NCBI RefSeq assembly: GCF_902859645.1
Contig: NZ_CADIJR010000037.1
Location: 1 to 62,241 of the forward strand
DNA: 62,241 nucleotides
Direction: 5' to 3'
Origin: Achromobacter insuavis
Lineage (GTDB): Bacteria > Pseudomonadota > Gammaproteobacteria > Burkholderiales > Burkholderiaceae_B
Shown here piece after piece: positions 1 through 62,241 of this stretch (the first letter of the stretch is position 1; each line of letters opens with the position of its first letter). The position numbers and the translations under genes were made by a program. The notes under the pieces are model-generated. The model was not told where the DNA came from. It saw only the letters and a list, made by a program, of their open reading frames with translations, and did not search any database.

Positions 1-1
1 C

Positions 2-370
2 GCCGCCCGCGCCGAGGGCGTCGCGGCGCGGCCGGCCGCCGTGCGCCGCGCGGACCATGAACGCCTGCACCAGGCCCGCAGCCTGTTGCTGGCCGACCTG
101 GCGCAGCCGCCCTCCATCGCCGATCTGGCGCGCCAATGCGGCATGAACACCTTCAAGCTCAAGCAGGCCTTCAAACAGTACTTCGGCCTGCCGGTGCATA
201 CGCTCTACCAGCGCGAACGCATGCGCGCGGCCTGGGACCTCATCGCAACGGGCGGGCTCAGTGTGTCGCAGGCGGGACTGAAGCTCGGCTACACCAACAT
301 GAGCCACTTCTCCAGCGCGTTCAAGCGGGTCCACGACGTCCTGCCGAACCAGGTCAAGCGCGGCGGATAG
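2..370 (+). CDS. AraC-family regulator, PchR-like (C-terminal part only)
   Basis: The reading frame is open to the left edge of the window, so the gene begins outside it and only the last 122 residues are seen. They hold the whole AraC double helix-turn-helix: first helices around SIADLARQCGMNTFKLKQAF and second around QAGLKLGYTNMSHFSSAFKR. The GMN..KLK..FK..FG pattern is typical of PchR/AlcR-type activators of siderophore genes, which sense an iron-siderophore complex through an N-terminal domain that is missing here. A Fur-box candidate and a PepSY-family membrane gene follow, consistent with iron-responsive control of siderophore uptake. The family is clear; the siderophore is unknown. Confidence 0.85.
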   Translation, partial: AARAEGVAARPAAVRRADHERLHQARSLLLADLAQPPSIADLARQCGMNTFKLKQAFKQYFGLPVHTLYQRERMRAAWDLIATGGLSVSQAGLKLGYTNMSHFSSAFKRVHDVLPNQVKRGG

Positions 371-448
371 GCGATCGTGGTCGGCGCGGTCCCCGACCCG
401 CCGCCCGGCTCGCGGTCCTACATCGTCCTACTCTGGCCCCATTTCGAC

Positions 449-467
449 TAGAATCAGAACCATTCTC
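449..467. promoter_or_regulatory. Candidate Fur box
   Basis: The sequence TAGAATCAGAACCATTCTC matches 13 of 19 positions of the Fur consensus GATAATGATAATCATTATC. It lies between the AraC-type gene and the PepSY gene, about 70-90 bases before the latter's start, where an iron-responsive repressor would act. The assignment is by pattern only. Confidence 0.5.
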
Positions 468-540
468 AATAAAAGACACCGGTCCGCGGCCGGGTCGAAA
501 AATAACGAGGCGCGTTCTGAAACCCACGTTCCGTTTGTCC

Positions 541-2154
541 ATGGCCTGGCTCCACACCTGGGTCGGCCTGTGGTTTTCCTGGCTGCTGTTCGCCGTCTTC
601 CTGACGGGCACCCTGGCGGTATTCGCCGAACCCATCACCCATTGGATGACGCCCGAGCACCACGCGGCCGAGGCCGAGGCGGCGGCGCGCGAGCCCGTCA
701 AGGTGGATCGCGCGCGCCGGCTCGACCTGGCGGTGCAGTACATGGCGCAGCATCACCCCGGCGCCGGCATGTGGGAGATCTGGCCGGTCGACCGCTTTCA
801 CGACAACGGCCTGGTGGCGTACTGGTTCGATCGCGACGGCCAATACGCCGACGCCGAACTGGATCCCGAGACGGGCCAGGAACTGCCAGAGGAAGCGCAT
901 CACGCGCAAGGCCGCGCCACGTTCGGCGGCAACCATTTCGTCGACTTCCACTACAACCTGCATGCCCAGCCGCTGGGCGTGTGGATCGTGGCCTTCGCGG
1001 CCATGGCGATGCTGGTGGCGATGGTGTCGGGCGTGGTGACGCACAAGCGCATCTTCAAGGACTTCTTCACCTTCCGCGCGAAGAAAGGCCAGCGCTCGTG
1101 GCTGGACGCGCACAACGCCACGGCGGTGCTGACCCTGCCGTTCCAGTTCATGATCGCCTACACCGGCATCGTGATCTCGGCCCTGACGCTGATGCCCGCG
1201 CCGATCGCCGCGGCCTATGGCAGCGGCGCCGAGGCCGCCCGCCAGTATCTTGCCGAACTCTCCCGCGAAGACCGGCCGACGCCGACCGGCGCCGCGCTGG
1301 CCGTGCCGGCGCTGGAGCCCCTGGTGGCCCGCGCCGAACAATTGATCGGGCAGACCGCGCGCGCCATCGTCATCAACAATCCGGAAGACGGCTCGATGCG
1401 CATCGCGGTCTATGGCTGGAACGAGACGGCGGACCAGCAGGTCCACATCAGCAGCACCAGCGGCATGGCCGAATTCTCCGGCGCCAGCGGCGAACTGCTG
1501 CGCCTGCGCGCGCCCGGCGGCGTCGAAGGCGGCGCCGCGCCGCTGACGCGCCAGGTGATGGCCGACCTGCACATGGTCAAGTTCGGCGGGCTGGCCATGA
1601 AATGGCTGTATTTCCTGTGCGGCCTGGCCGGCGCCGCCATGATGGGCACCGGCGCGGTGCTGTTCATGGTCAAGCGCCGCAACAAGATGGGCCACGAATT
1701 CGGCGCCGCCACCGCGCGCGTCTACCGCCTGATCGAGGGCCTGAACGTGGCCGCGCTGGCCGGCCTGGCGATCGCCTGCGTCGGCTATCTGTGGGCCAAC
1801 CGCCTGCTGCCGGTGGCGCTGCCGCAGCGCGCCGGCTGGGAGCTGCGCGCGTTCTTCATCATCTGGGCGCTGACGCTGGCCCACGCCTGGCTATGCACGC
1901 CGCGGCGCGCGTGGATCGGGCAATTGGCCGCGCTGTCGGCGCTGTGCCTGCTGCTGCCGCTGCTGTCGCTGGCGACGATCGGCGACCATCCGCTGGCGCA
2001 GATCGCGCGCGGCGACTGGGAAAGCGCCGGCGTCGAACTGACGGCCGTGGCCACCGGTCTGGCGGCCGGCTGGGCCGCGCTACGATTGCGGAAGAAGCCG
2101 CTGTCGGCGCCGCCGCCGCGCAACGCCCGACCGCCCCAGGAAGCCACGGCATGA
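541..2154 (+). CDS. PepSY-associated transmembrane (iron-uptake/ferric reductase-like) protein
   Basis: This is a 537-residue inner-membrane protein from the ATG at 541. It has a first membrane segment (GLWFSWLLFAVFLTGTLAVF), a large periplasmic PepSY-type region, further segments around residues 140-210, and a C-terminal run of four hydrophobic helices. PepSY_TM proteins of this size accompany TonB-dependent siderophore receptors and are thought to help ferric reduction or siderophore processing at the inner membrane. Relatives usually begin MK.TFR.SMAWLHTW. Here the matching codons KPTFRLS lie upstream of 541 and are preceded by a CTG at 517 with a good ribosome site (AACGAGG, 504-510), so translation may begin at that CTG. 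The end overlaps the next start by ATGA. Confidence 0.85.
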   Translation: MAWLHTWVGLWFSWLLFAVFLTGTLAVFAEPITHWMTPEHHAAEAEAAAREPVKVDRARRLDLAVQYMAQHHPGAGMWEIWPVDRFHDNGLVAYWFDRDGQYADAELDPETGQELPEEAHHAQGRATFGGNHFVDFHYNLHAQPLGVWIVAFAAMAMLVAMVSGVVTHKRIFKDFFTFRAKKGQRSWLDAHNATAVLTLPFQFMIAYTGIVISALTLMPAPIAAAYGSGAEAARQYLAELSREDRPTPTGAALAVPALEPLVARAEQLIGQTARAIVINNPEDGSMRIAVYGWNETADQQVHISSTSGMAEFSGASGELLRLRAPGGVEGGAAPLTRQVMADLHMVKFGGLAMKWLYFLCGLAGAAMMGTGAVLFMVKRRNKMGHEFGAATARVYRLIEGLNVAALAGLAIACVGYLWANRLLPVALPQRAGWELRAFFIIWALTLAHAWLCTPRRAWIGQLAALSALCLLLPLLSLATIGDHPLAQIARGDWESAGVELTAVATGLAAGWAALRLRKKPLSAPPPRNARPPQEATA

Positions 2155-2501
2155 ATCTGAACGACGCATACGGCATCGCCATGGCGCTGCTGCTGACCTA
2201 TTCGGGCATGGCCTGCCTGAGCCTGGCGATGCCGCGCCACTACGACCAGGTCTGGGGCCGCGATCCCTCCGCCAACCACACCCGCGTGCTGCGCGCCGCC
2301 GGCATCCTGCTGTTGCTGCTGGCGCTGCTGCCCTGCGTCGGCCTGTGGGGCAACACCGTGGGCGTGGTGGCCTGGCTGGGCTGGCTGTCGGCCGGCGCGC
2401 TGCTGTGGGTCGGCATGCTGTCGTGGTCGCCGCGCCCGGCGATGCGCACCGCGGCGCTCGCGGTGGTGATCTCGATCGCCGGGGTCGGCTTCGGCTTCTA
2501 G
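2151..2501 (+). CDS. DUF3325-family small membrane protein
   Basis: A 116-residue, very hydrophobic protein whose ATG overlaps the stop of the PepSY gene (ATGA), indicating translational coupling. Four membrane segments can be seen: residues about 8-26, 46-66, 68-88 and 95-114. The size and the position after a PepSY_TM gene fit DUF3325, a family found in siderophore-uptake operons with no defined biochemical role. Function is inferred from neighbourhood only. Confidence 0.7.
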   Translation: MNLNDAYGIAMALLLTYSGMACLSLAMPRHYDQVWGRDPSANHTRVLRAAGILLLLLALLPCVGLWGNTVGVVAWLGWLSAGALLWVGMLSWSPRPAMRTAALAVVISIAGVGFGF

Positions 2502-2516
2502 GGCCACATTGCGCCC

Positions 2517-2540
2517 GCCCCGGCCTGGCCGGGGCCGTTT
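2517..2540 (+). terminator. Probable intrinsic terminator after DUF3325
   Basis: A perfect 9-base inverted repeat, GCCCCGGCC / GGCCGGGGC (2517-2525 and 2527-2535), is followed by CGTTT. It lies 16 bases after the DUF3325 stop. The T-run is short, so efficiency is uncertain. Confidence 0.55.
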
Positions 2541-2552
2541 GACCGGCATCAA
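2539..2552. promoter_or_regulatory. FNR/Anr box upstream of nrdD
   Basis: TTGACCGGCATCAA matches 9 of the 10 fixed positions of the FNR/Anr consensus TTGAT-N4-ATCAA. It is centred about 95 bases before the nrdD start. Control of an oxygen-sensitive reductase by an oxygen-sensing activator is what would be expected. Confidence 0.65.
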
Positions 2553-2588
2553 GCCGGCCTGACAAACGCCTCGGTGGCCCGGTTTTTG

Positions 2589-2635
2589 ACACCATAGGTG
2601 GTGGTAGAGTTTTCCCACCCCACAACATATGGTGT
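2589..2635. promoter_or_regulatory. Paired NrdR-like boxes before nrdD
   Basis: Two 16-base elements, 2589-2604 and 2620-2635, are separated by 15 bases, which is the helical phasing known for NrdR repressor sites. The outer halves, ACACCATA and TATGGTGT, each match 7 of 8 positions of the NrdR half-site acaCwAtA, and the inner halves are weaker. The outer halves extend into a perfect 10-base inverted repeat (2587-2596 and 2628-2637). The right box ends 5 bases before the chosen nrdD start, so binding would block initiation. NrdR senses dNTP/ATP and represses ribonucleotide reductase genes. Confidence 0.6.
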
Positions 2636-2640
2636 CAGCG

Positions 2641-4641
2641 ATGCAACTCCAACACATCCTCAAGCGCGACGGCCGGGTCGTCGCATTCGACCGCGACAAG
2701 ATCGCGGCGGCGCTCGCCGCCGCCGGCCGCAGCACCGGAGAACTGGACGCCGACGTCGCGCAGGGACTGGCCAGCGCGGTGATCGCGGCGCTGGCCGCCG
2801 AGGGCAACGTCTGCCCCGGCGTGGAGACCATCCAGAACCAGGTCGAGGAAACGCTGGTCAAGGCCGGCTACTGGCGCACCGCCCGCGCCTACATCGTCTA
2901 CCGCGAGCAGCACGCCCGCCTGCGCGCGCTGCGCCACACCCTGGTGGACGTGGAAAGCGCCATGGAGGAATACCTGGAACAGCGCGACTGGCGCGTCAAC
3001 GCCAACGCCAACCAGGGCTACAGCCTGGGCGGCCTGATCCTGAACGTGGCCGGCAAGGTCACCGCCAACTACTGGCTGTCCAACGTCTTCGCGCCCGAGG
3101 CCGGCCAGGCCCACCGCGACGGCGACATCCACATCCACGACCTCGACATGCTCAGCGGCTATTGCGCCGGCTGGTCGCTGCGCCAGCTGCTGACCGAGGG
3201 CTTCAACGGCATCCCCGGCAAGATCGAGGCCACGCCGCCGCGCCACATGTCGGCGGCCATCGGCCAGATCGTCAACTTCCTGGGCACGCTGCAGAACGAA
3301 TGGGCCGGCGCCCAGGCCTTCAGCTCGTTCGACACCTACATGGCGCCCTTCATCCGCCGCGACGCGATGACCTACGTCGAGGTCAAGCAGTGCATGCAGG
3401 AGCTGATCTACAACCTGAACGTGCCGAGCCGCTGGGGCACGCAGACGCCGTTCACCAACCTGACCTTCGACTGGACCTGCCCGGCCGACCTGAAGGAGCA
3501 GATCCCCTACGTCGGCGGCGAGGAAATGCCGTTCGCCTATGGCGACCTGCAGGCCGAGATGGACATGATCAACCGCGCCTACATCGAGGTGATGATGGCC
3601 GGCGACGCCAAGGGGCGCGTGTTCACCTTCCCGATTCCCACCTACAACATCACGCCCGACTTCGACTGGGACCACCCCAACACCGAGCGCCTGTTCGAGA
3701 TGACCGCGCGCTACGGCCTGCCGTACTTCCAGAACTTCCTCAATTCCGACCTGGAGCCGCACATGGTGCGCTCCATGTGCTGCCGCCTGCAACTGGACCT
3801 GCGCGAGCTGCTCAAGCGCGGCAACGGCCTGTTCGGCTCGGCCGAGCAGACCGGTTCGGTGGGCGTGGTGACGGTCAACTGCGCGCGCCTCGGCCATACC
3901 TGCCGTGGCGACGAGGCCGCGCTGATGGCGCGCCTGGACCTGCTGCTGGGCCTGGGCCGCGACGTGCTGGAGACCAAGCGCAAGGTGGTGCAGCGCTACA
4001 TCGACCAGGGCCTGTATCCGTACACCCGGCGCTACCTCGGCACGCTGCGCAACCACTTCAGCACGCTGGGCGTGAACGGCATCAACGAGATGATCCGCAA
4101 CTTCAGCGACGACGCCGACGACGTCACCACGCCGGCCGGCCACGCGCTGGCGGTGCGGCTGCTGGACCGGGTGCGGGCGCGCATGACCGAGTTCCAGGAG
4201 GAGACCGGGCACCTCTACAACCTGGAGGCCACGCCGGCCGAAGGCACCACCTACCGCTTCGCCCGCGAGGACCGCAAGCGCTATCCCGGCATCCTTCAGG
4301 CCGGCACCGAGGCCCAGCCCTACTACACCAACTCCAGCCAGCTGCCGGTGGGCCACACCGACGATCCGTTCGAGGCGCTGGCGCTGCAGGAAGCGCTGCA
4401 GGGCAAGTACACCGGCGGCACCGTGCTGCACCTGTACATGAACGAGGCCGTGTCGTCGGCCAGCGCCTGCAAGGAACTGGTGCGGCGCGCGCTGTCGAAT
4501 TTCCGGCTGCCGTACATCACCGTCACGCCGACATTCTCGATCTGCCCGAACCACGGCTATCTGGCCGGGCACCACGAGTTCTGCCCCAAGTGCGACGCCG
4601 AACTGCTGGCGAAACAGGCGTCGTGCTGCGCGCCGGCCTGA
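2641..4641 (+). CDS. nrdD: Anaerobic ribonucleoside-triphosphate reductase, large part lacking the glycyl-radical loop
   Basis: A 666-residue class III ribonucleotide reductase catalytic chain. It begins with an ATP-cone (KRDGRVVAFDRDKIAAAL, residues about 6-90) and continues through the NrdD barrel (for example GYSLGGLILN, VNGINEMIRN). It ends with the zinc-binding cysteines CPNHGYLAG and CPKC, followed by a short tail CCAPA. Normal NrdD continues past these cysteines into the glycyl-radical segment. Here a TGA stops the frame and that segment is a separate gene 63 bases on, in the same frame. It makes dNTPs without oxygen, with NrdG as activase. ATG 2641 is preferred because the alternative ATG at 2629 lies inside the NrdR-like box; neither has a clear ribosome site. 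Confidence 0.93.
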   Translation: MQLQHILKRDGRVVAFDRDKIAAALAAAGRSTGELDADVAQGLASAVIAALAAEGNVCPGVETIQNQVEETLVKAGYWRTARAYIVYREQHARLRALRHTLVDVESAMEEYLEQRDWRVNANANQGYSLGGLILNVAGKVTANYWLSNVFAPEAGQAHRDGDIHIHDLDMLSGYCAGWSLRQLLTEGFNGIPGKIEATPPRHMSAAIGQIVNFLGTLQNEWAGAQAFSSFDTYMAPFIRRDAMTYVEVKQCMQELIYNLNVPSRWGTQTPFTNLTFDWTCPADLKEQIPYVGGEEMPFAYGDLQAEMDMINRAYIEVMMAGDAKGRVFTFPIPTYNITPDFDWDHPNTERLFEMTARYGLPYFQNFLNSDLEPHMVRSMCCRLQLDLRELLKRGNGLFGSAEQTGSVGVVTVNCARLGHTCRGDEAALMARLDLLLGLGRDVLETKRKVVQRYIDQGLYPYTRRYLGTLRNHFSTLGVNGINEMIRNFSDDADDVTTPAGHALAVRLLDRVRARMTEFQEETGHLYNLEATPAEGTTYRFAREDRKRYPGILQAGTEAQPYYTNSSQLPVGHTDDPFEALALQEALQGKYTGGTVLHLYMNEAVSSASACKELVRRALSNFRLPYITVTPTFSICPNHGYLAGHHEFCPKCDAELLAKQASCCAPA

Positions 4642-4704
4642 CCGCGCCGTCCATCGAGTTTTTCCCCGGGCGATCCCCGCCCGGCCCTTTCCCCAGGAGC
4701 CCTC

Positions 4705-4887
4705 ATGCAAACCGTGATCACCCCGCAAGCCATCGCCCCGCAGGCCGCGCATCTGGACGACAGCCAGCGCGTGCGCTGCGAAGTCTGGACCCGCGTCATG
4801 GGCTATCACCGCCCCGTGTCTTCCTTCAATACCGGCAAACAAGGCGAATTCAATGAACGCCGCTTCTTCGTCGAACAACGTGCCTGA
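4705..4887 (+). CDS. nrdD: Stand-alone glycyl-radical subunit of anaerobic ribonucleotide reductase
   Basis: A 60-residue protein with its own ribosome site (AGGAG at 4695-4699, 5-base spacer). Residues about 24-56 carry RCEVWTRVMGYHRP and SFNTGKQGEFNERRFF, which correspond to the C-terminal glycyl-radical loop of NrdD. The glycine in RVMGY is the expected radical site made by the NrdG radical-SAM activase. It follows the large NrdD chain by 63 bases in the same frame with no intervening in-frame stop other than the TGA, and overlaps nrdG by 35 bases. The two chains probably assemble into one active site. A split of this kind occurs in some proteobacteria; it is not obviously a degenerated gene because its start signal is good. 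Confidence 0.85.
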   Translation: MQTVITPQAIAPQAAHLDDSQRVRCEVWTRVMGYHRPVSSFNTGKQGEFNERRFFVEQRA

Positions 4888-5644
4888 AGCGGCGGGCGGC
4901 CGCAAGGCCGCTCCCGCCCGCCATCCGCCGCGCCTGGCCCACGCCGCGCCGCCGCGGCCGGCGGCCCAGCCGCTGCCGCGCCATTCGCCGGCGGTGGGGG
5001 GCCTGACGCCCTTCTCCACCGTGGACTGGCCCGGCACGCTGGCCGCCGTCATCTTCATCGCCGGCTGCCCGTGGCGCTGCCACTACTGCCACAACCCCGA
5101 ATTGCAGACGCGCAACGCGCGCTACGACTGGCGCGACGTGCGCGCCTTCCTCGACAACCGCCAGGGCCTGCTGGACGGCGTGGTGTTCTCGGGCGGCGAG
5201 CCGCTCAGCGAGCCGCGCCTGCCGTCGATGATCCGCGAGGCGCGGCGCATGGGATACCGCATCGGCCTGCACACCGCCGGCATCTATCCGCTACGGCTGG
5301 CCGATGTGCTGCGCTACCTGGACTGGGTCGGCCTGGACATCAAGGCCGACGCGCAGGGCTATGACGACATCACCGGCCGCCGCGACTCGCACCGTCCGGC
5401 GCAGGCCTGCCTGACGCAGTTGCTGACCGCCGGCGTGGATTTCGAATGCCGCATTACCTGGCATCCCGACTGGCTCGACGAGACCCGGCTGCTCGGCCTG
5501 GCGCGCGAACTGGCGCGGCGCGGCGTCAAGCGCTTCGCGGTGCAGGGCGCGCGCAGCTGCCCCAGCACCCCGCCGGCGCGGCTGCTGGGCACCCAGGCGC
5601 AGGCCCTGCTGCGCGGCTGGTTCGAGGACTTCGCCTACCGCTGA
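4853..5644 (+). CDS. nrdG: Anaerobic ribonucleotide reductase activating protein (radical SAM)
   Basis: A 263-residue radical-SAM enzyme. The CX3CX2C cluster motif GCPWRCHYC (Cys72, Cys76, Cys79) binds the 4Fe-4S cluster that cleaves S-adenosylmethionine, and FSGGEPL is the next family motif. It would place the radical on the glycine of the preceding small protein. The first 45 or so residues are an Ala/Pro-rich extension not usual for NrdG; a GTG at 4994 just before GGLTPFSTVDWPG would give the ordinary N-terminus. The gene overlaps the small nrdD gene at its start and the convergent MocR gene by 10 bases at its end. Confidence 0.9.
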   Translation: MNAASSSNNVPEAAGGRKAAPARHPPRLAHAAPPRPAAQPLPRHSPAVGGLTPFSTVDWPGTLAAVIFIAGCPWRCHYCHNPELQTRNARYDWRDVRAFLDNRQGLLDGVVFSGGEPLSEPRLPSMIREARRMGYRIGLHTAGIYPLRLADVLRYLDWVGLDIKADAQGYDDITGRRDSHRPAQACLTQLLTAGVDFECRITWHPDWLDETRLLGLARELARRGVKRFAVQGARSCPSTPPARLLGTQAQALLRGWFEDFAYR

Positions 5645-7065
5645 GCGCTGGCGCGGCCCAGGCGCGCCGCCAGCGCGGCGTGAAAGCGCGGCGACGCCAC
5701 CGCGCCCACATTGCAGCGCGACCAGGGCGAGGCCGCCGTCGGGTCGACGCTGAACACGCGGCCCGGCGCCATGATGACCTTCTCCGGCATCAGGTCCTCG
5801 GCCAGCGCCAGCGAATTGTCGATGCCGGGAAACGCCGCCCACAGATAAAGCGAACTCGTGGGCCGCGTGTAGACCGCGGCGCCCAGCGAATCCAGCACCC
5901 GCAACGCATCGCCGGTGGCCGCTTCCAGCCGCTGGCGCAGGCGCACCAGGTGGCGCTCGTAGTGGCCGTCGCGCAGCATCACGTCGACCATGCGCTCGCA
6001 GTATTCCGAACTGCTGACGTGCACCAGCGCCTTCAGGTCCGCCAGGTCGCTGGCCAGGCCCGCGCCGCAGGCGATGAAGCCGACCCGCAGCGCCGCCGAG
6101 AACGATTTCGAGAAACTGCCGATGTAGACCGTGCGTTCCAGCTGGTCCAGCGCCGACAGCCGCACCGCCGAGGTCGGCTTGAAATCGGCCAGCGGGTCGT
6201 TCTCCACCACGATCAGGTTGTAGCGCTCGGACAGCTGCAGCAGCTTGTAGGCCTTGGCCGGCGAAATGTCCGAACCGGTCGGATTGTGGGCCAGCGACTG
6301 GGTGAAAAAGAGGCGCGGCTTCTCGCGCTGCAGCAACGCCTCCAGCGCGACCAGGTCCGGGCCGTCCGACAGGCGCGGCACGCCCAGCATGCGCACGCCG
6401 GCCAGCTTGAGCTTGCCGAACAGCGGGTAATAGCCGGGATCGTCCACCAGCGCCGCCGCGCCCGGCGGCAGGAAGTAGCGGATCACCAGGTCCATGGCCT
6501 CGTTGGCGCCGTGCGTCAGCACCAGCTGCGACGGCGCCGCGCTGATGCCGACGTCGCCCAGCTTGCGCACCAGGCTCTCGCGCAGCGGCGCGTAGCCAAA
6601 GCGGCTGCCATAGCGGAACAGCGTGCCCAGGCCGGTGCGCACCACCTTCTGGTGATAGCGGTCCATGCGCATGTCGGCCAGCCATTCCACCGGCGGGAAG
6701 CCGTCGCCGGCGGCGATGGCGTCAGGCTGGGTCTTGAGCTGTTCGCGCATCAGCCAGACGATGTCCATGGCGCGGCTCAACTGGCCCGGTTCTTCATCGG
6801 CGGCGCGCTGCGCCGGCCCGGTGTCGAGCACGTAGAAGCCCGAGCCGCGGCGCGGCTCCACCAGCCCGCGCGCCACCAGCATCTCGAACGCCACCACCAC
6901 GGTGTTCTTGGCGTAGCGATGCAATTGCGCCAGCTCGCGCAGCGAGGGCAGTTTATCGCCCGGGCGGTAGACGCCCTCGGCGATCTGGCGCCCGATCAGG
7001 CGCGCCAGGCTTTCGGCGATGGGCGCGGCGCGCGGGGCGCGGCCCAGGGAGTTGTCGGCGTCCAC
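5635..7065 (-). CDS. MocR-family (GntR-aminotransferase) regulator
   Basis: 476 residues from a GTG at 7065 (reading VDADNSLGRA...). A GntR winged helix comes first (GDKLPSLRELAQL, KNTVVVAFEMLVARGLVEPR, GSGFYV). A fold-type I aminotransferase domain follows, with the PLP lysine in GSFSKSF. Such proteins use PLP or its adducts as a signal and usually regulate a neighbouring divergent gene. The divergent neighbour here is the HMG-CoA reductase operon, so control of mevalonate use is the likely role. The ATG at 7176 is unlikely because it would run through the repeat-rich operator region. The 3' end overlaps convergent nrdG. Confidence 0.88.
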   Translation of the reverse strand: MDADNSLGRAPRAAPIAESLARLIGRQIAEGVYRPGDKLPSLRELAQLHRYAKNTVVVAFEMLVARGLVEPRRGSGFYVLDTGPAQRAADEEPGQLSRAMDIVWLMREQLKTQPDAIAAGDGFPPVEWLADMRMDRYHQKVVRTGLGTLFRYGSRFGYAPLRESLVRKLGDVGISAAPSQLVLTHGANEAMDLVIRYFLPPGAAALVDDPGYYPLFGKLKLAGVRMLGVPRLSDGPDLVALEALLQREKPRLFFTQSLAHNPTGSDISPAKAYKLLQLSERYNLIVVENDPLADFKPTSAVRLSALDQLERTVYIGSFSKSFSAALRVGFIACGAGLASDLADLKALVHVSSSEYCERMVDVMLRDGHYERHLVRLRQRLEAATGDALRVLDSLGAAVYTRPTSSLYLWAAFPGIDNSLALAEDLMPEKVIMAPGRVFSVDPTAASPWSRCNVGAVASPRFHAALAARLGRASAQR

Positions 7066-7111
7066 GGCGTGGTTTCCAGCGGGGAAAAGTCGAAAATTGG
7101 TGCAGTGCGAT

Positions 7112-7153
7112 GGTACTGTTCGCCCAAACTGTACCTCTGAATGCCGGTACAGT
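7112..7153. promoter_or_regulatory. Operator-like repeats between the MocR gene and HMG-CoA reductase
   Basis: Three related elements lie in the divergent promoter region: GGTACTGT (7112-7119), ACTGTACC (7128-7135) and GGTACAGT (7146-7153). The last two form a perfect 8-base inverted repeat. Mixed direct and inverted repeats of this kind are typical targets of MocR-type regulators. Confidence 0.6.
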
Positions 7154-7206
7154 TTACCTAGAATCTGGCCACCCAATTCTTAGATTTTCCGATGGAGACA
7201 CATGCC

Positions 7207-8496
<1,290 letters not shown>

Positions 8497-8590
8497 CGGC
8501 GCGGCACGGTCGGCGCACGCACGCCGGCCGCACAAGAACAGAGGTGGTGCCGGGAACCTCCCGCGCCGCCCGTCCATCAAGGAGACAGAC

Positions 8591-9064
8591 ATGGAAAGAG
8601 ACAGCAAGGCGTCCGCCGGACGCCTGGCCGAAGTATGGAACGACACGGTCGACCTGCGCCACCTGGCGTGGGCCATCGCCATCGGCATCGTCATCAGCGT
8701 GGCCGGCTTCTACGCCGCCAGCGGCTGGCTGCGCGACAAGGTCGCCTCGCCCGAGCTGGCGCACGCCTACGCCATGCTGGCCGGCCTGGGCGGCTGCGTG
8801 CTGGCGGGCGTGATCTGCGCCCGCCTGTTCCCGCCCAAGCGCGAAGTGGTCGAGCACAGCGCCTCGCACGATCCGGCCTGGCGCGCCGAGGTGCTGGCCG
8901 AACTGGCCGCGCAACCGGGCGGCCTGGGCACGCTGGCGGACCTGCCGCCGGCGGTGGTCAAGGAACTGAAGGAACTGGACCTGTACGAGCTGTTCGCCGC
9001 GCCTGCCGCGGCGCAGGCGCCGCAGGCCCAACCGCGCAACGTGCGTGAAGAGGTGCCGGCATGA
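8591..9064 (+). CDS. Small membrane protein of the HMG-CoA reductase operon
   Basis: 157 residues with a good ribosome site (GGAGA, 8581-8585). Two hydrophobic segments are visible, residues about 20-40 (HLAWAIAIGIVISVAGFYAA) and 55-75 (AYAMLAGLGGCVLAGVICA), then a soluble, Ala/Glu-rich tail. I do not recognise a family. It overlaps the following permease by ATGA, so it is probably the small partner subunit of that transporter, in the position that TctB takes in tripartite systems, but it lacks the four helices of TctB. Confidence 0.6.
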   Translation: MERDSKASAGRLAEVWNDTVDLRHLAWAIAIGIVISVAGFYAASGWLRDKVASPELAHAYAMLAGLGGCVLAGVICARLFPPKREVVEHSASHDPAWRAEVLAELAAQPGGLGTLADLPPAVVKELKELDLYELFAAPAAAQAPQAQPRNVREEVPA

Positions 9065-10449
9065 GCGATCCCGTGTTGCTTGAACAGATCATGGTGGCCG
9101 CCGGCATGGGCCTCCTGGGCGCGGTGGTGTTCGCCGCCATCGGCCTGGTGTCCGGCACCGACGAGACCACCACGCTGGCGCCGCTGACGCTGCTGGTGGT
9201 GCTGCTGGGCGTGCCGCCCGCCGGCGTCTTCACCTTCTTCCTGGCCGGCGCGGTGGCCAAGCACATGACGCACGCGGTGCCGACGGCGCTGCTGGGCATC
9301 CCCGGCGACACGCTGGCCACGCCGCTGCTGCAGGACGCCAACATGCTGCGCAAGCTGGGCGTGCCGCACATCGCGCTGCGCAAGATGGTGTCGGGCGCCA
9401 TCGTCGCCGCCTTCGTGGCGGTGCCGCTGGCGGTGCTGTTCGCCGTGCTGCTGGCGCCGTTCGGCGGCGCCATCACCAAGTCGGCGCCGTGGATCTTCCT
9501 GGCCGCGGCGGTGCTGATCGCCTACTTCTCGGCCGGCCGCTGGGCCGCGGTGGCGCTGCTGGTGCCGTTCGTGGTGGTGATCGTGGCGCTGCAGAGCCTG
9601 ACCGCCAAGTATGGCGTCAAGCTCAGCATCAGCTACTTCCTGGGCATCGCCATCGGCCCGCTGATCGCGGACCTGTTCACCGTGATCGCGCCGCAGGGCC
9701 GCGCGAAAATGATGCGCGACAAGGTGCGCACGTTCTCGCTGGCGCCGGACGTCAAGGGCTGGTCGGGCTACTTCCCCAACCCGCTCAAGGTGATGGACCG
9801 CATCCAGACCCGCTGGACCCTGGCCACCGCCACCATCTCCAGCGCCACCTTCGTGTTCAGCCCGGTGGCGATGACGGTGGTGCTGGGCGAACTGGTGGGC
9901 TCGCGCGTCAAGCATGCCTATCACCGCCTGACCACGGTGCTGAGCGCGCGCAACGGCGTCACCGAGGCGACCTACATCGCCGAGGCCCTGATCCCGCTGA
10001 TCGCCTTCGGCCTGCCGCTCAGCCCGGTGGCCGCCGGCCCGGCCGCGCCGCTGTTCAACGCGCCGCCGCGCTTCACGGTGGACGCGGCCAGCGGTGAAAC
10101 GCACAACCTGCACAACCTGCTGAACCACTGGGAGTTCCTGGGCTACGGCATGCTGGCGGTGCTGCTGGCGGCGATCGTGTCGTATCCGTTCGCCATGAAC
10201 TTCGCGCGCCGCGCCGCGCTGTTCGTGTCGCGCAAGGTCAGCCACGAGGCCATCATCGCCACCTTCGTCGGCCTGATCATCGTGATCAGCGTGTGGGAAG
10301 GCCAGTTCCTGGGCCTGCTGGTGATCCTGACCATGGGCCTGTTCGGCGGCCTGCTGTCGCGCCTGTTCGGCTTCAACACCGGCGTGCAGTTCATGGGCTA
10401 CTACACTGCCGTGCTGACGGTGCCGGCGCTGGTCAAGCTGGTGGCATAA
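9061..10449 (+). CDS. TctA-like large permease, candidate mevalonate transporter
   Basis: 462 residues with ten or more membrane segments and a glycine-rich N-terminal stretch (GLLGAVVFAAIGLVSGTDET, then LLGIPGDTLATPLLQD). These resemble the TctA/DUF112 permeases of tripartite tricarboxylate transporters, but the match is distant. Start overlaps the stop of the preceding small membrane gene. There is no Bug-type binding protein in the operon. With HMG-CoA reductase upstream, uptake of mevalonate or a related branched hydroxy acid is the simplest inference. A strong terminator follows. Confidence 0.65.
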   Translation: MSDPVLLEQIMVAAGMGLLGAVVFAAIGLVSGTDETTTLAPLTLLVVLLGVPPAGVFTFFLAGAVAKHMTHAVPTALLGIPGDTLATPLLQDANMLRKLGVPHIALRKMVSGAIVAAFVAVPLAVLFAVLLAPFGGAITKSAPWIFLAAAVLIAYFSAGRWAAVALLVPFVVVIVALQSLTAKYGVKLSISYFLGIAIGPLIADLFTVIAPQGRAKMMRDKVRTFSLAPDVKGWSGYFPNPLKVMDRIQTRWTLATATISSATFVFSPVAMTVVLGELVGSRVKHAYHRLTTVLSARNGVTEATYIAEALIPLIAFGLPLSPVAAGPAAPLFNAPPRFTVDAASGETHNLHNLLNHWEFLGYGMLAVLLAAIVSYPFAMNFARRAALFVSRKVSHEAIIATFVGLIIVISVWEGQFLGLLVILTMGLFGGLLSRLFGFNTGVQFMGYYTAVLTVPALVKLVA

Positions 10450-10464
10450 AAGGAAGCGCCAGCG

Positions 10465-10501
10465 AAAAGGGGCGGAGCCGGCGTGCTCCGCCCCTTTTTT
10501 T
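10465..10501 (+). terminator. Strong intrinsic terminator of the HMG-CoA reductase operon
   Basis: A perfect 10-base stem, GGGGCGGAGC (10469-10478) with GCTCCGCCCC (10485-10494), has a 6-base loop, is preceded by AAAA and followed by seven T. It is the clearest terminator in the window. Confidence 0.92.
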
Positions 10502-10637
10502 CTTTCGCGGCGGCCGCGGCCAGGCGCAGCGCCTTCATCTCCCCTGCTTTCCCCCGCCCGCTTGATTCCGCGCAAGGCGGCGCGTCATGCCTTGCTCTAG
10601 CCTCGGAGCCACTGTTCCCAATAAAGGCTCTCATTTC

Positions 10638-11795
10638 ATGACGTGGTTCAAATCCCTCACTCTCGCCGGACGCGAATTGCTGCCCATCGTCCAGGGCGGC
10701 ATGGGCGTCGGCGTTTCCGCCCATCGCCTGGCCGGCGCGGTCGCCAGCCAGAACGCGGTCGGCACCATCGCCAGTGTGGACTTGCGCCATCACCATCCCG
10801 ACCTGATCGAGCAGACCGAGGACTGCCGCGACCGTGAACAGATCGACAGCGCCAACCGCGTCGCCCTGGACCGCGAAGTGCGCGCCGCGCTCGACACCGC
10901 GCAGGGCCGCGGCGTGGTCGCGGTGAACGTCATGAAGGCGGTGCGCGACCATCCCGCCCTGGTGCGCCAGGCCTGCGAAAGCGGCGCCCAGGCCATCGTC
11001 ATGGGCGCCGGCCTGCCGCTGGACCTGCCCGACATGACCGCCGACTACCCCAAGGTCGCCCTGGTCCCCATCCTGTCGGAAGCGCGCGGCGTGGCCGCCG
11101 TGCTGAAGAAGTGGATGAAGAAAGGCCGCATGGCCGACGCCGTGGTCATCGAACACCCTGGCTACGCCGGCGGCCACCTGGGCGCCGCGCGCCTGGACGA
11201 CATCCACGACGAGCGTTTCGACTTCAAGCGCGTGCTGGCCGAATGCCGCCAGCTGTTCCAGGACCTGCAACTGGGCCGCGACGCCCCGCGCCTGATCGTG
11301 GCCGGCGGCGTCGGCAGCCATGAACAGGTGCGCCATTGGCTCGGCAACGGCGCCGACGGCGTGCAGGTGGGCACGGCCTTCGCCGTGACCCAGGAAGGCG
11401 ACGCGCACGAGAACTTCAAGCGCGTGCTGATGGAAGCCGACCCCGACAAGCTGGCCGAATTCACCAGCGTGGCCGGCCTGCCGGCGCGCGCCGTGCCGAC
11501 GCCGTGGCTGACCCGCTACCTGCGCCAGGAAAAGACCCTGCAGGACAGCACCCGCTGCGACGCGCGCCGTTGCAGCCAGCGCATGGACTGCCTGACGCAA
11601 TGCGGCCTGCGCGACGGCATCGCGCGCTTCGGCCAGTTCTGCATCGACCTGAAGCTGGCCGCCGCCATGCGCGGCGAAGTCAGCCGCGGCCTGTTCTTCC
11701 GCGGCGCATCGAAGCTGCCGTTCGGCGACGCCATGCGCAGCGTGCGCGAGCTGATGGACTATCTGCTGAACGGGCGGATGCCGACGGCGGCCTGA
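10638..11795 (+). CDS. Nitronate monooxygenase-family flavoprotein with C-terminal Cys cluster
   Basis: 385 residues of the NMO/2-nitropropane dioxygenase family, a TIM barrel binding FMN. Visible are the N-terminal PIVQGGMGVGVSAHRLA, the glycine-rich GYAGGHLGA whose histidine corresponds to the family's catalytic base, and the phosphate-binding VAGGVGS and GADGVQVGTAF. The C-terminal part adds CX4CX5CX3C (Cys307, 312, 318, 322), which is not part of the minimal barrel and might bind a metal or cluster. The ATG at 10638 was chosen because the family N-terminus begins there. It stands alone between a terminator and convergent regulators, so the substrate is unknown. Confidence 0.8.
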   Translation: MTWFKSLTLAGRELLPIVQGGMGVGVSAHRLAGAVASQNAVGTIASVDLRHHHPDLIEQTEDCRDREQIDSANRVALDREVRAALDTAQGRGVVAVNVMKAVRDHPALVRQACESGAQAIVMGAGLPLDLPDMTADYPKVALVPILSEARGVAAVLKKWMKKGRMADAVVIEHPGYAGGHLGAARLDDIHDERFDFKRVLAECRQLFQDLQLGRDAPRLIVAGGVGSHEQVRHWLGNGADGVQVGTAFAVTQEGDAHENFKRVLMEADPDKLAEFTSVAGLPARAVPTPWLTRYLRQEKTLQDSTRCDARRCSQRMDCLTQCGLRDGIARFGQFCIDLKLAAAMRGEVSRGLFFRGASKLPFGDAMRSVRELMDYLLNGRMPTAA

Positions 11796-11838
11796 TCGCG
11801 CCCTGGCCCGCCGTCCGGCGCGGGCGGCAGCAAACCGC

Positions 11839-13311
11839 CTACGGCGCCGCCGGCAGGTCGAATTCGAACACCGCGCCCGGCTCGGGCCGCTGCACCAGAC
11901 GGATATCGCTGTGGTGCAGCTGCAGGATGCGGTGCACGATCACCAGCCCCAGGCCGCCGCCATCGCGCGGGCCGTTGGCCAGCACCGAGGCGCGGGTAAA
12001 CAGGCCCGCCCGCAACGCCTCGGGAATGCCGGCGCCGTTGTCGCTGACCCGCACCTGCACGCCGCCGCGCGCCTGCTCCAGGCTCAGCTCGATGCGGCCG
12101 CCCGGCGCGCTGTGGCGGATGGCGTTGTCCAGCAGGTTGGTCAGCACCCGCTCGATCATGCCCAGGTCGGCGCGCACCGGCGGCAGTTCCTGGTCAATCG
12201 CCGTGGTCAGCCGCTGCTGGCGCGCCTCGGCGGCCAGCTCGAATTTCTGAATCACGTCCTGCGCCAGCTCGGGCAGCGAGAAGGTCTCCGGCTCCAGCCG
12301 CACCAGCCCGGATTCCAGCCGCGCCAGCTCGAACAATTCCTGCGCCAGCCGGCCGACCTTGCGGCTCTGCGCCAGCGCGATGTCCAGATAGCGGCGGCGC
12401 TCGGCCGCGTCCAGCGTTTCGTCCTTGAGCCGCAGCGTTTCCAGATAGCCGTGCAGCGAGGTCAGCGGCGTGCGCAGGTCGTGCGAGATGTTCGCCACCA
12501 GGTCGCGCCGCTGTTGATCCTGGCGCGTCAGCTCGCGCCATTGCTCGGAGATGCGCCGGCCCATCTGCACGAAGCTGCGGCGCAGCAGCGAGATCTCGTC
12601 GCCGCTGGCGTCGGTGGCGTCGACCGGCTTTTCCAGCGCCGCCAGCGCGCGGCCGTCGTCGTCGCCGAAGGCCCGCACCGCGCGCGTCAGCCCGCGCAGC
12701 GGCCGCGTGATCAGGCCGAACGCCGCCAGGCCCGCCACCAGGCCCAGCAGGGCCACCAGCGCGATCGACCACAAGGTGGTGCGCAGCACCGCGCTGCGCG
12801 ACGCCGCCATGGCCAGCGCGTCGTGCGCCTCGCCCTGCAGCACCACGTAGACGTAACCTTCGTCGCGCCCGGCCACCCGCACCGGCGCGGCCGAGAACAC
12901 CTTGGCGGTATCCAGGTGGCGCGGATCGTCGCCCTCGATCGGCAGCGCCCCGCCCGCCAGGAAGCGGCGCACCGGCGCTAGGTCGACCCGCTCGCGCTTG
13001 ATCTGGCCGGGCGAGGCGGCGTCGCCGACGATGCGGCCGTCGTTGTCCAGCAGATAGACCTCGACCGCCGGATTCACCATCATCAGCATCGAGAACAGCG
13101 AGCGCACCGCGTCCGGCTTCCAGCCGTTGGCGTCCATCAGCTCGTTGGTGCCGGCGATGTGCTGCGCCAGGCCGCTGGACAGCCGCTGCACCACTTCCTG
13201 CTCGTAGCGCAGGTTGGCCGAGATCTGCAGCCAGGCCGAGGCGCCGCAGCAGGCCAGCAGCAGCATGGCGAACACGGCCGACAGGCGCTGGGTCAGGGTC
13301 AGGCGCTTCAT
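11839..13311 (-). CDS. Sensor histidine kinase
   Basis: 490 residues. Membrane segments at about 11-29 and 180-200 enclose a periplasmic sensor of about 150 residues. HAMP follows (about 200-255), then HisKA with the phospho-acceptor His277 in NISHDLRTPLTSLHGYLE, and a HATPase domain with N, G1 and G2 boxes (LLDNAIRHS, VSDNGAGIP, GGLGLVI). It overlaps its response regulator by ATGA. The pair is divergent from the periplasmic methionine-sulfoxide repair genes, an arrangement like HprRS (YedWV) beside msrPQ in E. coli. Sensing of oxidative or chlorine stress is therefore inferred, not shown. Confidence 0.9.
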   Translation of the reverse strand: MKRLTLTQRLSAVFAMLLLACCGASAWLQISANLRYEQEVVQRLSSGLAQHIAGTNELMDANGWKPDAVRSLFSMLMMVNPAVEVYLLDNDGRIVGDAASPGQIKRERVDLAPVRRFLAGGALPIEGDDPRHLDTAKVFSAAPVRVAGRDEGYVYVVLQGEAHDALAMAASRSAVLRTTLWSIALVALLGLVAGLAAFGLITRPLRGLTRAVRAFGDDDGRALAALEKPVDATDASGDEISLLRRSFVQMGRRISEQWRELTRQDQQRRDLVANISHDLRTPLTSLHGYLETLRLKDETLDAAERRRYLDIALAQSRKVGRLAQELFELARLESGLVRLEPETFSLPELAQDVIQKFELAAEARQQRLTTAIDQELPPVRADLGMIERVLTNLLDNAIRHSAPGGRIELSLEQARGGVQVRVSDNGAGIPEALRAGLFTRASVLANGPRDGGGLGLVIVHRILQLHHSDIRLVQRPEPGAVFEFDLPAAP

Positions 13312-14039
13312 GATGCGGACTCCGCCGGCGCGCCGGGTTCGGCCGCGAACTTGTAGCCGCGGCCCCAGACCGTCAGGATGCGCTGCGGATTGGACGGATC
13401 GGCCTCGATCTTGGTGCGCAGCCGGTTGATGTGGGTGTTGACCGTGTGCTCGTAGCCTTCGTGCTGGTAGCCCCAGACCTGGTTCAGCAGGTCGAGCCGC
13501 GAGAACACCTTGTCCGGGTTGCGGGCGAAGAAATGCAGCAGGTCGAACTCGCGCGGCGTCAGTTCCAGCCGGCGGTCGTCGACCGAGGCGGTGCGGGCGA
13601 TCGGGTCGATGGCCACGCCGTGCTGGCGCAGGCTGCCGGCGTCGATGCGGGCGTTGCGCTCCAGCGCCTCGGTGCGGCGCAGCAGCGCCCGCACCCGCGC
13701 CACCAGCTCCAGCATCGAGAACGGCTTGGCCAGGTAGTCGTCGGCGCCCAGTTCCAGCCCGAGGATGCGGTGCACCTCGCTGGAGCGGGCGCTGGTGATG
13801 ATGATGGGGGTGTAGCGCGTCATGGCGCGGGCGCGCTTGCAGATCTCCAGGCCGTCGATGCCGGGCAGCATCAGGTCCAGCACCAGGGCGTCCCAGCCGC
13901 CCTCTTCCAGCCGGCGCATGCCTTCGTTGCCGTCGGCCGCGTGCTCGACCGCATAGCCTTCGTCCCGCAGGTGCAGGCGCAGCAATTCGGCGATGTGGGC
14001 GTCGTCTTCGACGATCAGGACGCGGCGAGGCGTATCCAT
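13308..14039 (-). CDS. OmpR-family response regulator
   Basis: 243 residues from ATG 14039 (MDTPRRVLIVEDD). The receiver has the acidic pair Glu11/Asp12 and phosphorylation site Asp55 in LVLDLMLPG, with the conserved lysine in YLAKPF. The C-terminal winged helix includes LTPREFDLL, VFSRLDLLNQVWGY and RGYKF. It is co-translated with the histidine kinase gene. The first divergent gene across a 211-base gap is the cytochrome b561 of the sulfoxide-repair island, its most likely target. In-frame ATG upstream at 14138 would add an unrelated Pro/Arg-rich leader and was not used. Confidence 0.92.
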   Translation of the reverse strand: MDTPRRVLIVEDDAHIAELLRLHLRDEGYAVEHAADGNEGMRRLEEGGWDALVLDLMLPGIDGLEICKRARAMTRYTPIIITSARSSEVHRILGLELGADDYLAKPFSMLELVARVRALLRRTEALERNARIDAGSLRQHGVAIDPIARTASVDDRRLELTPREFDLLHFFARNPDKVFSRLDLLNQVWGYQHEGYEHTVNTHINRLRTKIEADPSNPQRILTVWGRGYKFAAEPGAPAESAS

Positions 14040-14250
14040 AGGGGCTCGGTCAGGGGTGGAAATCGGGGTAAGCCGACCGCCAGCGGCCGGCAACGCCGGG
14101 CGCGGGCGATCCGCCCCCGGCAGCGCTATTGTCGCCAATCCATGGCCGGCGAGTTATCACATTTATTTTAAGTTTGCGTGAGGACTTCGATATCGGCCCC
14201 GGGGAAGAATGGCTCCAACGACAACAACCGCCTCCCCGAGGAGCCCCGCC

Positions 14251-14889
14251 ATGATGGCCACGCCCGCCACCCCAGACGCCCCCGCCGCCCCGGCGCCCGA
14301 CAGCCGCGGCCCGGTCCATCCCGGCTGGCTGCGCATCGTGCATTGGCTCAATGCGCTGGCCGTGGTCATTATGGTGACCAGCGGCTGGCGCGTCTACAAC
14401 GCCGCGCCGTTCTTCGACTTCACCTTTCCCAACGGCGCCACCCTGGGCGGCTGGCTCGGCGGCGCGCTGCAATGGCACTTCGCCGGCATGTGGCTGCTGC
14501 TGGTCAACGGCCTGCTCTACCTGGGGCTGAACCTGACCACCGGCCGCCTGTGGCGCAAGTTCTTCCCGGTCGGCCCGCGCGGCGTCGCCCGCGACCTGGC
14601 CGCCGCCCTGAGCGGCAAGCTGTCGCACGCCGACCCGCGCCACTACAACCAGGTGCAGCGGCTGGCCTACCTGTTCGTCATCGCCGACATCACGGTGCTG
14701 GTCCTGTCGGGCCTGGTGCTGTGGAAGTCGGTGCAGTTCGACACGCTGCGCACGCTGCTGGGCGGCTATGAATTCGCGCGCCGCATCCATTTCTTCGCCA
14801 TGGCGCTGCTGGTGGCGTTCGTGGCGGTCCACCTGGTCATGGTGGCGCTGGTGCCGCGCAGCCTGATCGCCATGATCCGCGGCAAATAA
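14251..14889 (+). CDS. Cytochrome b561-type membrane subunit
   Basis: 212 residues from ATG 14251 (AGGAG at 14239-14243). Four membrane helices can be traced with histidines placed to bind two haems: HWLNALAVVIMV, WHFAGMWLLLVNGLLYL, a third near LFVIADITVLVLSGLVLW, and IHFFAMALLVAFVAVHLVM. It resembles the b-type cytochrome that passes quinol electrons to a periplasmic molybdoenzyme, the job MsrQ does for MsrP although MsrQ is a different fold. The molybdoenzyme gene follows 10 bases later, so the two form one reductase complex. Confidence 0.88.
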   Translation: MMATPATPDAPAAPAPDSRGPVHPGWLRIVHWLNALAVVIMVTSGWRVYNAAPFFDFTFPNGATLGGWLGGALQWHFAGMWLLLVNGLLYLGLNLTTGRLWRKFFPVGPRGVARDLAAALSGKLSHADPRHYNQVQRLAYLFVIADITVLVLSGLVLWKSVQFDTLRTLLGGYEFARRIHFFAMALLVAFVAVHLVMVALVPRSLIAMIRGK

Positions 14890-14899
14890 GGAGCCTCAC

Positions 14900-15691
14900 G
14901 TGAGCGCAAAACGACGCCTGTCGCTGCTGGGCCTGGACGGCCCCGCCATCCTGAAGGAAGCCGTGAAGATCCTGGACAAGCGGGTCGAGGCCCCCTCGCG
15001 CCGCGCCTTCCTGCGCAGCAGCCTGACGCTGGGCGGGCTGGCGATGCTGTCCGGCTGCACCCTGTCCGACGACGAAAACGTCGAAAAGGCGCTGACCGCG
15101 GTGTCGCGCTTCAACGACCGCGTGCAGGGCTGGATCTTCGACCCGAACAAGCTGGCCCCGACCTACCCGGAATCCATGATCACCCGCCCGTTCCCGTTCA
15201 ATGCCTACTACGGCATCGACGAGGTGCGGCAGGTCGAGGAAGAGAGTTTCCGGCTGGAAGTCACCGGCATGGTGACCGACAAGCGCCGCTGGCGGCTGGA
15301 CGAGCTGCGCGCCATGGCGCAGATCGACCAGGTCACGCGCCACATCTGCGTCGAGGGCTGGAGCGCCATCGGCAAGTGGGGCGGCGTGCCGTTCTCGACC
15401 TTTCTGAAGCGCGTGGGCGCCGACCTGACCGCGAAATACGTGGGCTTCAAGTGCGCCGACGACTACTACACCAGCATCGACATGCCCACCGCATTGCACC
15501 CGCAGACGATCCTGGCGCTGACCTACGACGGCAAGACCCTGCCGCCGGAGTACGGCTTCCCGATGAAGCTGCGGATGCCCACCAAGCTTGGCTACAAGAA
15601 CCCCAAGCACATCCAGGCGATTTTCGTCACCAACACCTACCCGGGCGGTTACTGGGAGGACCAGGGCTACAACTGGTTCGGCGGCAGCTAG
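14900..15691 (+). CDS. Tat-exported molybdopterin oxidoreductase, MsrP/YedY-like
   Basis: 263 residues from a GTG with AAGGAG six bases before it. A Tat signal SRRAFLRS (33-40) is followed by a hydrophobic stretch and a lipobox-like LSGC (Cys53), so it may be a lipoprotein or periplasmic. The oxidoreductase molybdopterin domain has the metal-ligand Cys150 in RHICVEGWSAIGKWGG. The protein is shorter than E. coli MsrP (334) and lacks the dimerisation domain of sulfite oxidases. MsrP-type enzymes reduce methionine sulfoxide in periplasmic proteins; the MrpP branch pairs with a Met-rich scavenger peptide, and such a peptide is encoded next. Confidence 0.85.
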   Translation: MSAKRRLSLLGLDGPAILKEAVKILDKRVEAPSRRAFLRSSLTLGGLAMLSGCTLSDDENVEKALTAVSRFNDRVQGWIFDPNKLAPTYPESMITRPFPFNAYYGIDEVRQVEEESFRLEVTGMVTDKRRWRLDELRAMAQIDQVTRHICVEGWSAIGKWGGVPFSTFLKRVGADLTAKYVGFKCADDYYTSIDMPTALHPQTILALTYDGKTLPPEYGFPMKLRMPTKLGYKNPKHIQAIFVTNTYPGGYWEDQGYNWFGGS

Positions 15692-15735
15692 GTGGCTTTT
15701 TCCCTTCCCACCACGACACACCAGAGGAACGCATC

Positions 15736-16080
15736 ATGAAGACACTCACCACCGCCGCATTCTCGCTTTGCCTGGCCTTTGGCGCGGTCGCCGCGCACGC
15801 GGCCGACGACATGTCCAAGGACGGCATGTCGAAGGACGGCATGGCCAAGAGCAGCATGTCGAAGGATGGCATGTCCAAGGATGGCATGTCCAAGGATGGC
15901 ATGGCGAAAGACGGCATGGCCAAGGACGGCATGTCGAAGAACTCCATGTCCAAGGACGCCATGTCGCACGACGGCATGAAGAAGGACGGCATGGCCAAGG
16001 ATGGCATGTCGAAGGACGGCATGTCGAAAGACGGCATGTCCAAGGGCGGCTCCATGAGCAAGGACAGCATGGGCAAGTAA
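15736..16080 (+). CDS. Exported methionine-rich MXKDX pentapeptide-repeat protein (MrpX-like)
   Basis: 114 residues with ribosome site AGAGGA (15723-15728). A signal peptide ends at AHA-ADD (about residue 22). The mature 92 residues consist of 18 tandem units based on MSKDG (variants MAKDG, MSHDG, MKKDG), giving 18 Met, about one in five, and no aromatic residue, cysteine or proline. It should be disordered and highly soluble. The composition and the place between a MsrP-like molybdoenzyme and exported MsrB/MsrA fit a sacrificial scavenger whose methionines are oxidised by hypochlorite or similar oxidants and then reduced again, as for MrpX of Azospira. That role is inference; NCBI-style naming is only 'pentapeptide MXKDX repeat protein'. 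Confidence 0.88.
   Translation: MKTLTTAAFSLCLAFGAVAAHAADDMSKDGMSKDGMAKSSMSKDGMSKDGMSKDGMAKDGMAKDGMSKNSMSKDAMSHDGMKKDGMAKDGMSKDGMSKDGMSKGGSMSKDSMGK
15811..16077 (+). repeat. 15-base tandem repeats coding for MSKDG units
   Basis: About 17 units of period 15 bases, core ATGTCGAAGGACGGC with synonymous changes (TCC/TCG, GAT/GAC), and one 18-base unit near the end. The synonymous divergence shows protein-level selection with DNA copies that can still slip. Because 15 is divisible by 3, all other frames stay open here, which makes false genes on both strands. Confidence 0.9.
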
Positions 16081-16152
16081 GCCCCCCGTTCAACGGCCCG
16101 CTGGCGCCGCCCCGGCCGCGCCGCGGGCGGCCCCTTCCAACAGGAGTTTCCG

Positions 16153-16656
16153 ATGAGACTGACACGCAGGCATTTCCTCGGCGCGGGCGGCGCCTTCGCG
16201 GCCGCCGCCGGCCTGGCCCCGCTGCTGGCCGGTCGCGGCGCGCGCGCCGCCCAGCCGCGGCCGGCCTATCCCTACACGTTGACCGACGCGCAGTGGCGCG
16301 CCAAGCTCAGCGCCGCGCAATACGACGTGCTGCGCCGCGAAGGCACCGAACGGCCCTACACCAGCCCGCTCAACGACGAACACCGCGCCGGCACCTTCGC
16401 CTGCGCCGGCTGCGCCCAGAAGCTGTTCGCGTCGACCACCAAGTTCGACAGCGGCACCGGCTGGCCCAGCTTCTGGCAGCCGCTGGAACACGCCGTCGAC
16501 ACGCTGGAAGACCGCAGCTTCGGCATGACCCGCACCGCCGTCAATTGCAGCAATTGCGGCGGCCACCTGGGCCACGTCTTCGATGACGGCCCGCGCCCGA
16601 CCGGACTGCGCTACTGCATGAACGGCGTGGCCATGAGTTTCACCCCGCAGGCCTGA
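16153..16656 (+). CDS. msrB: Exported peptide-methionine (R)-S-oxide reductase
   Basis: 167 residues. Tat-type signal TRRHFLGAGGAF at the N-terminus, cleaved near ARA-AQ. The MsrB fold follows: zinc cysteines Cys84/Cys87 (CAGC) and Cys132/Cys135 (CSNC), GTGWPSFWQP, GHVFDDGP and catalytic Cys155 in RYCMNG. No further cysteine is present, so it is a 1-Cys type needing an external reductant. Export places it with the molybdoenzyme and MsrA in the periplasm, where it reduces the R-epimer of methionine sulfoxide. It lies 72 bases after the Met-rich protein gene. Confidence 0.95.
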   Translation: MRLTRRHFLGAGGAFAAAAGLAPLLAGRGARAAQPRPAYPYTLTDAQWRAKLSAAQYDVLRREGTERPYTSPLNDEHRAGTFACAGCAQKLFASTTKFDSGTGWPSFWQPLEHAVDTLEDRSFGMTRTAVNCSNCGGHLGHVFDDGPRPTGLRYCMNGVAMSFTPQA

Positions 16657-16693
16657 TTGCGGCCCGCGTATTTTTTTCCGAGGATTGCGCATC

Positions 16694-17389
16694 ATGCCCC
16701 TTCGTCCCCTCTCCCGCGCCCGCCAGGCCGCGCTGGCCGCCGCCGGCGCCCTGTTCGCCCTCGGCACGGCCAGCGCCGCCGAGACCGCTTTCATCATCCC
16801 GCCGCCCGCGCTCGACGCGGCGGTCGGCGCGCCACAGGAAAAGGCCGTGATCGCCGGCGGCTGCTTCTGGGGCGTGCAGGCGGTGTTCCAGCACGTCAAG
16901 GGCGTCACCTCGGCGGTTTCCGGCTACGCCGGCGGCCAGGCCTCCACCGCCGACTACGACACCGTCAGCGGCGGCCGCAGCGGCCACGCCGAATCGGTGG
17001 AAATCACCTACGACCCCAGGCAGGTCAGCTATGGCCAGCTGCTGCAGATCTATTTCTCGGTGGCGCACGACCCGACCCAGCTCAACCGCCAGGGTCCGGA
17101 CAGCGGCACGCAGTACCGCTCGACGGTGTTCCCGGCCAATGACGACCAGCGCAAGGTGGCCGAGGCCTACATCGCCCAACTGAACAAGTCCGGCGTCTAC
17201 CCCAAGGCGCTGGCGACCACGGTCGAGCCGCTCAAGGGCTTCTACCCGGCCGAGGGCTATCACCAAGACTACCTGGTGCGGCACCCGTACAGCATGTACA
17301 TCATGGTGAACGACGCGCCCAAGGTCGAGAACCTGGCCAAGACCTTCCCGGCGACGTATCGCGACAAGCCGGTGCTGGTGAATCCGTAG
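16694..17389 (+). CDS. msrA: Exported peptide-methionine (S)-S-oxide reductase
   Basis: 231 residues from ATG 16694 (GAGGA at 16680-16684). A signal peptide (ALAAAGALFALGTASA-AE, about residues 12-29) precedes the MsrA domain with GGCFWG, catalytic Cys57, and HAESVEITYDP. Cys57 is the only cysteine in the protein, so it has no resolving cysteine. It handles the S-epimer of methionine sulfoxide and completes a set of three periplasmic repair enzymes in this operon. An in-frame TTG at 16685 is possible but less well placed. Confidence 0.95.
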   Translation: MPLRPLSRARQAALAAAGALFALGTASAAETAFIIPPPALDAAVGAPQEKAVIAGGCFWGVQAVFQHVKGVTSAVSGYAGGQASTADYDTVSGGRSGHAESVEITYDPRQVSYGQLLQIYFSVAHDPTQLNRQGPDSGTQYRSTVFPANDDQRKVAEAYIAQLNKSGVYPKALATTVEPLKGFYPAEGYHQDYLVRHPYSMYIMVNDAPKVENLAKTFPATYRDKPVLVNP

Positions 17390-17923
17390 ACAGCGGGTGA
17401 ATCCGCAGGCGGCTGGCGGACAGGGCTGTCGTTGGAGGCCGTCGGCGGGGCTTGCCGCGCCGGCGGCCGCACCACGCGCGGCCGCCGTTGCCGTTGCACG
17501 CCATGCAGCCGAGGACGCGCTGTCGCGATGGCCGTAAAAACGCGCGTCTTGACGTTTTTCCTCGGCGCCTCGATAAGCAGGATAAATAATCAAAACCGCG
17601 CCGATTCTTAAAATCGAAAATCAGCATTTATCGTGCCTGACAGATAATATCGAATGTATCAATTCACGCCATATTGATAATATGGACCGTATCCAAAACC
17701 CCAATAAAAACAATTGGTTGGTATCCAAAATGCTGAAATCCGGCGCCCCGGATGGTATCTTTCAGGCAGTTTTTTAATTTGCAAAAAAGCGGGTATAAAT
17801 TGCGTCCTTTTTCCACCGCCCACTCCAATCCATACAGAATATTTCAGCAAACGGAAACACGATTTCCGCTGGCGATTCTGCATGGCATCCGGACCGTGGG
17901 CCGAGACAAAAAGGACCCCAGTC
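17390..17923. other. Long AT-rich intergenic region before the autotransporter
   Basis: This 534-base gap has no supported gene. Its first 120 bases are GC-rich; from about 17570 it becomes sharply AT-rich, unlike the rest of the window. It holds an inverted repeat (17669-17685), a direct repeat GTATCCAAAA (17689-17698 and 17721-17730) and a TATAAAT that could be a -10 element near 17794. It is the probable promoter and control region of the autotransporter. Confidence 0.5.
17669..17685. promoter_or_regulatory. Inverted repeat, candidate operator of the autotransporter
   Basis: CCATATT-GAT-AATATGG is a perfect 7-base inverted repeat with a 3-base centre, about 240 bases before the autotransporter start and followed by two copies of GTATCCAAAA. 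The binding protein is unknown. Confidence 0.4.
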
Positions 17924-20728
17924 TTGAAATACGGCACCCACAAGTGGCTGACGGCCACGGTCGCATTGAGTACCTCCTGCGGCGCCGCGATGGCCGCCGA
18001 TCTGACGGTGGCGCCCGGCAACACGCAGGTGTTCGACGGCTCGGCCGCCTTCCCCGGCGGCGTTGACGTCAACGGCGGCACCCTGGTGGTCGGCGGCAAC
18101 GGCGGCGGCGCCGGCGTCACCCTCACCGGCAACGTCAACGCGGCCGCCAACGGCACCGTCTCGGGCTTCGGCGCCATCAACGGCAACCTCAACGTAACGG
18201 GCGCGCGCGTCGCCCCCGGTTACCCCGTCGGCACGCCGACCGGCGTGTCCAACGGCAACCTCGTCGTCCGGGGCGACCTGTCGATGAACAACGCCGTGTT
18301 CGATTTCGAGACCGGCTACGCCGGCCTGCCCATCACGCAGCCCGGCACCGGCGACAACATCACGGTCGGCGGCAACGTCGCGCTGAACAATACGACCCTG
18401 AACGTGTCGGTCAACACCCTGGGCACCAACGCCGGCTACTACCGCATCCTGTCGTACGGCGGCACCCTGAGCGGCAACGGCCTGACGCTGGGCGCCGTCA
18501 CCGGCGACTCGCAGCCCGCGGCGACCATCCAGTCGCTGACCGGCGACAAGCAGATCAACCTCATCCTCGGCCCGAGCACCACCAACCTGTGGAACGGCAA
18601 CGGCGCGGCGTCCGCCACGCGCGCCGGCGGCGGCAACGGCACCTGGAGCGCCGCCATCGGCAACTGGAACAGCCCCACCAACGCCACCGGCGCCCTGCCC
18701 GACGGCGGCTATGCCATCTTCACCGGCGCGGCCGGCACGGTCACCGTCGATGGCGGCGCCGGCCCGGTGCGCGTCTCGGGCATCCAGTTCGCCACCGACC
18801 GCTACACCGTGCAGGGCGCGCCCATCACCCTGGTCGGCAGCGGCGGCAACCCGCCGGCCCTGGTGGTCGGCGACGGCACCTACGCCTCGGGCCAATTCGT
18901 CGACACCATCCACAACTCGCTGCAGGGCACGCAGGGCTTCGTCAAGACCGGCCCGGGATCGCTGATCCTGACCGGCGACAGCAGCGGGCTGAGCGGCCCC
19001 ATCCTGATCGCCGACGGCGCGCTGGAAATCGACGGCAAGTTGAACGGCCCGGTCGATATCGGCCGCGAAGTCGTGCTGGCCGGCGTCGGCCAGCTGGGCA
19101 CCACCACGCTCTACCCCACCGCCGTGATCTCCCCGGGCAACGACGGCTCGCCCATCGGCACGCTGACGATCAACGGCAACCTGACCTTCGGCGCCGACAC
19201 CGTCTATCGCGTGCACGCCGATCCGGCCAGCAGCGCCAGCGACCGCATCCACGTCACCGGCGTGGCCGTGCTGGACGGCACGGTGGCGCACGTCGGCCCC
19301 GCCGGCAACTACGCGCCGCGCACCACCTACAACATCCTGACGGCCGACGGCGGCATCCAGGGCCGCTTCACCGGCGCCTCCAGCGCCTACGCCTTCCTGA
19401 CCCCCACGCTCAGCTACGACGCCAAGAACGCCTTCATGACGCTGACGCGCAACGACGTGCCGATCGGCAGCATTGGCGGCACCGGCAACGAAACCAGCGT
19501 CGGCGGCGCGCTGGACCAGGAAGATCCGCCCGCGAGCGGCAACGGCTCGGCCTCCAGCGGCAACGGCTCGGCCGCCAGCGGCAATGGCTCGACGACCGCC
19601 GGCAACGGCTCGTCCGTGGTCGGCAGCGGCAGCGCCGCGGCCGCCGGCACCGGCGCCCGCCAGGTGACGACGGCGGTGCTGACGATGACGCCCGACCAGG
19701 CCCGCTCGGCCCTGAAGCAGCTGTCCGGCGAGGCCTACGCCAGCACCGCCACCGTGCTGCAGAGCCAGGCCGACACCGTGCGCGCGCTGCCGCTCGACCA
19801 CCTGCGCGGCAACCTCGACGCGCCGGCGCGCGCCGGCCAGCCGACGGCCCAGCTGGGCTCGCCGTCGGGCGATGCGCTGCCGCAAAGCGGCGCCTCGCCG
19901 GTCTGGGCGCAGGTCTTCGGCAACTGGAGCACCTTCGCCGGCGACGGCAACGCCTCGAGCGTCAACCAATCGTCCGGCGGCCTGTTCGTCGGCGGCGATG
20001 GCGCGGTCGGCGGCGGCTGGCGCCTGGGCGGCGCGGTCGGCTACACCGGCAGCCACAGCTCGCTCACCGATTCCGCCTCGCGCACCGACGTCGACAGCTA
20101 CACCGCCTCGCTGTTCGGCGGCCGCAATTTCCAGGCCGGTCCCGGCCACATCCGCTTCATGGCCGGCGCCGCCTACACCTGGCACGACATCAACACCAAG
20201 CGCGACGTCGCGGCCGGCAGCCTGAACCAGCGCCTGGAGTCGTCCTACCGCGCCTCGTCGACGCAGCTGTTCAGCGAACTCGGCTACCACCTGCCGCTGA
20301 ACGATGCCTACAGCATCGAACCCTATGCCGGCCTGGCCTGGAACCAGCTGCGCACGCGTGATTTCGAGGAATCGGGCGGATCGGCCGCCCTGCGCGGCAA
20401 GGGCCGCACCGACGACGTGACCAGCAGCACGCTGGGCGTGCGCGGCGCCTGGCAGTTCGAGTCCAGCGGCGCGCCGGGCCGCCTGACCGCCTCGCTGGGC
20501 TGGCGCCACGCCATGGGCGACGTCACGCCCAGCCAGCAACTGGCCTTCGACGGCGGCAGCACGTTCTCGGTGCGCGGCGTGCCGATCGCCAAGAACGCCG
20601 CGGTGGTCGGGCTGGGCGCCGAAATCGCGCTCGCCCGCAACACCACCGCCGGCGTCGCCTATGACGCGCAGTTCGGCGGCGGCAACCGCCAGCAGTCGGG
20701 CCTGCTCAAGCTGGCCGTGCGCTTCTAG
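17924..20728 (+). CDS. Autotransporter with beta-strand-repeat passenger
   Basis: 934 residues from a TTG (AAGGA at 17911-17915, 8-base spacer) that gives the signal peptide KYGTHKWLTATVAL...AMA-AD. The passenger (about 25-580) is Gly/Asn-rich with autotransporter-associated beta-strand segments, for example FVKTGPGSLILTGDSSGLSG and GALEIDGKLNGPV, which form a right-handed helix. A Gly/Asn/Ser repeat linker (about 538-572) and an alpha-helical stretch precede the barrel (from about VWAQVFGNWSTF) that ends in LAVRF, the usual C-terminal aromatic for outer-membrane insertion. No protease motif is seen, so an adhesin-like role is likely. An alternative ATG at 17882 would lengthen the signal region. 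Confidence 0.88.
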   Translation: MKYGTHKWLTATVALSTSCGAAMAADLTVAPGNTQVFDGSAAFPGGVDVNGGTLVVGGNGGGAGVTLTGNVNAAANGTVSGFGAINGNLNVTGARVAPGYPVGTPTGVSNGNLVVRGDLSMNNAVFDFETGYAGLPITQPGTGDNITVGGNVALNNTTLNVSVNTLGTNAGYYRILSYGGTLSGNGLTLGAVTGDSQPAATIQSLTGDKQINLILGPSTTNLWNGNGAASATRAGGGNGTWSAAIGNWNSPTNATGALPDGGYAIFTGAAGTVTVDGGAGPVRVSGIQFATDRYTVQGAPITLVGSGGNPPALVVGDGTYASGQFVDTIHNSLQGTQGFVKTGPGSLILTGDSSGLSGPILIADGALEIDGKLNGPVDIGREVVLAGVGQLGTTTLYPTAVISPGNDGSPIGTLTINGNLTFGADTVYRVHADPASSASDRIHVTGVAVLDGTVAHVGPAGNYAPRTTYNILTADGGIQGRFTGASSAYAFLTPTLSYDAKNAFMTLTRNDVPIGSIGGTGNETSVGGALDQEDPPASGNGSASSGNGSAASGNGSTTAGNGSSVVGSGSAAAAGTGARQVTTAVLTMTPDQARSALKQLSGEAYASTATVLQSQADTVRALPLDHLRGNLDAPARAGQPTAQLGSPSGDALPQSGASPVWAQVFGNWSTFAGDGNASSVNQSSGGLFVGGDGAVGGGWRLGGAVGYTGSHSSLTDSASRTDVDSYTASLFGGRNFQAGPGHIRFMAGAAYTWHDINTKRDVAAGSLNQRLESSYRASSTQLFSELGYHLPLNDAYSIEPYAGLAWNQLRTRDFEESGGSAALRGKGRTDDVTSSTLGVRGAWQFESSGAPGRLTASLGWRHAMGDVTPSQQLAFDGGSTFSVRGVPIAKNAAVVGLGAEIALARNTTAGVAYDAQFGGGNRQQSGLLKLAVRF
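19535..19639 (+). repeat. 21-base tandem repeats in the autotransporter linker
   Basis: Five units of 21 bases coding for SGNGSAS-like heptapeptides (SGNGSAS, SGNGSAA, SGNGSTT, AGNGSSV, VGSGSAA). They lie between the passenger and the barrel as a flexible spacer, and could vary in copy number. Confidence 0.7.
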
Positions 20729-20931
20729 GGCAGCACCGCAAGCACGCGGGCGTCGCGACCGCGGCGCCCGCCGCGCCGGGAACGCCCGCGCGCATTGCGC
20801 TACAGTGCGGGGGGCAGACGGAATCATCCGGGCATCCGGACCTCCGCCCTGCTCTCCCATGATCTCTTCGGCCTGGCGCGGCAACCGCGCCCGCGAGGCC
20901 GCGAACCCATGCACCCAGGAAAAGCACCGTA

Positions 20932-21432
20932 GTGAACGACACCCGCATGCCGGACGACGGCGACGCCGAATACCGCAAGGAACACCAAGCCACGCTGTGG
21001 CGCGATGATGGCTGGACCGCCCGCATCATCAAGAACGAAGACGACGACGGCTGGGCCGTCGAGATGACCCTGGACGGACAGGCCGAACCGGCCCTGGTGG
21101 GCCCATGGACCATGGGCCGCGACAAGAAGAACCCCAAGCCGCTCGACGCCCCCGCCTTCCACACCCTGGTCAAGACCGCCAACGAAGTCCTGCGCCGTCA
21201 CGAGCAGCAATTGCACGCGACGCTGCACAAGAGCGTGAAGATCGACGCGGCCGCCGGCCGCCTGACCGTCAAGCTGGATATCGTTCCCGACGAGGACGAG
21301 CCCTATGCCGTGCTCAGCGCCTATGACGAATCCGGCGAACAGCTGGCCGAAATCCACGTGGCGCCCACCTACAAGCTGAGCGTGCAGCGGGCCTCGGAAT
21401 GGGCCCGCGGCGGATTCGGGCGCGAGGGCTGA
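20932..21432 (+). CDS. Hypothetical acidic cytosolic protein
   Basis: 166 residues from a GTG with AGGA about 12 bases upstream. There is no signal peptide or membrane segment. The sequence is acidic and charged, with an alternating pattern suggesting a small alpha/beta protein (DGWTARIIKNEDDDGWAVEM, then KIDAAAGRLTVKLDIVPDED). I do not recognise a family. It stands alone, convergent to dps with a GC-rich hairpin between. Codon use matches the neighbourhood, and its long clean frame with typical composition supports a real gene. Confidence 0.65.
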   Translation: MNDTRMPDDGDAEYRKEHQATLWRDDGWTARIIKNEDDDGWAVEMTLDGQAEPALVGPWTMGRDKKNPKPLDAPAFHTLVKTANEVLRRHEQQLHATLHKSVKIDAAAGRLTVKLDIVPDEDEPYAVLSAYDESGEQLAEIHVAPTYKLSVQRASEWARGGFGREG

Positions 21433-21480
21433 CGCGCCGGCGGCCTGACCTTCGTCCCGCCATCACCCGTCCGCCCATCT

Positions 21481-21504
21481 CCCGGCCCCGATACAAGGGC
21501 CGGG
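21481..21504. terminator. Hairpin between convergent genes, possible bidirectional terminator
   Basis: CCCGGCCC (21481-21488) and GGGCCGGG (21497-21504) form a perfect 8-base stem with an 8-base loop. It sits between the ends of the hypothetical gene and dps. No T-run follows on either strand. Confidence 0.4.
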
Positions 21505-21522
21505 AATGGCCGCAAACGCCGC

Positions 21523-22074
21523 TCAATGGCCCGTGCTGTCGCCCTGGCGGCTGGCCTCGAACAGGAACCAGGTGCGCCGCTCGGTCTCGTCGATCCAGTT
21601 CTCGATCAGGCTGGAGCTGGCGATGTCGCGATGCTCGTCGGTGACGTTGTGGGCTTCGCGCAGCGAGGCCGCCAGGGTCTTGTTGTCTTCGCGCAGCTCG
21701 GCCAGCATGTCCAGCGGCTGGACGTAATCGGCATCGTTGTCGGCGATGCGCTGCGAGCGCGAGATATGCCCGATCGACCGCAACGTGGTGCCGCCGATCT
21801 TGCGGATGCGTTCGGCGATGGGATCGGTCATGGCGAACAGCTGGTCGCCCTGCTCGTCCAGCAGCAGGTGGTAATCGCGAAAGTGCGGACCGCTGACGTG
21901 CCAGTGGAAATTCTTGGTCTTCAGGTACAGCGCGAACACATCGGCCAACACCTGGTTCAACACCGCGGAAATATCGCGGGTGGCGGCGGCGGCCAGATCG
22001 GTAGGGGTCGCCAGCGGGCGCTTGCGCAGCGTCTTCGCCGCCTTGGTGGTCTTCTCATTCAGTTTCTTGGCCAT
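21523..22074 (-). CDS. dps: Dps-family DNA-protection/ferritin-like protein
   Basis: 183 residues from ATG 22074 with AGGAG 9 bases before it. A Lys-rich N-terminal tail (MAKKLNEKTTKAAKTLRKR), which in this family binds DNA, precedes the four-helix bundle. The ferroxidase ligands of Dps are seen in KNFHWHVSGPHF and LLLDEQGDQLF. Dps oligomers of twelve store iron and use peroxide as oxidant, protecting DNA. Single gene with its own promoter region; no clear OxyR site was recognised. Confidence 0.95.
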   Translation of the reverse strand: MAKKLNEKTTKAAKTLRKRPLATPTDLAAAATRDISAVLNQVLADVFALYLKTKNFHWHVSGPHFRDYHLLLDEQGDQLFAMTDPIAERIRKIGGTTLRSIGHISRSQRIADNDADYVQPLDMLAELREDNKTLAASLREAHNVTDEHRDIASSSLIENWIDETERRTWFLFEASRQGDSTGH

Positions 22075-22229
22075 GAATCGCAGCTCCTGGAAATGATTCG
22101 GAAAACACGCGCGGCGCGATCGTTCACACCGCGACTTTCCAGGGTAATGCCGTGGGCGCGCTTTGGCAAAGGCCGCGCGCGGCTGGCGCCAGGCTGAATG
22201 CCATCGCCCCGACGGGCGTGACGCCGGCA

Positions 22230-22886
22230 CTAGTCCGGCAGAACCTCGAACACCCTGCCCTGGCCGGAGAACAGCGCCACGCAAGCCTGGATGCGATCCG
22301 CGATCGAGCCCTGCGGCAGCGGCTGCGCCAGTCCCAGCGCCATCTGCCGCAGCGGTTCGGCGATGGTCATGGCCAGCAGCAGGCCGGCCGTGGCGCGCGG
22401 TTCCTTGATACGGATCAAGCCGCGCGCGGCGAGTTTCTCGAACCACCCGGCCAGCAGCGCGGTGCCGCGCTCGATGCCGTTTTCCTGGTAGACGGCCAGC
22501 AGCGCCGCGCGCGCCGGAAAGTCGGCGGTCAACAGCCGGAACATGCCCACCGCCTCGGCCGACAGCGCGCGGTCGGCGATCGCCTGCAGCACCCGCGCCA
22601 ACGCCGGCAGCACGTCGGCGGCGCCGCCGACCTCCTGCGCCATGACCGGCACGAAGGTGTCGGTCCAGCCGCGCACCACCTGCGCCACCAGATCCTCGCG
22701 GTTGGCGGCGAAACGATAGACGGTCTTCTTGGCCATGCCGGCGCGCCTGGCCACCGCCTCCAGCGTGGCCGCCGCATAGCCTTCGTTCAGCAGCAGCCAG
22801 GTGGCGGCCTCCAGCGCGGCCGCGCGCAGTTCGGCGTCGGGCCGGGCGGGACGGCCGCGCGGACGCGGCGGGGGGGACGATGCCAT
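22230..22886 (-). CDS. TetR-family repressor
   Basis: 218 residues from ATG 22886. The N-terminal helix-turn-helix is typical: AALEAATWLLLNEGYAAATLEAVARRAGMAKKTVYRF. The rest is the all-helical ligand-binding domain of the TetR_C/AefR type. It is divergent from the DAPG-hydrolase-like gene, and a perfect inverted repeat lies between them. The natural design would be a repressor lifted by the substrate of the hydrolase or the cargo of the MFS transporter beyond it. Starting further upstream (23000) would cross the operator and is rejected. Confidence 0.9.
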   Translation of the reverse strand: MASSPPPRPRGRPARPDAELRAAALEAATWLLLNEGYAAATLEAVARRAGMAKKTVYRFAANREDLVAQVVRGWTDTFVPVMAQEVGGAADVLPALARVLQAIADRALSAEAVGMFRLLTADFPARAALLAVYQENGIERGTALLAGWFEKLAARGLIRIKEPRATAGLLLAMTIAEPLRQMALGLAQPLPQGSIADRIQACVALFSGQGRVFEVLPD

Positions 22887-22941
22887 GGTCGGGCGATGCT
22901 CCTGTGGTTGAGGTGCGATCTTACACGCTGCGATTATTTTG

Positions 22942-22958
22942 GAAACGAATAACGTTTC
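22942..22958. promoter_or_regulatory. Probable TetR operator
   Basis: GAAACG-AATAA-CGTTTC, a perfect 6-base inverted repeat with a 5-base centre, lies in the AT-rich divergent promoter region 44 bases before the hydrolase-like gene and 56 bases before the TetR gene. Confidence 0.65.
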
Positions 22959-23001
22959 TTTATTGTAGAATCCGCTTTCCCCGTTACCGGAAAGCGCCAC
23001 G

Positions 23002-23703
23002 ATGCCCCCCTCTCACCCCGACATGGCGCATATCGCCGCCGACATGGACACCCTGCTCGACCCCGCGCCGCTACGCCTCGAAACCGGTATCACGCGGCTG
23101 CCCGGCGGCGGCCTGGTGGTGGCCGCGCGCACCGACCTGCACGGCTGCAAGGGCCGCATGTTCGACTGGTGGTTCAAGTTCTTCCAGACCACCCAGCACA
23201 TCAAGTGGTGGCATCCGCAGGACCACGTCGAGCATCGCGGCTGGGACGGCGCCTGGCGCCGCGGCGAAAACTACATCGGCGCCTCGATCCACGCGGTCGA
23301 ATCGCTGGCCGACCTGCCGCCGGTGGCGGCCAGGCTGAAGTTCCATGCGCCCGCCGAAGCCTTCGACGCCGAGCGCCTGCGCGCGGCCCAGGACAAGCAG
23401 GACGTGTCGGCGGCCGTCTACGCCCGCATCGGCTTCGGCGACAACGTCCAGCTGGACGCGGACGGCGATCCGATGGACGGCCAGATGATCCACCTGACGC
23501 GCGACACGCCGTTCGGCTGCGTGCTGCGCAGCCGCTTCTACCTGGGGCTGTCGAGCGAGCGGCCGGAACAGGAGGTGCCGGACGCGCTCGGGCTGAACCT
23601 GCTGCGCCACTGCTATACGGAGTTCACCTTCCTGTCGCGCTTCCTGCCGTCGATCTATTACGGCGAGCATGCCAACGGCGAGGCGGCGCCCCTGCCCTGG
23701 TAG
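23002..23703 (+). CDS. DAPG hydrolase (PhlG/PhiG)-like protein
   Basis: 233 residues, cytosolic. The stretch MFDWWFKFF, HIKWWHPQDHVEHRGWD is the hallmark I associate with the DAPG-hydrolase domain family, zinc enzymes that cleave a carbon-carbon bond of 2,4-diacetylphloroglucinol to a mono-acetyl product. The closely spaced His/Asp/Glu (HPQDHVEH) and a later His in RHCYTEF are plausible metal ligands. PhlG itself is somewhat longer. The TetR-type gene is divergent, echoing the PhlF/PhlH regulation of phl genes, and an MFS gene follows at 93 bases. The substrate here is unknown; detoxifying an acyl-phloroglucinol or similar phenolic is inference. Confidence 0.7.
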   Translation: MPPSHPDMAHIAADMDTLLDPAPLRLETGITRLPGGGLVVAARTDLHGCKGRMFDWWFKFFQTTQHIKWWHPQDHVEHRGWDGAWRRGENYIGASIHAVESLADLPPVAARLKFHAPAEAFDAERLRAAQDKQDVSAAVYARIGFGDNVQLDADGDPMDGQMIHLTRDTPFGCVLRSRFYLGLSSERPEQEVPDALGLNLLRHCYTEFTFLSRFLPSIYYGEHANGEAAPLPW

Positions 23704-23711
23704 CGCCGCCG

Positions 23712-23730
23712 GGCCCCGGGCAACGGGGCC
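23712..23730. terminator. GC-rich hairpin after the DAPG-hydrolase-like gene
   Basis: GGCCCCG (23712-23718) and CGGGGCC (23724-23730) with a 5-base loop, inside a larger run of G/C complementarity. No T-run follows, so it may attenuate rather than terminate before the MFS gene. Confidence 0.3.
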
Positions 23731-23796
23731 GGGGGCGGCCCGGCGGAAGGAGTATGCTACGGCGCTTCACACCGGCCACACTCCTGTCACATCGCT

Positions 23797-24987
23797 ATGC
23801 GCGGCAACCCCGACGCCCGGCAAGGCGCTATCGCCCTGCATGGGTTCTACTTCCTGTACTACGGCTTGCAGGGCGTCAGCATCCCGTTCCTTCCCTTGTG
23901 GTTCGCCAGCCGCGGCCTCGACCCGGCGCTGATCGGCCTGATCGTGGCGACCTCGTTCCTGCCCAAGATCCTGTCGACGCCGGTGGTGGCGCACGTGGCC
24001 GACCAGCGCGGCGGCGCGCACGGGCTGATCTTCGCCGCGCTGGCCGCTTCGCTGGCGCTGTTCATCTGCTACCCGTTCAGCGCGGCGCCCGCCTGGCTGT
24101 TCGCCGTCACCCTGCTGCTGAACGCCGTGTTCCCGGCGGTGCTGCCGCTGCTGGACCGCATGGCCATCGCCAGCGGCCGCGGCCAGGGCAATTCCTACAC
24201 CATCATCCGCGCCTGCGGCTCGCTCGGCTTCGCGCTGGTCACGGTGGCCGGCGGCTACCTCATCAAGACCTTCGACGCCGATTGGGTGATGTGGCTGTCG
24301 ATCCTGCTGATCGTCGCCTGCCTGGCCTGCGTGCGCCTGTTGCCGCAGGCCGCCCGCCCGAGCGCCGAGGAGGCGCCGGCCGAGCGCGTGCGGCTGCCGA
24401 TGCGCGAGATCCTGCGCGACCGGCCGCTGCTGCTGTGCATCGGCGCCGCCTCGCTGGTGCAGGCCAGCAACGGCTTCCTGTATTCGTATTCCACGCTCTA
24501 CTGGACCGACCGCGGCCTGTCGACGGCGCTGATATCGATGCTGTGGGCGGTGGGCGTGGCCAGCGAGGTGCTGTTCTTCTTCCTGGCGCCCAAGGTGCTG
24601 GCGCGGATCGGCGCCCAATGGCTGATCCTGGTTTCGGCCGCCATGACGGCGCTGCGCTGGGCCGGCCTGTCGGCCACCACCGACCCGGCCTGGATCGCGG
24701 CGCTGCAGGTGCTGCAATGCTTCACGCTGGCCGGCAACAATGCCGCCATCATGTGGTACATCGCGCGCCGCGTGCCGGCGGCCTGCAAGACCTCGGCCAT
24801 CGCCCTCTATGCGCTGTTGTCGGGCGGCGTGTTCATGTTCGGCAGCATCCAGCTGGGCGGCGCGCTGTATCGCGGCTACGCGCCGGGCGGCTTCCTGGTG
24901 ATGGCGCTGTGCGCGGCCTGCGCCATTCCGCTGGTGCTGGCCGCCGAGAAACGGGCGCGCCGGGACGCGCCGGCCAAGAACTCCTAG
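23797..24987 (+). CDS. MFS transporter of the HcaT-like (MFS_1_like) type
   Basis: 396 residues with about twelve membrane helices. The start GFYFLYYGLQGVSIPFLPLWFA with a conserved pattern GLDPALIGLI resembles the 3-phenylpropionate-type MFS group. The loop between helices 2 and 3 reads ADQRGG, and a charged central loop (RPSAEEAPAERVRLPMRE) splits two six-helix halves. It may share the TetR control of the gene upstream, as exporter or importer of the same aromatic compound. Cargo unknown. Confidence 0.85.
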   Translation: MRGNPDARQGAIALHGFYFLYYGLQGVSIPFLPLWFASRGLDPALIGLIVATSFLPKILSTPVVAHVADQRGGAHGLIFAALAASLALFICYPFSAAPAWLFAVTLLLNAVFPAVLPLLDRMAIASGRGQGNSYTIIRACGSLGFALVTVAGGYLIKTFDADWVMWLSILLIVACLACVRLLPQAARPSAEEAPAERVRLPMREILRDRPLLLCIGAASLVQASNGFLYSYSTLYWTDRGLSTALISMLWAVGVASEVLFFFLAPKVLARIGAQWLILVSAAMTALRWAGLSATTDPAWIAALQVLQCFTLAGNNAAIMWYIARRVPAACKTSAIALYALLSGGVFMFGSIQLGGALYRGYAPGGFLVMALCAACAIPLVLAAEKRARRDAPAKNS

Positions 24988-25012
24988 CGCGCGGACGGAT
25001 CCGCGGGACGGC

Positions 25013-26407
25013 TCACGCCTTGCGCGCCATGGCCAGCGCCCGCGCCAGCGTCTCGAACACGCGCGGATCGGTGGACTGGGCCACGTTGAAGCGCAGGCAG
25101 TCGCCCGCGCTCAGCGACACGCTGAAGGCGTTGCCCGGCGCCAGCACCACGCCGTCGCGCAGGCAGGCGCGCGCCACCGTCGCGGCGTCGATGCCGGCCG
25201 GCAGCCGGCACCACAGGAACATGCCCGCCTTCGGCTGGAGCCACGGCACGATGCCGAGCGCCCGCAGGCGCGCGGTGGCGTTGTCGCGCTCCTCGGCCAG
25301 CCGCTGCCGCACCCACTCCATGTGCTTGCGGTAGCCGCTGTCGGTCAGGGTGCGGAACACCACGTCGGCCGCCAGCCGTCCGCCGCCGAACGTGGTGGCG
25401 ATCTTCAGGTCGGCCAGGCTGTCGATCCAGTCGGCCCGCGCCGCGATGAAGCCGCAGCGCAGCGAGGCCGACACGGTCTTGGAGAAGCTGCCGATCTTGA
25501 TGACGCGCGACAGGCCGTCGAAGGCGGCCAGACGCGGCGCCGGCGCATGTTCGAAGTCGGCGAAGATGTCGTCTTCCACGATCACCAGCCCCGCGCCGTC
25601 GGCGGCCTTGAGCAGCCGATGCGCCACCAGTGGCGACAGCGTGGCGCCGGTGGGGTTGTGGATGCCCGAATTGGTGATGTACAGGCGCGGCGCGTGCTCG
25701 CGCAGCGCCGCCTCGAAACGCGCCACGTCGGGCCCGTTCGGCGTGTATGGCACGCTGACCACGCGGGCGCGGTGCGCCTTGAGCAAGGCGTGGAAATTGA
25801 AATAGCAGGGATCGTCGACCAGCACCGTATCGCCCGGCTCCAGCAGGAACCGGCAGATCAGGTCGATCGCCTGGGTGCCGGACTCGGTCAGCATGAGCTG
25901 CTCGGGCGCCGTCTCGATGCCGGCGGCGGCCAGGCGCCGCGACAGCACCTGGCGCAGCCCGGGATGGCCGAGCGGCGTGGCGTATTCGGTCAGCGCCACC
26001 GAATCGGCCTTGGCCAGCGCGCGCAAGGCGCGGCGGATACCCGGCTCGTACATCCAGTCGGCCGGCAGCCAGCCGCAGCCGGGCCGCAGCGCGTCGGGCG
26101 CGGCCTCCAGCGACTGGCGCGAGACCCACAGCGGATCGATCTCGCGGTCCAGCTTGGGGCCGATCTCGGTCAGCGCGAGCGGCGCCACCGGGCCGGCGAC
26201 GTAGAAGCCCGAACCCGGCCGCGACGTGATGCTGCCTTCCGCCGCCAGCCGCTCATAGGCCTCCACCACCGTCGACACCGACAAGCCCATCGCGCCGGCC
26301 TGCGCCCGCACCGACGGCAGGCGCGCGCCCGGCGAATACGCGCGCGATGCGATGCGCGACCGCACCTGCGCCATGACCGCCTCGATCCGGGTGCCGCCTG
26401 ATGTCAT
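25013..26407 (-). CDS. MocR-family (GntR-aminotransferase) regulator
   Basis: 464 residues from ATG 26407. GntR winged helix at the N-terminus (GARLPSVRAQAGAMGLSVSTV) then an aminotransferase fold with FNPTG-like HNPTGATLSP, EDDIFADFEH and PLP lysine in GSFSKTV. Divergent from an EamA-type exporter, a common MocR arrangement in which the regulator turns on an efflux or amino-acid gene. Two exact 12-base direct repeats sit in the divergent promoter. It is the second of three such regulators in the window. Confidence 0.9.
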   Translation of the reverse strand: MTSGGTRIEAVMAQVRSRIASRAYSPGARLPSVRAQAGAMGLSVSTVVEAYERLAAEGSITSRPGSGFYVAGPVAPLALTEIGPKLDREIDPLWVSRQSLEAAPDALRPGCGWLPADWMYEPGIRRALRALAKADSVALTEYATPLGHPGLRQVLSRRLAAAGIETAPEQLMLTESGTQAIDLICRFLLEPGDTVLVDDPCYFNFHALLKAHRARVVSVPYTPNGPDVARFEAALREHAPRLYITNSGIHNPTGATLSPLVAHRLLKAADGAGLVIVEDDIFADFEHAPAPRLAAFDGLSRVIKIGSFSKTVSASLRCGFIAARADWIDSLADLKIATTFGGGRLAADVVFRTLTDSGYRKHMEWVRQRLAEERDNATARLRALGIVPWLQPKAGMFLWCRLPAGIDAATVARACLRDGVVLAPGNAFSVSLSAGDCLRFNVAQSTDPRVFETLARALAMARKA

Positions 26408-26420
26408 TTCGCCTCCATCC

Positions 26421-26468
26421 GTACTGGACTGTTTTGCATAACAGTTATTTTAAATTGTACTGGACTGT
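26421..26468. promoter_or_regulatory. Direct-repeat operator of the MocR/EamA pair
   Basis: GTACTGGACTGT occurs exactly twice, at 26421-26432 and 26457-26468, 36 bases apart, with ACAGTTATTT between them. Long-spaced direct repeats are known for MocR proteins such as GabR, which bind as domain-swapped dimers. Confidence 0.65.
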
Positions 26469-26523
26469 CTCTGGGGAATCCGGCGCCCGGATGATTCACT
26501 GAACGCTTTGCGCGGAGCAGTGG

Positions 26524-27387
26524 ATGGACAAGGCGACAAGCGGCTGGATCAATGGTTTCATCGGCGTGGCGATCTTCGCCGGCTCCCTGCCGGCGACCCG
26601 GGTGGCGGTGGCGCAACTCGATCCCATTTTCCTGACCGGCGCCCGCGCCACCATCGCCGCCCTGCTGGGCTGGGCCCTGCTGCGGCTGCTGCGCCAGCCG
26701 CGCCCGCGGCGCGCGGACCTGCCCGCGCTGGCGCTGACGGCCATCGGCGTGGTGCTGGGCTTTCCGCTGCTGACCGCGCTGGCGCTGCAGCACGTCACCT
26801 CGGCGCACTCGATCGTATTCCTCGGCCTGCTGCCGCTGTCCACCGCCATCTTCGCGGTGCTGCGCGGCGGCGAACGGCCGAAGCCGGCCTTCTGGCTGTT
26901 CTCGGTGGCGGGCGCGGCCTTCGTGGTGGGCTACGCGCTGACGGGCGGCCTGGACGTGTCGCTCAAGGGCGACCTGCTGATGCTGGCGGCCATCGTGGTC
27001 TGCGGCATGGGCTACGCCGAAGGCGCCAAGCTGTCGCGCACGCTGGGCGGCTGGCAGGTCATCAGCTGGGCGCTGGTGCTGTCGCTGCCGGTGATGCTGC
27101 CGCTGACGCTGCTCACCTGGCCGCCCTCGTTCGCGCAGGTCACCCCGGCCGGCTGGATCGGCCTGGCCTATGTGTCGCTGTTCAGCATGCTGATCGGCTT
27201 CGTGTTCTGGTACCGCGGCCTGGCCCAGGGCGGCATCGCGGCGGTGGGCCAGTTGCAGCTGTTCCAGCCCTTCATGGGCCTGGGCCTGGCGGCGCTGCTG
27301 CTGCACGAGCAGGTCAGCTGGGGCATGCTGCTGGTGACGCTGGCCGCCGTGATCTGCGTGGCCGGGGCCAAGAAGCACGCCCGCTGA
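26524..27387 (+). CDS. EamA/DMT-family exporter
   Basis: 287 residues, two EamA repeats making ten membrane helices (for example SAHSIVFLGLLPLSTAIFAV in repeat 1 and ISWALVLSLPVMLPLTLLTW in repeat 2). Drug/metabolite transporters of this type often export amino acids or related metabolites. It is transcribed away from a MocR-type regulator with a shared operator, so its cargo is probably related to an amino acid or amine sensed via PLP. Convergent with the SMR gene. Confidence 0.88.
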   Translation: MDKATSGWINGFIGVAIFAGSLPATRVAVAQLDPIFLTGARATIAALLGWALLRLLRQPRPRRADLPALALTAIGVVLGFPLLTALALQHVTSAHSIVFLGLLPLSTAIFAVLRGGERPKPAFWLFSVAGAAFVVGYALTGGLDVSLKGDLLMLAAIVVCGMGYAEGAKLSRTLGGWQVISWALVLSLPVMLPLTLLTWPPSFAQVTPAGWIGLAYVSLFSMLIGFVFWYRGLAQGGIAAVGQLQLFQPFMGLGLAALLLHEQVSWGMLLVTLAAVICVAGAKKHAR

Positions 27388-27429
27388 GCGCGCATCGCGC
27401 CAGGCCAGGCGGGGCGCGGTGCGCCGCGC

Positions 27430-27756
27430 TCAGTCCTTGGCGGGCGCCAGCGCCTTGAGGCCGACGATGCCCGAAATGATCAGGACGAAACACATCAGCC
27501 GCAGGAAACTGCGGTCCTCGCCCAGGAACAGCGAGCCATACACGGCAGTGCCGACCGCGCCGATCCCGACCCACACGGCATAGGCCGTGCCGACCGGGAT
27601 GGTGCGCGTCGCCAGCGACAGCAGGTACATACTGATGCCGATGAACAGGATGCAGAACAGGCTGGGGCCGAGCCGGGTGAAACCGTCGGTCCTGGGCATC
27701 GCGGCGGCGTAGAACACCTCCGCCACCCCCGCCAGCGCCAGATAGATCCATCCCAT
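27430..27756 (-). CDS. SMR-family pump, Gdx/SugE-like
   Basis: 108 residues, four membrane helices, the size of small multidrug resistance subunits. Start ATG 27756 has an AGGGGAA ribosome site. The membrane glutamate Glu13 (GVAEV) is present, and IPVGTAYAVWVGIGAVGTAV is the Gdx/SugE signature rather than that of EmrE. These dimers export guanidinium in exchange for protons. Residue 16, usually Trp in Gdx, is Tyr here. No guanidine riboswitch could be recognised upstream, so a wider or altered substrate range is possible. Confidence 0.85.
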   Translation of the reverse strand: MGWIYLALAGVAEVFYAAAMPRTDGFTRLGPSLFCILFIGISMYLLSLATRTIPVGTAYAVWVGIGAVGTAVYGSLFLGEDRSFLRLMCFVLIISGIVGLKALAPAKD

Positions 27757-27826
27757 GCCGTTCCCCTTTTTATTGCGACGCACCAAAAAGCGGAATATAC
27801 CGTAAGGCATGGCCGCGGCTGGCCAG

Positions 27827-27854
27827 AAAAAAGGCGCCGGACAAAGCCGGCGCC
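27827..27854 (-). terminator. Intrinsic terminator of the cstA-ybdD operon
   Basis: Read leftward, GGCGCCGG and CCGGCGCC (27847-27854 and 27833-27840) form a perfect 8-base stem with a 6-base loop, followed by six T (27832-27827). It lies 35 bases beyond the ybdD stop. Confidence 0.88.
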
Positions 27855-27888
27855 TGTTGCGTTGTGGTCAACGGACCCTCGGGTTCCG

Positions 27889-28101
27889 TCAGCAGCAGCC
27901 GATGCGTTTCTTGCCGCCGTAGCGGGCGTCCTGCCGCTCGCGGAAGAAGTCCTCGTAGCTCATCGGCTCCTGGTCGGGATGGGTGCGCCGCATGTGCTCG
28001 ACGTAGGTTTCATAGTCGGGCACGCCGACCATCAGCCTGAGCGTCTGGCCCAGGTAGCGGCCGGCGGCGCCGGCCGCCGAAGTCATGTTGGAAAACAGCA
28101 T
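27889..28101 (-). CDS. YbdD/YjiX-family small protein
   Basis: 70 residues from ATG 28101, with AAGGAGG 7 bases before it. The core GVPDYETYVEHMRRTHPDQ and YEDFFRERQDARYG is typical of the YbdD/YjiX (DUF466) family. It is soluble and follows cstA by 17 bases, the standard pairing; the small protein is needed for activity of the CstA-type transporter in some bacteria. The C-terminus ends KKRIGCC with a Cys pair. Confidence 0.93.
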   Translation of the reverse strand: MLFSNMTSAAGAAGRYLGQTLRLMVGVPDYETYVEHMRRTHPDQEPMSYEDFFRERQDARYGGKKRIGCC

Positions 28102-28118
28102 GGCGGCGCCTCCTTGCG

Positions 28119-30206
28119 TCAGTCCGCGCCCGCGGCGACGGGGGCCGGCAGGGTTTCGTAGGGCGTTTCGCGCGCGGTCGGCTGGTTCTCGGCGCGGGCG
28201 CGCTGCACCGAACGGATGCCGAACACCACGATGCTGACCACCACGAACATGAAGATCGCGCACAGGCCGGCGTTGATGTAGTCGTTCAGCACCACGCGCG
28301 ACATTTCCGCCAGCGACTTGGCCGGGGCTAGCACCTTGCCTTCGGCGATGGCGGCGTTGTACTTGGCCGCGTGCGACAGGAAGCTGACCTTGGGGTCGGC
28401 ATGGAACAGCTTCTGCCAGCCGGCGGTCAGGGTGCACGCCAGCAGCCACAGCGTGGGCAGCACGGTGACCCAGGCGTAGCGGTCGCGCTTCATCTTGAAC
28501 AGCACCACGGTGCCCAGCGTCAGCGCGATCGCGGCCAGCATCTGGTTGGCGATGCCGAACAGCGGCCACAGCGTGTTGATGCCGCCCAGCGGATCGACCA
28601 CGCCCTGGTACAGGAAGTAGCCCCAGGCCGCCACGCACAGACCGGTGGCGATCAGGTTGGCGGGCAGCGACTCGGTGCGCTTGAGCGACGGAGCGAAGGT
28701 GCCCAGCAGGTCCTGCAGCATGAAGCGGCCCGCGCGGGTGCCGGCGTCCACGGCCGTCAGGATGAACAGCGCCTCGAACAGGATGGCGAAGTGGTACCAG
28801 AACGCCATCATGCTGGGGCCGCCGATGGCCTGGTGCAGGATGTGCGCCATGCCCACGGCCAGCGTCGGCGCGCCGCCGGCGCGCGAGATGATGGTGCTCT
28901 CGCCGACGTCCTTGGCGGTCTGCACCAGGTCGGCCGGGGTAATCACGAAGCCCCAGCTGGACACCACCTGGGCGACCTGGTCGGGCGTGGTGCCGATGAC
29001 GGCCGCCGGGCTGTTCATGGCGTAGTAGATGCCCGGCTCGATCACGCAAGCGGCCACCAGCGCCATGATGGCGACGAACGATTCCATCAGCATACCGCCG
29101 TAACCGATGTAGCGGGCCTGGGTTTCGTTCTCGATCAGCTTGGGCGTGGTGCCCGACGAGATCAGGGCATGGAAGCCCGACACCGCGCCGCAGGCGATGG
29201 TGATGAACAGGAACGGGAACAGGTTGCCCGACCACACCGGACCGGAGCCGTCCACGAACTGCGTCAGCGCCGGCATTTTCAGCTCGGGCGCGACCACCAC
29301 GATGCCGATGGCCAGGCCGACGATGGTGCCGATCTTCAGGAAGGTCGACAGGTAGTCGCGCGGGGCCAGCAGCAGCCACACGGGCAGCACCGAGGCGATG
29401 AAGCCGTAGACGATCAGGATCCAGGTCAGGCCCTTGCCGTCGAAGTCGAACATCGGGCCGATGACCGGATGCGCGGCCACGTCCTGGCCGAAGGTGATGG
29501 CGGCCATCAGGCCGACGAAGCCGATGATGGACACTTCGCCGATCTTGCCCGGGCGGATGTAGCGCAGGTACACGCCCATGAAGAGCGCGATGGGGATGGT
29601 GGCGGCCACCGTGAAGGTGCCCCACGGCGAGTGCGTCAGGGCCTTGACCACGATCAGCGCCAGCACCGCCAGGATGATGACCATGATCATGAAGGCGCCG
29701 AACAGCGCGATCACGCCCGGGATCTTGCCCAGCTCGGACTTGACCAGGTCGCCCAGCGAACGGCCGTCGCGGCGCGTCGAGATGAAGAGGATGGTGAAGT
29801 CCTGCACGGCGCCGGCGAACACCACGCCGGCCAGGATCCACAGCATGCCCGGCAGGTAGCCCATCTGCGCGGCCAGCACCGGGCCGACCAGGGGGCCGGC
29901 GCCGGCGATGGCGGCGAAGTGGTGGCCGAACAGCACGTGCTTGTTGGTCGGGACGTAGTCCAGGCCGTCGTTGTGCTTCCAGGCCGGCGTCATGCGCGTC
30001 GGATCAAGGCGGAACACCTTGTTGGCGATGAAGCGGCTGTAATAGCGGTATGCGATCAAGTACACGCAGACGGCGGCAATCACCACCCATAGCGCATTGA
30101 TGGTCTCCCCTCTGGCCAGCGCCACGGTGCCGAGCGCGAACGCGCCCAATACCGCAACCGCCAGCCAGACCAGGTGCTGACCCAGTCCCTTACTGCTGGT
30201 ATGCAT
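28119..30206 (-). CDS. cstA: CstA/BtsT-family peptide or pyruvate transporter
   Basis: 695 residues with some 16-18 membrane helices. Family hallmarks include GHHFAAIAGAGPLVGPVLAA, VQDFTILFISTRRDGRSLG and FHALISSGTTPKL. CstA-type carriers import peptides during carbon starvation, and relatives (BtsT, YjiY) import pyruvate with protons. Operon with ybdD. The divergent histidine kinase/response regulator pair with a Cache sensor is arranged like sensor systems that induce pyruvate transporters. Confidence 0.95.
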   Translation of the reverse strand: MHTSSKGLGQHLVWLAVAVLGAFALGTVALARGETINALWVVIAAVCVYLIAYRYYSRFIANKVFRLDPTRMTPAWKHNDGLDYVPTNKHVLFGHHFAAIAGAGPLVGPVLAAQMGYLPGMLWILAGVVFAGAVQDFTILFISTRRDGRSLGDLVKSELGKIPGVIALFGAFMIMVIILAVLALIVVKALTHSPWGTFTVAATIPIALFMGVYLRYIRPGKIGEVSIIGFVGLMAAITFGQDVAAHPVIGPMFDFDGKGLTWILIVYGFIASVLPVWLLLAPRDYLSTFLKIGTIVGLAIGIVVVAPELKMPALTQFVDGSGPVWSGNLFPFLFITIACGAVSGFHALISSGTTPKLIENETQARYIGYGGMLMESFVAIMALVAACVIEPGIYYAMNSPAAVIGTTPDQVAQVVSSWGFVITPADLVQTAKDVGESTIISRAGGAPTLAVGMAHILHQAIGGPSMMAFWYHFAILFEALFILTAVDAGTRAGRFMLQDLLGTFAPSLKRTESLPANLIATGLCVAAWGYFLYQGVVDPLGGINTLWPLFGIANQMLAAIALTLGTVVLFKMKRDRYAWVTVLPTLWLLACTLTAGWQKLFHADPKVSFLSHAAKYNAAIAEGKVLAPAKSLAEMSRVVLNDYINAGLCAIFMFVVVSIVVFGIRSVQRARAENQPTARETPYETLPAPVAAGAD

Positions 30207-30521
30207 AAGTGCTCCTCTTGCCTCCCGCCATGCTTTTGGCGTGCAACGCTTTTTTCGTCCCGCGGGTGGGCAGACTCATTGTTGTAGGGTGGCGGACGCG
30301 AACGTCCACGCGGCGTCCGGTCGACGCGGGCGTTAGTATTTCGGTTTGACCTGGACGCAACAAGCGCGGAACTACGCAATCGCGCTACGTGGTACTACGG
30401 AAAGCGCCGCAGCATATTTGCGCCGCGATCGTAAAATCGGCGGCACACCCGCCCGTCCGGCGTGGCCCGATACCCTTGATGCACCGCAACACGCGCCTCC
30501 CGCGCTGATACAAATCCCCTG
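30207..30521. other. Divergent control region between cstA and the sensor kinase
   Basis: 315 bases without a supported gene. It contains an inverted repeat GGACG-CGAA-CGTCC (30294-30307) and three CTACG elements (30372-30399). It must hold the cstA promoter on the left and the kinase promoter on the right. Confidence 0.5.
30372..30399. promoter_or_regulatory. Three CTACG elements, candidate response-regulator site
   Basis: CTACG occurs at 30372-30376, 30385-30389 and 30395-30399, with spacings of 13 and 10 bases. Clustered short repeats are typical for NarL/LuxR-type regulators, and such a regulator is encoded 1.5 kb to the right. Weak evidence. Confidence 0.3.
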
Positions 30522-31949
30522 ATGAAGCTGCGCCTGAAAATCCTGCTGCTGGCCGCCGTCCCCCTGCTGGTGGCGCTGGCTGCCATCGCCGTGGCCGTCT
30601 ACGTGCAGGGCCTGCAACTGGCCCAGCGCGAAAAGGAAGTGGTGGAAAGCGCCTGGCTCGGCAGCAAGGAAAGCGAGCTGCGCCACTACGTCAGCCTGGC
30701 CTACAGCGCCATCGCCCCGCTGCAGGACGCCAGCGACGGCGACGCCGCCCGCGAGCGCGCGCTGGCGCTGCTGGCGCAGATGGAGTTCGGCCACGACGGC
30801 TATTTCTTCGTCTACGACCTGCACGGCAAGAACCTGATGCACCCGCGCCAGCCGGAACTGGTCGGCCAGGACCTCTGGAGCCTGCGCGACACCCGCGGCC
30901 AGCCGGTGATCCAGAACCTGCTGACGGCGGCCCGCCGCGGCGGCAGCCAGGGCGAGGCGGTGCACTACCTGTGGGAAAAGCCCTCGACCCACCAGACGGT
31001 GGAGAAGCTCGGCTACGTGGTGGTGCTGGAACGCTGGGGCTGGATGTTGGGCACCGGCATCTACCTGGACGACGTCGAGCAGACCCTGGCGCACATCGAC
31101 GCCGCCGCCCAGTCCAACATCCGCGACATGTTCGCCTGGGTCGCCGGCATCGCGGCGGTCTCGATCCTGGGGGTGGCGGCCTGCGGCCTGGCGCTCAATA
31201 TCAGCGACCACCGCCAGTCCGACGCCAAGCTGCGGCTGATGGCGCAGCAGCTGGTGCGCTCGCAGGAAGACGAACGGGCCCGCCTGTCGCGCGAACTGCA
31301 CGACGGCATCAGCCAGGTGCTGGTGTCGATCAAGCTGGCGCTGGAGGCCGCGCGCGAGCGATTGCGCCAGGCCCTGGGGGCCGAGCCGCGCGCGCTGGCG
31401 CACATCGACACGCCGCTGGGCGGCGCGCTCGACCGCCTCAACACCGCCGTGGGCGAGGTGCGCCGCATCTCGCACAACCTGCGCCCCACCCTGCTGGACG
31501 ACCTGGGCCTGCCGGCCGCGCTCGAACACCTGGGCCGCGAATTCGCCGGCGCCAGCCAGCACGGCGCGGCCCCGCTGGCCGTGCGCCTGTCGACCCAGGG
31601 CCGGCCGGTGAAGCTGCCCGACGCCTACGCCACCGCGCTGTTCCGCGTCACCCAGGAAGCCCTGACCAACGTCGTGCGCCACGCCGGCGCCCGCCGCGCC
31701 GACCTGACGCTGGCCTACACCGAACGCGACCTGCGCCTGACCATCCACGACGACGGCCGCGGGTTCGACTACGCCGAGGTGCAGCAGGACCCGCGCCGCG
31801 GCATCGGCCTGCGCAACATGCGCGAACGCATGACGGCGCTGTCCGGCAGCCTCAGTTTCCATACCTCCGACCAGGGCACCACCCTGCAGGCCTGGCTGCC
31901 CTTGCCGCCGCCCTCTTCAGACGCCTCCGACGCCTCCCGCCCCGCATGA
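30522..31949 (+). CDS. Cache-domain sensor histidine kinase (NarL/DegS type)
   Basis: 475 residues. Membrane segments at about 6-28 and 204-226 bracket a single Cache domain (about 30-195) containing DGYFFVYDLHGKNLMHP and WGWMLGTGIYLDDVE, the pattern of sCache_2 sensors that bind small carboxylates. The cytoplasmic part is HisKA_3 with His260 in SRELHDGISQ and a HATPase domain (HDDGRGFDY, GIGLRNMRERM). The stop overlaps the response regulator start (ATGA). Next to cstA, it may sense pyruvate or a related acid; that is inference from domain type and position. Confidence 0.92.
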   Translation: MKLRLKILLLAAVPLLVALAAIAVAVYVQGLQLAQREKEVVESAWLGSKESELRHYVSLAYSAIAPLQDASDGDAARERALALLAQMEFGHDGYFFVYDLHGKNLMHPRQPELVGQDLWSLRDTRGQPVIQNLLTAARRGGSQGEAVHYLWEKPSTHQTVEKLGYVVVLERWGWMLGTGIYLDDVEQTLAHIDAAAQSNIRDMFAWVAGIAAVSILGVAACGLALNISDHRQSDAKLRLMAQQLVRSQEDERARLSRELHDGISQVLVSIKLALEAARERLRQALGAEPRALAHIDTPLGGALDRLNTAVGEVRRISHNLRPTLLDDLGLPAALEHLGREFAGASQHGAAPLAVRLSTQGRPVKLPDAYATALFRVTQEALTNVVRHAGARRADLTLAYTERDLRLTIHDDGRGFDYAEVQQDPRRGIGLRNMRERMTALSGSLSFHTSDQGTTLQAWLPLPPPSSDASDASRPA

Positions 31950-32602
31950 CCGACCCTAGCTCCCCCATCCGACTGCTGCTGATCGACGACCACCCGCTGG
32001 TGCGCGACGGCCTGCGCCTGCGCCTGGAGACCGTGCCCCACCTGCAGGTGGTGGGCGAGGCCGGCAATGCCGCCGCCGCCCTGGCCTTCCTGCAGGCCTG
32101 CCTGGCCGAGGACCCGCAGGGCGGCGCCCTGCCGCACCTGGCGCTGATGGACCTGAACATGCCCGGCGTCGGCGGCCTGGAACTGACCGCGCAGCTGCAC
32201 GAACGCTATCCGCAGATCGCCGTGCTGGTGCTGTCGATGCACGACAACGCCGAATACATGGTGCAGGCGGTGCGCGCCGGCGCCCGCGGCTACCTGCTGA
32301 AAGACGAGCCCGCCCAGGAGATCCTGGCCGCCATCGACGCGGTCATGACCGGCCGCACCTATTTCAGCGCCGCCGTGTCGCTGCGCCTGTCGCAGGCCAG
32401 CGCGCCGGCCACCCTGCTGACCCAGCGCGAGCGCGATGTGCTGCGCCACATCGCCAGCGGCCACGCCAACAAGCAGATCGCCCAGGCGCTGGGCCTGTCG
32501 GTGCGCACGGTCGAGACCCACCGCCTGAACATCAAGCGCAAGCTGGGCATCGACGGCCAGGCCGAACTGATCAAGTACGCGGTCGAAAACCGCGGCGTAT
32601 AA
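31946..32602 (+). CDS. NarL/LuxR-family response regulator
   Basis: 218 residues. Receiver with acidic residues IDDHPLVRDGL and phosphorylation site Asp69 in LALMDLNMPG, lysine in GYLLKDEP. C-terminal LuxR-type helix-turn-helix with LTQRERDVLRHIASGHANKQIA and LSVRTVETHRLNIKRKL. Translationally coupled to the Cache kinase. Likely target is the cstA promoter 1.7 kb to the left. Confidence 0.94.
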   Translation: MTDPSSPIRLLLIDDHPLVRDGLRLRLETVPHLQVVGEAGNAAAALAFLQACLAEDPQGGALPHLALMDLNMPGVGGLELTAQLHERYPQIAVLVLSMHDNAEYMVQAVRAGARGYLLKDEPAQEILAAIDAVMTGRTYFSAAVSLRLSQASAPATLLTQRERDVLRHIASGHANKQIAQALGLSVRTVETHRLNIKRKLGIDGQAELIKYAVENRGV

Positions 32603-32701
32603 CCCCTCTGGCGGTCGGGTCTCCCCGGTGCGGGGCGTGCCCGCGCTGGGGTAGACTTGCGTGTTCATCGCCGTTGCCGGCGCGCAGCCCCAGGAGTCCC
32701 C

Positions 32702-33247
32702 ATGTCATTGGAAAATCACTACACCGCCATTCTCGAAGCCCTGGGGGAAGATCCGTCCCGCGAAGGCCTGGCCGACACGCCGGCGCGCGCGGCCAAGGCC
32801 ATGCGCCACCTGTGCCGCGGCTACACCCAGGACCTGGATGAAATCGTCAATGGCGCGCTGTTCACCTCCGACACGCGCGAGATCGTGCTGGTCAAGAACA
32901 TCGAGCTGTATTCGCTCTGTGAGCACCACATGCTGCCCTTCATCGGCAAGGCGCATGTGGCCTACCTGCCCAACGGCAAGGTGCTGGGCCTGTCCAAGGT
33001 GGCCCGCATCGTCGAGATGTACGCCCGCCGCCTGCAGATCCAGGAAAACCTCAGCCGCCAGGTGGCCGAGGCGGTGCAGTCGGTCACCGGCGCCGCCGGC
33101 GTGGCCGTGGTCATCGAGGCCCAGCACATGTGCATGATGATGCGCGGCGTCGAAAAGCAGAATTCGTCCATGGTCACCTCCGTGATGCTGGGCGAGTTCC
33201 ACGACAACCCGTCGACCCGCGCCGAGTTCCTCAGCCTGATCCGCTGA
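32702..33247 (+). CDS. folE: GTP cyclohydrolase I
   Basis: 181 residues; ribosome site AGGAG at 32692-32696. The zinc and GTP sites of FolE are intact: [29 protein letters not shown], and [12 protein letters not shown]. The enzyme turns GTP into dihydroneopterin triphosphate, the first step of folate synthesis. It stands alone 99 bases after the response regulator gene. Length is at the short end of the family, as in many beta-proteobacteria. Confidence 0.97.
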
Positions 33248-33320
33248 ACCGCCGATACGCGCCTCGCCCCGCCCGGGCCACTGGAGACCCGGCCGGCGGC
33301 CTTGGCGCGACAATGAAGCG

Positions 33321-34271
33321 CTAGCGCCGCTCGCCCCGCACGACCATCCAGATGCCGCATCCCGACACCGCGGTGCCCAGCAGCATCAGCCACGACAGCG
33401 GCTCGTCGAACATGGCCCAGGCCCACAACAGGGTGACCGCCGGGCTCAGGTACAGCACGCTGGCGACCCGGGTGGGCGACGAACGTCGCAGGCAGATCCA
33501 GTACAGGCCGTAGCCGCCCAGCGTGGACAGCGCCGCCGTCCACAGCACGCTGAGCGCGAACCCCGCGCTGGGAACCGGCAGCAAGCTGCCTTCCCTGCCC
33601 GCCAGCGCGGCGAAGGCCGCCGCCGAGATGGCGCATTGCAACCACAGATTGGACAGCAGCCCCATGGACGCGGGGGAATCGGCCCGCTTCTGCCACAGGG
33701 TCGCCAGCGCCAGCGACAGCATGCCCAGCAGCGGCAGGCCGTAGGTCCATAGCGGCGTCTCGCCCCATGCCAGGGCATCGCGCGTGACCAGGATCACGCC
33801 CAGCAATCCCAGCATCAACCCCAGCCAGGCCCGCCTGTGCAGGCGCTGGCCAAGCAGGCCCGCGCCAAGCAGCGCCGTGCCGATCGGCAGGAGGTCGGCG
33901 ATCAGTGCCGCCAACCCCGCGGGCACGCCGTACTCGATGCCCTTGGCGACGCCCGCCAGGTAACCCGCCATCGCCAGCAGGCCGATGCCGCCATGGCGCA
34001 GCAACAGCGCCGGCGGCGTGCGTCGCAACTCGCCTGTCACCCAGGGCAGCAGCGCCAGCGCCACCACCACGCAGCGCCAGAACACGACCAGGAAGGCCGG
34101 GGCGTGGTCGATGGAAAAGCGCGTGCCGACGAACCCGGAACTCCAGGTCACGACCAGCGCGGCCTCCAGCGCCAGCAGCGGCACAGCGGCCGGCGTGGCT
34201 GGCCGCGCCACGGTTGGCGCGGCGGCGGTGGCGTTGCGGGGATCCCCGCAGGACGTGGCAAGGTGGGTCAT
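33321..34271 (-). CDS. EamA/DMT-family exporter
   Basis: 316 residues from ATG 34271, which has AGGAGG six bases before it; the ATG at 34286 lies ahead of that ribosome site. Ten membrane helices in two EamA repeats (for example TWSSGFVGTRFSIDHAPAFL and SVLYLSPAVTLLWAWAMF). Divergent from a LysR-type regulator across 90 AT-rich bases, the classical layout of a LysR gene and its target. Cargo unknown. Confidence 0.88.
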   Translation of the reverse strand: MTHLATSCGDPRNATAAAPTVARPATPAAVPLLALEAALVVTWSSGFVGTRFSIDHAPAFLVVFWRCVVVALALLPWVTGELRRTPPALLLRHGGIGLLAMAGYLAGVAKGIEYGVPAGLAALIADLLPIGTALLGAGLLGQRLHRRAWLGLMLGLLGVILVTRDALAWGETPLWTYGLPLLGMLSLALATLWQKRADSPASMGLLSNLWLQCAISAAAFAALAGREGSLLPVPSAGFALSVLWTAALSTLGGYGLYWICLRRSSPTRVASVLYLSPAVTLLWAWAMFDEPLSWLMLLGTAVSGCGIWMVVRGERR

Positions 34272-34286
34272 CGGCGGCCTCCTCAT

Positions 34287-34361
34287 GACCTTGACCTTAA
34301 GGCCGCGCCATAATCAAATAAATCAAAATATATTTGCCATCTTGTTCACATAATCGAAACC
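34287..34361. promoter_or_regulatory. Divergent EamA/LysR control region
   Basis: A short, strikingly AT-rich gap containing the 10-base palindrome AAATATATTT (34326-34335). It probably carries both promoters and the LysR site. Confidence 0.35.
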
Positions 34362-35213
34362 ATGAGCCGATCATTGGATATCGACCTGCTGCGCACTTTC
34401 CATGCCGTGGCCCGGTTGGGACAGTTCCGCGCCGCCGCCGAACATGTCCACCGCAGTCCGGCGGCGGTCAGCGTCCACATCCAGCGGCTGGAGGCCGTGG
34501 TCGGCGGCCGGCTGCTTGAGCGCGACAACCAATCGGTGACGCTGACGCCCTTGGGCCAGCGCGTCCTCGGCGGCACGGCCGAGCTGCTGCGCGTGCACGA
34601 CCGGGTGCTGGGCGGCATCCAGGGGAAGGCGCTTGCCGGGCGCATCAAGCTGGGCCTGCCCGACGAGTACGCGGCCCACGTCATCCGCGACGTCCTGCCG
34701 CTGTTCGCCGCGGACTGGCCGGACGTCGTGCTGGAAGTGACGACGGCGCCCAGCCTGGCATTGCGTGACCAGGTCGGCCGCGGCCGCCTGCATCTGGCGC
34801 TGGCGGCGCAAGCGATGGCCCGGCGGCCGGACGCGCAGTCCCTGGCCTCGACCACGCCGGTCTGGGTGGGTGGCGCCGGGCTGCAAGCGCCATTGCCCGA
34901 TCCCGTGCCACTGGCCCTGCACGCGGCGCACTGCCCCTACCGGGAGGCGATGACGACCGCCCTGGATCGCGCAGGCCTGGCCTGGCGGGTGGTCTTGAGC
35001 AGTCCGTCGAGCCAGGCGGTCGAAGCCTGCGTCGAGTCGGGCCTGGCCGTCAGCCTGATCGATCGCTCGCGGGTGACGAACGCAATGCGGGTGCTGGCTG
35101 CGCTGCCCGCCATTGCCGCGCATGAGATCGTCCTGCTGCGCGCGACCTCGGCGCAGACCGACCCGGCCGCCGACCTGCTGGAGCAAACCATCCGGCGGCA
35201 TTTCAGGCTCTAG
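34362..35213 (+). CDS. LysR-family regulator
   Basis: 283 residues. N-terminal helix-turn-helix LLRTFHAVARLGQFRAAAEH and SPAAVSVHIQRLEAVVGGRL, then a LysR substrate-binding domain (GRIKLGLPDEYA, later SGLAVSLIDRSRV). The N-terminus is close to the HexA/LrhA-like branch. It most likely controls the divergent EamA exporter. The intergenic stretch after it (268 bases) leads to tauA and contains only a weak hairpin near 35337-35352. Confidence 0.92.
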   Translation: MSRSLDIDLLRTFHAVARLGQFRAAAEHVHRSPAAVSVHIQRLEAVVGGRLLERDNQSVTLTPLGQRVLGGTAELLRVHDRVLGGIQGKALAGRIKLGLPDEYAAHVIRDVLPLFAADWPDVVLEVTTAPSLALRDQVGRGRLHLALAAQAMARRPDAQSLASTTPVWVGGAGLQAPLPDPVPLALHAAHCPYREAMTTALDRAGLAWRVVLSSPSSQAVEACVESGLAVSLIDRSRVTNAMRVLAALPAIAAHEIVLLRATSAQTDPAADLLEQTIRRHFRL

Positions 35214-35481
35214 CGCGACGCGCCGGATTGCCGATGACGGCGGAACCTGTCGGCCAGGGCCTGCCCGGCCCACCCCCGCTCCGCCAAAAGACTTAGGACG
35301 CCTGGACCGCCCTTCGCGCGGGGATGGCCACGTCCGCCCCAAGGTGGGGCCTTCTTGGCTCCTATCGAATACGGCATCTGGCCCTAGCGCTGTGGCCCCA
35401 TCCGGGCAAACTGGCACCACAGGCCGCACCGGCACAAGCCGGTCGCGTCGGGGCGCGGCCCATTCCCTACCGGAGCTCACC

Positions 35482-36510
35482 ATGAACGCGTTATACCGCC
35501 TCATCCGCCGCAGCATCCTGGCCGGCCTGGCCGCCGCCCTGCTGGCCGCCCCCGCCTACGCCCAGACCCGCCTGACCGTGGGCTACCAGCTCATTGTCGG
35601 CCCCTTCCTGGCCGCCATCGCCGACGGCAGCTTCGACGCCGCCCTGAAAGAGGCCGGCTACCAGGTCGACTGGCGCCAGTTCACTTCGGGCGGCGACATC
35701 TCGACCGCGCTGGCCTCGGGCAACGTGCCGGTCGGCGTGCTCGGCTCGACCGGCATCACCTCCGCGGCCACCCGCGGCGTCGACCTGGAACTGTTCTGGA
35801 TCCTGGACAACATCGGCAAATCGGAAGCGCTGGTGGCGCGCAACGGCTCCGGCATCAACAGCACCGCCGACCTGAAGGGCAAGCGCGTCGCCACGCCGTT
35901 CGTATCGACCTCGCACTTCCACCTGCTGGTCGGCCTGGAGCAGGTCTGGAAGATCAACCCGCGCGACGTGCGCATCCTGAACATGCAGCCGCCGCAGATC
36001 GTCGCCGCCTGGCAGCGCGGCGACATCGACGCCGCCTACGTCTGGCCGCCCGCCCTGACCGAGATCGAGAAGAGCGGCAAGGTCATCGCCGATTCGGAAG
36101 CCATCGGCCACGCCAGCGTGCCGACCTTCGACGGCCTGGTGGCGGACCGCGCCTGGGCCGCCAAGAACCCGAAGTTCATGGCCGCCTTCACCGGCGTGCT
36201 GGCCAAGTCGTATGCGGCCTATCGCGCCAACCCCGCCGCCTGGACCGCCGATTCGGCCCAGGTCAAGAGTATCGTCAAGCTGATCGGCGGCAAGCCGGAT
36301 GACGTGGCCGAGGCGCTCAAGCTGCTGACCTTCCCCACCGCGCAGGAACAGGCCTCGGCCCAGTGGCTGGGCGGCGGCAAGGACTCGGGCGCGGCGCGCG
36401 CCTTCGCCGCCAGCGCCAAGTTTCTCAAGGACCAGAAGCAGATCGACAAGGCGCTGGGCGACTACAGCGCCCACGTCACCGACCAGTACGCCAAAGCGGC
36501 CGCCAAATAG
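35482..36510 (+). CDS. tauA: Taurine/sulfonate ABC transporter, periplasmic binding protein
   Basis: 342 residues with ribosome site CGGAG. A signal peptide ends near AYA-QT (about residue 28). The mature protein starts [17 protein letters not shown] and has [33 protein letters not shown] and [13 protein letters not shown], the pattern of the TauA/SsuA binding-protein family, nearer to TauA by AAYVWPPAL. It hands the sulfonate to TauBC encoded next. TauD dioxygenase is absent from this cluster, so the substrate is probably used through Xsc/Pta (58.6-61.4 kb) rather than oxygenolytic desulfonation. Confidence 0.88.
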
Positions 36511-36599
36511 CCGCGGCGATGCGCCGGGCGCGCCGCAAGCCGCGCCCGGTCCCGGCGCCCGCCTGGCCGCGGGCGCCGCACCATGCAAGGGGACCTCGC

Positions 36600-37436
36600 A
36601 TGACCTCACCCGCCACGCCCGCCGCGCAGGCCCTGCGCGCGGACCACGTCAGCGTCACCTATCCCGGGCTGCACGACAGCGGGCCGGTGATCGCGCTGCA
36701 GGACGTCAACCTGACCATCGAACCCGGCGAATTCGTCGTCGCGCTGGGCGCCTCGGGCTGCGGCAAGACCACGTTGCTGAGCCTGCTGGCCGGCTTCCTC
36801 TCGCCGACCGACGGCGAGATCACGCTCGGCGGGCGGCCCATCACCGGCCCCGGCGCCGATCGCGGCGTGGTGTTCCAGAAGCACGCGCTGCTGCCTTGGC
36901 TGAACGTGCTGGAGAACACCGAATTCGGCCTCAAGCTGCAAGGCGTGGACAAGGAGACGCGCCGCGCCCGCGCCCGCCGCAACCTGGAGCTGGTGGGACT
37001 GAAGGACTTCCACCGCCACATGATCTACCAGCTGTCCGGCGGCATGCAGCAGCGCGTGGGCATCGCCCGCGCCCTGACCTGCGATCCGGCCATGCTGCTG
37101 ATGGACGAGCCGATGGCCGCGCTGGACGCGCTGACGCGCGAGACCATCCAGGAGCTGCTGCTGGATATCTGGCGCCAGACCGGCAAGATGTTCTTCTTCA
37201 TCACCCATAGCGTGGAAGAGGCGTTGTTCCTGGGATCGCGGCTGATCGTCATGTCGCCGCGCCCCGGACGCATCACCCACACCTTCCAGCCGGACTTCAA
37301 CCGGCGCTACCTGGAGACGCGCGATGGACGCGGCATCAAATCAAGTCCCGACTTCATCGCCATGCGCGAACAAGTCCTCGGCATCATCTACGGCGACGAG
37401 CTCGCCGCCTCCGACGCGCAGGCCGTCCATGCCTAG
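36600..37436 (+). CDS. tauB: Taurine ABC transporter ATPase
   Basis: 278 residues. Walker [11 protein letters not shown]-loop [13 protein letters not shown], signature LSGGMQQRV, Walker [12 protein letters not shown] and switch ITHSVEEA make a complete ATPase subunit of the nitrate/sulfonate/taurine class. It follows tauA by 89 bases and overlaps tauC by 8 bases. The C-terminal extension after SPRPGRI is normal for the group. Confidence 0.92.
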
Positions 37437-38256
37437 CGGGCTGGGCGGCCGTCGGCCCGCGGCGCCGGGCAAGGTCTACGGCGCGCCCGGGGCCGGCTAC
37501 AGCGGCCACATCAGCCTGCTGACCAGCATCGCGCTGCTGGCGCTGTGGTTCCTGGCCACCAATGCCGGCTGGGTCAAGCCGCTGTTCCTGCCGTCGCCGC
37601 AGGCGGTGTACGGCAAGTTCGTGTCCGCCATGACCGACGGCGTGGCCAACTCGACCCTGGCCGAGCACGCCCTGGCCAGCCTGACGCGGGTGTTCTCGGC
37701 CTTCTTCCTGGCCTGCGCCACCGCCATTCCGGTCGGCATCCTGATGGGCGTGAACCGCTACGCCCGCGGCATCTTCGATCCGCCGATCGAGTTCTACCGC
37801 CCGCTGCCGCCGCTGGCCTACCTGCCGCTCATCATCATCTGGTTCGGCATCGGCGAATTCCCCAAGATCCTGCTGATCTACCTGGCCATCTTCGCGCCGA
37901 TGGCGATCGCCGCGCGCGCCGGCGTGCGCTCGGTGTCGATCGAGCAGATCCACGCGGCCTACGCCATGGGCGGCACCCGCACGCAGATCGTCTGGCACGT
38001 GATCCTGAAGGCCGCCATGCCCGAGATCTTCACCGGCATGCGCATCGGCATCGGCGTCGGCTGGACCACCCTGGTCGCCGCCGAAATGGTGGCGGCGGAC
38101 CGCGGCCTGGGCTTCATGGTGCTGAACGCGGCGCAGTTCCTGGCCAGCGACACGGTCATCATGGGCATCATCGTGATCGGCGTGTTCGCCTTCGCCTTCG
38201 ATCTGCTGGTGCGGTATCTGGAGAAGTTCGCGATTCCGTGGAAGGGGCGGATCTAG
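37429..38256 (+). CDS. tauC: Taurine ABC transporter permease
   Basis: 275 residues from ATG 37429 overlapping tauB. About six membrane helices; the permease coupling motif is seen in [54 protein letters not shown] is characteristic of TauC/SsuC permeases. Start further upstream at 37324 would overlap tauB by over 100 bases and was rejected. Confidence 0.92.
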
Positions 38257-38427
38257 GGCGGCCACCGTTCCATTTTCCTGCAAACACGCCCAAATCCACA
38301 CCGCCGGCAGGGCAATCCCCCATTCCTTTCGCCCACGCCGCTCCTCTATCCTGGGGTTCCGTCCCTGCTCCCGCCCGACGCCCGGCGCCGCGGCGGCCAG
38401 GGCGCGCAGCCACTTCAAGGAGCCGCC

Positions 38428-39951
38428 ATGTCCAGCCAGGCCTCGATGCTCAAGCCTGTGTTGTGGGAACGCCTGTTCGAACGGGAGAGCGCGCCCAACC
38501 TCAGCCTGCAGGGACGCGTGCGGCAGATGCTGGTGTCGGCCATTCTCAGCGGGCACCTGCCGCCGGGCGCGCCGGTGCCGTCCAGCCGCTACCTGGCCGA
38601 CCAGCTGGGCATCGCCCGCAACACGGTGGTGTTCGCCTACCAGCAGCTGGTCAGCGAGGGCTACCTGGAATCGCGCGAGCGCAGCGGCCACTTCGTGCAC
38701 GACGGCGTGCTGGAAGGCCGCGCCGCGCCCGCCGCCGGCGAACCGGGCCTGGCGCCGCCGGCCGACCAGATCCGCTGGGACGAACGGCTGCGCTTCCGGC
38801 CCAGCCGGCAGCGCAACATCATCAAGCCGCGCGACTGGCAGACGCAGCCCTACCCGTTTGTCTACGGCCAGTTCGACCAGGACCTGTTCCCCACCGCCGA
38901 CTGGCGCGAATGCTGCATCAAGGCGCTGTCGGTGCTGGACATCCGCAGCTGGGCGCCGGACCTGATCACCCACGACGACAGCGCCCTGATCGAGCAGATC
39001 CGCACCCAGGTGCTGCCGCGCCGCGGCATCTGGGCCGACGCCGAAGAGATCGTGGTCACCGTCGGCGCGCAGCACGCGCTCTATCTGCTGGCCGACCTGC
39101 TGGTCAACGAAGACACCGTGGTCGGCATGGAGGACCCGGGCTATCCCGATGCCCGCAACATCTTCGCCAGCCACACCCGCCACCTGCTGCCGTTGCCGGT
39201 GGACGAACAGGGGCTGTGCACCGGCACCCAGCTGCTGGGCTGCGACTATCTGTTCGTCACGCCCGGCCACCAGTGCCCCACCACCGTGACGCTGTCGCCG
39301 GCCCGCCGCGAAGCCCTGCTGACGCTGGCGCGCCAGGCCGACAGCCTCATCATCGAAGACGATTTCGAAAGCGAAAGCCGCTGGGGCGACGGCGCCATCC
39401 CGGCGCTCAAGAGCCTGGACCGCGACGGTCGCGTGATCTACGTCGGCAGCCTGGCCAAGTCGTTCGCGCCGGGGCTGCGCATCGGCTATATCGTCGCGCC
39501 GCGCGAGCTCACGGCCGAACTGCGCGCGCTGCGCCGGCTGATGCTGCGCCATCCCTCGGCCTACATCCAGCGGGCGTTCTCGCTGTTCATTTCGCTGGGG
39601 CACCATCATTCGCTGCTGCGGCGGCAATCGCAGGCCTATCAGAAGCGCGGCACTGAGTTGGCCGAGGCGCTGGCGCACTGGCTGCCCGACTTCACCGCCG
39701 TGCCCATCACCGGTTCTTCCTCGTGCTGGCTGAAAGGCCCGGAATGGCTGGACGCCACCGAATTGGCGCAGGCCGCGCTGGCCGAAGGCGTGGTGGTGGA
39801 ACCGGGCCAGGTGTTCTTCATGGATGCGGCCGGCGCGCCGCGCAACTTCCTGCGGGTCGGCTTCACCTCGATCCGCGCCGAGCATATCGGTCCGGGCATC
39901 GAGAGACTGGCGCAGGTGGTGCGCCGCTTCCGCCTGCGCGCGGCCGCCTGA
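38428..39951 (+). CDS. MocR-family regulator, possible TauR
   Basis: 507 residues. GntR helix-turn-helix (GAPVPSSRYLADQLGIARNT) and aminotransferase domain with TPGHQCPTTVTLSPARR, IIEDDFESE and the PLP lysine in VGSLAKSF. Preceded by ribosome-like AAGGAG 9 bases before the ATG. It lies 171 bases after tauC on the same strand. TauR, the taurine-responsive activator of Rhodobacter, is a MocR protein, so regulation of taurine uptake and catabolism is plausible. Third MocR gene of the window. Confidence 0.85.
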   Translation: MSSQASMLKPVLWERLFERESAPNLSLQGRVRQMLVSAILSGHLPPGAPVPSSRYLADQLGIARNTVVFAYQQLVSEGYLESRERSGHFVHDGVLEGRAAPAAGEPGLAPPADQIRWDERLRFRPSRQRNIIKPRDWQTQPYPFVYGQFDQDLFPTADWRECCIKALSVLDIRSWAPDLITHDDSALIEQIRTQVLPRRGIWADAEEIVVTVGAQHALYLLADLLVNEDTVVGMEDPGYPDARNIFASHTRHLLPLPVDEQGLCTGTQLLGCDYLFVTPGHQCPTTVTLSPARREALLTLARQADSLIIEDDFESESRWGDGAIPALKSLDRDGRVIYVGSLAKSFAPGLRIGYIVAPRELTAELRALRRLMLRHPSAYIQRAFSLFISLGHHHSLLRRQSQAYQKRGTELAEALAHWLPDFTAVPITGSSSCWLKGPEWLDATELAQAALAEGVVVEPGQVFFMDAAGAPRNFLRVGFTSIRAEHIGPGIERLAQVVRRFRLRAAA

Positions 39952-40031
39952 ACCGGCGTTGAAATGGAAGCAGTCCGATTTATCGGCTGATTCAACGCAG
40001 GGCTCGCCAAACTCAAGTTCAATCCCATTCC

Positions 40032-40084
40032 AGCAAGGACGCGCAGGAGGATTTCTTCCGGGAATCCTCCTGCGCGTCCTTGCT
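40032..40084. repeat. 22-base perfect inverted repeat
   Basis: Arms 40032-40053 and 40063-40084 are perfectly complementary over 22 bases (core GGACGCGCAGGAGGATT) with a 9-base loop. It lies 80 bases after the MocR gene and 108 before the serine-protease autotransporter. It may terminate the tau transcription unit, but it is far longer than usual terminators and has only a weak T-run (GATTT) after it. Confidence 0.85.
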
Positions 40085-40191
40085 TGATTTCCGAACGGGC
40101 GGCCAGGAAATGCCGCCCGCCGCGTTTGCAGCGATGTCGAGAAAACCCGCCGCGACAGCCCCACCTTCCAACGGGCGCACGTCCCATCACC

Positions 40192-43100
40192 ATGAACAAG
40201 ATCTACTCACTCAAATATGATCATCGGCACCAGTTGATCGCGGTATCCGAGTTATGCGGCGGACGCAAACGTGGCTCGACGACAGGCATGACCCGGCCGC
40301 CACGCCAGGAAACGCCGATCCGCAGGATATCGACCGCCCCGCCCCTGTTGTTCGCCGCCCTGTTTTGCGCCGCCCTGTTTCCCGGTACCGCCAGCGCCGG
40401 TTACGCAAGCATCGAGATTCCCTACCAGACTTATCGGGACTTCGCCGAAAACAAAGGGGCTTTCCAGCCTGGCGCATTGGGCATCCCAATCTATGACAAG
40501 TCCGGCAACCTGCGCGGCCGGCTGAGCGACGATATCCCGTTCATTGATTTCTCCAGCGTCAGCGACAGCAACGCGATTGGAACGCTGATTGCGCCGCAAT
40601 ATGCCGCCGGCGTGGCGCACAACAGTCAACACGACAGCACCCGCATCGCCGGCGCGACCTACTCCCAGGTCAGAAGAGACATACACCCGGACTACCACCG
40701 TGAGCGGGATTGGACCCAAGAGTGGGATTTCGACATCAATCGCCTGGGCAAGCTGGTGACCGACGCGGCGCCGATCGCCACGTTTCCGGTATCGCGAACG
40801 TCGACACCGTTGCTGTCCATGGGCGACCCGGATCTATGGACGGACGAAGAGAAAAAGAGATTTCCCTTGTTCTACCGGGTCGGAATGGGTATCCAGTTTG
40901 TCGGCGACCATCCGGAAAACGGCCATAACCCCACGGCCGGCACGCTCGCACCCGGCCTGCACGAAATCGGTTATGCATACAAATGGGCGACAGGCGGCAT
41001 CGTGACGCCGACATGGTCGAATGAAACGTTTGTCGTGGCACGGGGAGACAATGGCTTGCTGCCCTCATTCGTGCAACATGGCGACAGCGGTTCCCCCCTG
41101 TTTGCCTGGGATGCCGAGCACAGGCAGTGGGTGCTGGCGGGCGTGGCGGCAGATTTGAAAATGCCCCCCGGAGAACCGGGTTACGTCTACTGGTCGCACC
41201 TGCCATCGGACTTTATCGCCAGCGTTCTCGACAAGGACAATGATCCGGAAGTGGTCTTCGCGGCAGGCAAAGGCCCGTTGCAATGGTCATTCGATCGCGC
41301 GCAGGGCGTGGGCAGCCTGACCCAGCAGGACCGCCAGTTCCTGATGCATGGCTACAAGAAGACGCCGGGCCTGAGCTATGCGGACGCCAACAGCGCGCTC
41401 GACTTCGAAGGCCTCGACGCCGGCAAGAACCTGTCCTTGCGCGCCGAAGACGGCACCGGCCGTGGCGAAATCACCTTGCAAGACACGATCAACCAGGGAG
41501 CCGGCTCGCTGACCTTCCACGACAGCTACGAGGTTTCCCCGGAAACGGACCAGACCTGGATGGGCGGCGGCATCGATGTCAAGGAAAGCGCCACCGTGGT
41601 CTGGCGCGTCAACGGCGTGGCCGGCGACAACCTGCACAAGATCGGCCGCGGCACCCTGACCATCGCGGGCCAAGGCGTCAACCCGGGCGGCCTGAAAGTG
41701 GGTGACGGCAAGGTGATTCTGTCGCAACGGCCGGACGCCGGCGGCAACGTCCAGGCGTTCGACGGCATCACCCTGTCCAGCGGCCGCGCCGAAGTCGTGC
41801 TTGGCGACGGCAGGCAGGTCGACCCCGACCGTATCCAATGGGGCGCTCGCGGCGGGGTCCTGAACCTCAATGGCAATGACATCACGTTCAATCGACTGCA
41901 CGCCAATGCCAAAGACCATGGCGCCACGATCACCAACACCGCGACGAAAACAGCAACCGTAACCATCAACCTCGCGCCCGTGGCCCCGCCAACGGTAAGC
42001 GATTACATACGGATGCCGGTCAGGGCGGGCACCGGACAGCGGGGCGACCTTTATAAACAAGGGCTCAGCTATTTCGTCCTGAAGCAGAACACCTTTGGCG
42101 CCGTCCCGACCTACGGTTCCGTGGCCAGCAACGACGACTGGGAATACGTGGGCAAAACCTTGACCGTCGCGCTGGAGAAGGCGAACGAACGCAAGCGGGA
42201 GTACTTCCCCGGGCAGACGGAATTCCTGTTCTCGGGAACCCTGCGGGACAACCTCGACGTCCGCATCGCCAACCCGTCGAAAACGGTTTTCATCGCCGAC
42301 GGCGGCATGGACCTCGGCGAAAACGCGTTCACGCAGCGGCAAGGCGAACTGGTCTTCCAGGGCCACCCGGTGATCCACGCGATCAACACCCCCGATGATG
42401 CGCGCAAGCTGCTCGATCTCGGGGATGACTCCGTCCGGACGCAATCCGTGTCGTTTGACCAGCCGGATTGGGAATCGCGTGAGTTCGCCGTCGGGAAACT
42501 GGCGCTGACAGACACCACTTTCCGCTTGTCACGCAACGCCACCCTGCTGGGCGACATTGTCGCGGAGCGCGCGCAGGTCATCCTGGGCAGCCCGCTGCTG
42601 TACCTCAACAGGAACGATGGCGGACCCCTGGGCCAGGAACCGCTGAAAGGCACGTCCATCGCCAGCACGGACGCCGACAAGAGCCGTTACCAGGGCAAGG
42701 TTTCCCTGGGCGGACACTCAACACTGGACATCCACGAACAATTCGCGGGCGCCATCGATGCCAGCGACAGCGCCATCAATGTCTTTTCCGATCAGGCGAC
42801 GTTGACCGGCTACAGCCGCTTCAGCGCCAGCGCATTGACGCTGCACCGCGGCGCGCATCTGCGGGGAGCCGCCGGCTGGTATGGCGACAGCGTCATCACG
42901 GTGGCCGACGGCGCGGCGCTGACACTGTCCGGCAACACCGCGAGCCTGCCATCGACCGACATCCGCCCGGCCGATTACTTCACCAACGGCATCCATCTGC
43001 TGGGCAGCGATGCCAGCGTGCACATGGCGCCCGGCAGCCATTCGTTCAGCGATATCTCCAGCCTGACGGCAAGCCACATCACATTGGGCACGCCGGCAGC

Positions 43101-45543
43101 CACCGCGCCGCCCCAGACCGTGTATGCCGGAGCCGTGACCGCCGCCCAGGCGGACATGCAGGCAAACGACCATTCCCGCTGGATCATCACGGGCGATTCC
43201 ACGCTGAAATCGCTGCGCGCCAGCAACGCGATCCTGGGTTTCGACGACAAGGACCTGACGCAACAGGCGTTCATGACGCGGGCGAATCCCGGCTCTGCGC
43301 TGGCATTGAATCCGCCTCCGGCCGGGACGACGAAGGCGTCCTACACGCTGACCGTCGACACCGTTGCCGCATCGGACAGCGTGTTTGCCCTGCGCGTCGA
43401 CCCGACCAGCGGCGAGCATGACCAGTTGACGGTCAGCACCCAGCTTGACGGCAGCGGCAACCGCTTGCGAATCACCGATTTCGGCATCCCTCGAAGCGGC
43501 GCTGCCGCGCAGGCCAGGGAAACGCTGCTGGTGAGCGCCCCATCATCCACGCCGGCAGACCTGTTCACGCTGGAGCAGGCTTTCGCAAACGTCGATGTCG
43601 CCGATACGCCAGCCCAGGGCAATCCATGGTTGGGCGGCCTTGCGGTCAGCCATGACGCGGACCAACGGCAATGGCGGCTCATCAGCCTGCGCAGCGATGC
43701 CCCCTGGCGGCTGACGCAAGATCGCCAGTTCGATTTGCTGCATCTGCCGACGGCGGGTCGCGTGGAATTGTCCCAACCCGGCGCGGGCTGGACCCCGCAC
43801 ACCCTGCAGATCGACACGCTGATCGCCAGCGGCGTGCATTTCGCCCTGAGCGCGCGGCCGCAAAGCGGCGAAAGCGACAGCATCCTCATCACCACCCTGG
43901 CCCAGGGCGGCGACAACAGCCTGGATCTCACGCTCCTGGTACACGACCCCGTGCCGCCCGACAGCAGCGGCGCCCTGCTGCTAGCAACCGCCCCCGTGAC
44001 GACGGCGGACAGTTATTTCAAACCCGGCTCCGTCACGCAGGGGCTCACCGTCTACACGCCCAATCTGGAAATCGTCAGCAACGGCACGCTTAAGAAATGG
44101 CAATTGGCATACAAGGGGCGCCCGGAGGCCTTGCCGCCCGGCGAGACACCGACGCCAGGCGATGCGCCGACGACGCCGCTGCCAGGCGATGCCGGTGGCG
44201 GCGACAAGGCAGAGCCCCCGCTCGGCACCGGATCGACCGACACGCCTCCCGGCGCGGACGCCACCGGCCCTGCCGACAACCCCGCCGACACGGGCGCCAC
44301 CGGTCCCGTCGATAGCCCCACCGACACGGGTTCCACTGGTCCCGCCGATACCCCCACCGACACGGGTTCCACCGGTCCCGCCGATACCCCCACCGACACG
44401 GGTTCCACCGGTCCCGCCGCCCCGCCAGCCGAGAAGGAACCCGGCCTGGATCCGACCCCTGTCGGCACACCGGATACGGGTACCGCTACGCGCGGCACGG
44501 GCGGCCTGTCGCTGTTCACGCCATTCTCATTGAGACTGTCCGACTTGGACGCCCTGCAATCGCGCGGGGGAATCATCGACCGGTTGCAACAATCCGGCAT
44601 CACCGCGAACGATGACACCATCAAGCAGATTACCTCGGTACGGCGGCAAATCCTCCGCACCAGCGTGCTGGCCAGCCTGCCGAAGGTCGCTTTCGTGCTT
44701 GAGACCAACCAGCTCAACAAACGGTTGGGGGACGTGCGCCAATTGAATGAACAAGCCGGGCTATGGTTCAAGACCAGCCACGGCCAGGCCGACTACGAGC
44801 AACTGCACCTGAAACACACCACGCTGCAACTGGGTCTTGACCGCAAGCTGGGCAGGCAGTTGTATGGCGTCATGGGAAGCTACACCCAAGGGTCCGCCCG
44901 AGGAGAAGGCGATCTGTCGGAAAAGCACACCACGGGCGGCATCGGCGTCTACTACGCGTGGATCAACGAGAACGGCCCCTTCATCGACGTCGTCGCCAAG
45001 TACTTGAAAACCCGCCAGACCTACCATCTGCCGGTCAACCTGAACATTGACGGCCAGGACGCGCGATCCACGTCGCTGCTGGCCAGCGTGCAGGCGGGAT
45101 GGCGGCAGAACCTGTTCAATGGCCGCGCCTTCATCGAACCCTCGATCGAAGTGGCCACCGGCCGCACCAGCGCCTATACGCTGCACGGCGCCGACAACAG
45201 CGTCGATGTGCGGATCAATGCCAGCACGCCGATCTATGCCAAGATCGGCGCCGCTGCCGGGTTGACCCTGGAGTCGGACGAACAGCATGCGCTGACCCTG
45301 TCCGCGGGGCTGTTCCGGCTGCAGAACCTGCGGCGCGGCGGCAGTGTCGAGATCCTGAACAACAGCGTTCCGGGAGACAGGTTGAGCAATCCGATGGCGG
45401 ACGACAGCCGTTATCTGGTCAACGTGTCGCTCAACGCCAGGCTGTCGCCCAACTGGCGCGTTTACAGCCAGGTCGAAAGCAGCTTCGCCGGCAAACTGAA
45501 ACACGACTACAGCGGCCAGGTCGGTGTGCGCTATCAGTTTTGA
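40192..45543 (+). CDS. S6-type (IgA protease/SPATE-like) serine-protease autotransporter
   Basis: 1783 residues. It starts with the extended signal region MNKIYSLKYDHRHQLIAVSE typical of large autotransporters, then a hydrophobic core ending GTASA-GY. The S6 protease domain has His143 (GVAHN), an Asp in EWDFDINRLGKLV (Asp179 or 181) and nucleophile Ser299 in HGDSGSPLF, spaced as in SPATEs. A long beta-helix passenger follows, then a Pro/Thr repeat linker (about 1365-1415), an alpha-helical link and the 12-strand barrel ending VRYQF. It would be secreted to cleave host or competitor proteins. The region is less GC-rich than its surroundings, suggesting acquisition. No clear ribosome site; upstream TTG at 40084 lies in the hairpin and is rejected. 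Confidence 0.93.
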   Translation: MNKIYSLKYDHRHQLIAVSELCGGRKRGSTTGMTRPPRQETPIRRISTAPPLLFAALFCAALFPGTASAGYASIEIPYQTYRDFAENKGAFQPGALGIPIYDKSGNLRGRLSDDIPFIDFSSVSDSNAIGTLIAPQYAAGVAHNSQHDSTRIAGATYSQVRRDIHPDYHRERDWTQEWDFDINRLGKLVTDAAPIATFPVSRTSTPLLSMGDPDLWTDEEKKRFPLFYRVGMGIQFVGDHPENGHNPTAGTLAPGLHEIGYAYKWATGGIVTPTWSNETFVVARGDNGLLPSFVQHGDSGSPLFAWDAEHRQWVLAGVAADLKMPPGEPGYVYWSHLPSDFIASVLDKDNDPEVVFAAGKGPLQWSFDRAQGVGSLTQQDRQFLMHGYKKTPGLSYADANSALDFEGLDAGKNLSLRAEDGTGRGEITLQDTINQGAGSLTFHDSYEVSPETDQTWMGGGIDVKESATVVWRVNGVAGDNLHKIGRGTLTIAGQGVNPGGLKVGDGKVILSQRPDAGGNVQAFDGITLSSGRAEVVLGDGRQVDPDRIQWGARGGVLNLNGNDITFNRLHANAKDHGATITNTATKTATVTINLAPVAPPTVSDYIRMPVRAGTGQRGDLYKQGLSYFVLKQNTFGAVPTYGSVASNDDWEYVGKTLTVALEKANERKREYFPGQTEFLFSGTLRDNLDVRIANPSKTVFIADGGMDLGENAFTQRQGELVFQGHPVIHAINTPDDARKLLDLGDDSVRTQSVSFDQPDWESREFAVGKLALTDTTFRLSRNATLLGDIVAERAQVILGSPLLYLNRNDGGPLGQEPLKGTSIASTDADKSRYQGKVSLGGHSTLDIHEQFAGAIDASDSAINVFSDQATLTGYSRFSASALTLHRGAHLRGAAGWYGDSVITVADGAALTLSGNTASLPSTDIRPADYFTNGIHLLGSDASVHMAPGSHSFSDISSLTASHITLGTPAATAPPQTVYAGAVTAAQADMQANDHSRWIITGDSTLKSLRASNAILGFDDKDLTQQAFMTRANPGSALALNPPPAGTTKASYTLTVDTVAASDSVFALRVDPTSGEHDQLTVSTQLDGSGNRLRITDFGIPRSGAAAQARETLLVSAPSSTPADLFTLEQAFANVDVADTPAQGNPWLGGLAVSHDADQRQWRLISLRSDAPWRLTQDRQFDLLHLPTAGRVELSQPGAGWTPHTLQIDTLIASGVHFALSARPQSGESDSILITTLAQGGDNSLDLTLLVHDPVPPDSSGALLLATAPVTTADSYFKPGSVTQGLTVYTPNLEIVSNGTLKKWQLAYKGRPEALPPGETPTPGDAPTTPLPGDAGGGDKAEPPLGTGSTDTPPGADATGPADNPADTGATGPVDSPTDTGSTGPADTPTDTGSTGPADTPTDTGSTGPAAPPAEKEPGLDPTPVGTPDTGTATRGTGGLSLFTPFSLRLSDLDALQSRGGIIDRLQQSGITANDDTIKQITSVRRQILRTSVLASLPKVAFVLETNQLNKRLGDVRQLNEQAGLWFKTSHGQADYEQLHLKHTTLQLGLDRKLGRQLYGVMGSYTQGSARGEGDLSEKHTTGGIGVYYAWINENGPFIDVVAKYLKTRQTYHLPVNLNIDGQDARSTSLLASVQAGWRQNLFNGRAFIEPSIEVATGRTSAYTLHGADNSVDVRINASTPIYAKIGAAAGLTLESDEQHALTLSAGLFRLQNLRRGGSVEILNNSVPGDRLSNPMADDSRYLVNVSLNARLSPNWRVYSQVESSFAGKLKHDYSGQVGVRYQF
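44287..44427 (+). repeat. 36-base tandem repeats in the autotransporter linker
   Basis: Three full 36-base units and a partial fourth start at 44287, 44323, 44359 and 44395, coding for DTGSTGPADTPT; units two and three differ at a single base. A degenerate copy precedes them. Near-identity at DNA level implies recent duplication and possible copy-number variation. Confidence 0.85.
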
Positions 45544-45586
45544 ACCAGGATCGGCGTAATACGGCCGCCTGACGCCGCCGACGCCG

Positions 45587-45606
45587 CCATACGCGCCATC
45601 GTATGG
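45587..45606. terminator. Inverted repeat after the protease autotransporter
   Basis: CCATACG (45587-45593) and CGTATGG (45600-45606) form a 7-base stem with a 6-base loop, followed by AAAATAATATTTTTT. It may be the autotransporter terminator. CCATACG recurs at 45671, just before the Bug gene, so an operator role is also possible. Confidence 0.4.
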
Positions 45607-45688
45607 AAAATAATATTTTTTCATTGGAACTCGCATGGCCAGGTCCAGATAATGGCTCCACATAAAAAAACCATACGGAGACATCAAC

Positions 45689-46684
45689 ATGACCAAGCCA
45701 TGCATGGCGAGGCGCTTGCGGCTGGGCGCCGCCCTCGCGCTCGCCCTGGGCTTTTCCCCCGCCTGGGCCCAGGCCCCCTATCCCGCCAAGCCCATCACAT
45801 TGATCGTGCCCTTCGCCGCGGGCGGCGGCGCGGACGTGGTGGCGCGCCTGGTGGCGGCGAAACTGCCGCAGCAGCTGGGCGGCCAGACCGTCATCGTCGA
45901 CAACAAGCCGGGCGCCTCGGGCAACATCGGCGCGCAACAGGTGGCGCGCGCGGCGCCTGACGGCTATACCTTCCTGCTGACCAACAGCACGCTCACGATC
46001 AACGCCGCGCTGCAGATGCGCGGCACGCCGGACGTGAAGAAGAGCCTGACGCCGATCTCGCTGCTGGTGTCGGCGCCGGTGGCGCTGGGCGTCAATCCCG
46101 CGATTCCCGCCAAGACGGTGCCGGAACTCGTCGCCTATATCCAGCAGAACAAGGACAAGCTGAGCTATTCGTCCTGCGGCAACGGCACGCCCCAGCATTT
46201 CGTGGGCGAGTCGGTCAAGCAGATGGCGAAACTGGACATCGTCCACGTGCCCTACAAGGGTTGCGCGCCCGCCATCAACGACGGGCTGGGCAACCAGGTG
46301 CCGGTGCTGTTCAGCACGATTCCCAACCTGGCCCCGCATGCGGACGCCGGCAAGCTGCGGATGATCGCGGTGGCCTCCAGGCAGCGGGTCTCGTTCCTGC
46401 CCAACGTGCCCGCCATCGCCGAGACCGCGCCCTTCGGCGACCTCGACATCTCCGTGTGGTTCGGCATCCTCGGCCCGCGCGATCTGCCCGCGGACGTGAA
46501 GACCAGGTTCGAGCAGGCGGTGGCCGCGACGATGGGCAACCCCGCCGTGCAACAGGAGTTCCGCGACCGCTACTACGAGGTGGTCGAGGCCGGCCCGGCC
46601 GCGATGACCCGGCAACTGGACACCGACCTGGGACTGTACAGCGCCCTGGCCAGCAAATCGGGCATCTCGCTGGACCCGCAATAG
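45689..46684 (+). CDS. Bug-family (TctC) periplasmic solute receptor
   Basis: 331 residues. Signal peptide to about residue 27 (SPAWA-QA). The Bug pattern is intact: YPAKPITLIVPFAAGGGADVVAR, VDNKPGASGNIGAQQVA and PDGYTFLLTNS. Bug receptors bind carboxylates, amino acids or vitamins and are hugely expanded in Alcaligenaceae, mostly as orphans. No TctA/TctB gene is adjacent; the only TctA-like permease is 35 kb away. It is followed at 28 bases by an aldolase gene, so its ligand may feed that enzyme. Confidence 0.93.
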   Translation: MTKPCMARRLRLGAALALALGFSPAWAQAPYPAKPITLIVPFAAGGGADVVARLVAAKLPQQLGGQTVIVDNKPGASGNIGAQQVARAAPDGYTFLLTNSTLTINAALQMRGTPDVKKSLTPISLLVSAPVALGVNPAIPAKTVPELVAYIQQNKDKLSYSSCGNGTPQHFVGESVKQMAKLDIVHVPYKGCAPAINDGLGNQVPVLFSTIPNLAPHADAGKLRMIAVASRQRVSFLPNVPAIAETAPFGDLDISVWFGILGPRDLPADVKTRFEQAVAATMGNPAVQQEFRDRYYEVVEAGPAAMTRQLDTDLGLYSALASKSGISLDPQ

Positions 46685-46712
46685 CCATCACGCAATACAA
46701 GGGAAACATCAC

Positions 46713-47432
46713 GTGAGCACTTCCACCCGATACCAACAGGTCATCGACGACCTGGTCACCGCCAACCGCATCCTGGCCCGCTTCGGCGTGCTCGACGGCT
46801 TCGGCCATGTCAGCGTCCGTCACCCCGACAACCCCGCGCATTTCCTGCTGTCGCGCTCGCTGGCGCCGGAACTGGTGACCGCGCAGGACATCATGGAATT
46901 CGACGAGACCTCCGAGACCGCCGCCGCGGACGGCCGCAAGCCCTATCTCGAGCGCTATATCCACGGCGAGATCTATCGCGCGCGGCCCGACGTGCAGGCC
47001 ATCGTCCACAGCCATTCGCCTTCGGTGATCCCCTATGCCGGATCGAATGTGCGCCTGCGCCCGATCTACCACATGGCCGGATTCCTCGGCGCCGGCGCGC
47101 CGGTGTTCGACATCCGCTGCTGCTTCGGCCACACCGACATGCTCGTCAGGAATCGCGATCACGGCCGGGAACTGGCGCAGACCCTGGGCCAGAGCAAGGT
47201 CTCGCTGATGCGCGGACATGGCTTCGTCGCGGTCGGCGGCGACATTCCGGTGGCGGTCTACCGCGCCATCTACACGGAGATGAATGCCTCGCTCCAGCAG
47301 AAGGCGATTGGCCTGAACGGCGAGATCACCTATCTGTCGGACGAGGAAGCGGCGCTGGCCGACGACATGATGGCCGGCGTCATGAATCGTCCTTGGGAGC
47401 TCTGGAAGAAGCAGGCGTCCGGGCAAGCGTGA
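46713..47432 (+). CDS. Class II aldolase/adducin-family protein
   Basis: 239 residues from a GTG with AAGGGAAA upstream. The metal-binding motif HSHSPSVIPYA with GHVSVR and LMRGHGFVAVG are hallmarks of the class II aldolase/adducin domain (fuculose- or ribulose-phosphate aldolase fold). Zinc ligands would be the HSH pair and the later His in RGHG. Many relatives in this bacterial group act on non-phosphorylated hydroxy acids or as decarboxylases. Probably co-transcribed with the Bug receptor. Its end overlaps the convergent MFS gene by 53 bases. Confidence 0.88.
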   Translation: MSTSTRYQQVIDDLVTANRILARFGVLDGFGHVSVRHPDNPAHFLLSRSLAPELVTAQDIMEFDETSETAAADGRKPYLERYIHGEIYRARPDVQAIVHSHSPSVIPYAGSNVRLRPIYHMAGFLGAGAPVFDIRCCFGHTDMLVRNRDHGRELAQTLGQSKVSLMRGHGFVAVGGDIPVAVYRAIYTEMNASLQQKAIGLNGEITYLSDEEAALADDMMAGVMNRPWELWKKQASGQA

Positions 47433-48666
47433 TCCCGCCGGCGATGGCGGTGTTCACCGCGACCAGCACCATCATCGCGCCCAGGACGACGTCGATGCCG
47501 TGGGCGGCGATCAGCCTGCCCGCGACATACGGAAACCCGAAGGCGCCGGCGAAGTAGCCCAGCGTGAACACCTGCGACGCCACCGGCATCGACAGGTCCG
47601 ATTCGCCGGCGATGTTGACCACCATCGCGTTCAGGGTCGAATACGTCAGGCCGTAGCCGGTGGCGAACAGCACGGTGGCGCCGACATAGAGCCAGACGCT
47701 GCCCGGATTCACCGCCAGCAGCGCGATGCCGGCCAGCGTCACCCCGAACAGGCACAGCGCCAGCGGCCGAAAGGGCAGTTTTCCGATCAGCGAGGCCACC
47801 GAAAAGCGCAGCGCCACCGTGGTGATGGTGAAGGTCAGGAAGAACGTGTCCGGCGTCAGGCGCAGCGGCCGCGCATACAGGCTTTGAAAGGTGGACAGTC
47901 CGGCAAACGTGCAGGCGGACAAGCCCATCATCAGCACGGGCATCCAGGCGCGCGATCGCAGCACCCGCCCCACCGCCGGCAGCGACAGCGCCACGGCGTT
48001 CATCGGCAGCTGCGGCAACCGCGCCAGCGGGCCGCGCAGCCCCCAGGCCAGCGCGGCCGCGGCCACGCAGACCGCCGCGTAGGCGCCAAAGGCGAACGGG
48101 GCGCCGCCGAACCGCGCCGCCAGGAAATGACCGAGGGGCGCGGCCAGCCCCAGGCCCAGCATCTGCGAGCCGGACAGCAGGGTCAGCGCCTCCAGCCGGG
48201 CCGCGGGCTTCAGGCAATGGATCAGCTGGATCGGCGCCAGCATGTAGAACAGCGCCCAGCCCAGGCCCAGCAGCACGCCGCCGGCATAGGCCACCGCGAT
48301 GCCGGCGCTGGCCGCCAGGGCGAAGCAGCCCAGCGCCAGCGCCATGATGAGCGCGGCCGCGGCGATCACCGGCAGGATGCCGATGCGCTGCGCGATCCGG
48401 CCGGCAAAGGTGGAACCGGCCAGCGTGGCAAGGGTGCCGATGCTGATGACCGTGCCCGCCTCGGCGGCCTCGAAGCCGGCGGCCGGCAAGGCGTCGGCCA
48501 GCAGGAAGCTGGCGCCATAGGCAATGGCGAGCGCCAGGGCCGACAGCAGATAGGGAATCAGGAGCCGCGCCGGCACCCTGTCGGCCAACAGCGAGGCCGC
48601 ATCCCGCGGCGCGATGAACGGCGGAATGGGCCGCAACGGCGGCATGGCAAGCGGCGGGCTGCGCAT
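47380..48666 (-). CDS. MFS transporter
   Basis: 428 residues from ATG 48666, with about twelve membrane helices. Helices 1-6 include LIPYLLSALALAIAYGASFL and GLGWALFYMLAPIQLIHCL, and helices 7-12 include VWLYVGATVLFATGYGL. The N-terminal 35 residues are Pro/Arg-rich and cytoplasmic. Neither ATG 48666 nor 48645 has a ribosome site, so the start is uncertain by several codons. Likely in one leftward unit with the oxidoreductase and SnoaL-like genes. Cargo unknown. Confidence 0.82.
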   Translation of the reverse strand: MRSPPLAMPPLRPIPPFIAPRDAASLLADRVPARLLIPYLLSALALAIAYGASFLLADALPAAGFEAAEAGTVISIGTLATLAGSTFAGRIAQRIGILPVIAAAALIMALALGCFALAASAGIAVAYAGGVLLGLGWALFYMLAPIQLIHCLKPAARLEALTLLSGSQMLGLGLAAPLGHFLAARFGGAPFAFGAYAAVCVAAAALAWGLRGPLARLPQLPMNAVALSLPAVGRVLRSRAWMPVLMMGLSACTFAGLSTFQSLYARPLRLTPDTFFLTFTITTVALRFSVASLIGKLPFRPLALCLFGVTLAGIALLAVNPGSVWLYVGATVLFATGYGLTYSTLNAMVVNIAGESDLSMPVASQVFTLGYFAGAFGFPYVAGRLIAAHGIDVVLGAMMVLVAVNTAIAGGITLARTPASSRAPKDDS

Positions 48667-48797
48667 CGGTGCAACGGGCGTTGTGGGGTCCACGGATGCA
48701 GCACAGTACCAGCAATCCGGGCGCGCCAGGCGACCGGATTGCGCGCCCGCCGCGCGGGCAAAACTGTCAGGCGCGGCGACCAGGCCAGGCCCGGCGG

Positions 48798-50240
48798 TCA
48801 GAGCACCTCGTCTCGCAGGTAGTACCACCGGTACAGCAGCGCCTGGCCGATCCGGCGGAACGGCGCGAACAGGTGGCCGGGCAGCGGCGTGTTGTAAATC
48901 GGCAAATTCCAGCTGACCCCGTCCTGCCCCATCATGCGCTGCGCCAGGCGCCGGCCGGCATGCGCGGAGAACGCCACGCCGTTGCCGCCGTAGCCGAAGG
49001 CGTAGAACACCTGGCGCGCCGGATCGGGCTGGGTGATGCGCGGCATCATGTCGTGGCTGACGTCGACCCAGCCGGTCCAGGCGTAGTCCACGTCGATGCC
49101 GCGCAGCGCGGGGAACTTGCGCGCCAGGCCATCGCGCAGCAGCGCCAGGTGGCGCGGATGCTGCGCGTCGGCGCCGCGCAGCGCGCTGCGGCTGCCGATC
49201 TGCATGCGGCCGTCCGGCAACAGCCGGTAGTAGAAGCGCAGGGTGCGGGTGTCGGTGATGAACACGGTGCTCTTCAGGCCGGCCCGCGCCCGTTCGTCGG
49301 GCGTCAGCACCCGCGTCACCATGGAATTGGACAGGATCGGCATGATGCGGTTGTCCAGCAGCCGGTTCACCCCTTGCGCCGTGTAGCCGCCGGTCGCGAA
49401 CGCCACGCGCCGGGCGCGCACGCTGCCGCCCGGGGTCTGCAGGCGGTAGCCGCCGCCCTCTTCGGTCCAGCCCAGCACCGGGCTGCCCGGATGCAGCCTC
49501 ACCCCCAGCGCGCGGGCCTGCCGCATGTAGCCGTAGGCCAGCTTCAGCGGATGCACGCCGATGCCGTCGGGTTCGAGCAAGGCGCCCATCGCCTCGTGGT
49601 CGTCGACGTAGCGCTCGCGCAGCTCGTCGCGGGTCAGCATGCGGGTGTCGTAGCCGAACTGCTCGCGCATCACCCGCGCCTCGTTGCGCAGGAAGTCCAT
49701 CTTCTTCTCGCGGTGCGCGGTGTAGAGATGGCCGCCGGGCTGCGCATCGCAATCGATCTGCGCCACCAGGCTCTTCCAGTAGTCGAAGCCCTCGTGGATC
49801 TCGGCGTCCAGGCGGCGCGCGGTCTCCAGCCCCCAGCGTTCGATCCATTGCGAGCGGTACAGCCGGCCCGAGGCGTTCTGGCCCTGCCCGCCGTTGCGGC
49901 TGGTGCAGCCCCACACGGCGCGGTTGGCCTCCAGCACCACCGCCCGCACGCCATAGTCGCGCGCCAGCGCCAGCGCCGCCGACAGGCCGGTGAAGCCCGA
50001 GCCGACGATGACCACGTCGGCCTCGATGTCGCCCTGGATCGGCCCGTCGTCCGCCGGCGGCGGTCCGGCCGTGGCGACCCAGTAGGTGGGCGCGTATTCC
50101 TGCCCGCGTCCGGGCGGCGACACCAGCGGGTCGTAGGTCGGGTTGTAGGCGCTGGCGGCCGGGCTGGCGGCCGGCGCGCCGGCGGGATCGACGAACGTAC
50201 CGACGGTATTCGACAGATCGGAAGACATAGCGGCATCCAT
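48798..50240 (-). CDS. FAD-dependent amine/amino-acid oxidoreductase (DAO family, PuuB-like)
   Basis: 480 residues. The dinucleotide-binding motif VVIVGSGFTGLSAALALARD is at about 74-93 and is followed by a second flavin motif (WGCTSRNGGQGQNASG) typical of gamma-glutamylputrescine oxidase and related DAO proteins. The C-terminal AFGYGGNGVAFSAHAGRRLA contacts the flavin. An N-terminal extension of about 70 residues with YAPTYWVATA is also seen in PuuB-like proteins. It probably oxidises a secondary amine or amino acid. The ATG at 50228 (MSSDLS) is an alternative start. Confidence 0.88.
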   Translation of the reverse strand: MDAAMSSDLSNTVGTFVDPAGAPAASPAASAYNPTYDPLVSPPGRGQEYAPTYWVATAGPPPADDGPIQGDIEADVVIVGSGFTGLSAALALARDYGVRAVVLEANRAVWGCTSRNGGQGQNASGRLYRSQWIERWGLETARRLDAEIHEGFDYWKSLVAQIDCDAQPGGHLYTAHREKKMDFLRNEARVMREQFGYDTRMLTRDELRERYVDDHEAMGALLEPDGIGVHPLKLAYGYMRQARALGVRLHPGSPVLGWTEEGGGYRLQTPGGSVRARRVAFATGGYTAQGVNRLLDNRIMPILSNSMVTRVLTPDERARAGLKSTVFITDTRTLRFYYRLLPDGRMQIGSRSALRGADAQHPRHLALLRDGLARKFPALRGIDVDYAWTGWVDVSHDMMPRITQPDPARQVFYAFGYGGNGVAFSAHAGRRLAQRMMGQDGVSWNLPIYNTPLPGHLFAPFRRIGQALLYRWYYLRDEVL

Positions 50241-50267
50241 GGGGCGGTGTCCGGTGGCGGCGTCGGC

Positions 50268-50660
50268 TCAGGCGCGGGCCGGCAGCGCCGGGCGTTGCTT
50301 GCGGAAGGCGTTCTTGACGCGGATCTTGCCGTCCTGGAACGTGAACACGTCGACCATGTCGGCCTCGACCCGCGAGCCGTCCGCGGCGGTGCCGGTGAAG
50401 GTGCATTCCGACACGCCGCGGTCGCCCGCCACCCAGTGGCGGCCGTTGTTCCATTGCGCATCGGGAAAGTTCTTCCAGGCCGCCTCGAAGGCCGCGCGCA
50501 CCGCCTCGCGGCCACTGTGCCGGGCGCCCCAGCGCTCGGGGCCGCCCACCGTTTCGAAGACGCAGTCCTCGCTCATGAAGGACATCAGGGCGTCGATATC
50601 GTGGCGGTTCCAGGCGGCCGCGAACTCGGCCAGCATGTCCACGGTGACGGTCTTGTGCAT
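50268..50660 (-). CDS. SnoaL-like (NTF2-fold) protein
   Basis: 130 residues with the SnoaL_2 outline: an N-terminal helix with WNRHDIDALMSFMSEDCVFE, then AFEAAWKNFPDAQW and the beta strands ending DVFTFQDGKIRVKNAF. NTF2-fold proteins of this kind are small hydrolases, isomerases or binding proteins for ring compounds. It lies 27 bases before the oxidoreductase gene, so it probably acts in the same catabolic step set. No catalytic role can be assigned. Confidence 0.85.
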   Translation of the reverse strand: MHKTVTVDMLAEFAAAWNRHDIDALMSFMSEDCVFETVGGPERWGARHSGREAVRAAFEAAWKNFPDAQWNNGRHWVAGDRGVSECTFTGTAADGSRVEADMVDVFTFQDGKIRVKNAFRKQRPALPARA

Positions 50661-50802
50661 TGCCTACCCTCCTCGATCGCCGGGCGCGGCATGCGCCCAG
50701 GCTCTGGATCCAAGGTACGCGGGGGGTCGGGCAGGGTCTAGAACCAGACGCGGCAAATCGCTTGCACCAGCCTGCCGCCGGCGCGGGCGATGGCGCCGCG
50801 GC

Positions 50803-51729
50803 TCAGGCCGCCGCCGACGCCAGCCGCGCCGCGACCTCCTCGCCCCGCGTCAGGCCGCGCATGCCGATGAAGACCAGCCCGGGCGATTGCGCCTCGGGCG
50901 GACGCGCCGCGCGCGTGTCGAAGCGCACCCGCCGTCCGGCCAGTTGCACCAGCACCCATCCATGGCGTTCGGTGCGCACCCAGCCCTTGGCCCGCAGCCA
51001 ATGGCGCGGCAGTTGCCGCAGGGCCTCGGCCAGGCGGTCGGCGTGCAACAGGGCCGGCGCCGGCCACAGCCAGCTCTGGAAGGGATGCCGTGGATCGTGC
51101 GCCGCGTGGCCGCAATGCGATCCGCGGCACGCATGGGCCTCGGACGAGCCGCCGGCCAGCATCGCCAGTTCCACCCGCGCCTCCCGCGTCGCCACGATCG
51201 GCGCCCCGCCCGACTGCCTCCGCAGCCAGTCGCGCAGCGCCGGCAGGCCGTCCGCCGGCAGCAGGTCGGTCTTGTTCAGCACCAGCAGGTCGGCCGCGCG
51301 CAGCTGCCGTTGCGCGGTATCGGCCAGCAGGGGATCGGCCAGCGTGTCGCGGATGCCGCTGGCGTCCACCAGCACCACCACCGCCTCCAGTTGCAGCAGC
51401 GGATCCGACAGGCCCACCTGCGCGATGCGCCCGGGGTCGGACACGCCGCTGGCCTCGATCACGATCCATTCGGGCGCGGGGTCCAATGCCAGCACCCGCG
51501 CCAGTGCGTCGTCCAGGCCGCCGGCCATCGAGCAGCAGACGCAGCCGTTGGCCAGACGGATCACCTTGTCGGCGCGCTGCGCCAGCAGGCCGGCGTCGAT
51601 GTCCACCGGCCCGAAATCGTTGACCAGCACCGCCGCGCGACGCCTGCCCGAGGCCAGCGCGTGGTTCAGCAAGGTGGTCTTGCCGGCGCCCAGGAAGCCG
51701 CCCACCACCGTCAGCGGGATGCGCGCCAT
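50803..51729 (-). CDS. CobW/COG0523-family GTPase (metallochaperone-like)
   Basis: 308 residues. Walker A GGFLGAGKTT, the metal-binding CXCC motif Cys63-Val-Cys65-Cys66 (NGCVCC), IEASGVSDPG and NKTDLL give a complete G3E GTPase. A His/Cys-rich patch HACRGSHCGHAAHDPRHP lies before the CobW_C domain. The family loads zinc or cobalt into client enzymes. The gene follows an amidohydrolase by a single base, the last gene of an importer operon, so that metal-dependent hydrolase is the obvious candidate client. Confidence 0.92.
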   Translation of the reverse strand: MARIPLTVVGGFLGAGKTTLLNHALASGRRRAAVLVNDFGPVDIDAGLLAQRADKVIRLANGCVCCSMAGGLDDALARVLALDPAPEWIVIEASGVSDPGRIAQVGLSDPLLQLEAVVVLVDASGIRDTLADPLLADTAQRQLRAADLLVLNKTDLLPADGLPALRDWLRRQSGGAPIVATREARVELAMLAGGSSEAHACRGSHCGHAAHDPRHPFQSWLWPAPALLHADRLAEALRQLPRHWLRAKGWVRTERHGWVLVQLAGRRVRFDTRAARPPEAQSPGLVFIGMRGLTRGEEVAARLASAAA

Positions 51730-51730
51730 G

Positions 51731-53392
51731 TCAGGCCGCCTGGAGCGCCAGCGGCCGGCCGCCGATGACGGTGCCCAGCACCTCGATGTCCTTGAGCCGT
51801 TGCGGCGGCACCTCCAGCGGATCGTCGCGCAGCACGCAGAAATCGGCGTGCTTGCCGACCTCGATCGAGCCGACCAGGTGGTCCATGTGCAGCGTGTAGG
51901 CCGCGCCCAGGGTGATGGCATGCAAGGCCGCTTCGACGCTGATGCGCTCGGACTCGCCCAGCACCCGGCCCGAGGCGGTCTGCCGGTTGACGGCGCACCA
52001 GGCCGTGAACAGCGGCCCCAGCGGCGTGATGGGCGCGTCCGAATGGATCGCGAACGGCACCCCCGCCCGCGCCGCCGAGGCGCAGGCGTCCATGCGGTTG
52101 GCGCGGTCCGGCCCCATGGTCAGGGCATGGTGGGCGTCGCCCCAATAGAAGATGTGGTTGGCGAACAGGTTCACGCACATGCCCAGGCTGGCCATGCGGC
52201 GGAACTGGGCCGCGTCCGCCATCTGGCAATGCTGCAGCGTGTGGCGGTGGTCGCGCCGCGGACTGCGGCGCAAGGCGCGGTCGATGGCGTCGATGGCCAG
52301 CTCGGTGGCCTCGTCGCCATTGGTGTGGATGTGCAACTGCGCGCCGGCGTCGTGATAGGCCTGCACCAGGGCGTCCAGCTCGCCCGGCGCGATGACCCAG
52401 ATGCCGTTGGGCGCGCCGTTGTAGTAGCCCGGCCAGCGCACCCTGGCGGTGAAGCCCTGGATGGAGCCATCCACCACCAGCTTGACCATGCCCAGGCGCA
52501 GCTTGCCATGGTTGAGCCGGCCGGCCTCGCGCAGCTTCGCCAGGCAGGCGGCCGGATCGCCGGCATAGGCCAGCGCGGACGCCGCCGGCACGATGCGCAC
52601 TGGATAGTCCGGCTCGGCCGTGACCCGCGCCAGCGTCGCCAGGCCCTCGTCGCCCAGTTCGTTGACGAGATCCGTGGCGGTGGTGACGCCGGCCCATTGC
52701 GCCACTTTGCCGAACATGCGCAGGCCGTTTTCCGACAGGCCCACGGTGCGGAACGGATTGCCGATCAGCCGCATCACCGGGAACATGGCGGCGAACTCGC
52801 ACAGCTCCCCGCTGGGCTGGCCGTCGGCGAAGCGGCTGATGCCCTCGATATCGGTGTCGCGGTCGATGCCGGCGCGGGCCAGCATCGCCGTGTTCACATT
52901 CATGAGGTGCATGCTGGCATGCATCACCACCACCGGCCGGTCGACCGACACCGCGTCCAGGTCGCGCACGCTCATGCGCTGGCCGCCGAAGAAGATCGGA
53001 TCGAAGCCCCAGCCGATCAGCGTCTGCGCCGGCGCCAGGCCGGCGGCGAACTCACGCAGGCGCGCCGCCACCGCCTCGAAGCTCTTCAGCCCCGGCCACA
53101 CGCGGCCGTCCGGCCCGCGCCGGTCGTAGTAGCCGACATAGGCGAACTGCCACATGCCGCCTTCCGGCAGGTGGCAGTGCCCTTCCACCAGGCCCGGCAT
53201 CAGGATGTGGTCGGCATAGCGCTCGTCCAGCGCGGCGTCGCCCCAGCCAGCCAGGTCTTCGCGGCTGCCCACGCCGAGGATGCGGCCCTCGCGCACCGCA
53301 ACGTGCGTGGCGCGCGGCTGGGCCGGATTCATCGTCAGGATGGCGCGCGCGGCGTAGATCGTCGTGCGGGCGGAAGACTCGGTGTCATGCAT
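51731..53392 (-). CDS. Amidohydrolase family 3 (YtcJ-like) metal-dependent hydrolase
   Basis: 553 residues. N-terminal VAVREGRILGVG and the metal motif HxH in GLVEGHCHLPEGG, a lysine in GMVKLVVDGSIQG, histidines LHIHTNGD and LQHCQM, and late HSDAPITPLGPL; C-terminal GSIEVGKHADFCVL closes the composite beta domain. Enzymes of this type hydrolyse amide, ester or cyclic C-N bonds on unknown substrates. It is co-transcribed with a peptide-type ABC importer upstream and a CobW GTPase downstream, so the importer's cargo is probably its substrate. It overlaps the ATPase gene by 8 bases. Confidence 0.9.
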   Translation of the reverse strand: MHDTESSARTTIYAARAILTMNPAQPRATHVAVREGRILGVGSREDLAGWGDAALDERYADHILMPGLVEGHCHLPEGGMWQFAYVGYYDRRGPDGRVWPGLKSFEAVAARLREFAAGLAPAQTLIGWGFDPIFFGGQRMSVRDLDAVSVDRPVVVMHASMHLMNVNTAMLARAGIDRDTDIEGISRFADGQPSGELCEFAAMFPVMRLIGNPFRTVGLSENGLRMFGKVAQWAGVTTATDLVNELGDEGLATLARVTAEPDYPVRIVPAASALAYAGDPAACLAKLREAGRLNHGKLRLGMVKLVVDGSIQGFTARVRWPGYYNGAPNGIWVIAPGELDALVQAYHDAGAQLHIHTNGDEATELAIDAIDRALRRSPRRDHRHTLQHCQMADAAQFRRMASLGMCVNLFANHIFYWGDAHHALTMGPDRANRMDACASAARAGVPFAIHSDAPITPLGPLFTAWCAVNRQTASGRVLGESERISVEAALHAITLGAAYTLHMDHLVGSIEVGKHADFCVLRDDPLEVPPQRLKDIEVLGTVIGGRPLALQAA

Positions 53393-55016
53393 GCTGCGTA
53401 CTCCAGGTTGAAGGATCCGCCAGCGCCCGCGGATCGGGCTTGTTCCAGGCCTTGCCCGGCACCGCGTCGATCAGGCGGCGCGTGTACTCATGCCGGGGGT
53501 GGTAGAAAATGGCGGCGGCGCGGTCCAGTTCCACCAACTGTCCGCGCCGCATCACGGCGATGCGGTCGCAGATCTGCGCCGCCACCCGCAGGTCGTGGGT
53601 GATGAACAGCACCGACAGGTCGAACTGGTCGCTGATCGTCTTGAGCAGGTCCAGCACCTGCGCCTGGATCGACACATCCAGCGCCGAGACCGCCTCGTCG
53701 GCCACCAGCAGCCGCGGCTTGAGCGCCAGGGCGCGGGCGATGCCGACGCGCTGGCGCTGGCCGCCCGAGAACTGGTGCGGATAGCGTTCGCCGGCATCGC
53801 CGCCCAGCCCCACCAGCGCCAGCAGCTCGCGCGCCTCGCGCAACGCGGTCTGCCGGCTCTCGCCGAAACCGATCGGCCCCTGCGCGACCGAATCGACCAC
53901 GCGCTGGCGCGGATTGAGCGAGGCGTAGGGGTCCTGGAACACCATCTGGATCTGGCGCCGGTAGGGACGGAACTGGCGCGGCGTCATGCCCACCAGCTCA
54001 CGCCCTTCCAGCTGCACGCTGCCGCTGTCGGGCGCCAGCAGTCCGATCAGGGCGCTACCCAGGGTGGACTTGCCAGACCCGGATTCGCCCACCAGCCCCA
54101 GGGTCTCGCCCTGGCGGATCTCCAGCGAGATGTCGCGCAACGCGTCAACCCGCCGCCCGCCGGTGACGAAGGTCTTGCACAGGTTGGCCACGCGCATCAG
54201 CGGCGGCGTGGCGGCGGCCTCCTCCTTGCCCTCGGGCTTGTGGGGCACCGCCGCGATCAGCTGGCGGGTGTAGGGATGCTGCGGCCGGTTCAGGATGTCG
54301 TCGGCCGCGCCCGCCTCCACCACCACGCCCTGGCGCATCACCACGATGCGATGGGCAATGTCGGCCACCACGCCGAAATCGTGCGTGATGAAAATCACGC
54401 CGATCCCCATGCGCCGCTGGATGTCCTGGATGAGCGCCAGGATCTGCGCCTGCGTGGTGACGTCCAGCGCGGTGGTGGGCTCGTCGGCGATCAACACATC
54501 CGGCTCCAGCGCCAGTGCCATCGCGATCACCACGCGCTGGCGCTGGCCGCCGGACAGCTGGAACGGAAAGGCGTCATACATGGCCGGGGGGTCGGGCAGC
54601 AGCACCTGGCCGAACAGGTCCAGGACACGCTGCCGGCGCGCGCCCGCATCCAGCCGGGTGTGCCAGGCCAGCACTTCCTCCACTTGCCGGCCCACGCGCA
54701 TGAGCGGATTGAGCGCGGTCATGGGCTCCTGGAACACCATGCCGAACTTGCGGCCGCGCAGGCCCTGCCAATCCGCCGCCGACAGGCCGACCAGGTCGCG
54801 CCCGCCGTACAGGATCTGGCCCTGGGTCACGCGCAGCTGGTCAGGCGGCAGCAGGCCCATGATGGCCTGCGCGGTGACCGACTTGCCCGACCCCGATTCC
54901 CCCACCACGCACAGGATCTCGTTGCGGTTCACCGTGTAGGACACGCCTCGCACCACCGCCGGGCCGCCGTTGAGGGTGGACACGCCGAGATCGCGGACTT
55001 CAAGCAGTGCGCTCAT
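53385..55016 (-). CDS. Dipeptide/oligopeptide ABC transporter, fused dual ATPase (DppD-DppF)
   Basis: 543 residues from ATG 55016, containing two ABC modules in tandem. Each has Walker A GESGSGKS, Q-loop (MVFQEPMTALNPL, MVFQDPYASLNPR), signature (LSGGQRQRV, FSGGQRQRV), Walker B and ITHD switch. The fusion matches YejF/GsiA-like arrangements rather than separate DppD and DppF. Energises the two permeases encoded upstream. The TGA of the permease overlaps the ATG of this gene. Confidence 0.93.
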   Translation of the reverse strand: MSALLEVRDLGVSTLNGGPAVVRGVSYTVNRNEILCVVGESGSGKSVTAQAIMGLLPPDQLRVTQGQILYGGRDLVGLSAADWQGLRGRKFGMVFQEPMTALNPLMRVGRQVEEVLAWHTRLDAGARRQRVLDLFGQVLLPDPPAMYDAFPFQLSGGQRQRVVIAMALALEPDVLIADEPTTALDVTTQAQILALIQDIQRRMGIGVIFITHDFGVVADIAHRIVVMRQGVVVEAGAADDILNRPQHPYTRQLIAAVPHKPEGKEEAAATPPLMRVANLCKTFVTGGRRVDALRDISLEIRQGETLGLVGESGSGKSTLGSALIGLLAPDSGSVQLEGRELVGMTPRQFRPYRRQIQMVFQDPYASLNPRQRVVDSVAQGPIGFGESRQTALREARELLALVGLGGDAGERYPHQFSGGQRQRVGIARALALKPRLLVADEAVSALDVSIQAQVLDLLKTISDQFDLSVLFITHDLRVAAQICDRIAVMRRGQLVELDRAAAIFYHPRHEYTRRLIDAVPGKAWNKPDPRALADPSTWSTQHA

Positions 55017-55921
55017 CAGGCCCTCCGTTTGCTGGCCAGCTTGGGGTTGAGGGCATCGTTCAGGCCGTCGCCGATCAGGCTGACCGCCAGCACCGTGACG
55101 AAAATGGCCGCGCCCGGCAGGGTCACGGCCCACCACGCCGTCAGGATGTAGGGCCGGTTGCTGCCGATCATCAGGCCCCAGCTCATCACGTTGGGATCGC
55201 CCAGCCCGAGGAAGGACAACCCCGCCTCGAACAGGATCGCGGTGCCGATGGCCAGCGTGGCCGACACGATCAGCGGCGCCAGCGCGTTGGGCAGGATGAC
55301 GCGCCAGATGATGCGCGCGTTGCTGGAGCCGATCACCCTTTCGGCCAGCACGTATTCGCGCTGCTTCAGGCTCAGGAATTCGCCCCGCGCCAGGCGCGCG
55401 GTGCCGGTCCAGCTGACCACGCCGATGGCCACCGCGATAGTGGTCAGCGAGGGGCTGAACAAGGTCACCAGCACCATGGCGAACAGCAGCGCCGGCAGCA
55501 CCTGGAAGAACTCCGTGATACGCATCAGCGTCTCGTCGACCCAGCCGCCGTAATAGCCGGCCAGCGCGCCCACGGTGATGCCGATGGCCATCGACAGCAC
55601 CGCCGCGACCACCCCGACCAGCAGGGTGGCGCGGCCGCCATGGATCAGGCCGGTCAGCACGTCCCGGCCGAGATAGTCCGAGCCGAGCAGCAGGTCGCCG
55701 CCCGGCGGCTCCATCGGCGCGCTGGCGATCTCGAACGGATCCGCCTGCATCACCAGGGGCCCGAACAGCACCAGCGCCAGGATGGCGGCCAGCAGCAGCA
55801 CGCCGATGAGCGCGCCGGGGTTGCGGACGAACACGCGCAGCGCCTCGTACGCGGGCCGCGCCGATCGCGGGCGGGCCGCGTCGGCGACGCCGCCGGAAAG
55901 CGTGGGAGGGGCTTGGCTCAT
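55016..55921 (-). CDS. Dipeptide/oligopeptide ABC transporter permease (DppC-like)
   Basis: 301 residues. N-terminal OppC-type helix region (AYEALRVFVRNPGALIGVLL), then LLGSDYLGRDVLTGLIHGGR, a DppC/OppC hallmark, and the coupling loop AERVIGSSNARIIWRVILPNALAPLIV. About six membrane helices. Overlaps the DppB-like gene by 4 bases and the ATPase gene by one, so the operon is translationally coupled throughout. Confidence 0.94.
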   Translation of the reverse strand: MSQAPPTLSGGVADAARPRSARPAYEALRVFVRNPGALIGVLLLAAILALVLFGPLVMQADPFEIASAPMEPPGGDLLLGSDYLGRDVLTGLIHGGRATLLVGVVAAVLSMAIGITVGALAGYYGGWVDETLMRITEFFQVLPALLFAMVLVTLFSPSLTTIAVAIGVVSWTGTARLARGEFLSLKQREYVLAERVIGSSNARIIWRVILPNALAPLIVSATLAIGTAILFEAGLSFLGLGDPNVMSWGLMIGSNRPYILTAWWAVTLPGAAIFVTVLAVSLIGDGLNDALNPKLASKRRA

Positions 55922-56886
55922 GAGGTCTTTATCCTGGGATCGATCAGCCGGTAGGCCAGGTCGGTAAGCTGGTTCATCACCACCACCAGCAGGGACGCGA
56001 ACAGCAGGATGCCGAGCAGGGTCGGATAGTCGCGCCGCAGCACGGAATCGAACGCCAGCCGGCCCAGGCCCGGCCAGTTGAAGACCGTTTCCACCAGGAT
56101 GGCGCCCGCCAGCACGTTGCCGAATTGCAGCCCCAGCATGGTCACCACCGGCAGCACGCCGTTGCGCAGCGCGTGCCGGTAGAGCACGATGCGCTCCGGC
56201 AGCCCCTTGGCGCGGGCGGTGCGGATGTAATCGGCCGCCAGCGCATCCATGACGCTGGCGCGCGCCAGCCGGCTGTATTGCGCCAGGTACACGAACGCCA
56301 GCGTGAAGGCCGGCAGCACCAGGTGGTGCAACACGTCCAGCACCCCGGCCCAGCCATCCTCGGGGCCGCCCGCCGAACGCATGTCGGACACCGGGAACAG
56401 CGGCAGCGCCGAGGCGAACAGGATGATGAGGATGATGCCGGTCCAGAACACCGGCGCGGAATAGCCCACGATCGACATCAGCGTGATGCCCTGCGACAGC
56501 GGCCCGTTGGGCTTGCGCGCCGCCAGCGTGCCCAGCGCGGTGCCGGCCACGAAGGCGCTGGACACCGACGTCACCACCAGCAGCAGCGTAGCCGGCACGC
56601 GTTCCCAGATCAGCTGCGCCACCGGCAGGTTGAAGAAATAGGAATAGCCCAGATCGCCGCGCGCCACCTGCGACAGATACAGTCCCAGTTGAACCAGGAA
56701 CGGCCGGTCCAGCCCGTACTGGGCCCGCAGCTGGGCCCGCAGTTCCTCGCTGATGCCGCCCATGGAGCCGGCGATGGTCTCGACCGGATCGCCGGGCGAG
56801 ATGTGGATCAGCAGGAAATTGAGCGTCACCACCGCCAGCAGCAACACCACCGCGTAGCCGATCCGACGCGCGAGATAGCGCAACAT
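55918..56886 (-). CDS. Dipeptide/oligopeptide ABC transporter permease (DppB-like)
   Basis: 322 residues with about six helices. LRYLARRIGYAVVLLLAVVT and ISPGDPVETIAG are the OppB/DppB start; the coupling loop reads ADYIRTARAKGLPERIVLYRHALRNGVLPVV. Follows the binding-protein gene by 12 bases. Confidence 0.94.
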   Translation of the reverse strand: MLRYLARRIGYAVVLLLAVVTLNFLLIHISPGDPVETIAGSMGGISEELRAQLRAQYGLDRPFLVQLGLYLSQVARGDLGYSYFFNLPVAQLIWERVPATLLLVVTSVSSAFVAGTALGTLAARKPNGPLSQGITLMSIVGYSAPVFWTGIILIILFASALPLFPVSDMRSAGGPEDGWAGVLDVLHHLVLPAFTLAFVYLAQYSRLARASVMDALAADYIRTARAKGLPERIVLYRHALRNGVLPVVTMLGLQFGNVLAGAILVETVFNWPGLGRLAFDSVLRRDYPTLLGILLFASLLVVVMNQLTDLAYRLIDPRIKTS

Positions 56887-56898
56887 GGCCGCCTCCCG

Positions 56899-58488
56899 CT
56901 ATTGCAAGTAGGTGTCGTCAAGCGGCGACAGCAGGCCCCAGATGCCATCGGGCAGGCCATGCACCTTCCTGGACGACAGCGTGTGGTATGGAATGACCGT
57001 CAGGAAATCGATCGGCAGGTCCTCGGTCACGATCTGCTGGAACTGCGCATACAGCGCGCGGCGCTTCGCCTCGTCGGTTTCCGTGCCGGCCTGTTCCAGC
57101 AATTCGTCGACCTTGGGGTTCTTGTAGGACTGGGTGTTGGTCCAGATGATGTCGCGGATATTGCTCGACAGGTAGGTGCGGTGCACGCCGATCACCGGAT
57201 CGCCCCAGTTGAAGACCAGGTCGGTGGTCATGTCGAAATCATGGCTGGCGATGCGCTTGGCCCAGGTCGGGAAGTCGGGCGAAGCGCGCACCTGCACCGC
57301 GATCCCCACCTTCTTGAGCTGGCTGCGCAGGTACTCCGCCACGTTCTTGCCCTGCACGTCGCTGCCGGGCATGTAATCGACCGTCAGGGTCATGCGCTCA
57401 CCCTTGCCGTCTTTCTTGAATCCGGCGTCATCCAGCAACTGCTCGGCCTTCTTCAGATCGAGCGGGTACTTCTTCAGGTCCTGGGTCGCAAAGGGGCTGG
57501 AGGCCACGATCGGCCCGTCCGCCGGCTGGGCGAAGCCGGCGTTCAGCGCCTTGGTGATGAAGCCCTTGTCGGTGGCGTAGGCGATCGCCTGCCGCACGCG
57601 CACGTCGTCCAGCGGCTTGCGCGCGGTATTGAACGCCAGCCAGCTGAGCGCGCCGATGCCCTCGTAGCCACGGTTGGTCATGACGATCTGCGGGTTGTCC
57701 TTGGCGCGGCGCAGGATGGTCGGCTCGGTCATGTACGGCAGCACGCCGATGTCGCCGCGCTCCAGCCCGATCAGCAGGTTGGTGGCGTCGGGATTGATCT
57801 TCACCACCACCCGGTCCAGGTAGGGTTTGCCTTTCTCGAAGAACTTGTCGAAACGCTCCAGCACGATCTCCTGGCCCGGCTTGAAGTCCTTGAGCGTGAA
57901 CGGGCCCGAGCCGACCACGTTGGCGGAATTGCGCGGATGGTTCTTCAGGTCCTGGCCGTCGCCATAGATGTGCTTGGGCAGCACCGGCATCAGCGCCGGC
58001 GACAGCGCCAGCAGGATCGCCGGGTGCGGCCGGCTCATGCGCAGCACGGCGGTGTAGGGATCGGGCGTATCGACGCTTTCGACGGGCGCCAGCATGCTCT
58101 GGAACGGATGGTTCTGCTTGACCGCCATCACCGAGAACGCCACGTCCGCCGACGTCACCGGCTGGCCGTCGTGGAACAGCGCGTCGTGGCGCAGGTGCAG
58201 GGTCAGCGATTTCGCGTCCGGCGCCAGTTCCCACGACTGCGCCAGGTAGGGTTGCGGCTTCCAGTCGGCGTCGTAGCGCAGCGGGCTGGCGAACAGCTGG
58301 GCGCTGGGCAGCGCCGTGGCAATGCCCGATTGCACCGCGCCATTCAGGTGCCGCGGCACCTGCGTCGAGCCGATCACCAGCGTGCCGCCCGGCTTGGGCG
58401 CATCGGCGGCCACGGCCGCGTGCGTGCCGGCCGCCATTGCCCATGCTGTCAGTATTGCGGCAAAGCCGCGTGTCGCGCTGCGCATCAT
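56899..58488 (-). CDS. Peptide/nickel-type ABC transporter substrate-binding protein (family 5)
   Basis: 529 residues from ATG 58488, preceded by AAGGGG; ATG 58518 has no ribosome site. Signal peptide cleaved near HAAVA-AD. SBP_bac_5 features: PKPGGTLVIGS, LAQSWELAPDAKSLTLHLR, FHDGQPVTSADVAFS and NPDATNLLIGLERGDI. It recognises a peptide-like or other organic solute and feeds the DppBC/ATPase complex. With the amidohydrolase downstream, an N-acylated or cyclic amide is a reasonable guess for the ligand. Confidence 0.93.
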   Translation of the reverse strand: MMRSATRGFAAILTAWAMAAGTHAAVAADAPKPGGTLVIGSTQVPRHLNGAVQSGIATALPSAQLFASPLRYDADWKPQPYLAQSWELAPDAKSLTLHLRHDALFHDGQPVTSADVAFSVMAVKQNHPFQSMLAPVESVDTPDPYTAVLRMSRPHPAILLALSPALMPVLPKHIYGDGQDLKNHPRNSANVVGSGPFTLKDFKPGQEIVLERFDKFFEKGKPYLDRVVVKINPDATNLLIGLERGDIGVLPYMTEPTILRRAKDNPQIVMTNRGYEGIGALSWLAFNTARKPLDDVRVRQAIAYATDKGFITKALNAGFAQPADGPIVASSPFATQDLKKYPLDLKKAEQLLDDAGFKKDGKGERMTLTVDYMPGSDVQGKNVAEYLRSQLKKVGIAVQVRASPDFPTWAKRIASHDFDMTTDLVFNWGDPVIGVHRTYLSSNIRDIIWTNTQSYKNPKVDELLEQAGTETDEAKRRALYAQFQQIVTEDLPIDFLTVIPYHTLSSRKVHGLPDGIWGLLSPLDDTYLQ

Positions 58489-58574
58489 CCACCCCTTGGT
58501 ATTGTTGGCATGAGCCATTCAAACGATGGCGGTAGCGCTAGCCTAGTCAACCCGGGGGCCCCCGCTTAGTACCA

Positions 58575-58608
58575 AACCGCCGGACTTGTTGGTGCCAGGC
58601 CGGCGGTT
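58575..58608 (-). terminator. Possible terminator between pta and the ABC importer operon
   Basis: Read leftward, AACCGCCGG and CCGGCGGTT form a perfect 9-base stem with a 16-base loop, just beyond the pta stop. The following T-run is poor. Confidence 0.4.
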
Positions 58609-58616
58609 GACCCGGC

Positions 58617-59546
58617 TCAGCGCGCGCCGGCCGCCAGCGCCCGCGCATACAACGCCGCCACCGCGCAGCTGTCCACCCTCGCCTGCACCGCGTCCGAGCG
58701 GCTGGTCAGCAACACCGGCACGCGCGTGCCCAGCACCAGCCCGGCGGTGGCCGCGCCGGCCAGCCAGGTCAGTTCCTTGTAGAGCATGTTGCCGGCCTCG
58801 ATGTCGGGCACCAGCAGGATGTCGGCGTCGCCCGCCACGGGCGAGACGATGCCCTTCTGCTCGGCCGCCTGGCGCGAGATGGCGTTGTCGAACGCCAGCG
58901 GGCCGTCGATCTGGCCGCCGCGGATCTGCTGGCGGTCGGCCATCTTCGACAACGCCGCCGCGTCCAGCGTGGCCGGCATCGCCGGGTTGACCGATTCGGT
59001 GGCGCACAGCACCGCCACCTTGGGCCGCGCCACGCCCAGCGCGCGCGCCAGGTCGATGGCGTTCTGGGCGATGTCGGCCTTCTCCTGCAAGGTCGGGGCG
59101 ATGTTGACAGCGGCGTCGGTCAGGATGAACAGCTTGGGATAGGCCGCGGCCGCCATCACGAAGGCGTGGCTGATGCGCCGGCCGGTGCGCAGCCCGGATT
59201 CGCGCGCCACCACCGCCGACATGAAGTGGTCGGTGTGCAGGCTGCCCTTCATCAGCATGCCGACGGCGCCGTCGCGCGCCAGGCCGGCGGCGGCGCGCGC
59301 GGCCAGCGCCTCGTCGTCGGGCGTGTCGACGATCTCCAGCGAGCCGGCGCGCAGGCCCAGCTCGGCCATCAAGGCCGCCAGCCGGGCCGCCGGCCCGACC
59401 AGCAGCGGCTCGATGTAGCCGGCCTCGCGCGCCTGCACCGCCGCCCCCAGGCTGGACGCGCACAGCGGATAGGCCACCGCCGTGCGCACCCGCCCGGCCG
59501 ACAGCGCCGCGGCCCGCAGCGGCTCGAACAAGCGGTCGCTGGCCAT
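58617..59546 (-). CDS. pta: Phosphate acetyltransferase of the sulfoacetaldehyde pathway
   Basis: 309 residues of the PTA_PTB family: MLMKGSLHTDHFMSAVV, FILTDAAVNIAPTLQEKADI, LLVPDIEAGNMLYKEL and late LTSRSDAVQARVDSCAVA. Lacks the N-terminal DRTGG extension of E. coli Pta, as normal for the short type that accompanies xsc. It converts acetyl phosphate released by Xsc into acetyl-CoA. It begins 4 bases beyond the xsc stop, in one operon. Confidence 0.92.
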   Translation of the reverse strand: MASDRLFEPLRAAALSAGRVRTAVAYPLCASSLGAAVQAREAGYIEPLLVGPAARLAALMAELGLRAGSLEIVDTPDDEALAARAAAGLARDGAVGMLMKGSLHTDHFMSAVVARESGLRTGRRISHAFVMAAAAYPKLFILTDAAVNIAPTLQEKADIAQNAIDLARALGVARPKVAVLCATESVNPAMPATLDAAALSKMADRQQIRGGQIDGPLAFDNAISRQAAEQKGIVSPVAGDADILLVPDIEAGNMLYKELTWLAGAATAGLVLGTRVPVLLTSRSDAVQARVDSCAVAALYARALAAGAR

Positions 59547-59550
59547 GGCG

Positions 59551-61362
59551 TCAGCCGCGCACCGGGTCGATCGGCAGCGGCACCTCGCCCGGCTGGAACG
59601 GCTGGTTGACGTAGCGCTTGTACTTGTCCAGCAGGCGCAGCGGCTGCTTGAGCGCGTCGCGGCGGAACGGATCGCCCAGCTCCTGGCTCACCATCATTTC
59701 CAGCACGGTGGTCTTGCCCTCGGACTGCGCCTTGCACGCGGCCTGCAGCGCCGCGCCGACCTGGTCGGCATGCTCGACCCGGATGCCCTCGGCGCCCATG
59801 GACCGCGCCAGTTCCGCGAAGTTGGGATTCTGCAGGTTGCTGCCGACGAAACGGCGGCCGTAGAAGTCCACCTGGTTTTTCTTTTCCGCGCCCCACTGGC
59901 CGTTGTGGAACACCACCGCCGTCACCGGGATGCGCTCGCGCACGCAGGTCAGCAGCTCCTGGAAGCTCATGCACCAGGCGCCGTCGCCGACGTAGGCCAC
60001 CGCCGGCCGGTCGGGCCGGCCCAGCTTGGCGCCGATCAGGGCCGGCAGCGCGTAGCCGCAGTTGCCGAAGCTCATGGCCGCCAACATCGAATCCGGCTCG
60101 TCGAAGCGCAGGTAGCTGTTGGACACCGAGCAGATGTTGCCGATGTCGGTGGACACCATCACGTGCTTGGGCATGGCGCGCTCCAGTTCGCGCAGCATGC
60201 GGCGCGGATGCATGCGGCCGCCGCCATGCTCGATGATGTCCAGGCTCCAGTCGTCGCGCTCGTGCGACCAGCCGTCCAGTTCCTTTTCCCAGGCGCTTTT
60301 CTGCGCGCCGATCTCTTCGCCGCGCGCCGCCTTGGTGGCCACGCAGGCGACCTCGCGATCGCGCAGCTTCGCGGCCAGCGCCGCCGCGGCCGGCTTGGCG
60401 TCGCCGCAGATGCCCACCGACACCGGCCGCACCAGGCCCAGCATGCGGTGGTCGGCGTCGACCTGGATGATGCGCGCGTGCTGCGGCCAGTAGTCCAGCC
60501 CGTGCTGCGGCAAGGTGCCGAAGGGCCCCAGGCGCGTGCCCAGCGCCAGCACCACGTCGGCCTGCGACAGCAGCTTCATGCCGGCCTTGGAGCCCTGGTA
60601 GCCCAGCGGCCCGCACCACAGCGGATGGCTGGCCGGGAAGGCGTCGTTGTGCAGGTAGCTGGTGACCACCGGCGCGCCCAGCAGCTCGGCCAGCGCCACG
60701 CATTCGGCCTGGCCGGCCGAGAACAGCACGCCGCCGCCGGCCACGATCACCGGGAATTTGGCGCTGGCCAAGAGGCGCGCGGCCGCTTCCAGGTCCTCTT
60801 CGGACCCCGGGCCGCGGCGGATGCGGCGCGGCTCCGGAATGGCCACGTCGATCTCGCCATAGAAATAGTCGCGCGGGATGTTCAGCTGGGTCGGGCCGCG
60901 CTCGGCCAGCGCGTTGTCGAAGGCCTTGGCGGTGAATTCGGCCATGCGGTCGGGGCGGTTGACGTGCGCCTGGTACTTGGTGATGCGCGAGAAGATCGGC
61001 AGCTGCTCGGTTTCCTGGAAGCCGCCCAGGCCCATGCCGGAGGTGCCGGTCTCGGGCGTGATCGCCACCACCGGGCTGTGGGCCCAGTAGGCCGCGGCCA
61101 CGCCGGTGACGAAGTTGGTGATGCCGGGACCGTTCTGCGCGATGCAGACGCCGTGGCGGCCGGTGACGCGCGAATAGCCGTCGGCCATGTGGGCGGCGCC
61201 CTGCTCGTGCACCGTCGGCACGAAGCGGATGCCGGCGGCCGGGAACAGGTCCAGCGCGTCCATGAAGGCCGAGCCGACGATGCCGAATACGTCCTTGACG
61301 CCTTGCGCCACCAGCGTCTCGACGAACGCTTCGCTGGGGGTCATGTGTTGCTTGCTGCTCAT
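59551..61362 (-). CDS. xsc: Sulfoacetaldehyde acetyltransferase
   Basis: 603 residues from ATG 61362 with AGGAG about 10 bases before it. It is a thiamine-diphosphate enzyme of the acetohydroxyacid-synthase fold with N-terminal MTPSEAFVETLVAQGVKDVFGIVGSAF and the cofactor motif GDGAWCMSFQEL...NGQWGAEK. The pattern VHEQGAAHMADGYSRVTG and the pta partner distinguish Xsc from other members. It cleaves sulfoacetaldehyde with phosphate to sulfite and acetyl phosphate, a key step in use of taurine, isethionate or other C2 sulfonates. The gene is divergent from an IclR regulator. Confidence 0.95.
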   Translation of the reverse strand: MSSKQHMTPSEAFVETLVAQGVKDVFGIVGSAFMDALDLFPAAGIRFVPTVHEQGAAHMADGYSRVTGRHGVCIAQNGPGITNFVTGVAAAYWAHSPVVAITPETGTSGMGLGGFQETEQLPIFSRITKYQAHVNRPDRMAEFTAKAFDNALAERGPTQLNIPRDYFYGEIDVAIPEPRRIRRGPGSEEDLEAAARLLASAKFPVIVAGGGVLFSAGQAECVALAELLGAPVVTSYLHNDAFPASHPLWCGPLGYQGSKAGMKLLSQADVVLALGTRLGPFGTLPQHGLDYWPQHARIIQVDADHRMLGLVRPVSVGICGDAKPAAAALAAKLRDREVACVATKAARGEEIGAQKSAWEKELDGWSHERDDWSLDIIEHGGGRMHPRRMLRELERAMPKHVMVSTDIGNICSVSNSYLRFDEPDSMLAAMSFGNCGYALPALIGAKLGRPDRPAVAYVGDGAWCMSFQELLTCVRERIPVTAVVFHNGQWGAEKKNQVDFYGRRFVGSNLQNPNFAELARSMGAEGIRVEHADQVGAALQAACKAQSEGKTTVLEMMVSQELGDPFRRDALKQPLRLLDKYKRYVNQPFQPGEVPLPIDPVRG

Positions 61363-61465
61363 GGTCTCTCTCCTGGCGGGCCGGCGCGGCTTGGATTGCA
61401 TATTGGCCGGGGTAAACCGATACTGCAGCAGAAGCCCGGCGTTTCCCACCCTGCAGCGTTCCATT

Positions 61466-61520
61466 TTCTGCAGAATCCGCACCAACCTGGCGGCCTTTCG
61501 CCAAATCTTCAAATATTGAA
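61466..61520. promoter_or_regulatory. Candidate IclR operators upstream of xsc and iclR
   Basis: Two palindromes lie in the 160-base divergent gap: TTCTGCAGAA (61466-61475), with further CTGCAG copies at 61432 and 61451, and TTCAA-ATA-TTGAA (61508-61520), the latter next to the regulator start. Positions suit control of xsc-pta and autoregulation. Confidence 0.45.
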
Positions 61521-61522
61521 AG

Positions 61523-62241
61523 ATGAAAGACGAATCCTCCGCGGCGCTGCGCGCGCTGACCCTGCTGGAACAGGTCGCCGGTTCCGAGGCGCCGGTATCG
61601 CTGGCGGCGCTGACCGAGGCCACCGGCCTGCCCAAGCCGTCGGTGCTGCGCATCCTGTCGCGGCTGGTGGACGCCGGCATGCTGCTGCGCGAGCCGGCCG
61701 GCAAGAGCTACATCACCGGCCCGCGACTGGCGCTGCTGGCGCGCGACACCCTGCTCAATTCGCCGCTGCGGGCCGAGCGCCACCGCATCCTCGACAGCCT
61801 GGTCGACGAGATCGGCGAGACCTGCAACTGCACCATGCTGGACGGCGACGAGGTCATCTACCTGGACCGGGTCGAGACCGCCTGGCCGCTGCGCGTCAAC
61901 CTGCAGCCCGGCTCGCGCGTGCCGCTGCATTGCAGCGCCAGCGGCAAGCTGTTCCTGGCGCACATGCGGCGCGAGGCGCGCGCGCGGCTGCTGGCGGCGG
62001 CGCCGCTGCCGCGCTACACGCCCAACACGCTGTGCGACGCGGCGGCGCTGGAACGCGAGCTACTGGCGATCCGCAAGGAAGGCGCCAGTTTCGACCGCGA
62101 GGAATTCCTGCTGGGCATCGTCTGCATGGCGGTGCCGATCATGCGCGGGCGCCGCGCCATCGCCGCGGTGGCGCTGCACGCGCCGGTGGCGCGGCTGTCG
62201 ATCGACGGCGCGCGCGCCTGGCTGCCGCGCATGCAGGAAGC
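61523..62241 (+). CDS. IclR-family regulator (3' end outside window)
   Basis: An open frame of 239 codons from ATG 61523 to the edge of the window, with no stop. The N-terminal winged helix reads LEQVAGSEAPVSLAALTEAT and LPKPSVLRILSRLVDAGML, followed by the IclR effector domain (TMLDGDEVIYLDRVE, PLHCSASGKLFLA, FDREEFLLGIVCMAVPI). Divergent from xsc-pta, it is the probable regulator of sulfoacetaldehyde use. Only a few residues are likely missing. Confidence 0.9.
   Translation, partial: MKDESSAALRALTLLEQVAGSEAPVSLAALTEATGLPKPSVLRILSRLVDAGMLLREPAGKSYITGPRLALLARDTLLNSPLRAERHRILDSLVDEIGETCNCTMLDGDEVIYLDRVETAWPLRVNLQPGSRVPLHCSASGKLFLAHMRREARARLLAAAPLPRYTPNTLCDAAALERELLAIRKEGASFDREEFLLGIVCMAVPIMRGRRAIAAVALHAPVARLSIDGARAWLPRMQE

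What the first reader, a model, noticed from the sequence alone, without database searches (positions are those of the whole stretch)
11839..17389. Complete periplasmic methionine-oxidation buffer: Met-rich repeat protein with three sulfoxide repair enzymes and a two-component system
Seen in the sequence: a cytochrome b561, a Tat-exported MsrP/YedY-type molybdoenzyme, an exported 92-residue repeat protein with 18 Met in 18 pentapeptide units, an exported MsrB and an exported MsrA are consecutive on one strand, and a kinase/OmpR-regulator pair is divergent. Known: in Azospira the MrpX Met-rich peptide and MrpP (YedY-type) scavenge hypochlorite, controlled by SigF/NrsF; in E. coli HprRS controls msrPQ. 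Inference: this locus joins both designs, adds epimer-specific MsrA and MsrB, uses a b561 instead of MsrQ, and uses a MSKDG repeat as the sink. That combination could be an undescribed variant of chlorine or oxidant defence.
Basis: partly seen in the sequence, partly recalled or inferred. Interest (0 to 1): 0.82.

Follow-up and report, generated by a model that had tools for sequence, protein, structure and literature searches.

The report
Oxidant-sensing operon for periplasmic methionine repair
This bacterium carries a switch-controlled set of genes that puts a sacrificial methionine-rich protein outside the inner membrane together with three enzymes that could repair it after attack by oxidants; its core matches a system already studied in E. 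coli, but here it is joined to extra repair enzymes and shares one DNA switch with many other bacteria.

Summary
The genes are as described: a divergent kinase/regulator pair, then b561, a YedY-type molybdoenzyme, an MXKDX repeat protein, MsrB and MsrA. It is E. coli OrhK/OrhR, whose regulator switches on a b-type cytochrome, a YedY-like enzyme and a Met-rich peptide (PMC8550376). Window kinase, regulator, b561 and YedY are 46-62% identical to E. coli Orh-type proteins and share the divergent layout and a 35-bp operator (14151-14185) overlapping the inverted repeat proposed there. New here: (1) The operator marks a small regulon. Of 24 searched genomes with kinase and module apart, 21 have exactly two sites, one at each; of nine such kinase loci read further, eight have the operator facing exported msrB and msrA. 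Achromobacter joins both sets in one operon. (2) b561 is not MsrQ; the YedY-like enzyme is a predicted Tat lipoprotein below the MsrP cut-off. (3) Elsewhere the same module sits beside an ECF sigma factor, mostly with NrsF. (4) The sensor has one invariant periplasmic Met (70 of 70). I rate it a new variant of a known kind. Function here is inferred, not shown.

The parts
11839..13311 (-). OrhK-type sensor histidine kinase; PAS-like periplasmic domain (model); invariant Met77; Cys pair in TM1
13308..14039 (-). OrhR-type OmpR-family response regulator
14151..14185 (+). conserved operator, TTATCAC-N17-GTGA core; one copy in the window and one in the whole genome
14205..14210 (+). -10-like box (AAGAAT) aligned with the CATAAT of E. 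coli at the same distance from the operator; tentative
14254..14889 (+). cytochrome b561 (PF01292), likely quinol-oxidising membrane partner; not MsrQ
14900..15691 (+). YedY-type molybdoenzyme, predicted Tat lipoprotein (R34 R35, lipobox Cys53), Mo-ligand Cys150
15736..16080 (+). exported MXKDX pentapeptide repeat protein (MrpX/C3568-like), 18 Met besides the start Met
16153..16656 (+). exported MsrB (Tat-like signal, read from sequence), two CXXC pairs plus one catalytic Cys
16694..17389 (+). exported MsrA (signal read from sequence), single (catalytic) Cys

Best explanation
The locus is an Orh-type operon for periplasmic methionine redox buffering and repair. The kinase detects envelope oxidants (peroxide and/or hypochlorite), perhaps through an invariant periplasmic Met, and phosphorylates the regulator. 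The regulator binds the operator at 14151-14185 and switches on b561-YedY-MXKDX-msrB-msrA. The MXKDX protein takes up oxidant as methionine sulfoxide. A membrane-tethered molybdoenzyme fed by b561 from the quinol pool, and thiol-dependent MsrA and MsrB, reduce it again and repair other envelope proteins. Shown here by sequence: parts, conservation, operator, operator-kinase co-occurrence, linkage. Shown by others in E. coli: binding and activation by OrhR, and peroxide protection by C3566/C3567. Inferred: sink function in this organism, electron path, sensing residue, signal.
For: E. coli Orh-type plasmid locus with the same divergent order and 57/60/46/62% identity for b561/YedY/HK/RR; CFT073 OrhK, OrhR and C3567 46, 57 and 56%. 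Operator unique in window and genome; of 99 b561 upstream regions 57 score 27 bits or more, the other 42 at most -4.7, shuffled maximum -4.0. Operator without linked kinase: kinase ortholog elsewhere in 29 of 29 loci; module without operator: 3 of 40 (one genome counted twice among the 40). In 46 chosen genomes the whole-genome scan finds two sites in 21 of 24 split genomes, one in the other 3 and in 21 of 22 with linked kinase; reversed-pattern control 2 hits. Operator beside 31 of 32 unlinked kinases, facing msrB in 8 of 9 examined. MXKDX beside 77 of 80 YedY relatives. 108 repeat regions (106 distinct): 20% Met, no Trp or Tyr, Cys in 2, His in 48, Phe in 3.
Against: No functional data for this organism. 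In the E. coli paper peroxide phenotypes in the section read are for C3566/C3567, not for the Met-rich peptide. In UPEC the signal is peroxide, in Azospira and Brucella hypochlorite. Achromobacter's operon lacks the DsbD-like thioredoxin found between msrB and msrA in 6 of 8 split loci, so the electron donor of the one-Cys MsrA/MsrB is unknown here. The lipobox has Asp at +2 in only 1 of 105 relatives, so inner-membrane retention near b561 is not assured. Three genomes have the kinase but a module without operator. Related genomes are not independent: regulator type needs about three changes on the YedY tree. Many modules elsewhere have neither operator nor ECF factor nearby (20 of 40 operator-less loci).
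Confidence: 0.75

Rival explanations
1. A copper/silver stress operon: the Met-rich protein binds Cu(I)/Ag(I) and the kinase is a metal sensor.
For: The sensor model matches, weakly, the silver-bound CusS sensor domain among other PAS-like domains; Met-rich periplasmic proteins often bind Cu(I) (general knowledge).
Against: No copper gene in the operon itself; other neighbourhoods were not scanned for copper genes. Met spacing of five with Lys and Asp between is unlike the close-spaced Met motifs of Cu(I) sites (general knowledge). The linked enzymes are two kinds of Msr and an MsrP-like molybdoenzyme. OrhKR responds to peroxide (PMC8550376).
Confidence: 0.08
2. The YedY-like enzyme reduces a small S- or N-oxide, or another substrate, rather than protein methionine sulfoxide; the repeat protein is a chaperone-like or structural partner.
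For: Only 26% identity to MsrP and 83 of the 207 bits required; lipoprotein form and b561 partner differ from MsrP.
Against: 77 of 80 relatives have the Met-rich gene beside them; best fold match is MsrP/YedY; one operator joins it to msrB/msrA.
Confidence: 0.12
3. It is an MsrPQ/HprRS system proper with an added peptide.
Against: MsrP model not met, b561 has no detectable similarity to MsrQ (E = 1.6; PF01292 v. PF01794), HprS 24% and HprR 35%.
Confidence: 0.02
4. Neighbouring genes without a shared function.
For: Gene content around the module varies: msrA or msrB within 5 kb in 25 of 80, linked regulator in 25 of 80.
Against: Shared operator in fused and split arrangements and conservation over genera.
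Confidence: 0.03

Closest known systems
OrhK/OrhR - c3566-c3567-c3568 of uropathogenic E. coli CFT073 (PMC8550376)
   Same: Divergent TCS, b-type cytochrome, YedY-like molybdoenzyme, Met-rich peptide, and the operator overlapping the inverted repeat proposed there; HK, RR and YedY 46-57% identical
   Different: In E. coli haemolysin genes follow the operon (paper) and no msrB/msrA is described there; the paper likens the partners to MsrP/MsrQ, but the cytochrome of the VR50 copy is a b561
SigF/NrsF - YedY1 - MrpX of Azospira suillum PS (Melnyk 2015; paper not held, seen only as described in PMC4623255, PMC5748585, PMC8315932)
   Same: Periplasmic Met-rich peptide plus YedY-type reductase for hypochlorite
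   Different: ECF sigma/anti-sigma control; YedZ named as partner; its sequences were not compared here
BcrS/AbcS - BcrXQP of Brucella melitensis (PMC8315932, passages)
   Same: MXKDX protein plus Mo reductase system, HOCl-induced
   Different: ECF control, partners described as MsrQP homologues; the word msrA does not occur in the main text
Perchlorate islands with MrpX, YedYZ and exported MsrA/MsrB (PMC4623255, passages)
   Same: Met-rich peptide with molybdo- and thiol-type Msr together
   Different: Islands of perchlorate reducers; SigF/NrsF control
HprRS - MsrPQ of E. coli K-12
   Same: TCS-controlled periplasmic Met repair; HprS senses through periplasmic Met (as told in PMC10151825)
   Different: Distant proteins, MsrQ instead of b561; no Met-rich peptide gene annotated beside msrPQ

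Membership tests
OrhKR system | Divergent orthologous HK/RR next to b-type cytochrome, YedY-like enzyme and Met-rich peptide | tested here: met
OrhKR system | RR-binding inverted repeat upstream of the cytochrome gene | tested here: met
   Sequence conserved; binding itself shown only in E. coli
OrhKR system | Induction by peroxide and protection | not testable with these tools
   Needs experiment
TIGR02953 MXKDX / MrpX-type peptide | Score above family cut-off, signal peptide | tested here: met
   (105 v. 41 bits); signal read from sequence
MrpX | Sacrificial oxidation and enzymatic regeneration | not testable with these tools
   Inferred from composition and linkage
MsrP (NF003767) | Equivalog score of at least 207 bits | tested here: not met
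   83.2 bits; K-12 MsrP scores 504
MsrP/sulfite oxidase superfamily | PF00174 fold and Mo-ligand Cys | tested here: met
   which Cys binds Mo in MsrP is recalled
MsrQ | PF01794 ferric-reductase-like domain | tested here: not met
SigF/NrsF-controlled MrpX system | ECF sigma and NrsF anti-sigma linked to the module | tested here: not met
   No match in the window and in 0 of 59 operator-bearing loci, queries being the ECF/NrsF proteins of the operator-less loci
MsrA / MsrB | Family score and catalytic Cys | tested here: met

The most novel reading that the evidence does not exclude
A self-contained methionine-redox circuit spread through beta- and gammaproteobacteria: one kinase that itself reads methionine oxidation (invariant periplasmic Met, Cys in TM1) and one operator drive a disposable Met repeat protein plus two independent recycling arms, one powered by quinol (b561 and a lipoprotein molybdoenzyme) and one by thiols (one-Cys MsrA/MsrB, in some lineages with a DsbD-like thioredoxin). 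Lineages split or fuse the arms and can swap the regulator for SigF/NrsF while keeping the circuit.
Probability: 0.35. Interest if true: 0.65.

Novelty: new variant of a known kind. Interest (0 to 1): 0.5.

Why it matters
It ties separately published pieces (MrpX-type sinks, Orh control, exported MsrA/MsrB) into one regulon with a sequence-defined operator, so target genes can be predicted by motif search. It suggests that the E. coli Orh system is one member of a widespread family rather than something specific to a pathotype. It also points to b561, not MsrQ, as the electron partner and offers a concrete sensing residue to test.

Tried and rejected
HprRS/MsrPQ and SigF/NrsF as the parent system: rejected on family scores, identities and linkage. 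An extended regulon in the own genome: the strict operator pattern with up to 3 mismatches gives a single site. A first operator regex used the wrong spacing (14-16) and found nothing; corrected to 17. A DsbD-like partner for MsrA/MsrB in the own genome: only a partial hit to the thioredoxin part, with a stop in the frame, so no partner is named. The predicted YedY-like structure has modest confidence (pLDDT 71.8) and the sensor model 79.1; both are used only for fold level. Inner-membrane retention of the YedY lipoprotein: residue +2 gave no support. Library searches for an earlier account of the combined operon (all ten allowed) listed no account of it; the library lacks most subscription journals, and the Azospira and HprS papers were not held.

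Limits of counts: the 80 YedY relatives are the best 80 of 542, so linkage there is biased to close kin. The matrix was built from 28 of the 30 loci with a linked TCS plus E. coli, leaving out each scored sequence; the 27 hits without linked TCS are the out-of-sample ones. The 46 genomes were chosen because they have the kinase, and most of their sites were already known; what the scan adds is that it found almost no others. Of 15 below-cut-off MXKDX genomes I fetched 9. One over-cut-off locus (L143) was not recognised by my repeat finder and was centred by position; L128 lies near a contig end, so its YedY could be cut off. b561 was called in 99 loci against 105 for YedY; the rest dropped out of the operator count, and two of the 99 (L097, L123) are one genome. 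A first Cys count held duplicates and a slicing fault; the de-duplicated one is used. In the genus, 33 of 43 genomes have the strict operator beside the module, judged by coordinates (two further pattern hits, in G425 and G427, lie on other contigs). Of the other ten I fetched eight: seven have a weaker operator with the TCS-b561-YedY-msrB-msrA layout and one lacks TCS and operator; two incomplete genomes (G423, G429) were not examined.
Full report
What is there. The window (G000:C37 of a 6.8-Mb genome; nearest named YedY relatives are Achromobacter at 97-98% identity) holds, in order, a sensor kinase and an OmpR-type regulator on the minus strand, then on the plus strand b561, a YedY-type molybdoenzyme, an MXKDX repeat protein, MsrB and MsrA. 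The repeat protein has 18 Met besides the start Met, 16 of them in one unbroken five-residue register.

The YedY-like protein carries a twin-arginine motif followed by a lipobox. The lipobox Cys is present in 105 of 105 relatives and a twin-arginine pattern was matched in 99 of 105. It scores 83 bits against the MsrP model, whose cut-off is 207; K-12 MsrP scores 504. Its Cys150 aligns with the Cys of MsrP that binds Mo (alignment; the role of that Cys is recalled) and its best fold match is MsrP. The b561 belongs to PF01292 and shows no detectable similarity to MsrQ (E = 1.6; MsrQ is PF01794). Among distinct relatives at 48% identity or more, 48 of 49 exported-type MsrA have a single Cys, and 48 of 50 MsrB have five, so most lack a resolving Cys and need an outside thiol (inference). 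Window MsrA and MsrB are closer to the kinase-linked Pseudomonas enzymes (57-59%) than to the other copies in the own genome (43 and 52%; copies found).

The closest known system. PMC8550376 (abstract, the sections on the TCS, the operon and peroxide resistance, and the discussion read) describes OrhK/OrhR of uropathogenic E. coli, which directly activates c3566 (cytochrome B), c3567 and c3568 (Met-rich peptide) in response to peroxide. An E. coli plasmid copy has the same divergent layout with 46% (HK), 62% (RR), 57% (b561) and 60% (YedY) identity; its Met-rich peptide scores 36 bits, a little under the MXKDX cut-off of 41. CFT073 OrhK, OrhR and C3567 are 46, 57 and 56% identical to the window proteins, against 24, 35 and 26% for HprS, HprR and MsrP. 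A Met-rich peptide with YedYZ and exported MsrA/MsrB was also described in perchlorate islands (PMC4623255, passages), and MXKDX with MsrQP homologues under an ECF factor in Brucella (PMC8315932, passages). So neither half of the combination is unheard of.

The operator. The region between regulator and b561 holds GAGTTATCACATTTATTTTAAGTTTGCGTGAGGAC at 14151-14185. The same element lies at the same place in E. coli. In CFT073 it contains the TCACA-N15-TGTGA repeat proposed by the authors, who showed that the regulator binds the promoter fragment. The core ATCAC-N17-GTGA occurs upstream of b561 in 50 of 99 loci, and at no other spacing from 6 to 29 in any. A position matrix separates the loci cleanly: 57 score 27 bits or more, including 30 of 30 with linked kinase, and 42 score -4.7 or less; the shuffled maximum is -4.0. 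Two more (L054, L083) have the site a little further upstream. A -10-like box lies at a fixed distance behind it.

A two-part regulon. Twenty-nine loci carry the operator without a linked kinase. In the genomes of 29 of 29 an orthologous kinase (60-62% identity) is found elsewhere, against 3 of 40 tested loci whose module lacks the operator (two of the 40 are one genome). In 31 of 32 of the unlinked kinase loci a second operator lies beside the regulator. Of nine that I fetched in full, eight have it facing exported msrB with msrA behind, and in six of the eight a DsbD/thioredoxin-like protein lies between them; the ninth (L202) has neither operator nor msr genes there. In 46 chosen genomes the operator pattern gives two sites in 21 of 24 split genomes, one by the kinase and one by the module; one site in the other three, whose modules lack it; one in 21 of 22 genomes with linked kinase and none in the last (G352, whose operator is divergent). 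The reversed-pattern control gives 2 hits in all. The Achromobacter window thus has both target sets fused behind one operator. In the genus, 40 of 43 genomes have the operator beside the module, counting seven weaker ones.

Another regulator for the same module. Of 40 operator-less loci, 20 have an ECF sigma factor within 5 kb, 17 of them also NrsF (PF06532), and 20 have neither; of 59 operator loci none has (the queries came from the operator-less loci). On the YedY tree these two states need three changes (22 if 'neither' is counted as a state), so the exclusion rests on few events and the genomes are not independent. The split genomes are mostly one Pseudomonas group, plus a Bordetella (G445) and a few others of the order (G133, G255, G285).

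Linkage of the repeat protein. Of 31 over-cut-off MXKDX loci from 399 genomes of the order (window left out), 24 lie beside YedY and b561, 12 within 5 kb of msrA or msrB, and 4 beside neither. Of nine fetched below-cut-off loci, one lies beside YedY and b561, three near msr genes and five near neither. Of 80 YedY relatives 77 have MXKDX beside them; of the three without, one ends at a contig edge. The 108 repeat regions (106 distinct) are 25% Lys, 20% Met, 17% Asp, with no Trp or Tyr, Cys in 2, Phe in 3 and His in 48: Met is the main oxidant-reactive residue, which fits a sink.

The sensor. The periplasmic domain is modelled as a PAS-like fold (pLDDT 79; weak matches to several kinase sensors including CusS). 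One Met, residue 77, is invariant in 70 of 70 kinases including two from E. coli, and a Cys lies in or near TM1 (aa 11-32) in 69 of 70. HprS is reported to sense through two periplasmic Met with a transmembrane Cys needed for signalling (PMC10151825, passage). The parallel is suggestive only: 22 other sensor residues are equally invariant.

How it most likely works. Oxidant at the envelope activates the kinase; the regulator binds the operator; the operon makes the Met sink and two recycling arms, quinol-powered and thiol-powered. Steps shown by sequence or by others are named above; sink function, electron path, substrate and signal in this organism are inferred.

Verdict. New here are the shared operator joining molybdo- and thiol-type repair, the b561/lipoprotein anatomy, the breadth of the family and the regulator exchange. 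The library searches listed no account of that regulon; the library lacks much subscription literature.

Noticed in passing
L038 / L246 (Achromobacter pulmonis LMG 26696): About 2.4 kb is absent between homologues of window 11890 and 14278: nearly all of the kinase, the regulator, the operator and the very start of b561, leaving the rest of b561 and YedY-MXKDX-msrB-msrA. A natural loss of control, or an assembly fault.
   Followed up: partly
L158, L242 (E. coli CFT073): The record flags the b-type cytochrome gene of the Orh operon as frameshifted, though the paper reports phenotypes for its deletion.
   Followed up: no
plasmid collection: The YedY-like protein (tblastn E up to 1e-50) is encoded on 134 plasmid records, 77 of them predicted conjugative, mainly Escherichia, Paraburkholderia, Klebsiella and Rahnella. 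A close match to the VR50 operon is in 73 of 5426 E. coli genomes, 72 over most of its length, all on plasmids (that search does not reach the more distant CFT073 type).
   Followed up: partly
17714-20728 (+): 1004-aa autotransporter (PF03797 beta-domain) downstream of msrA, with an AT-rich gap before it.
   Followed up: no
G285 (L129, L173, L202): Has a kinase ortholog but no operator beside it; its only pattern match is elsewhere with two mismatches, and its module has a different gene order.
   Followed up: no
L043: Two tandem copies of b561-YedY-MXKDX-msrB-msrA in Bordetella genomosp. 2; real duplication or contig artefact not checked.
   Followed up: no
L137, L139, L150 (and L128, near a contig end): MXKDX-type genes near msrA/msrB without YedY or b561, which suggests that thiol Msr alone can serve the repeat protein.
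   Followed up: no
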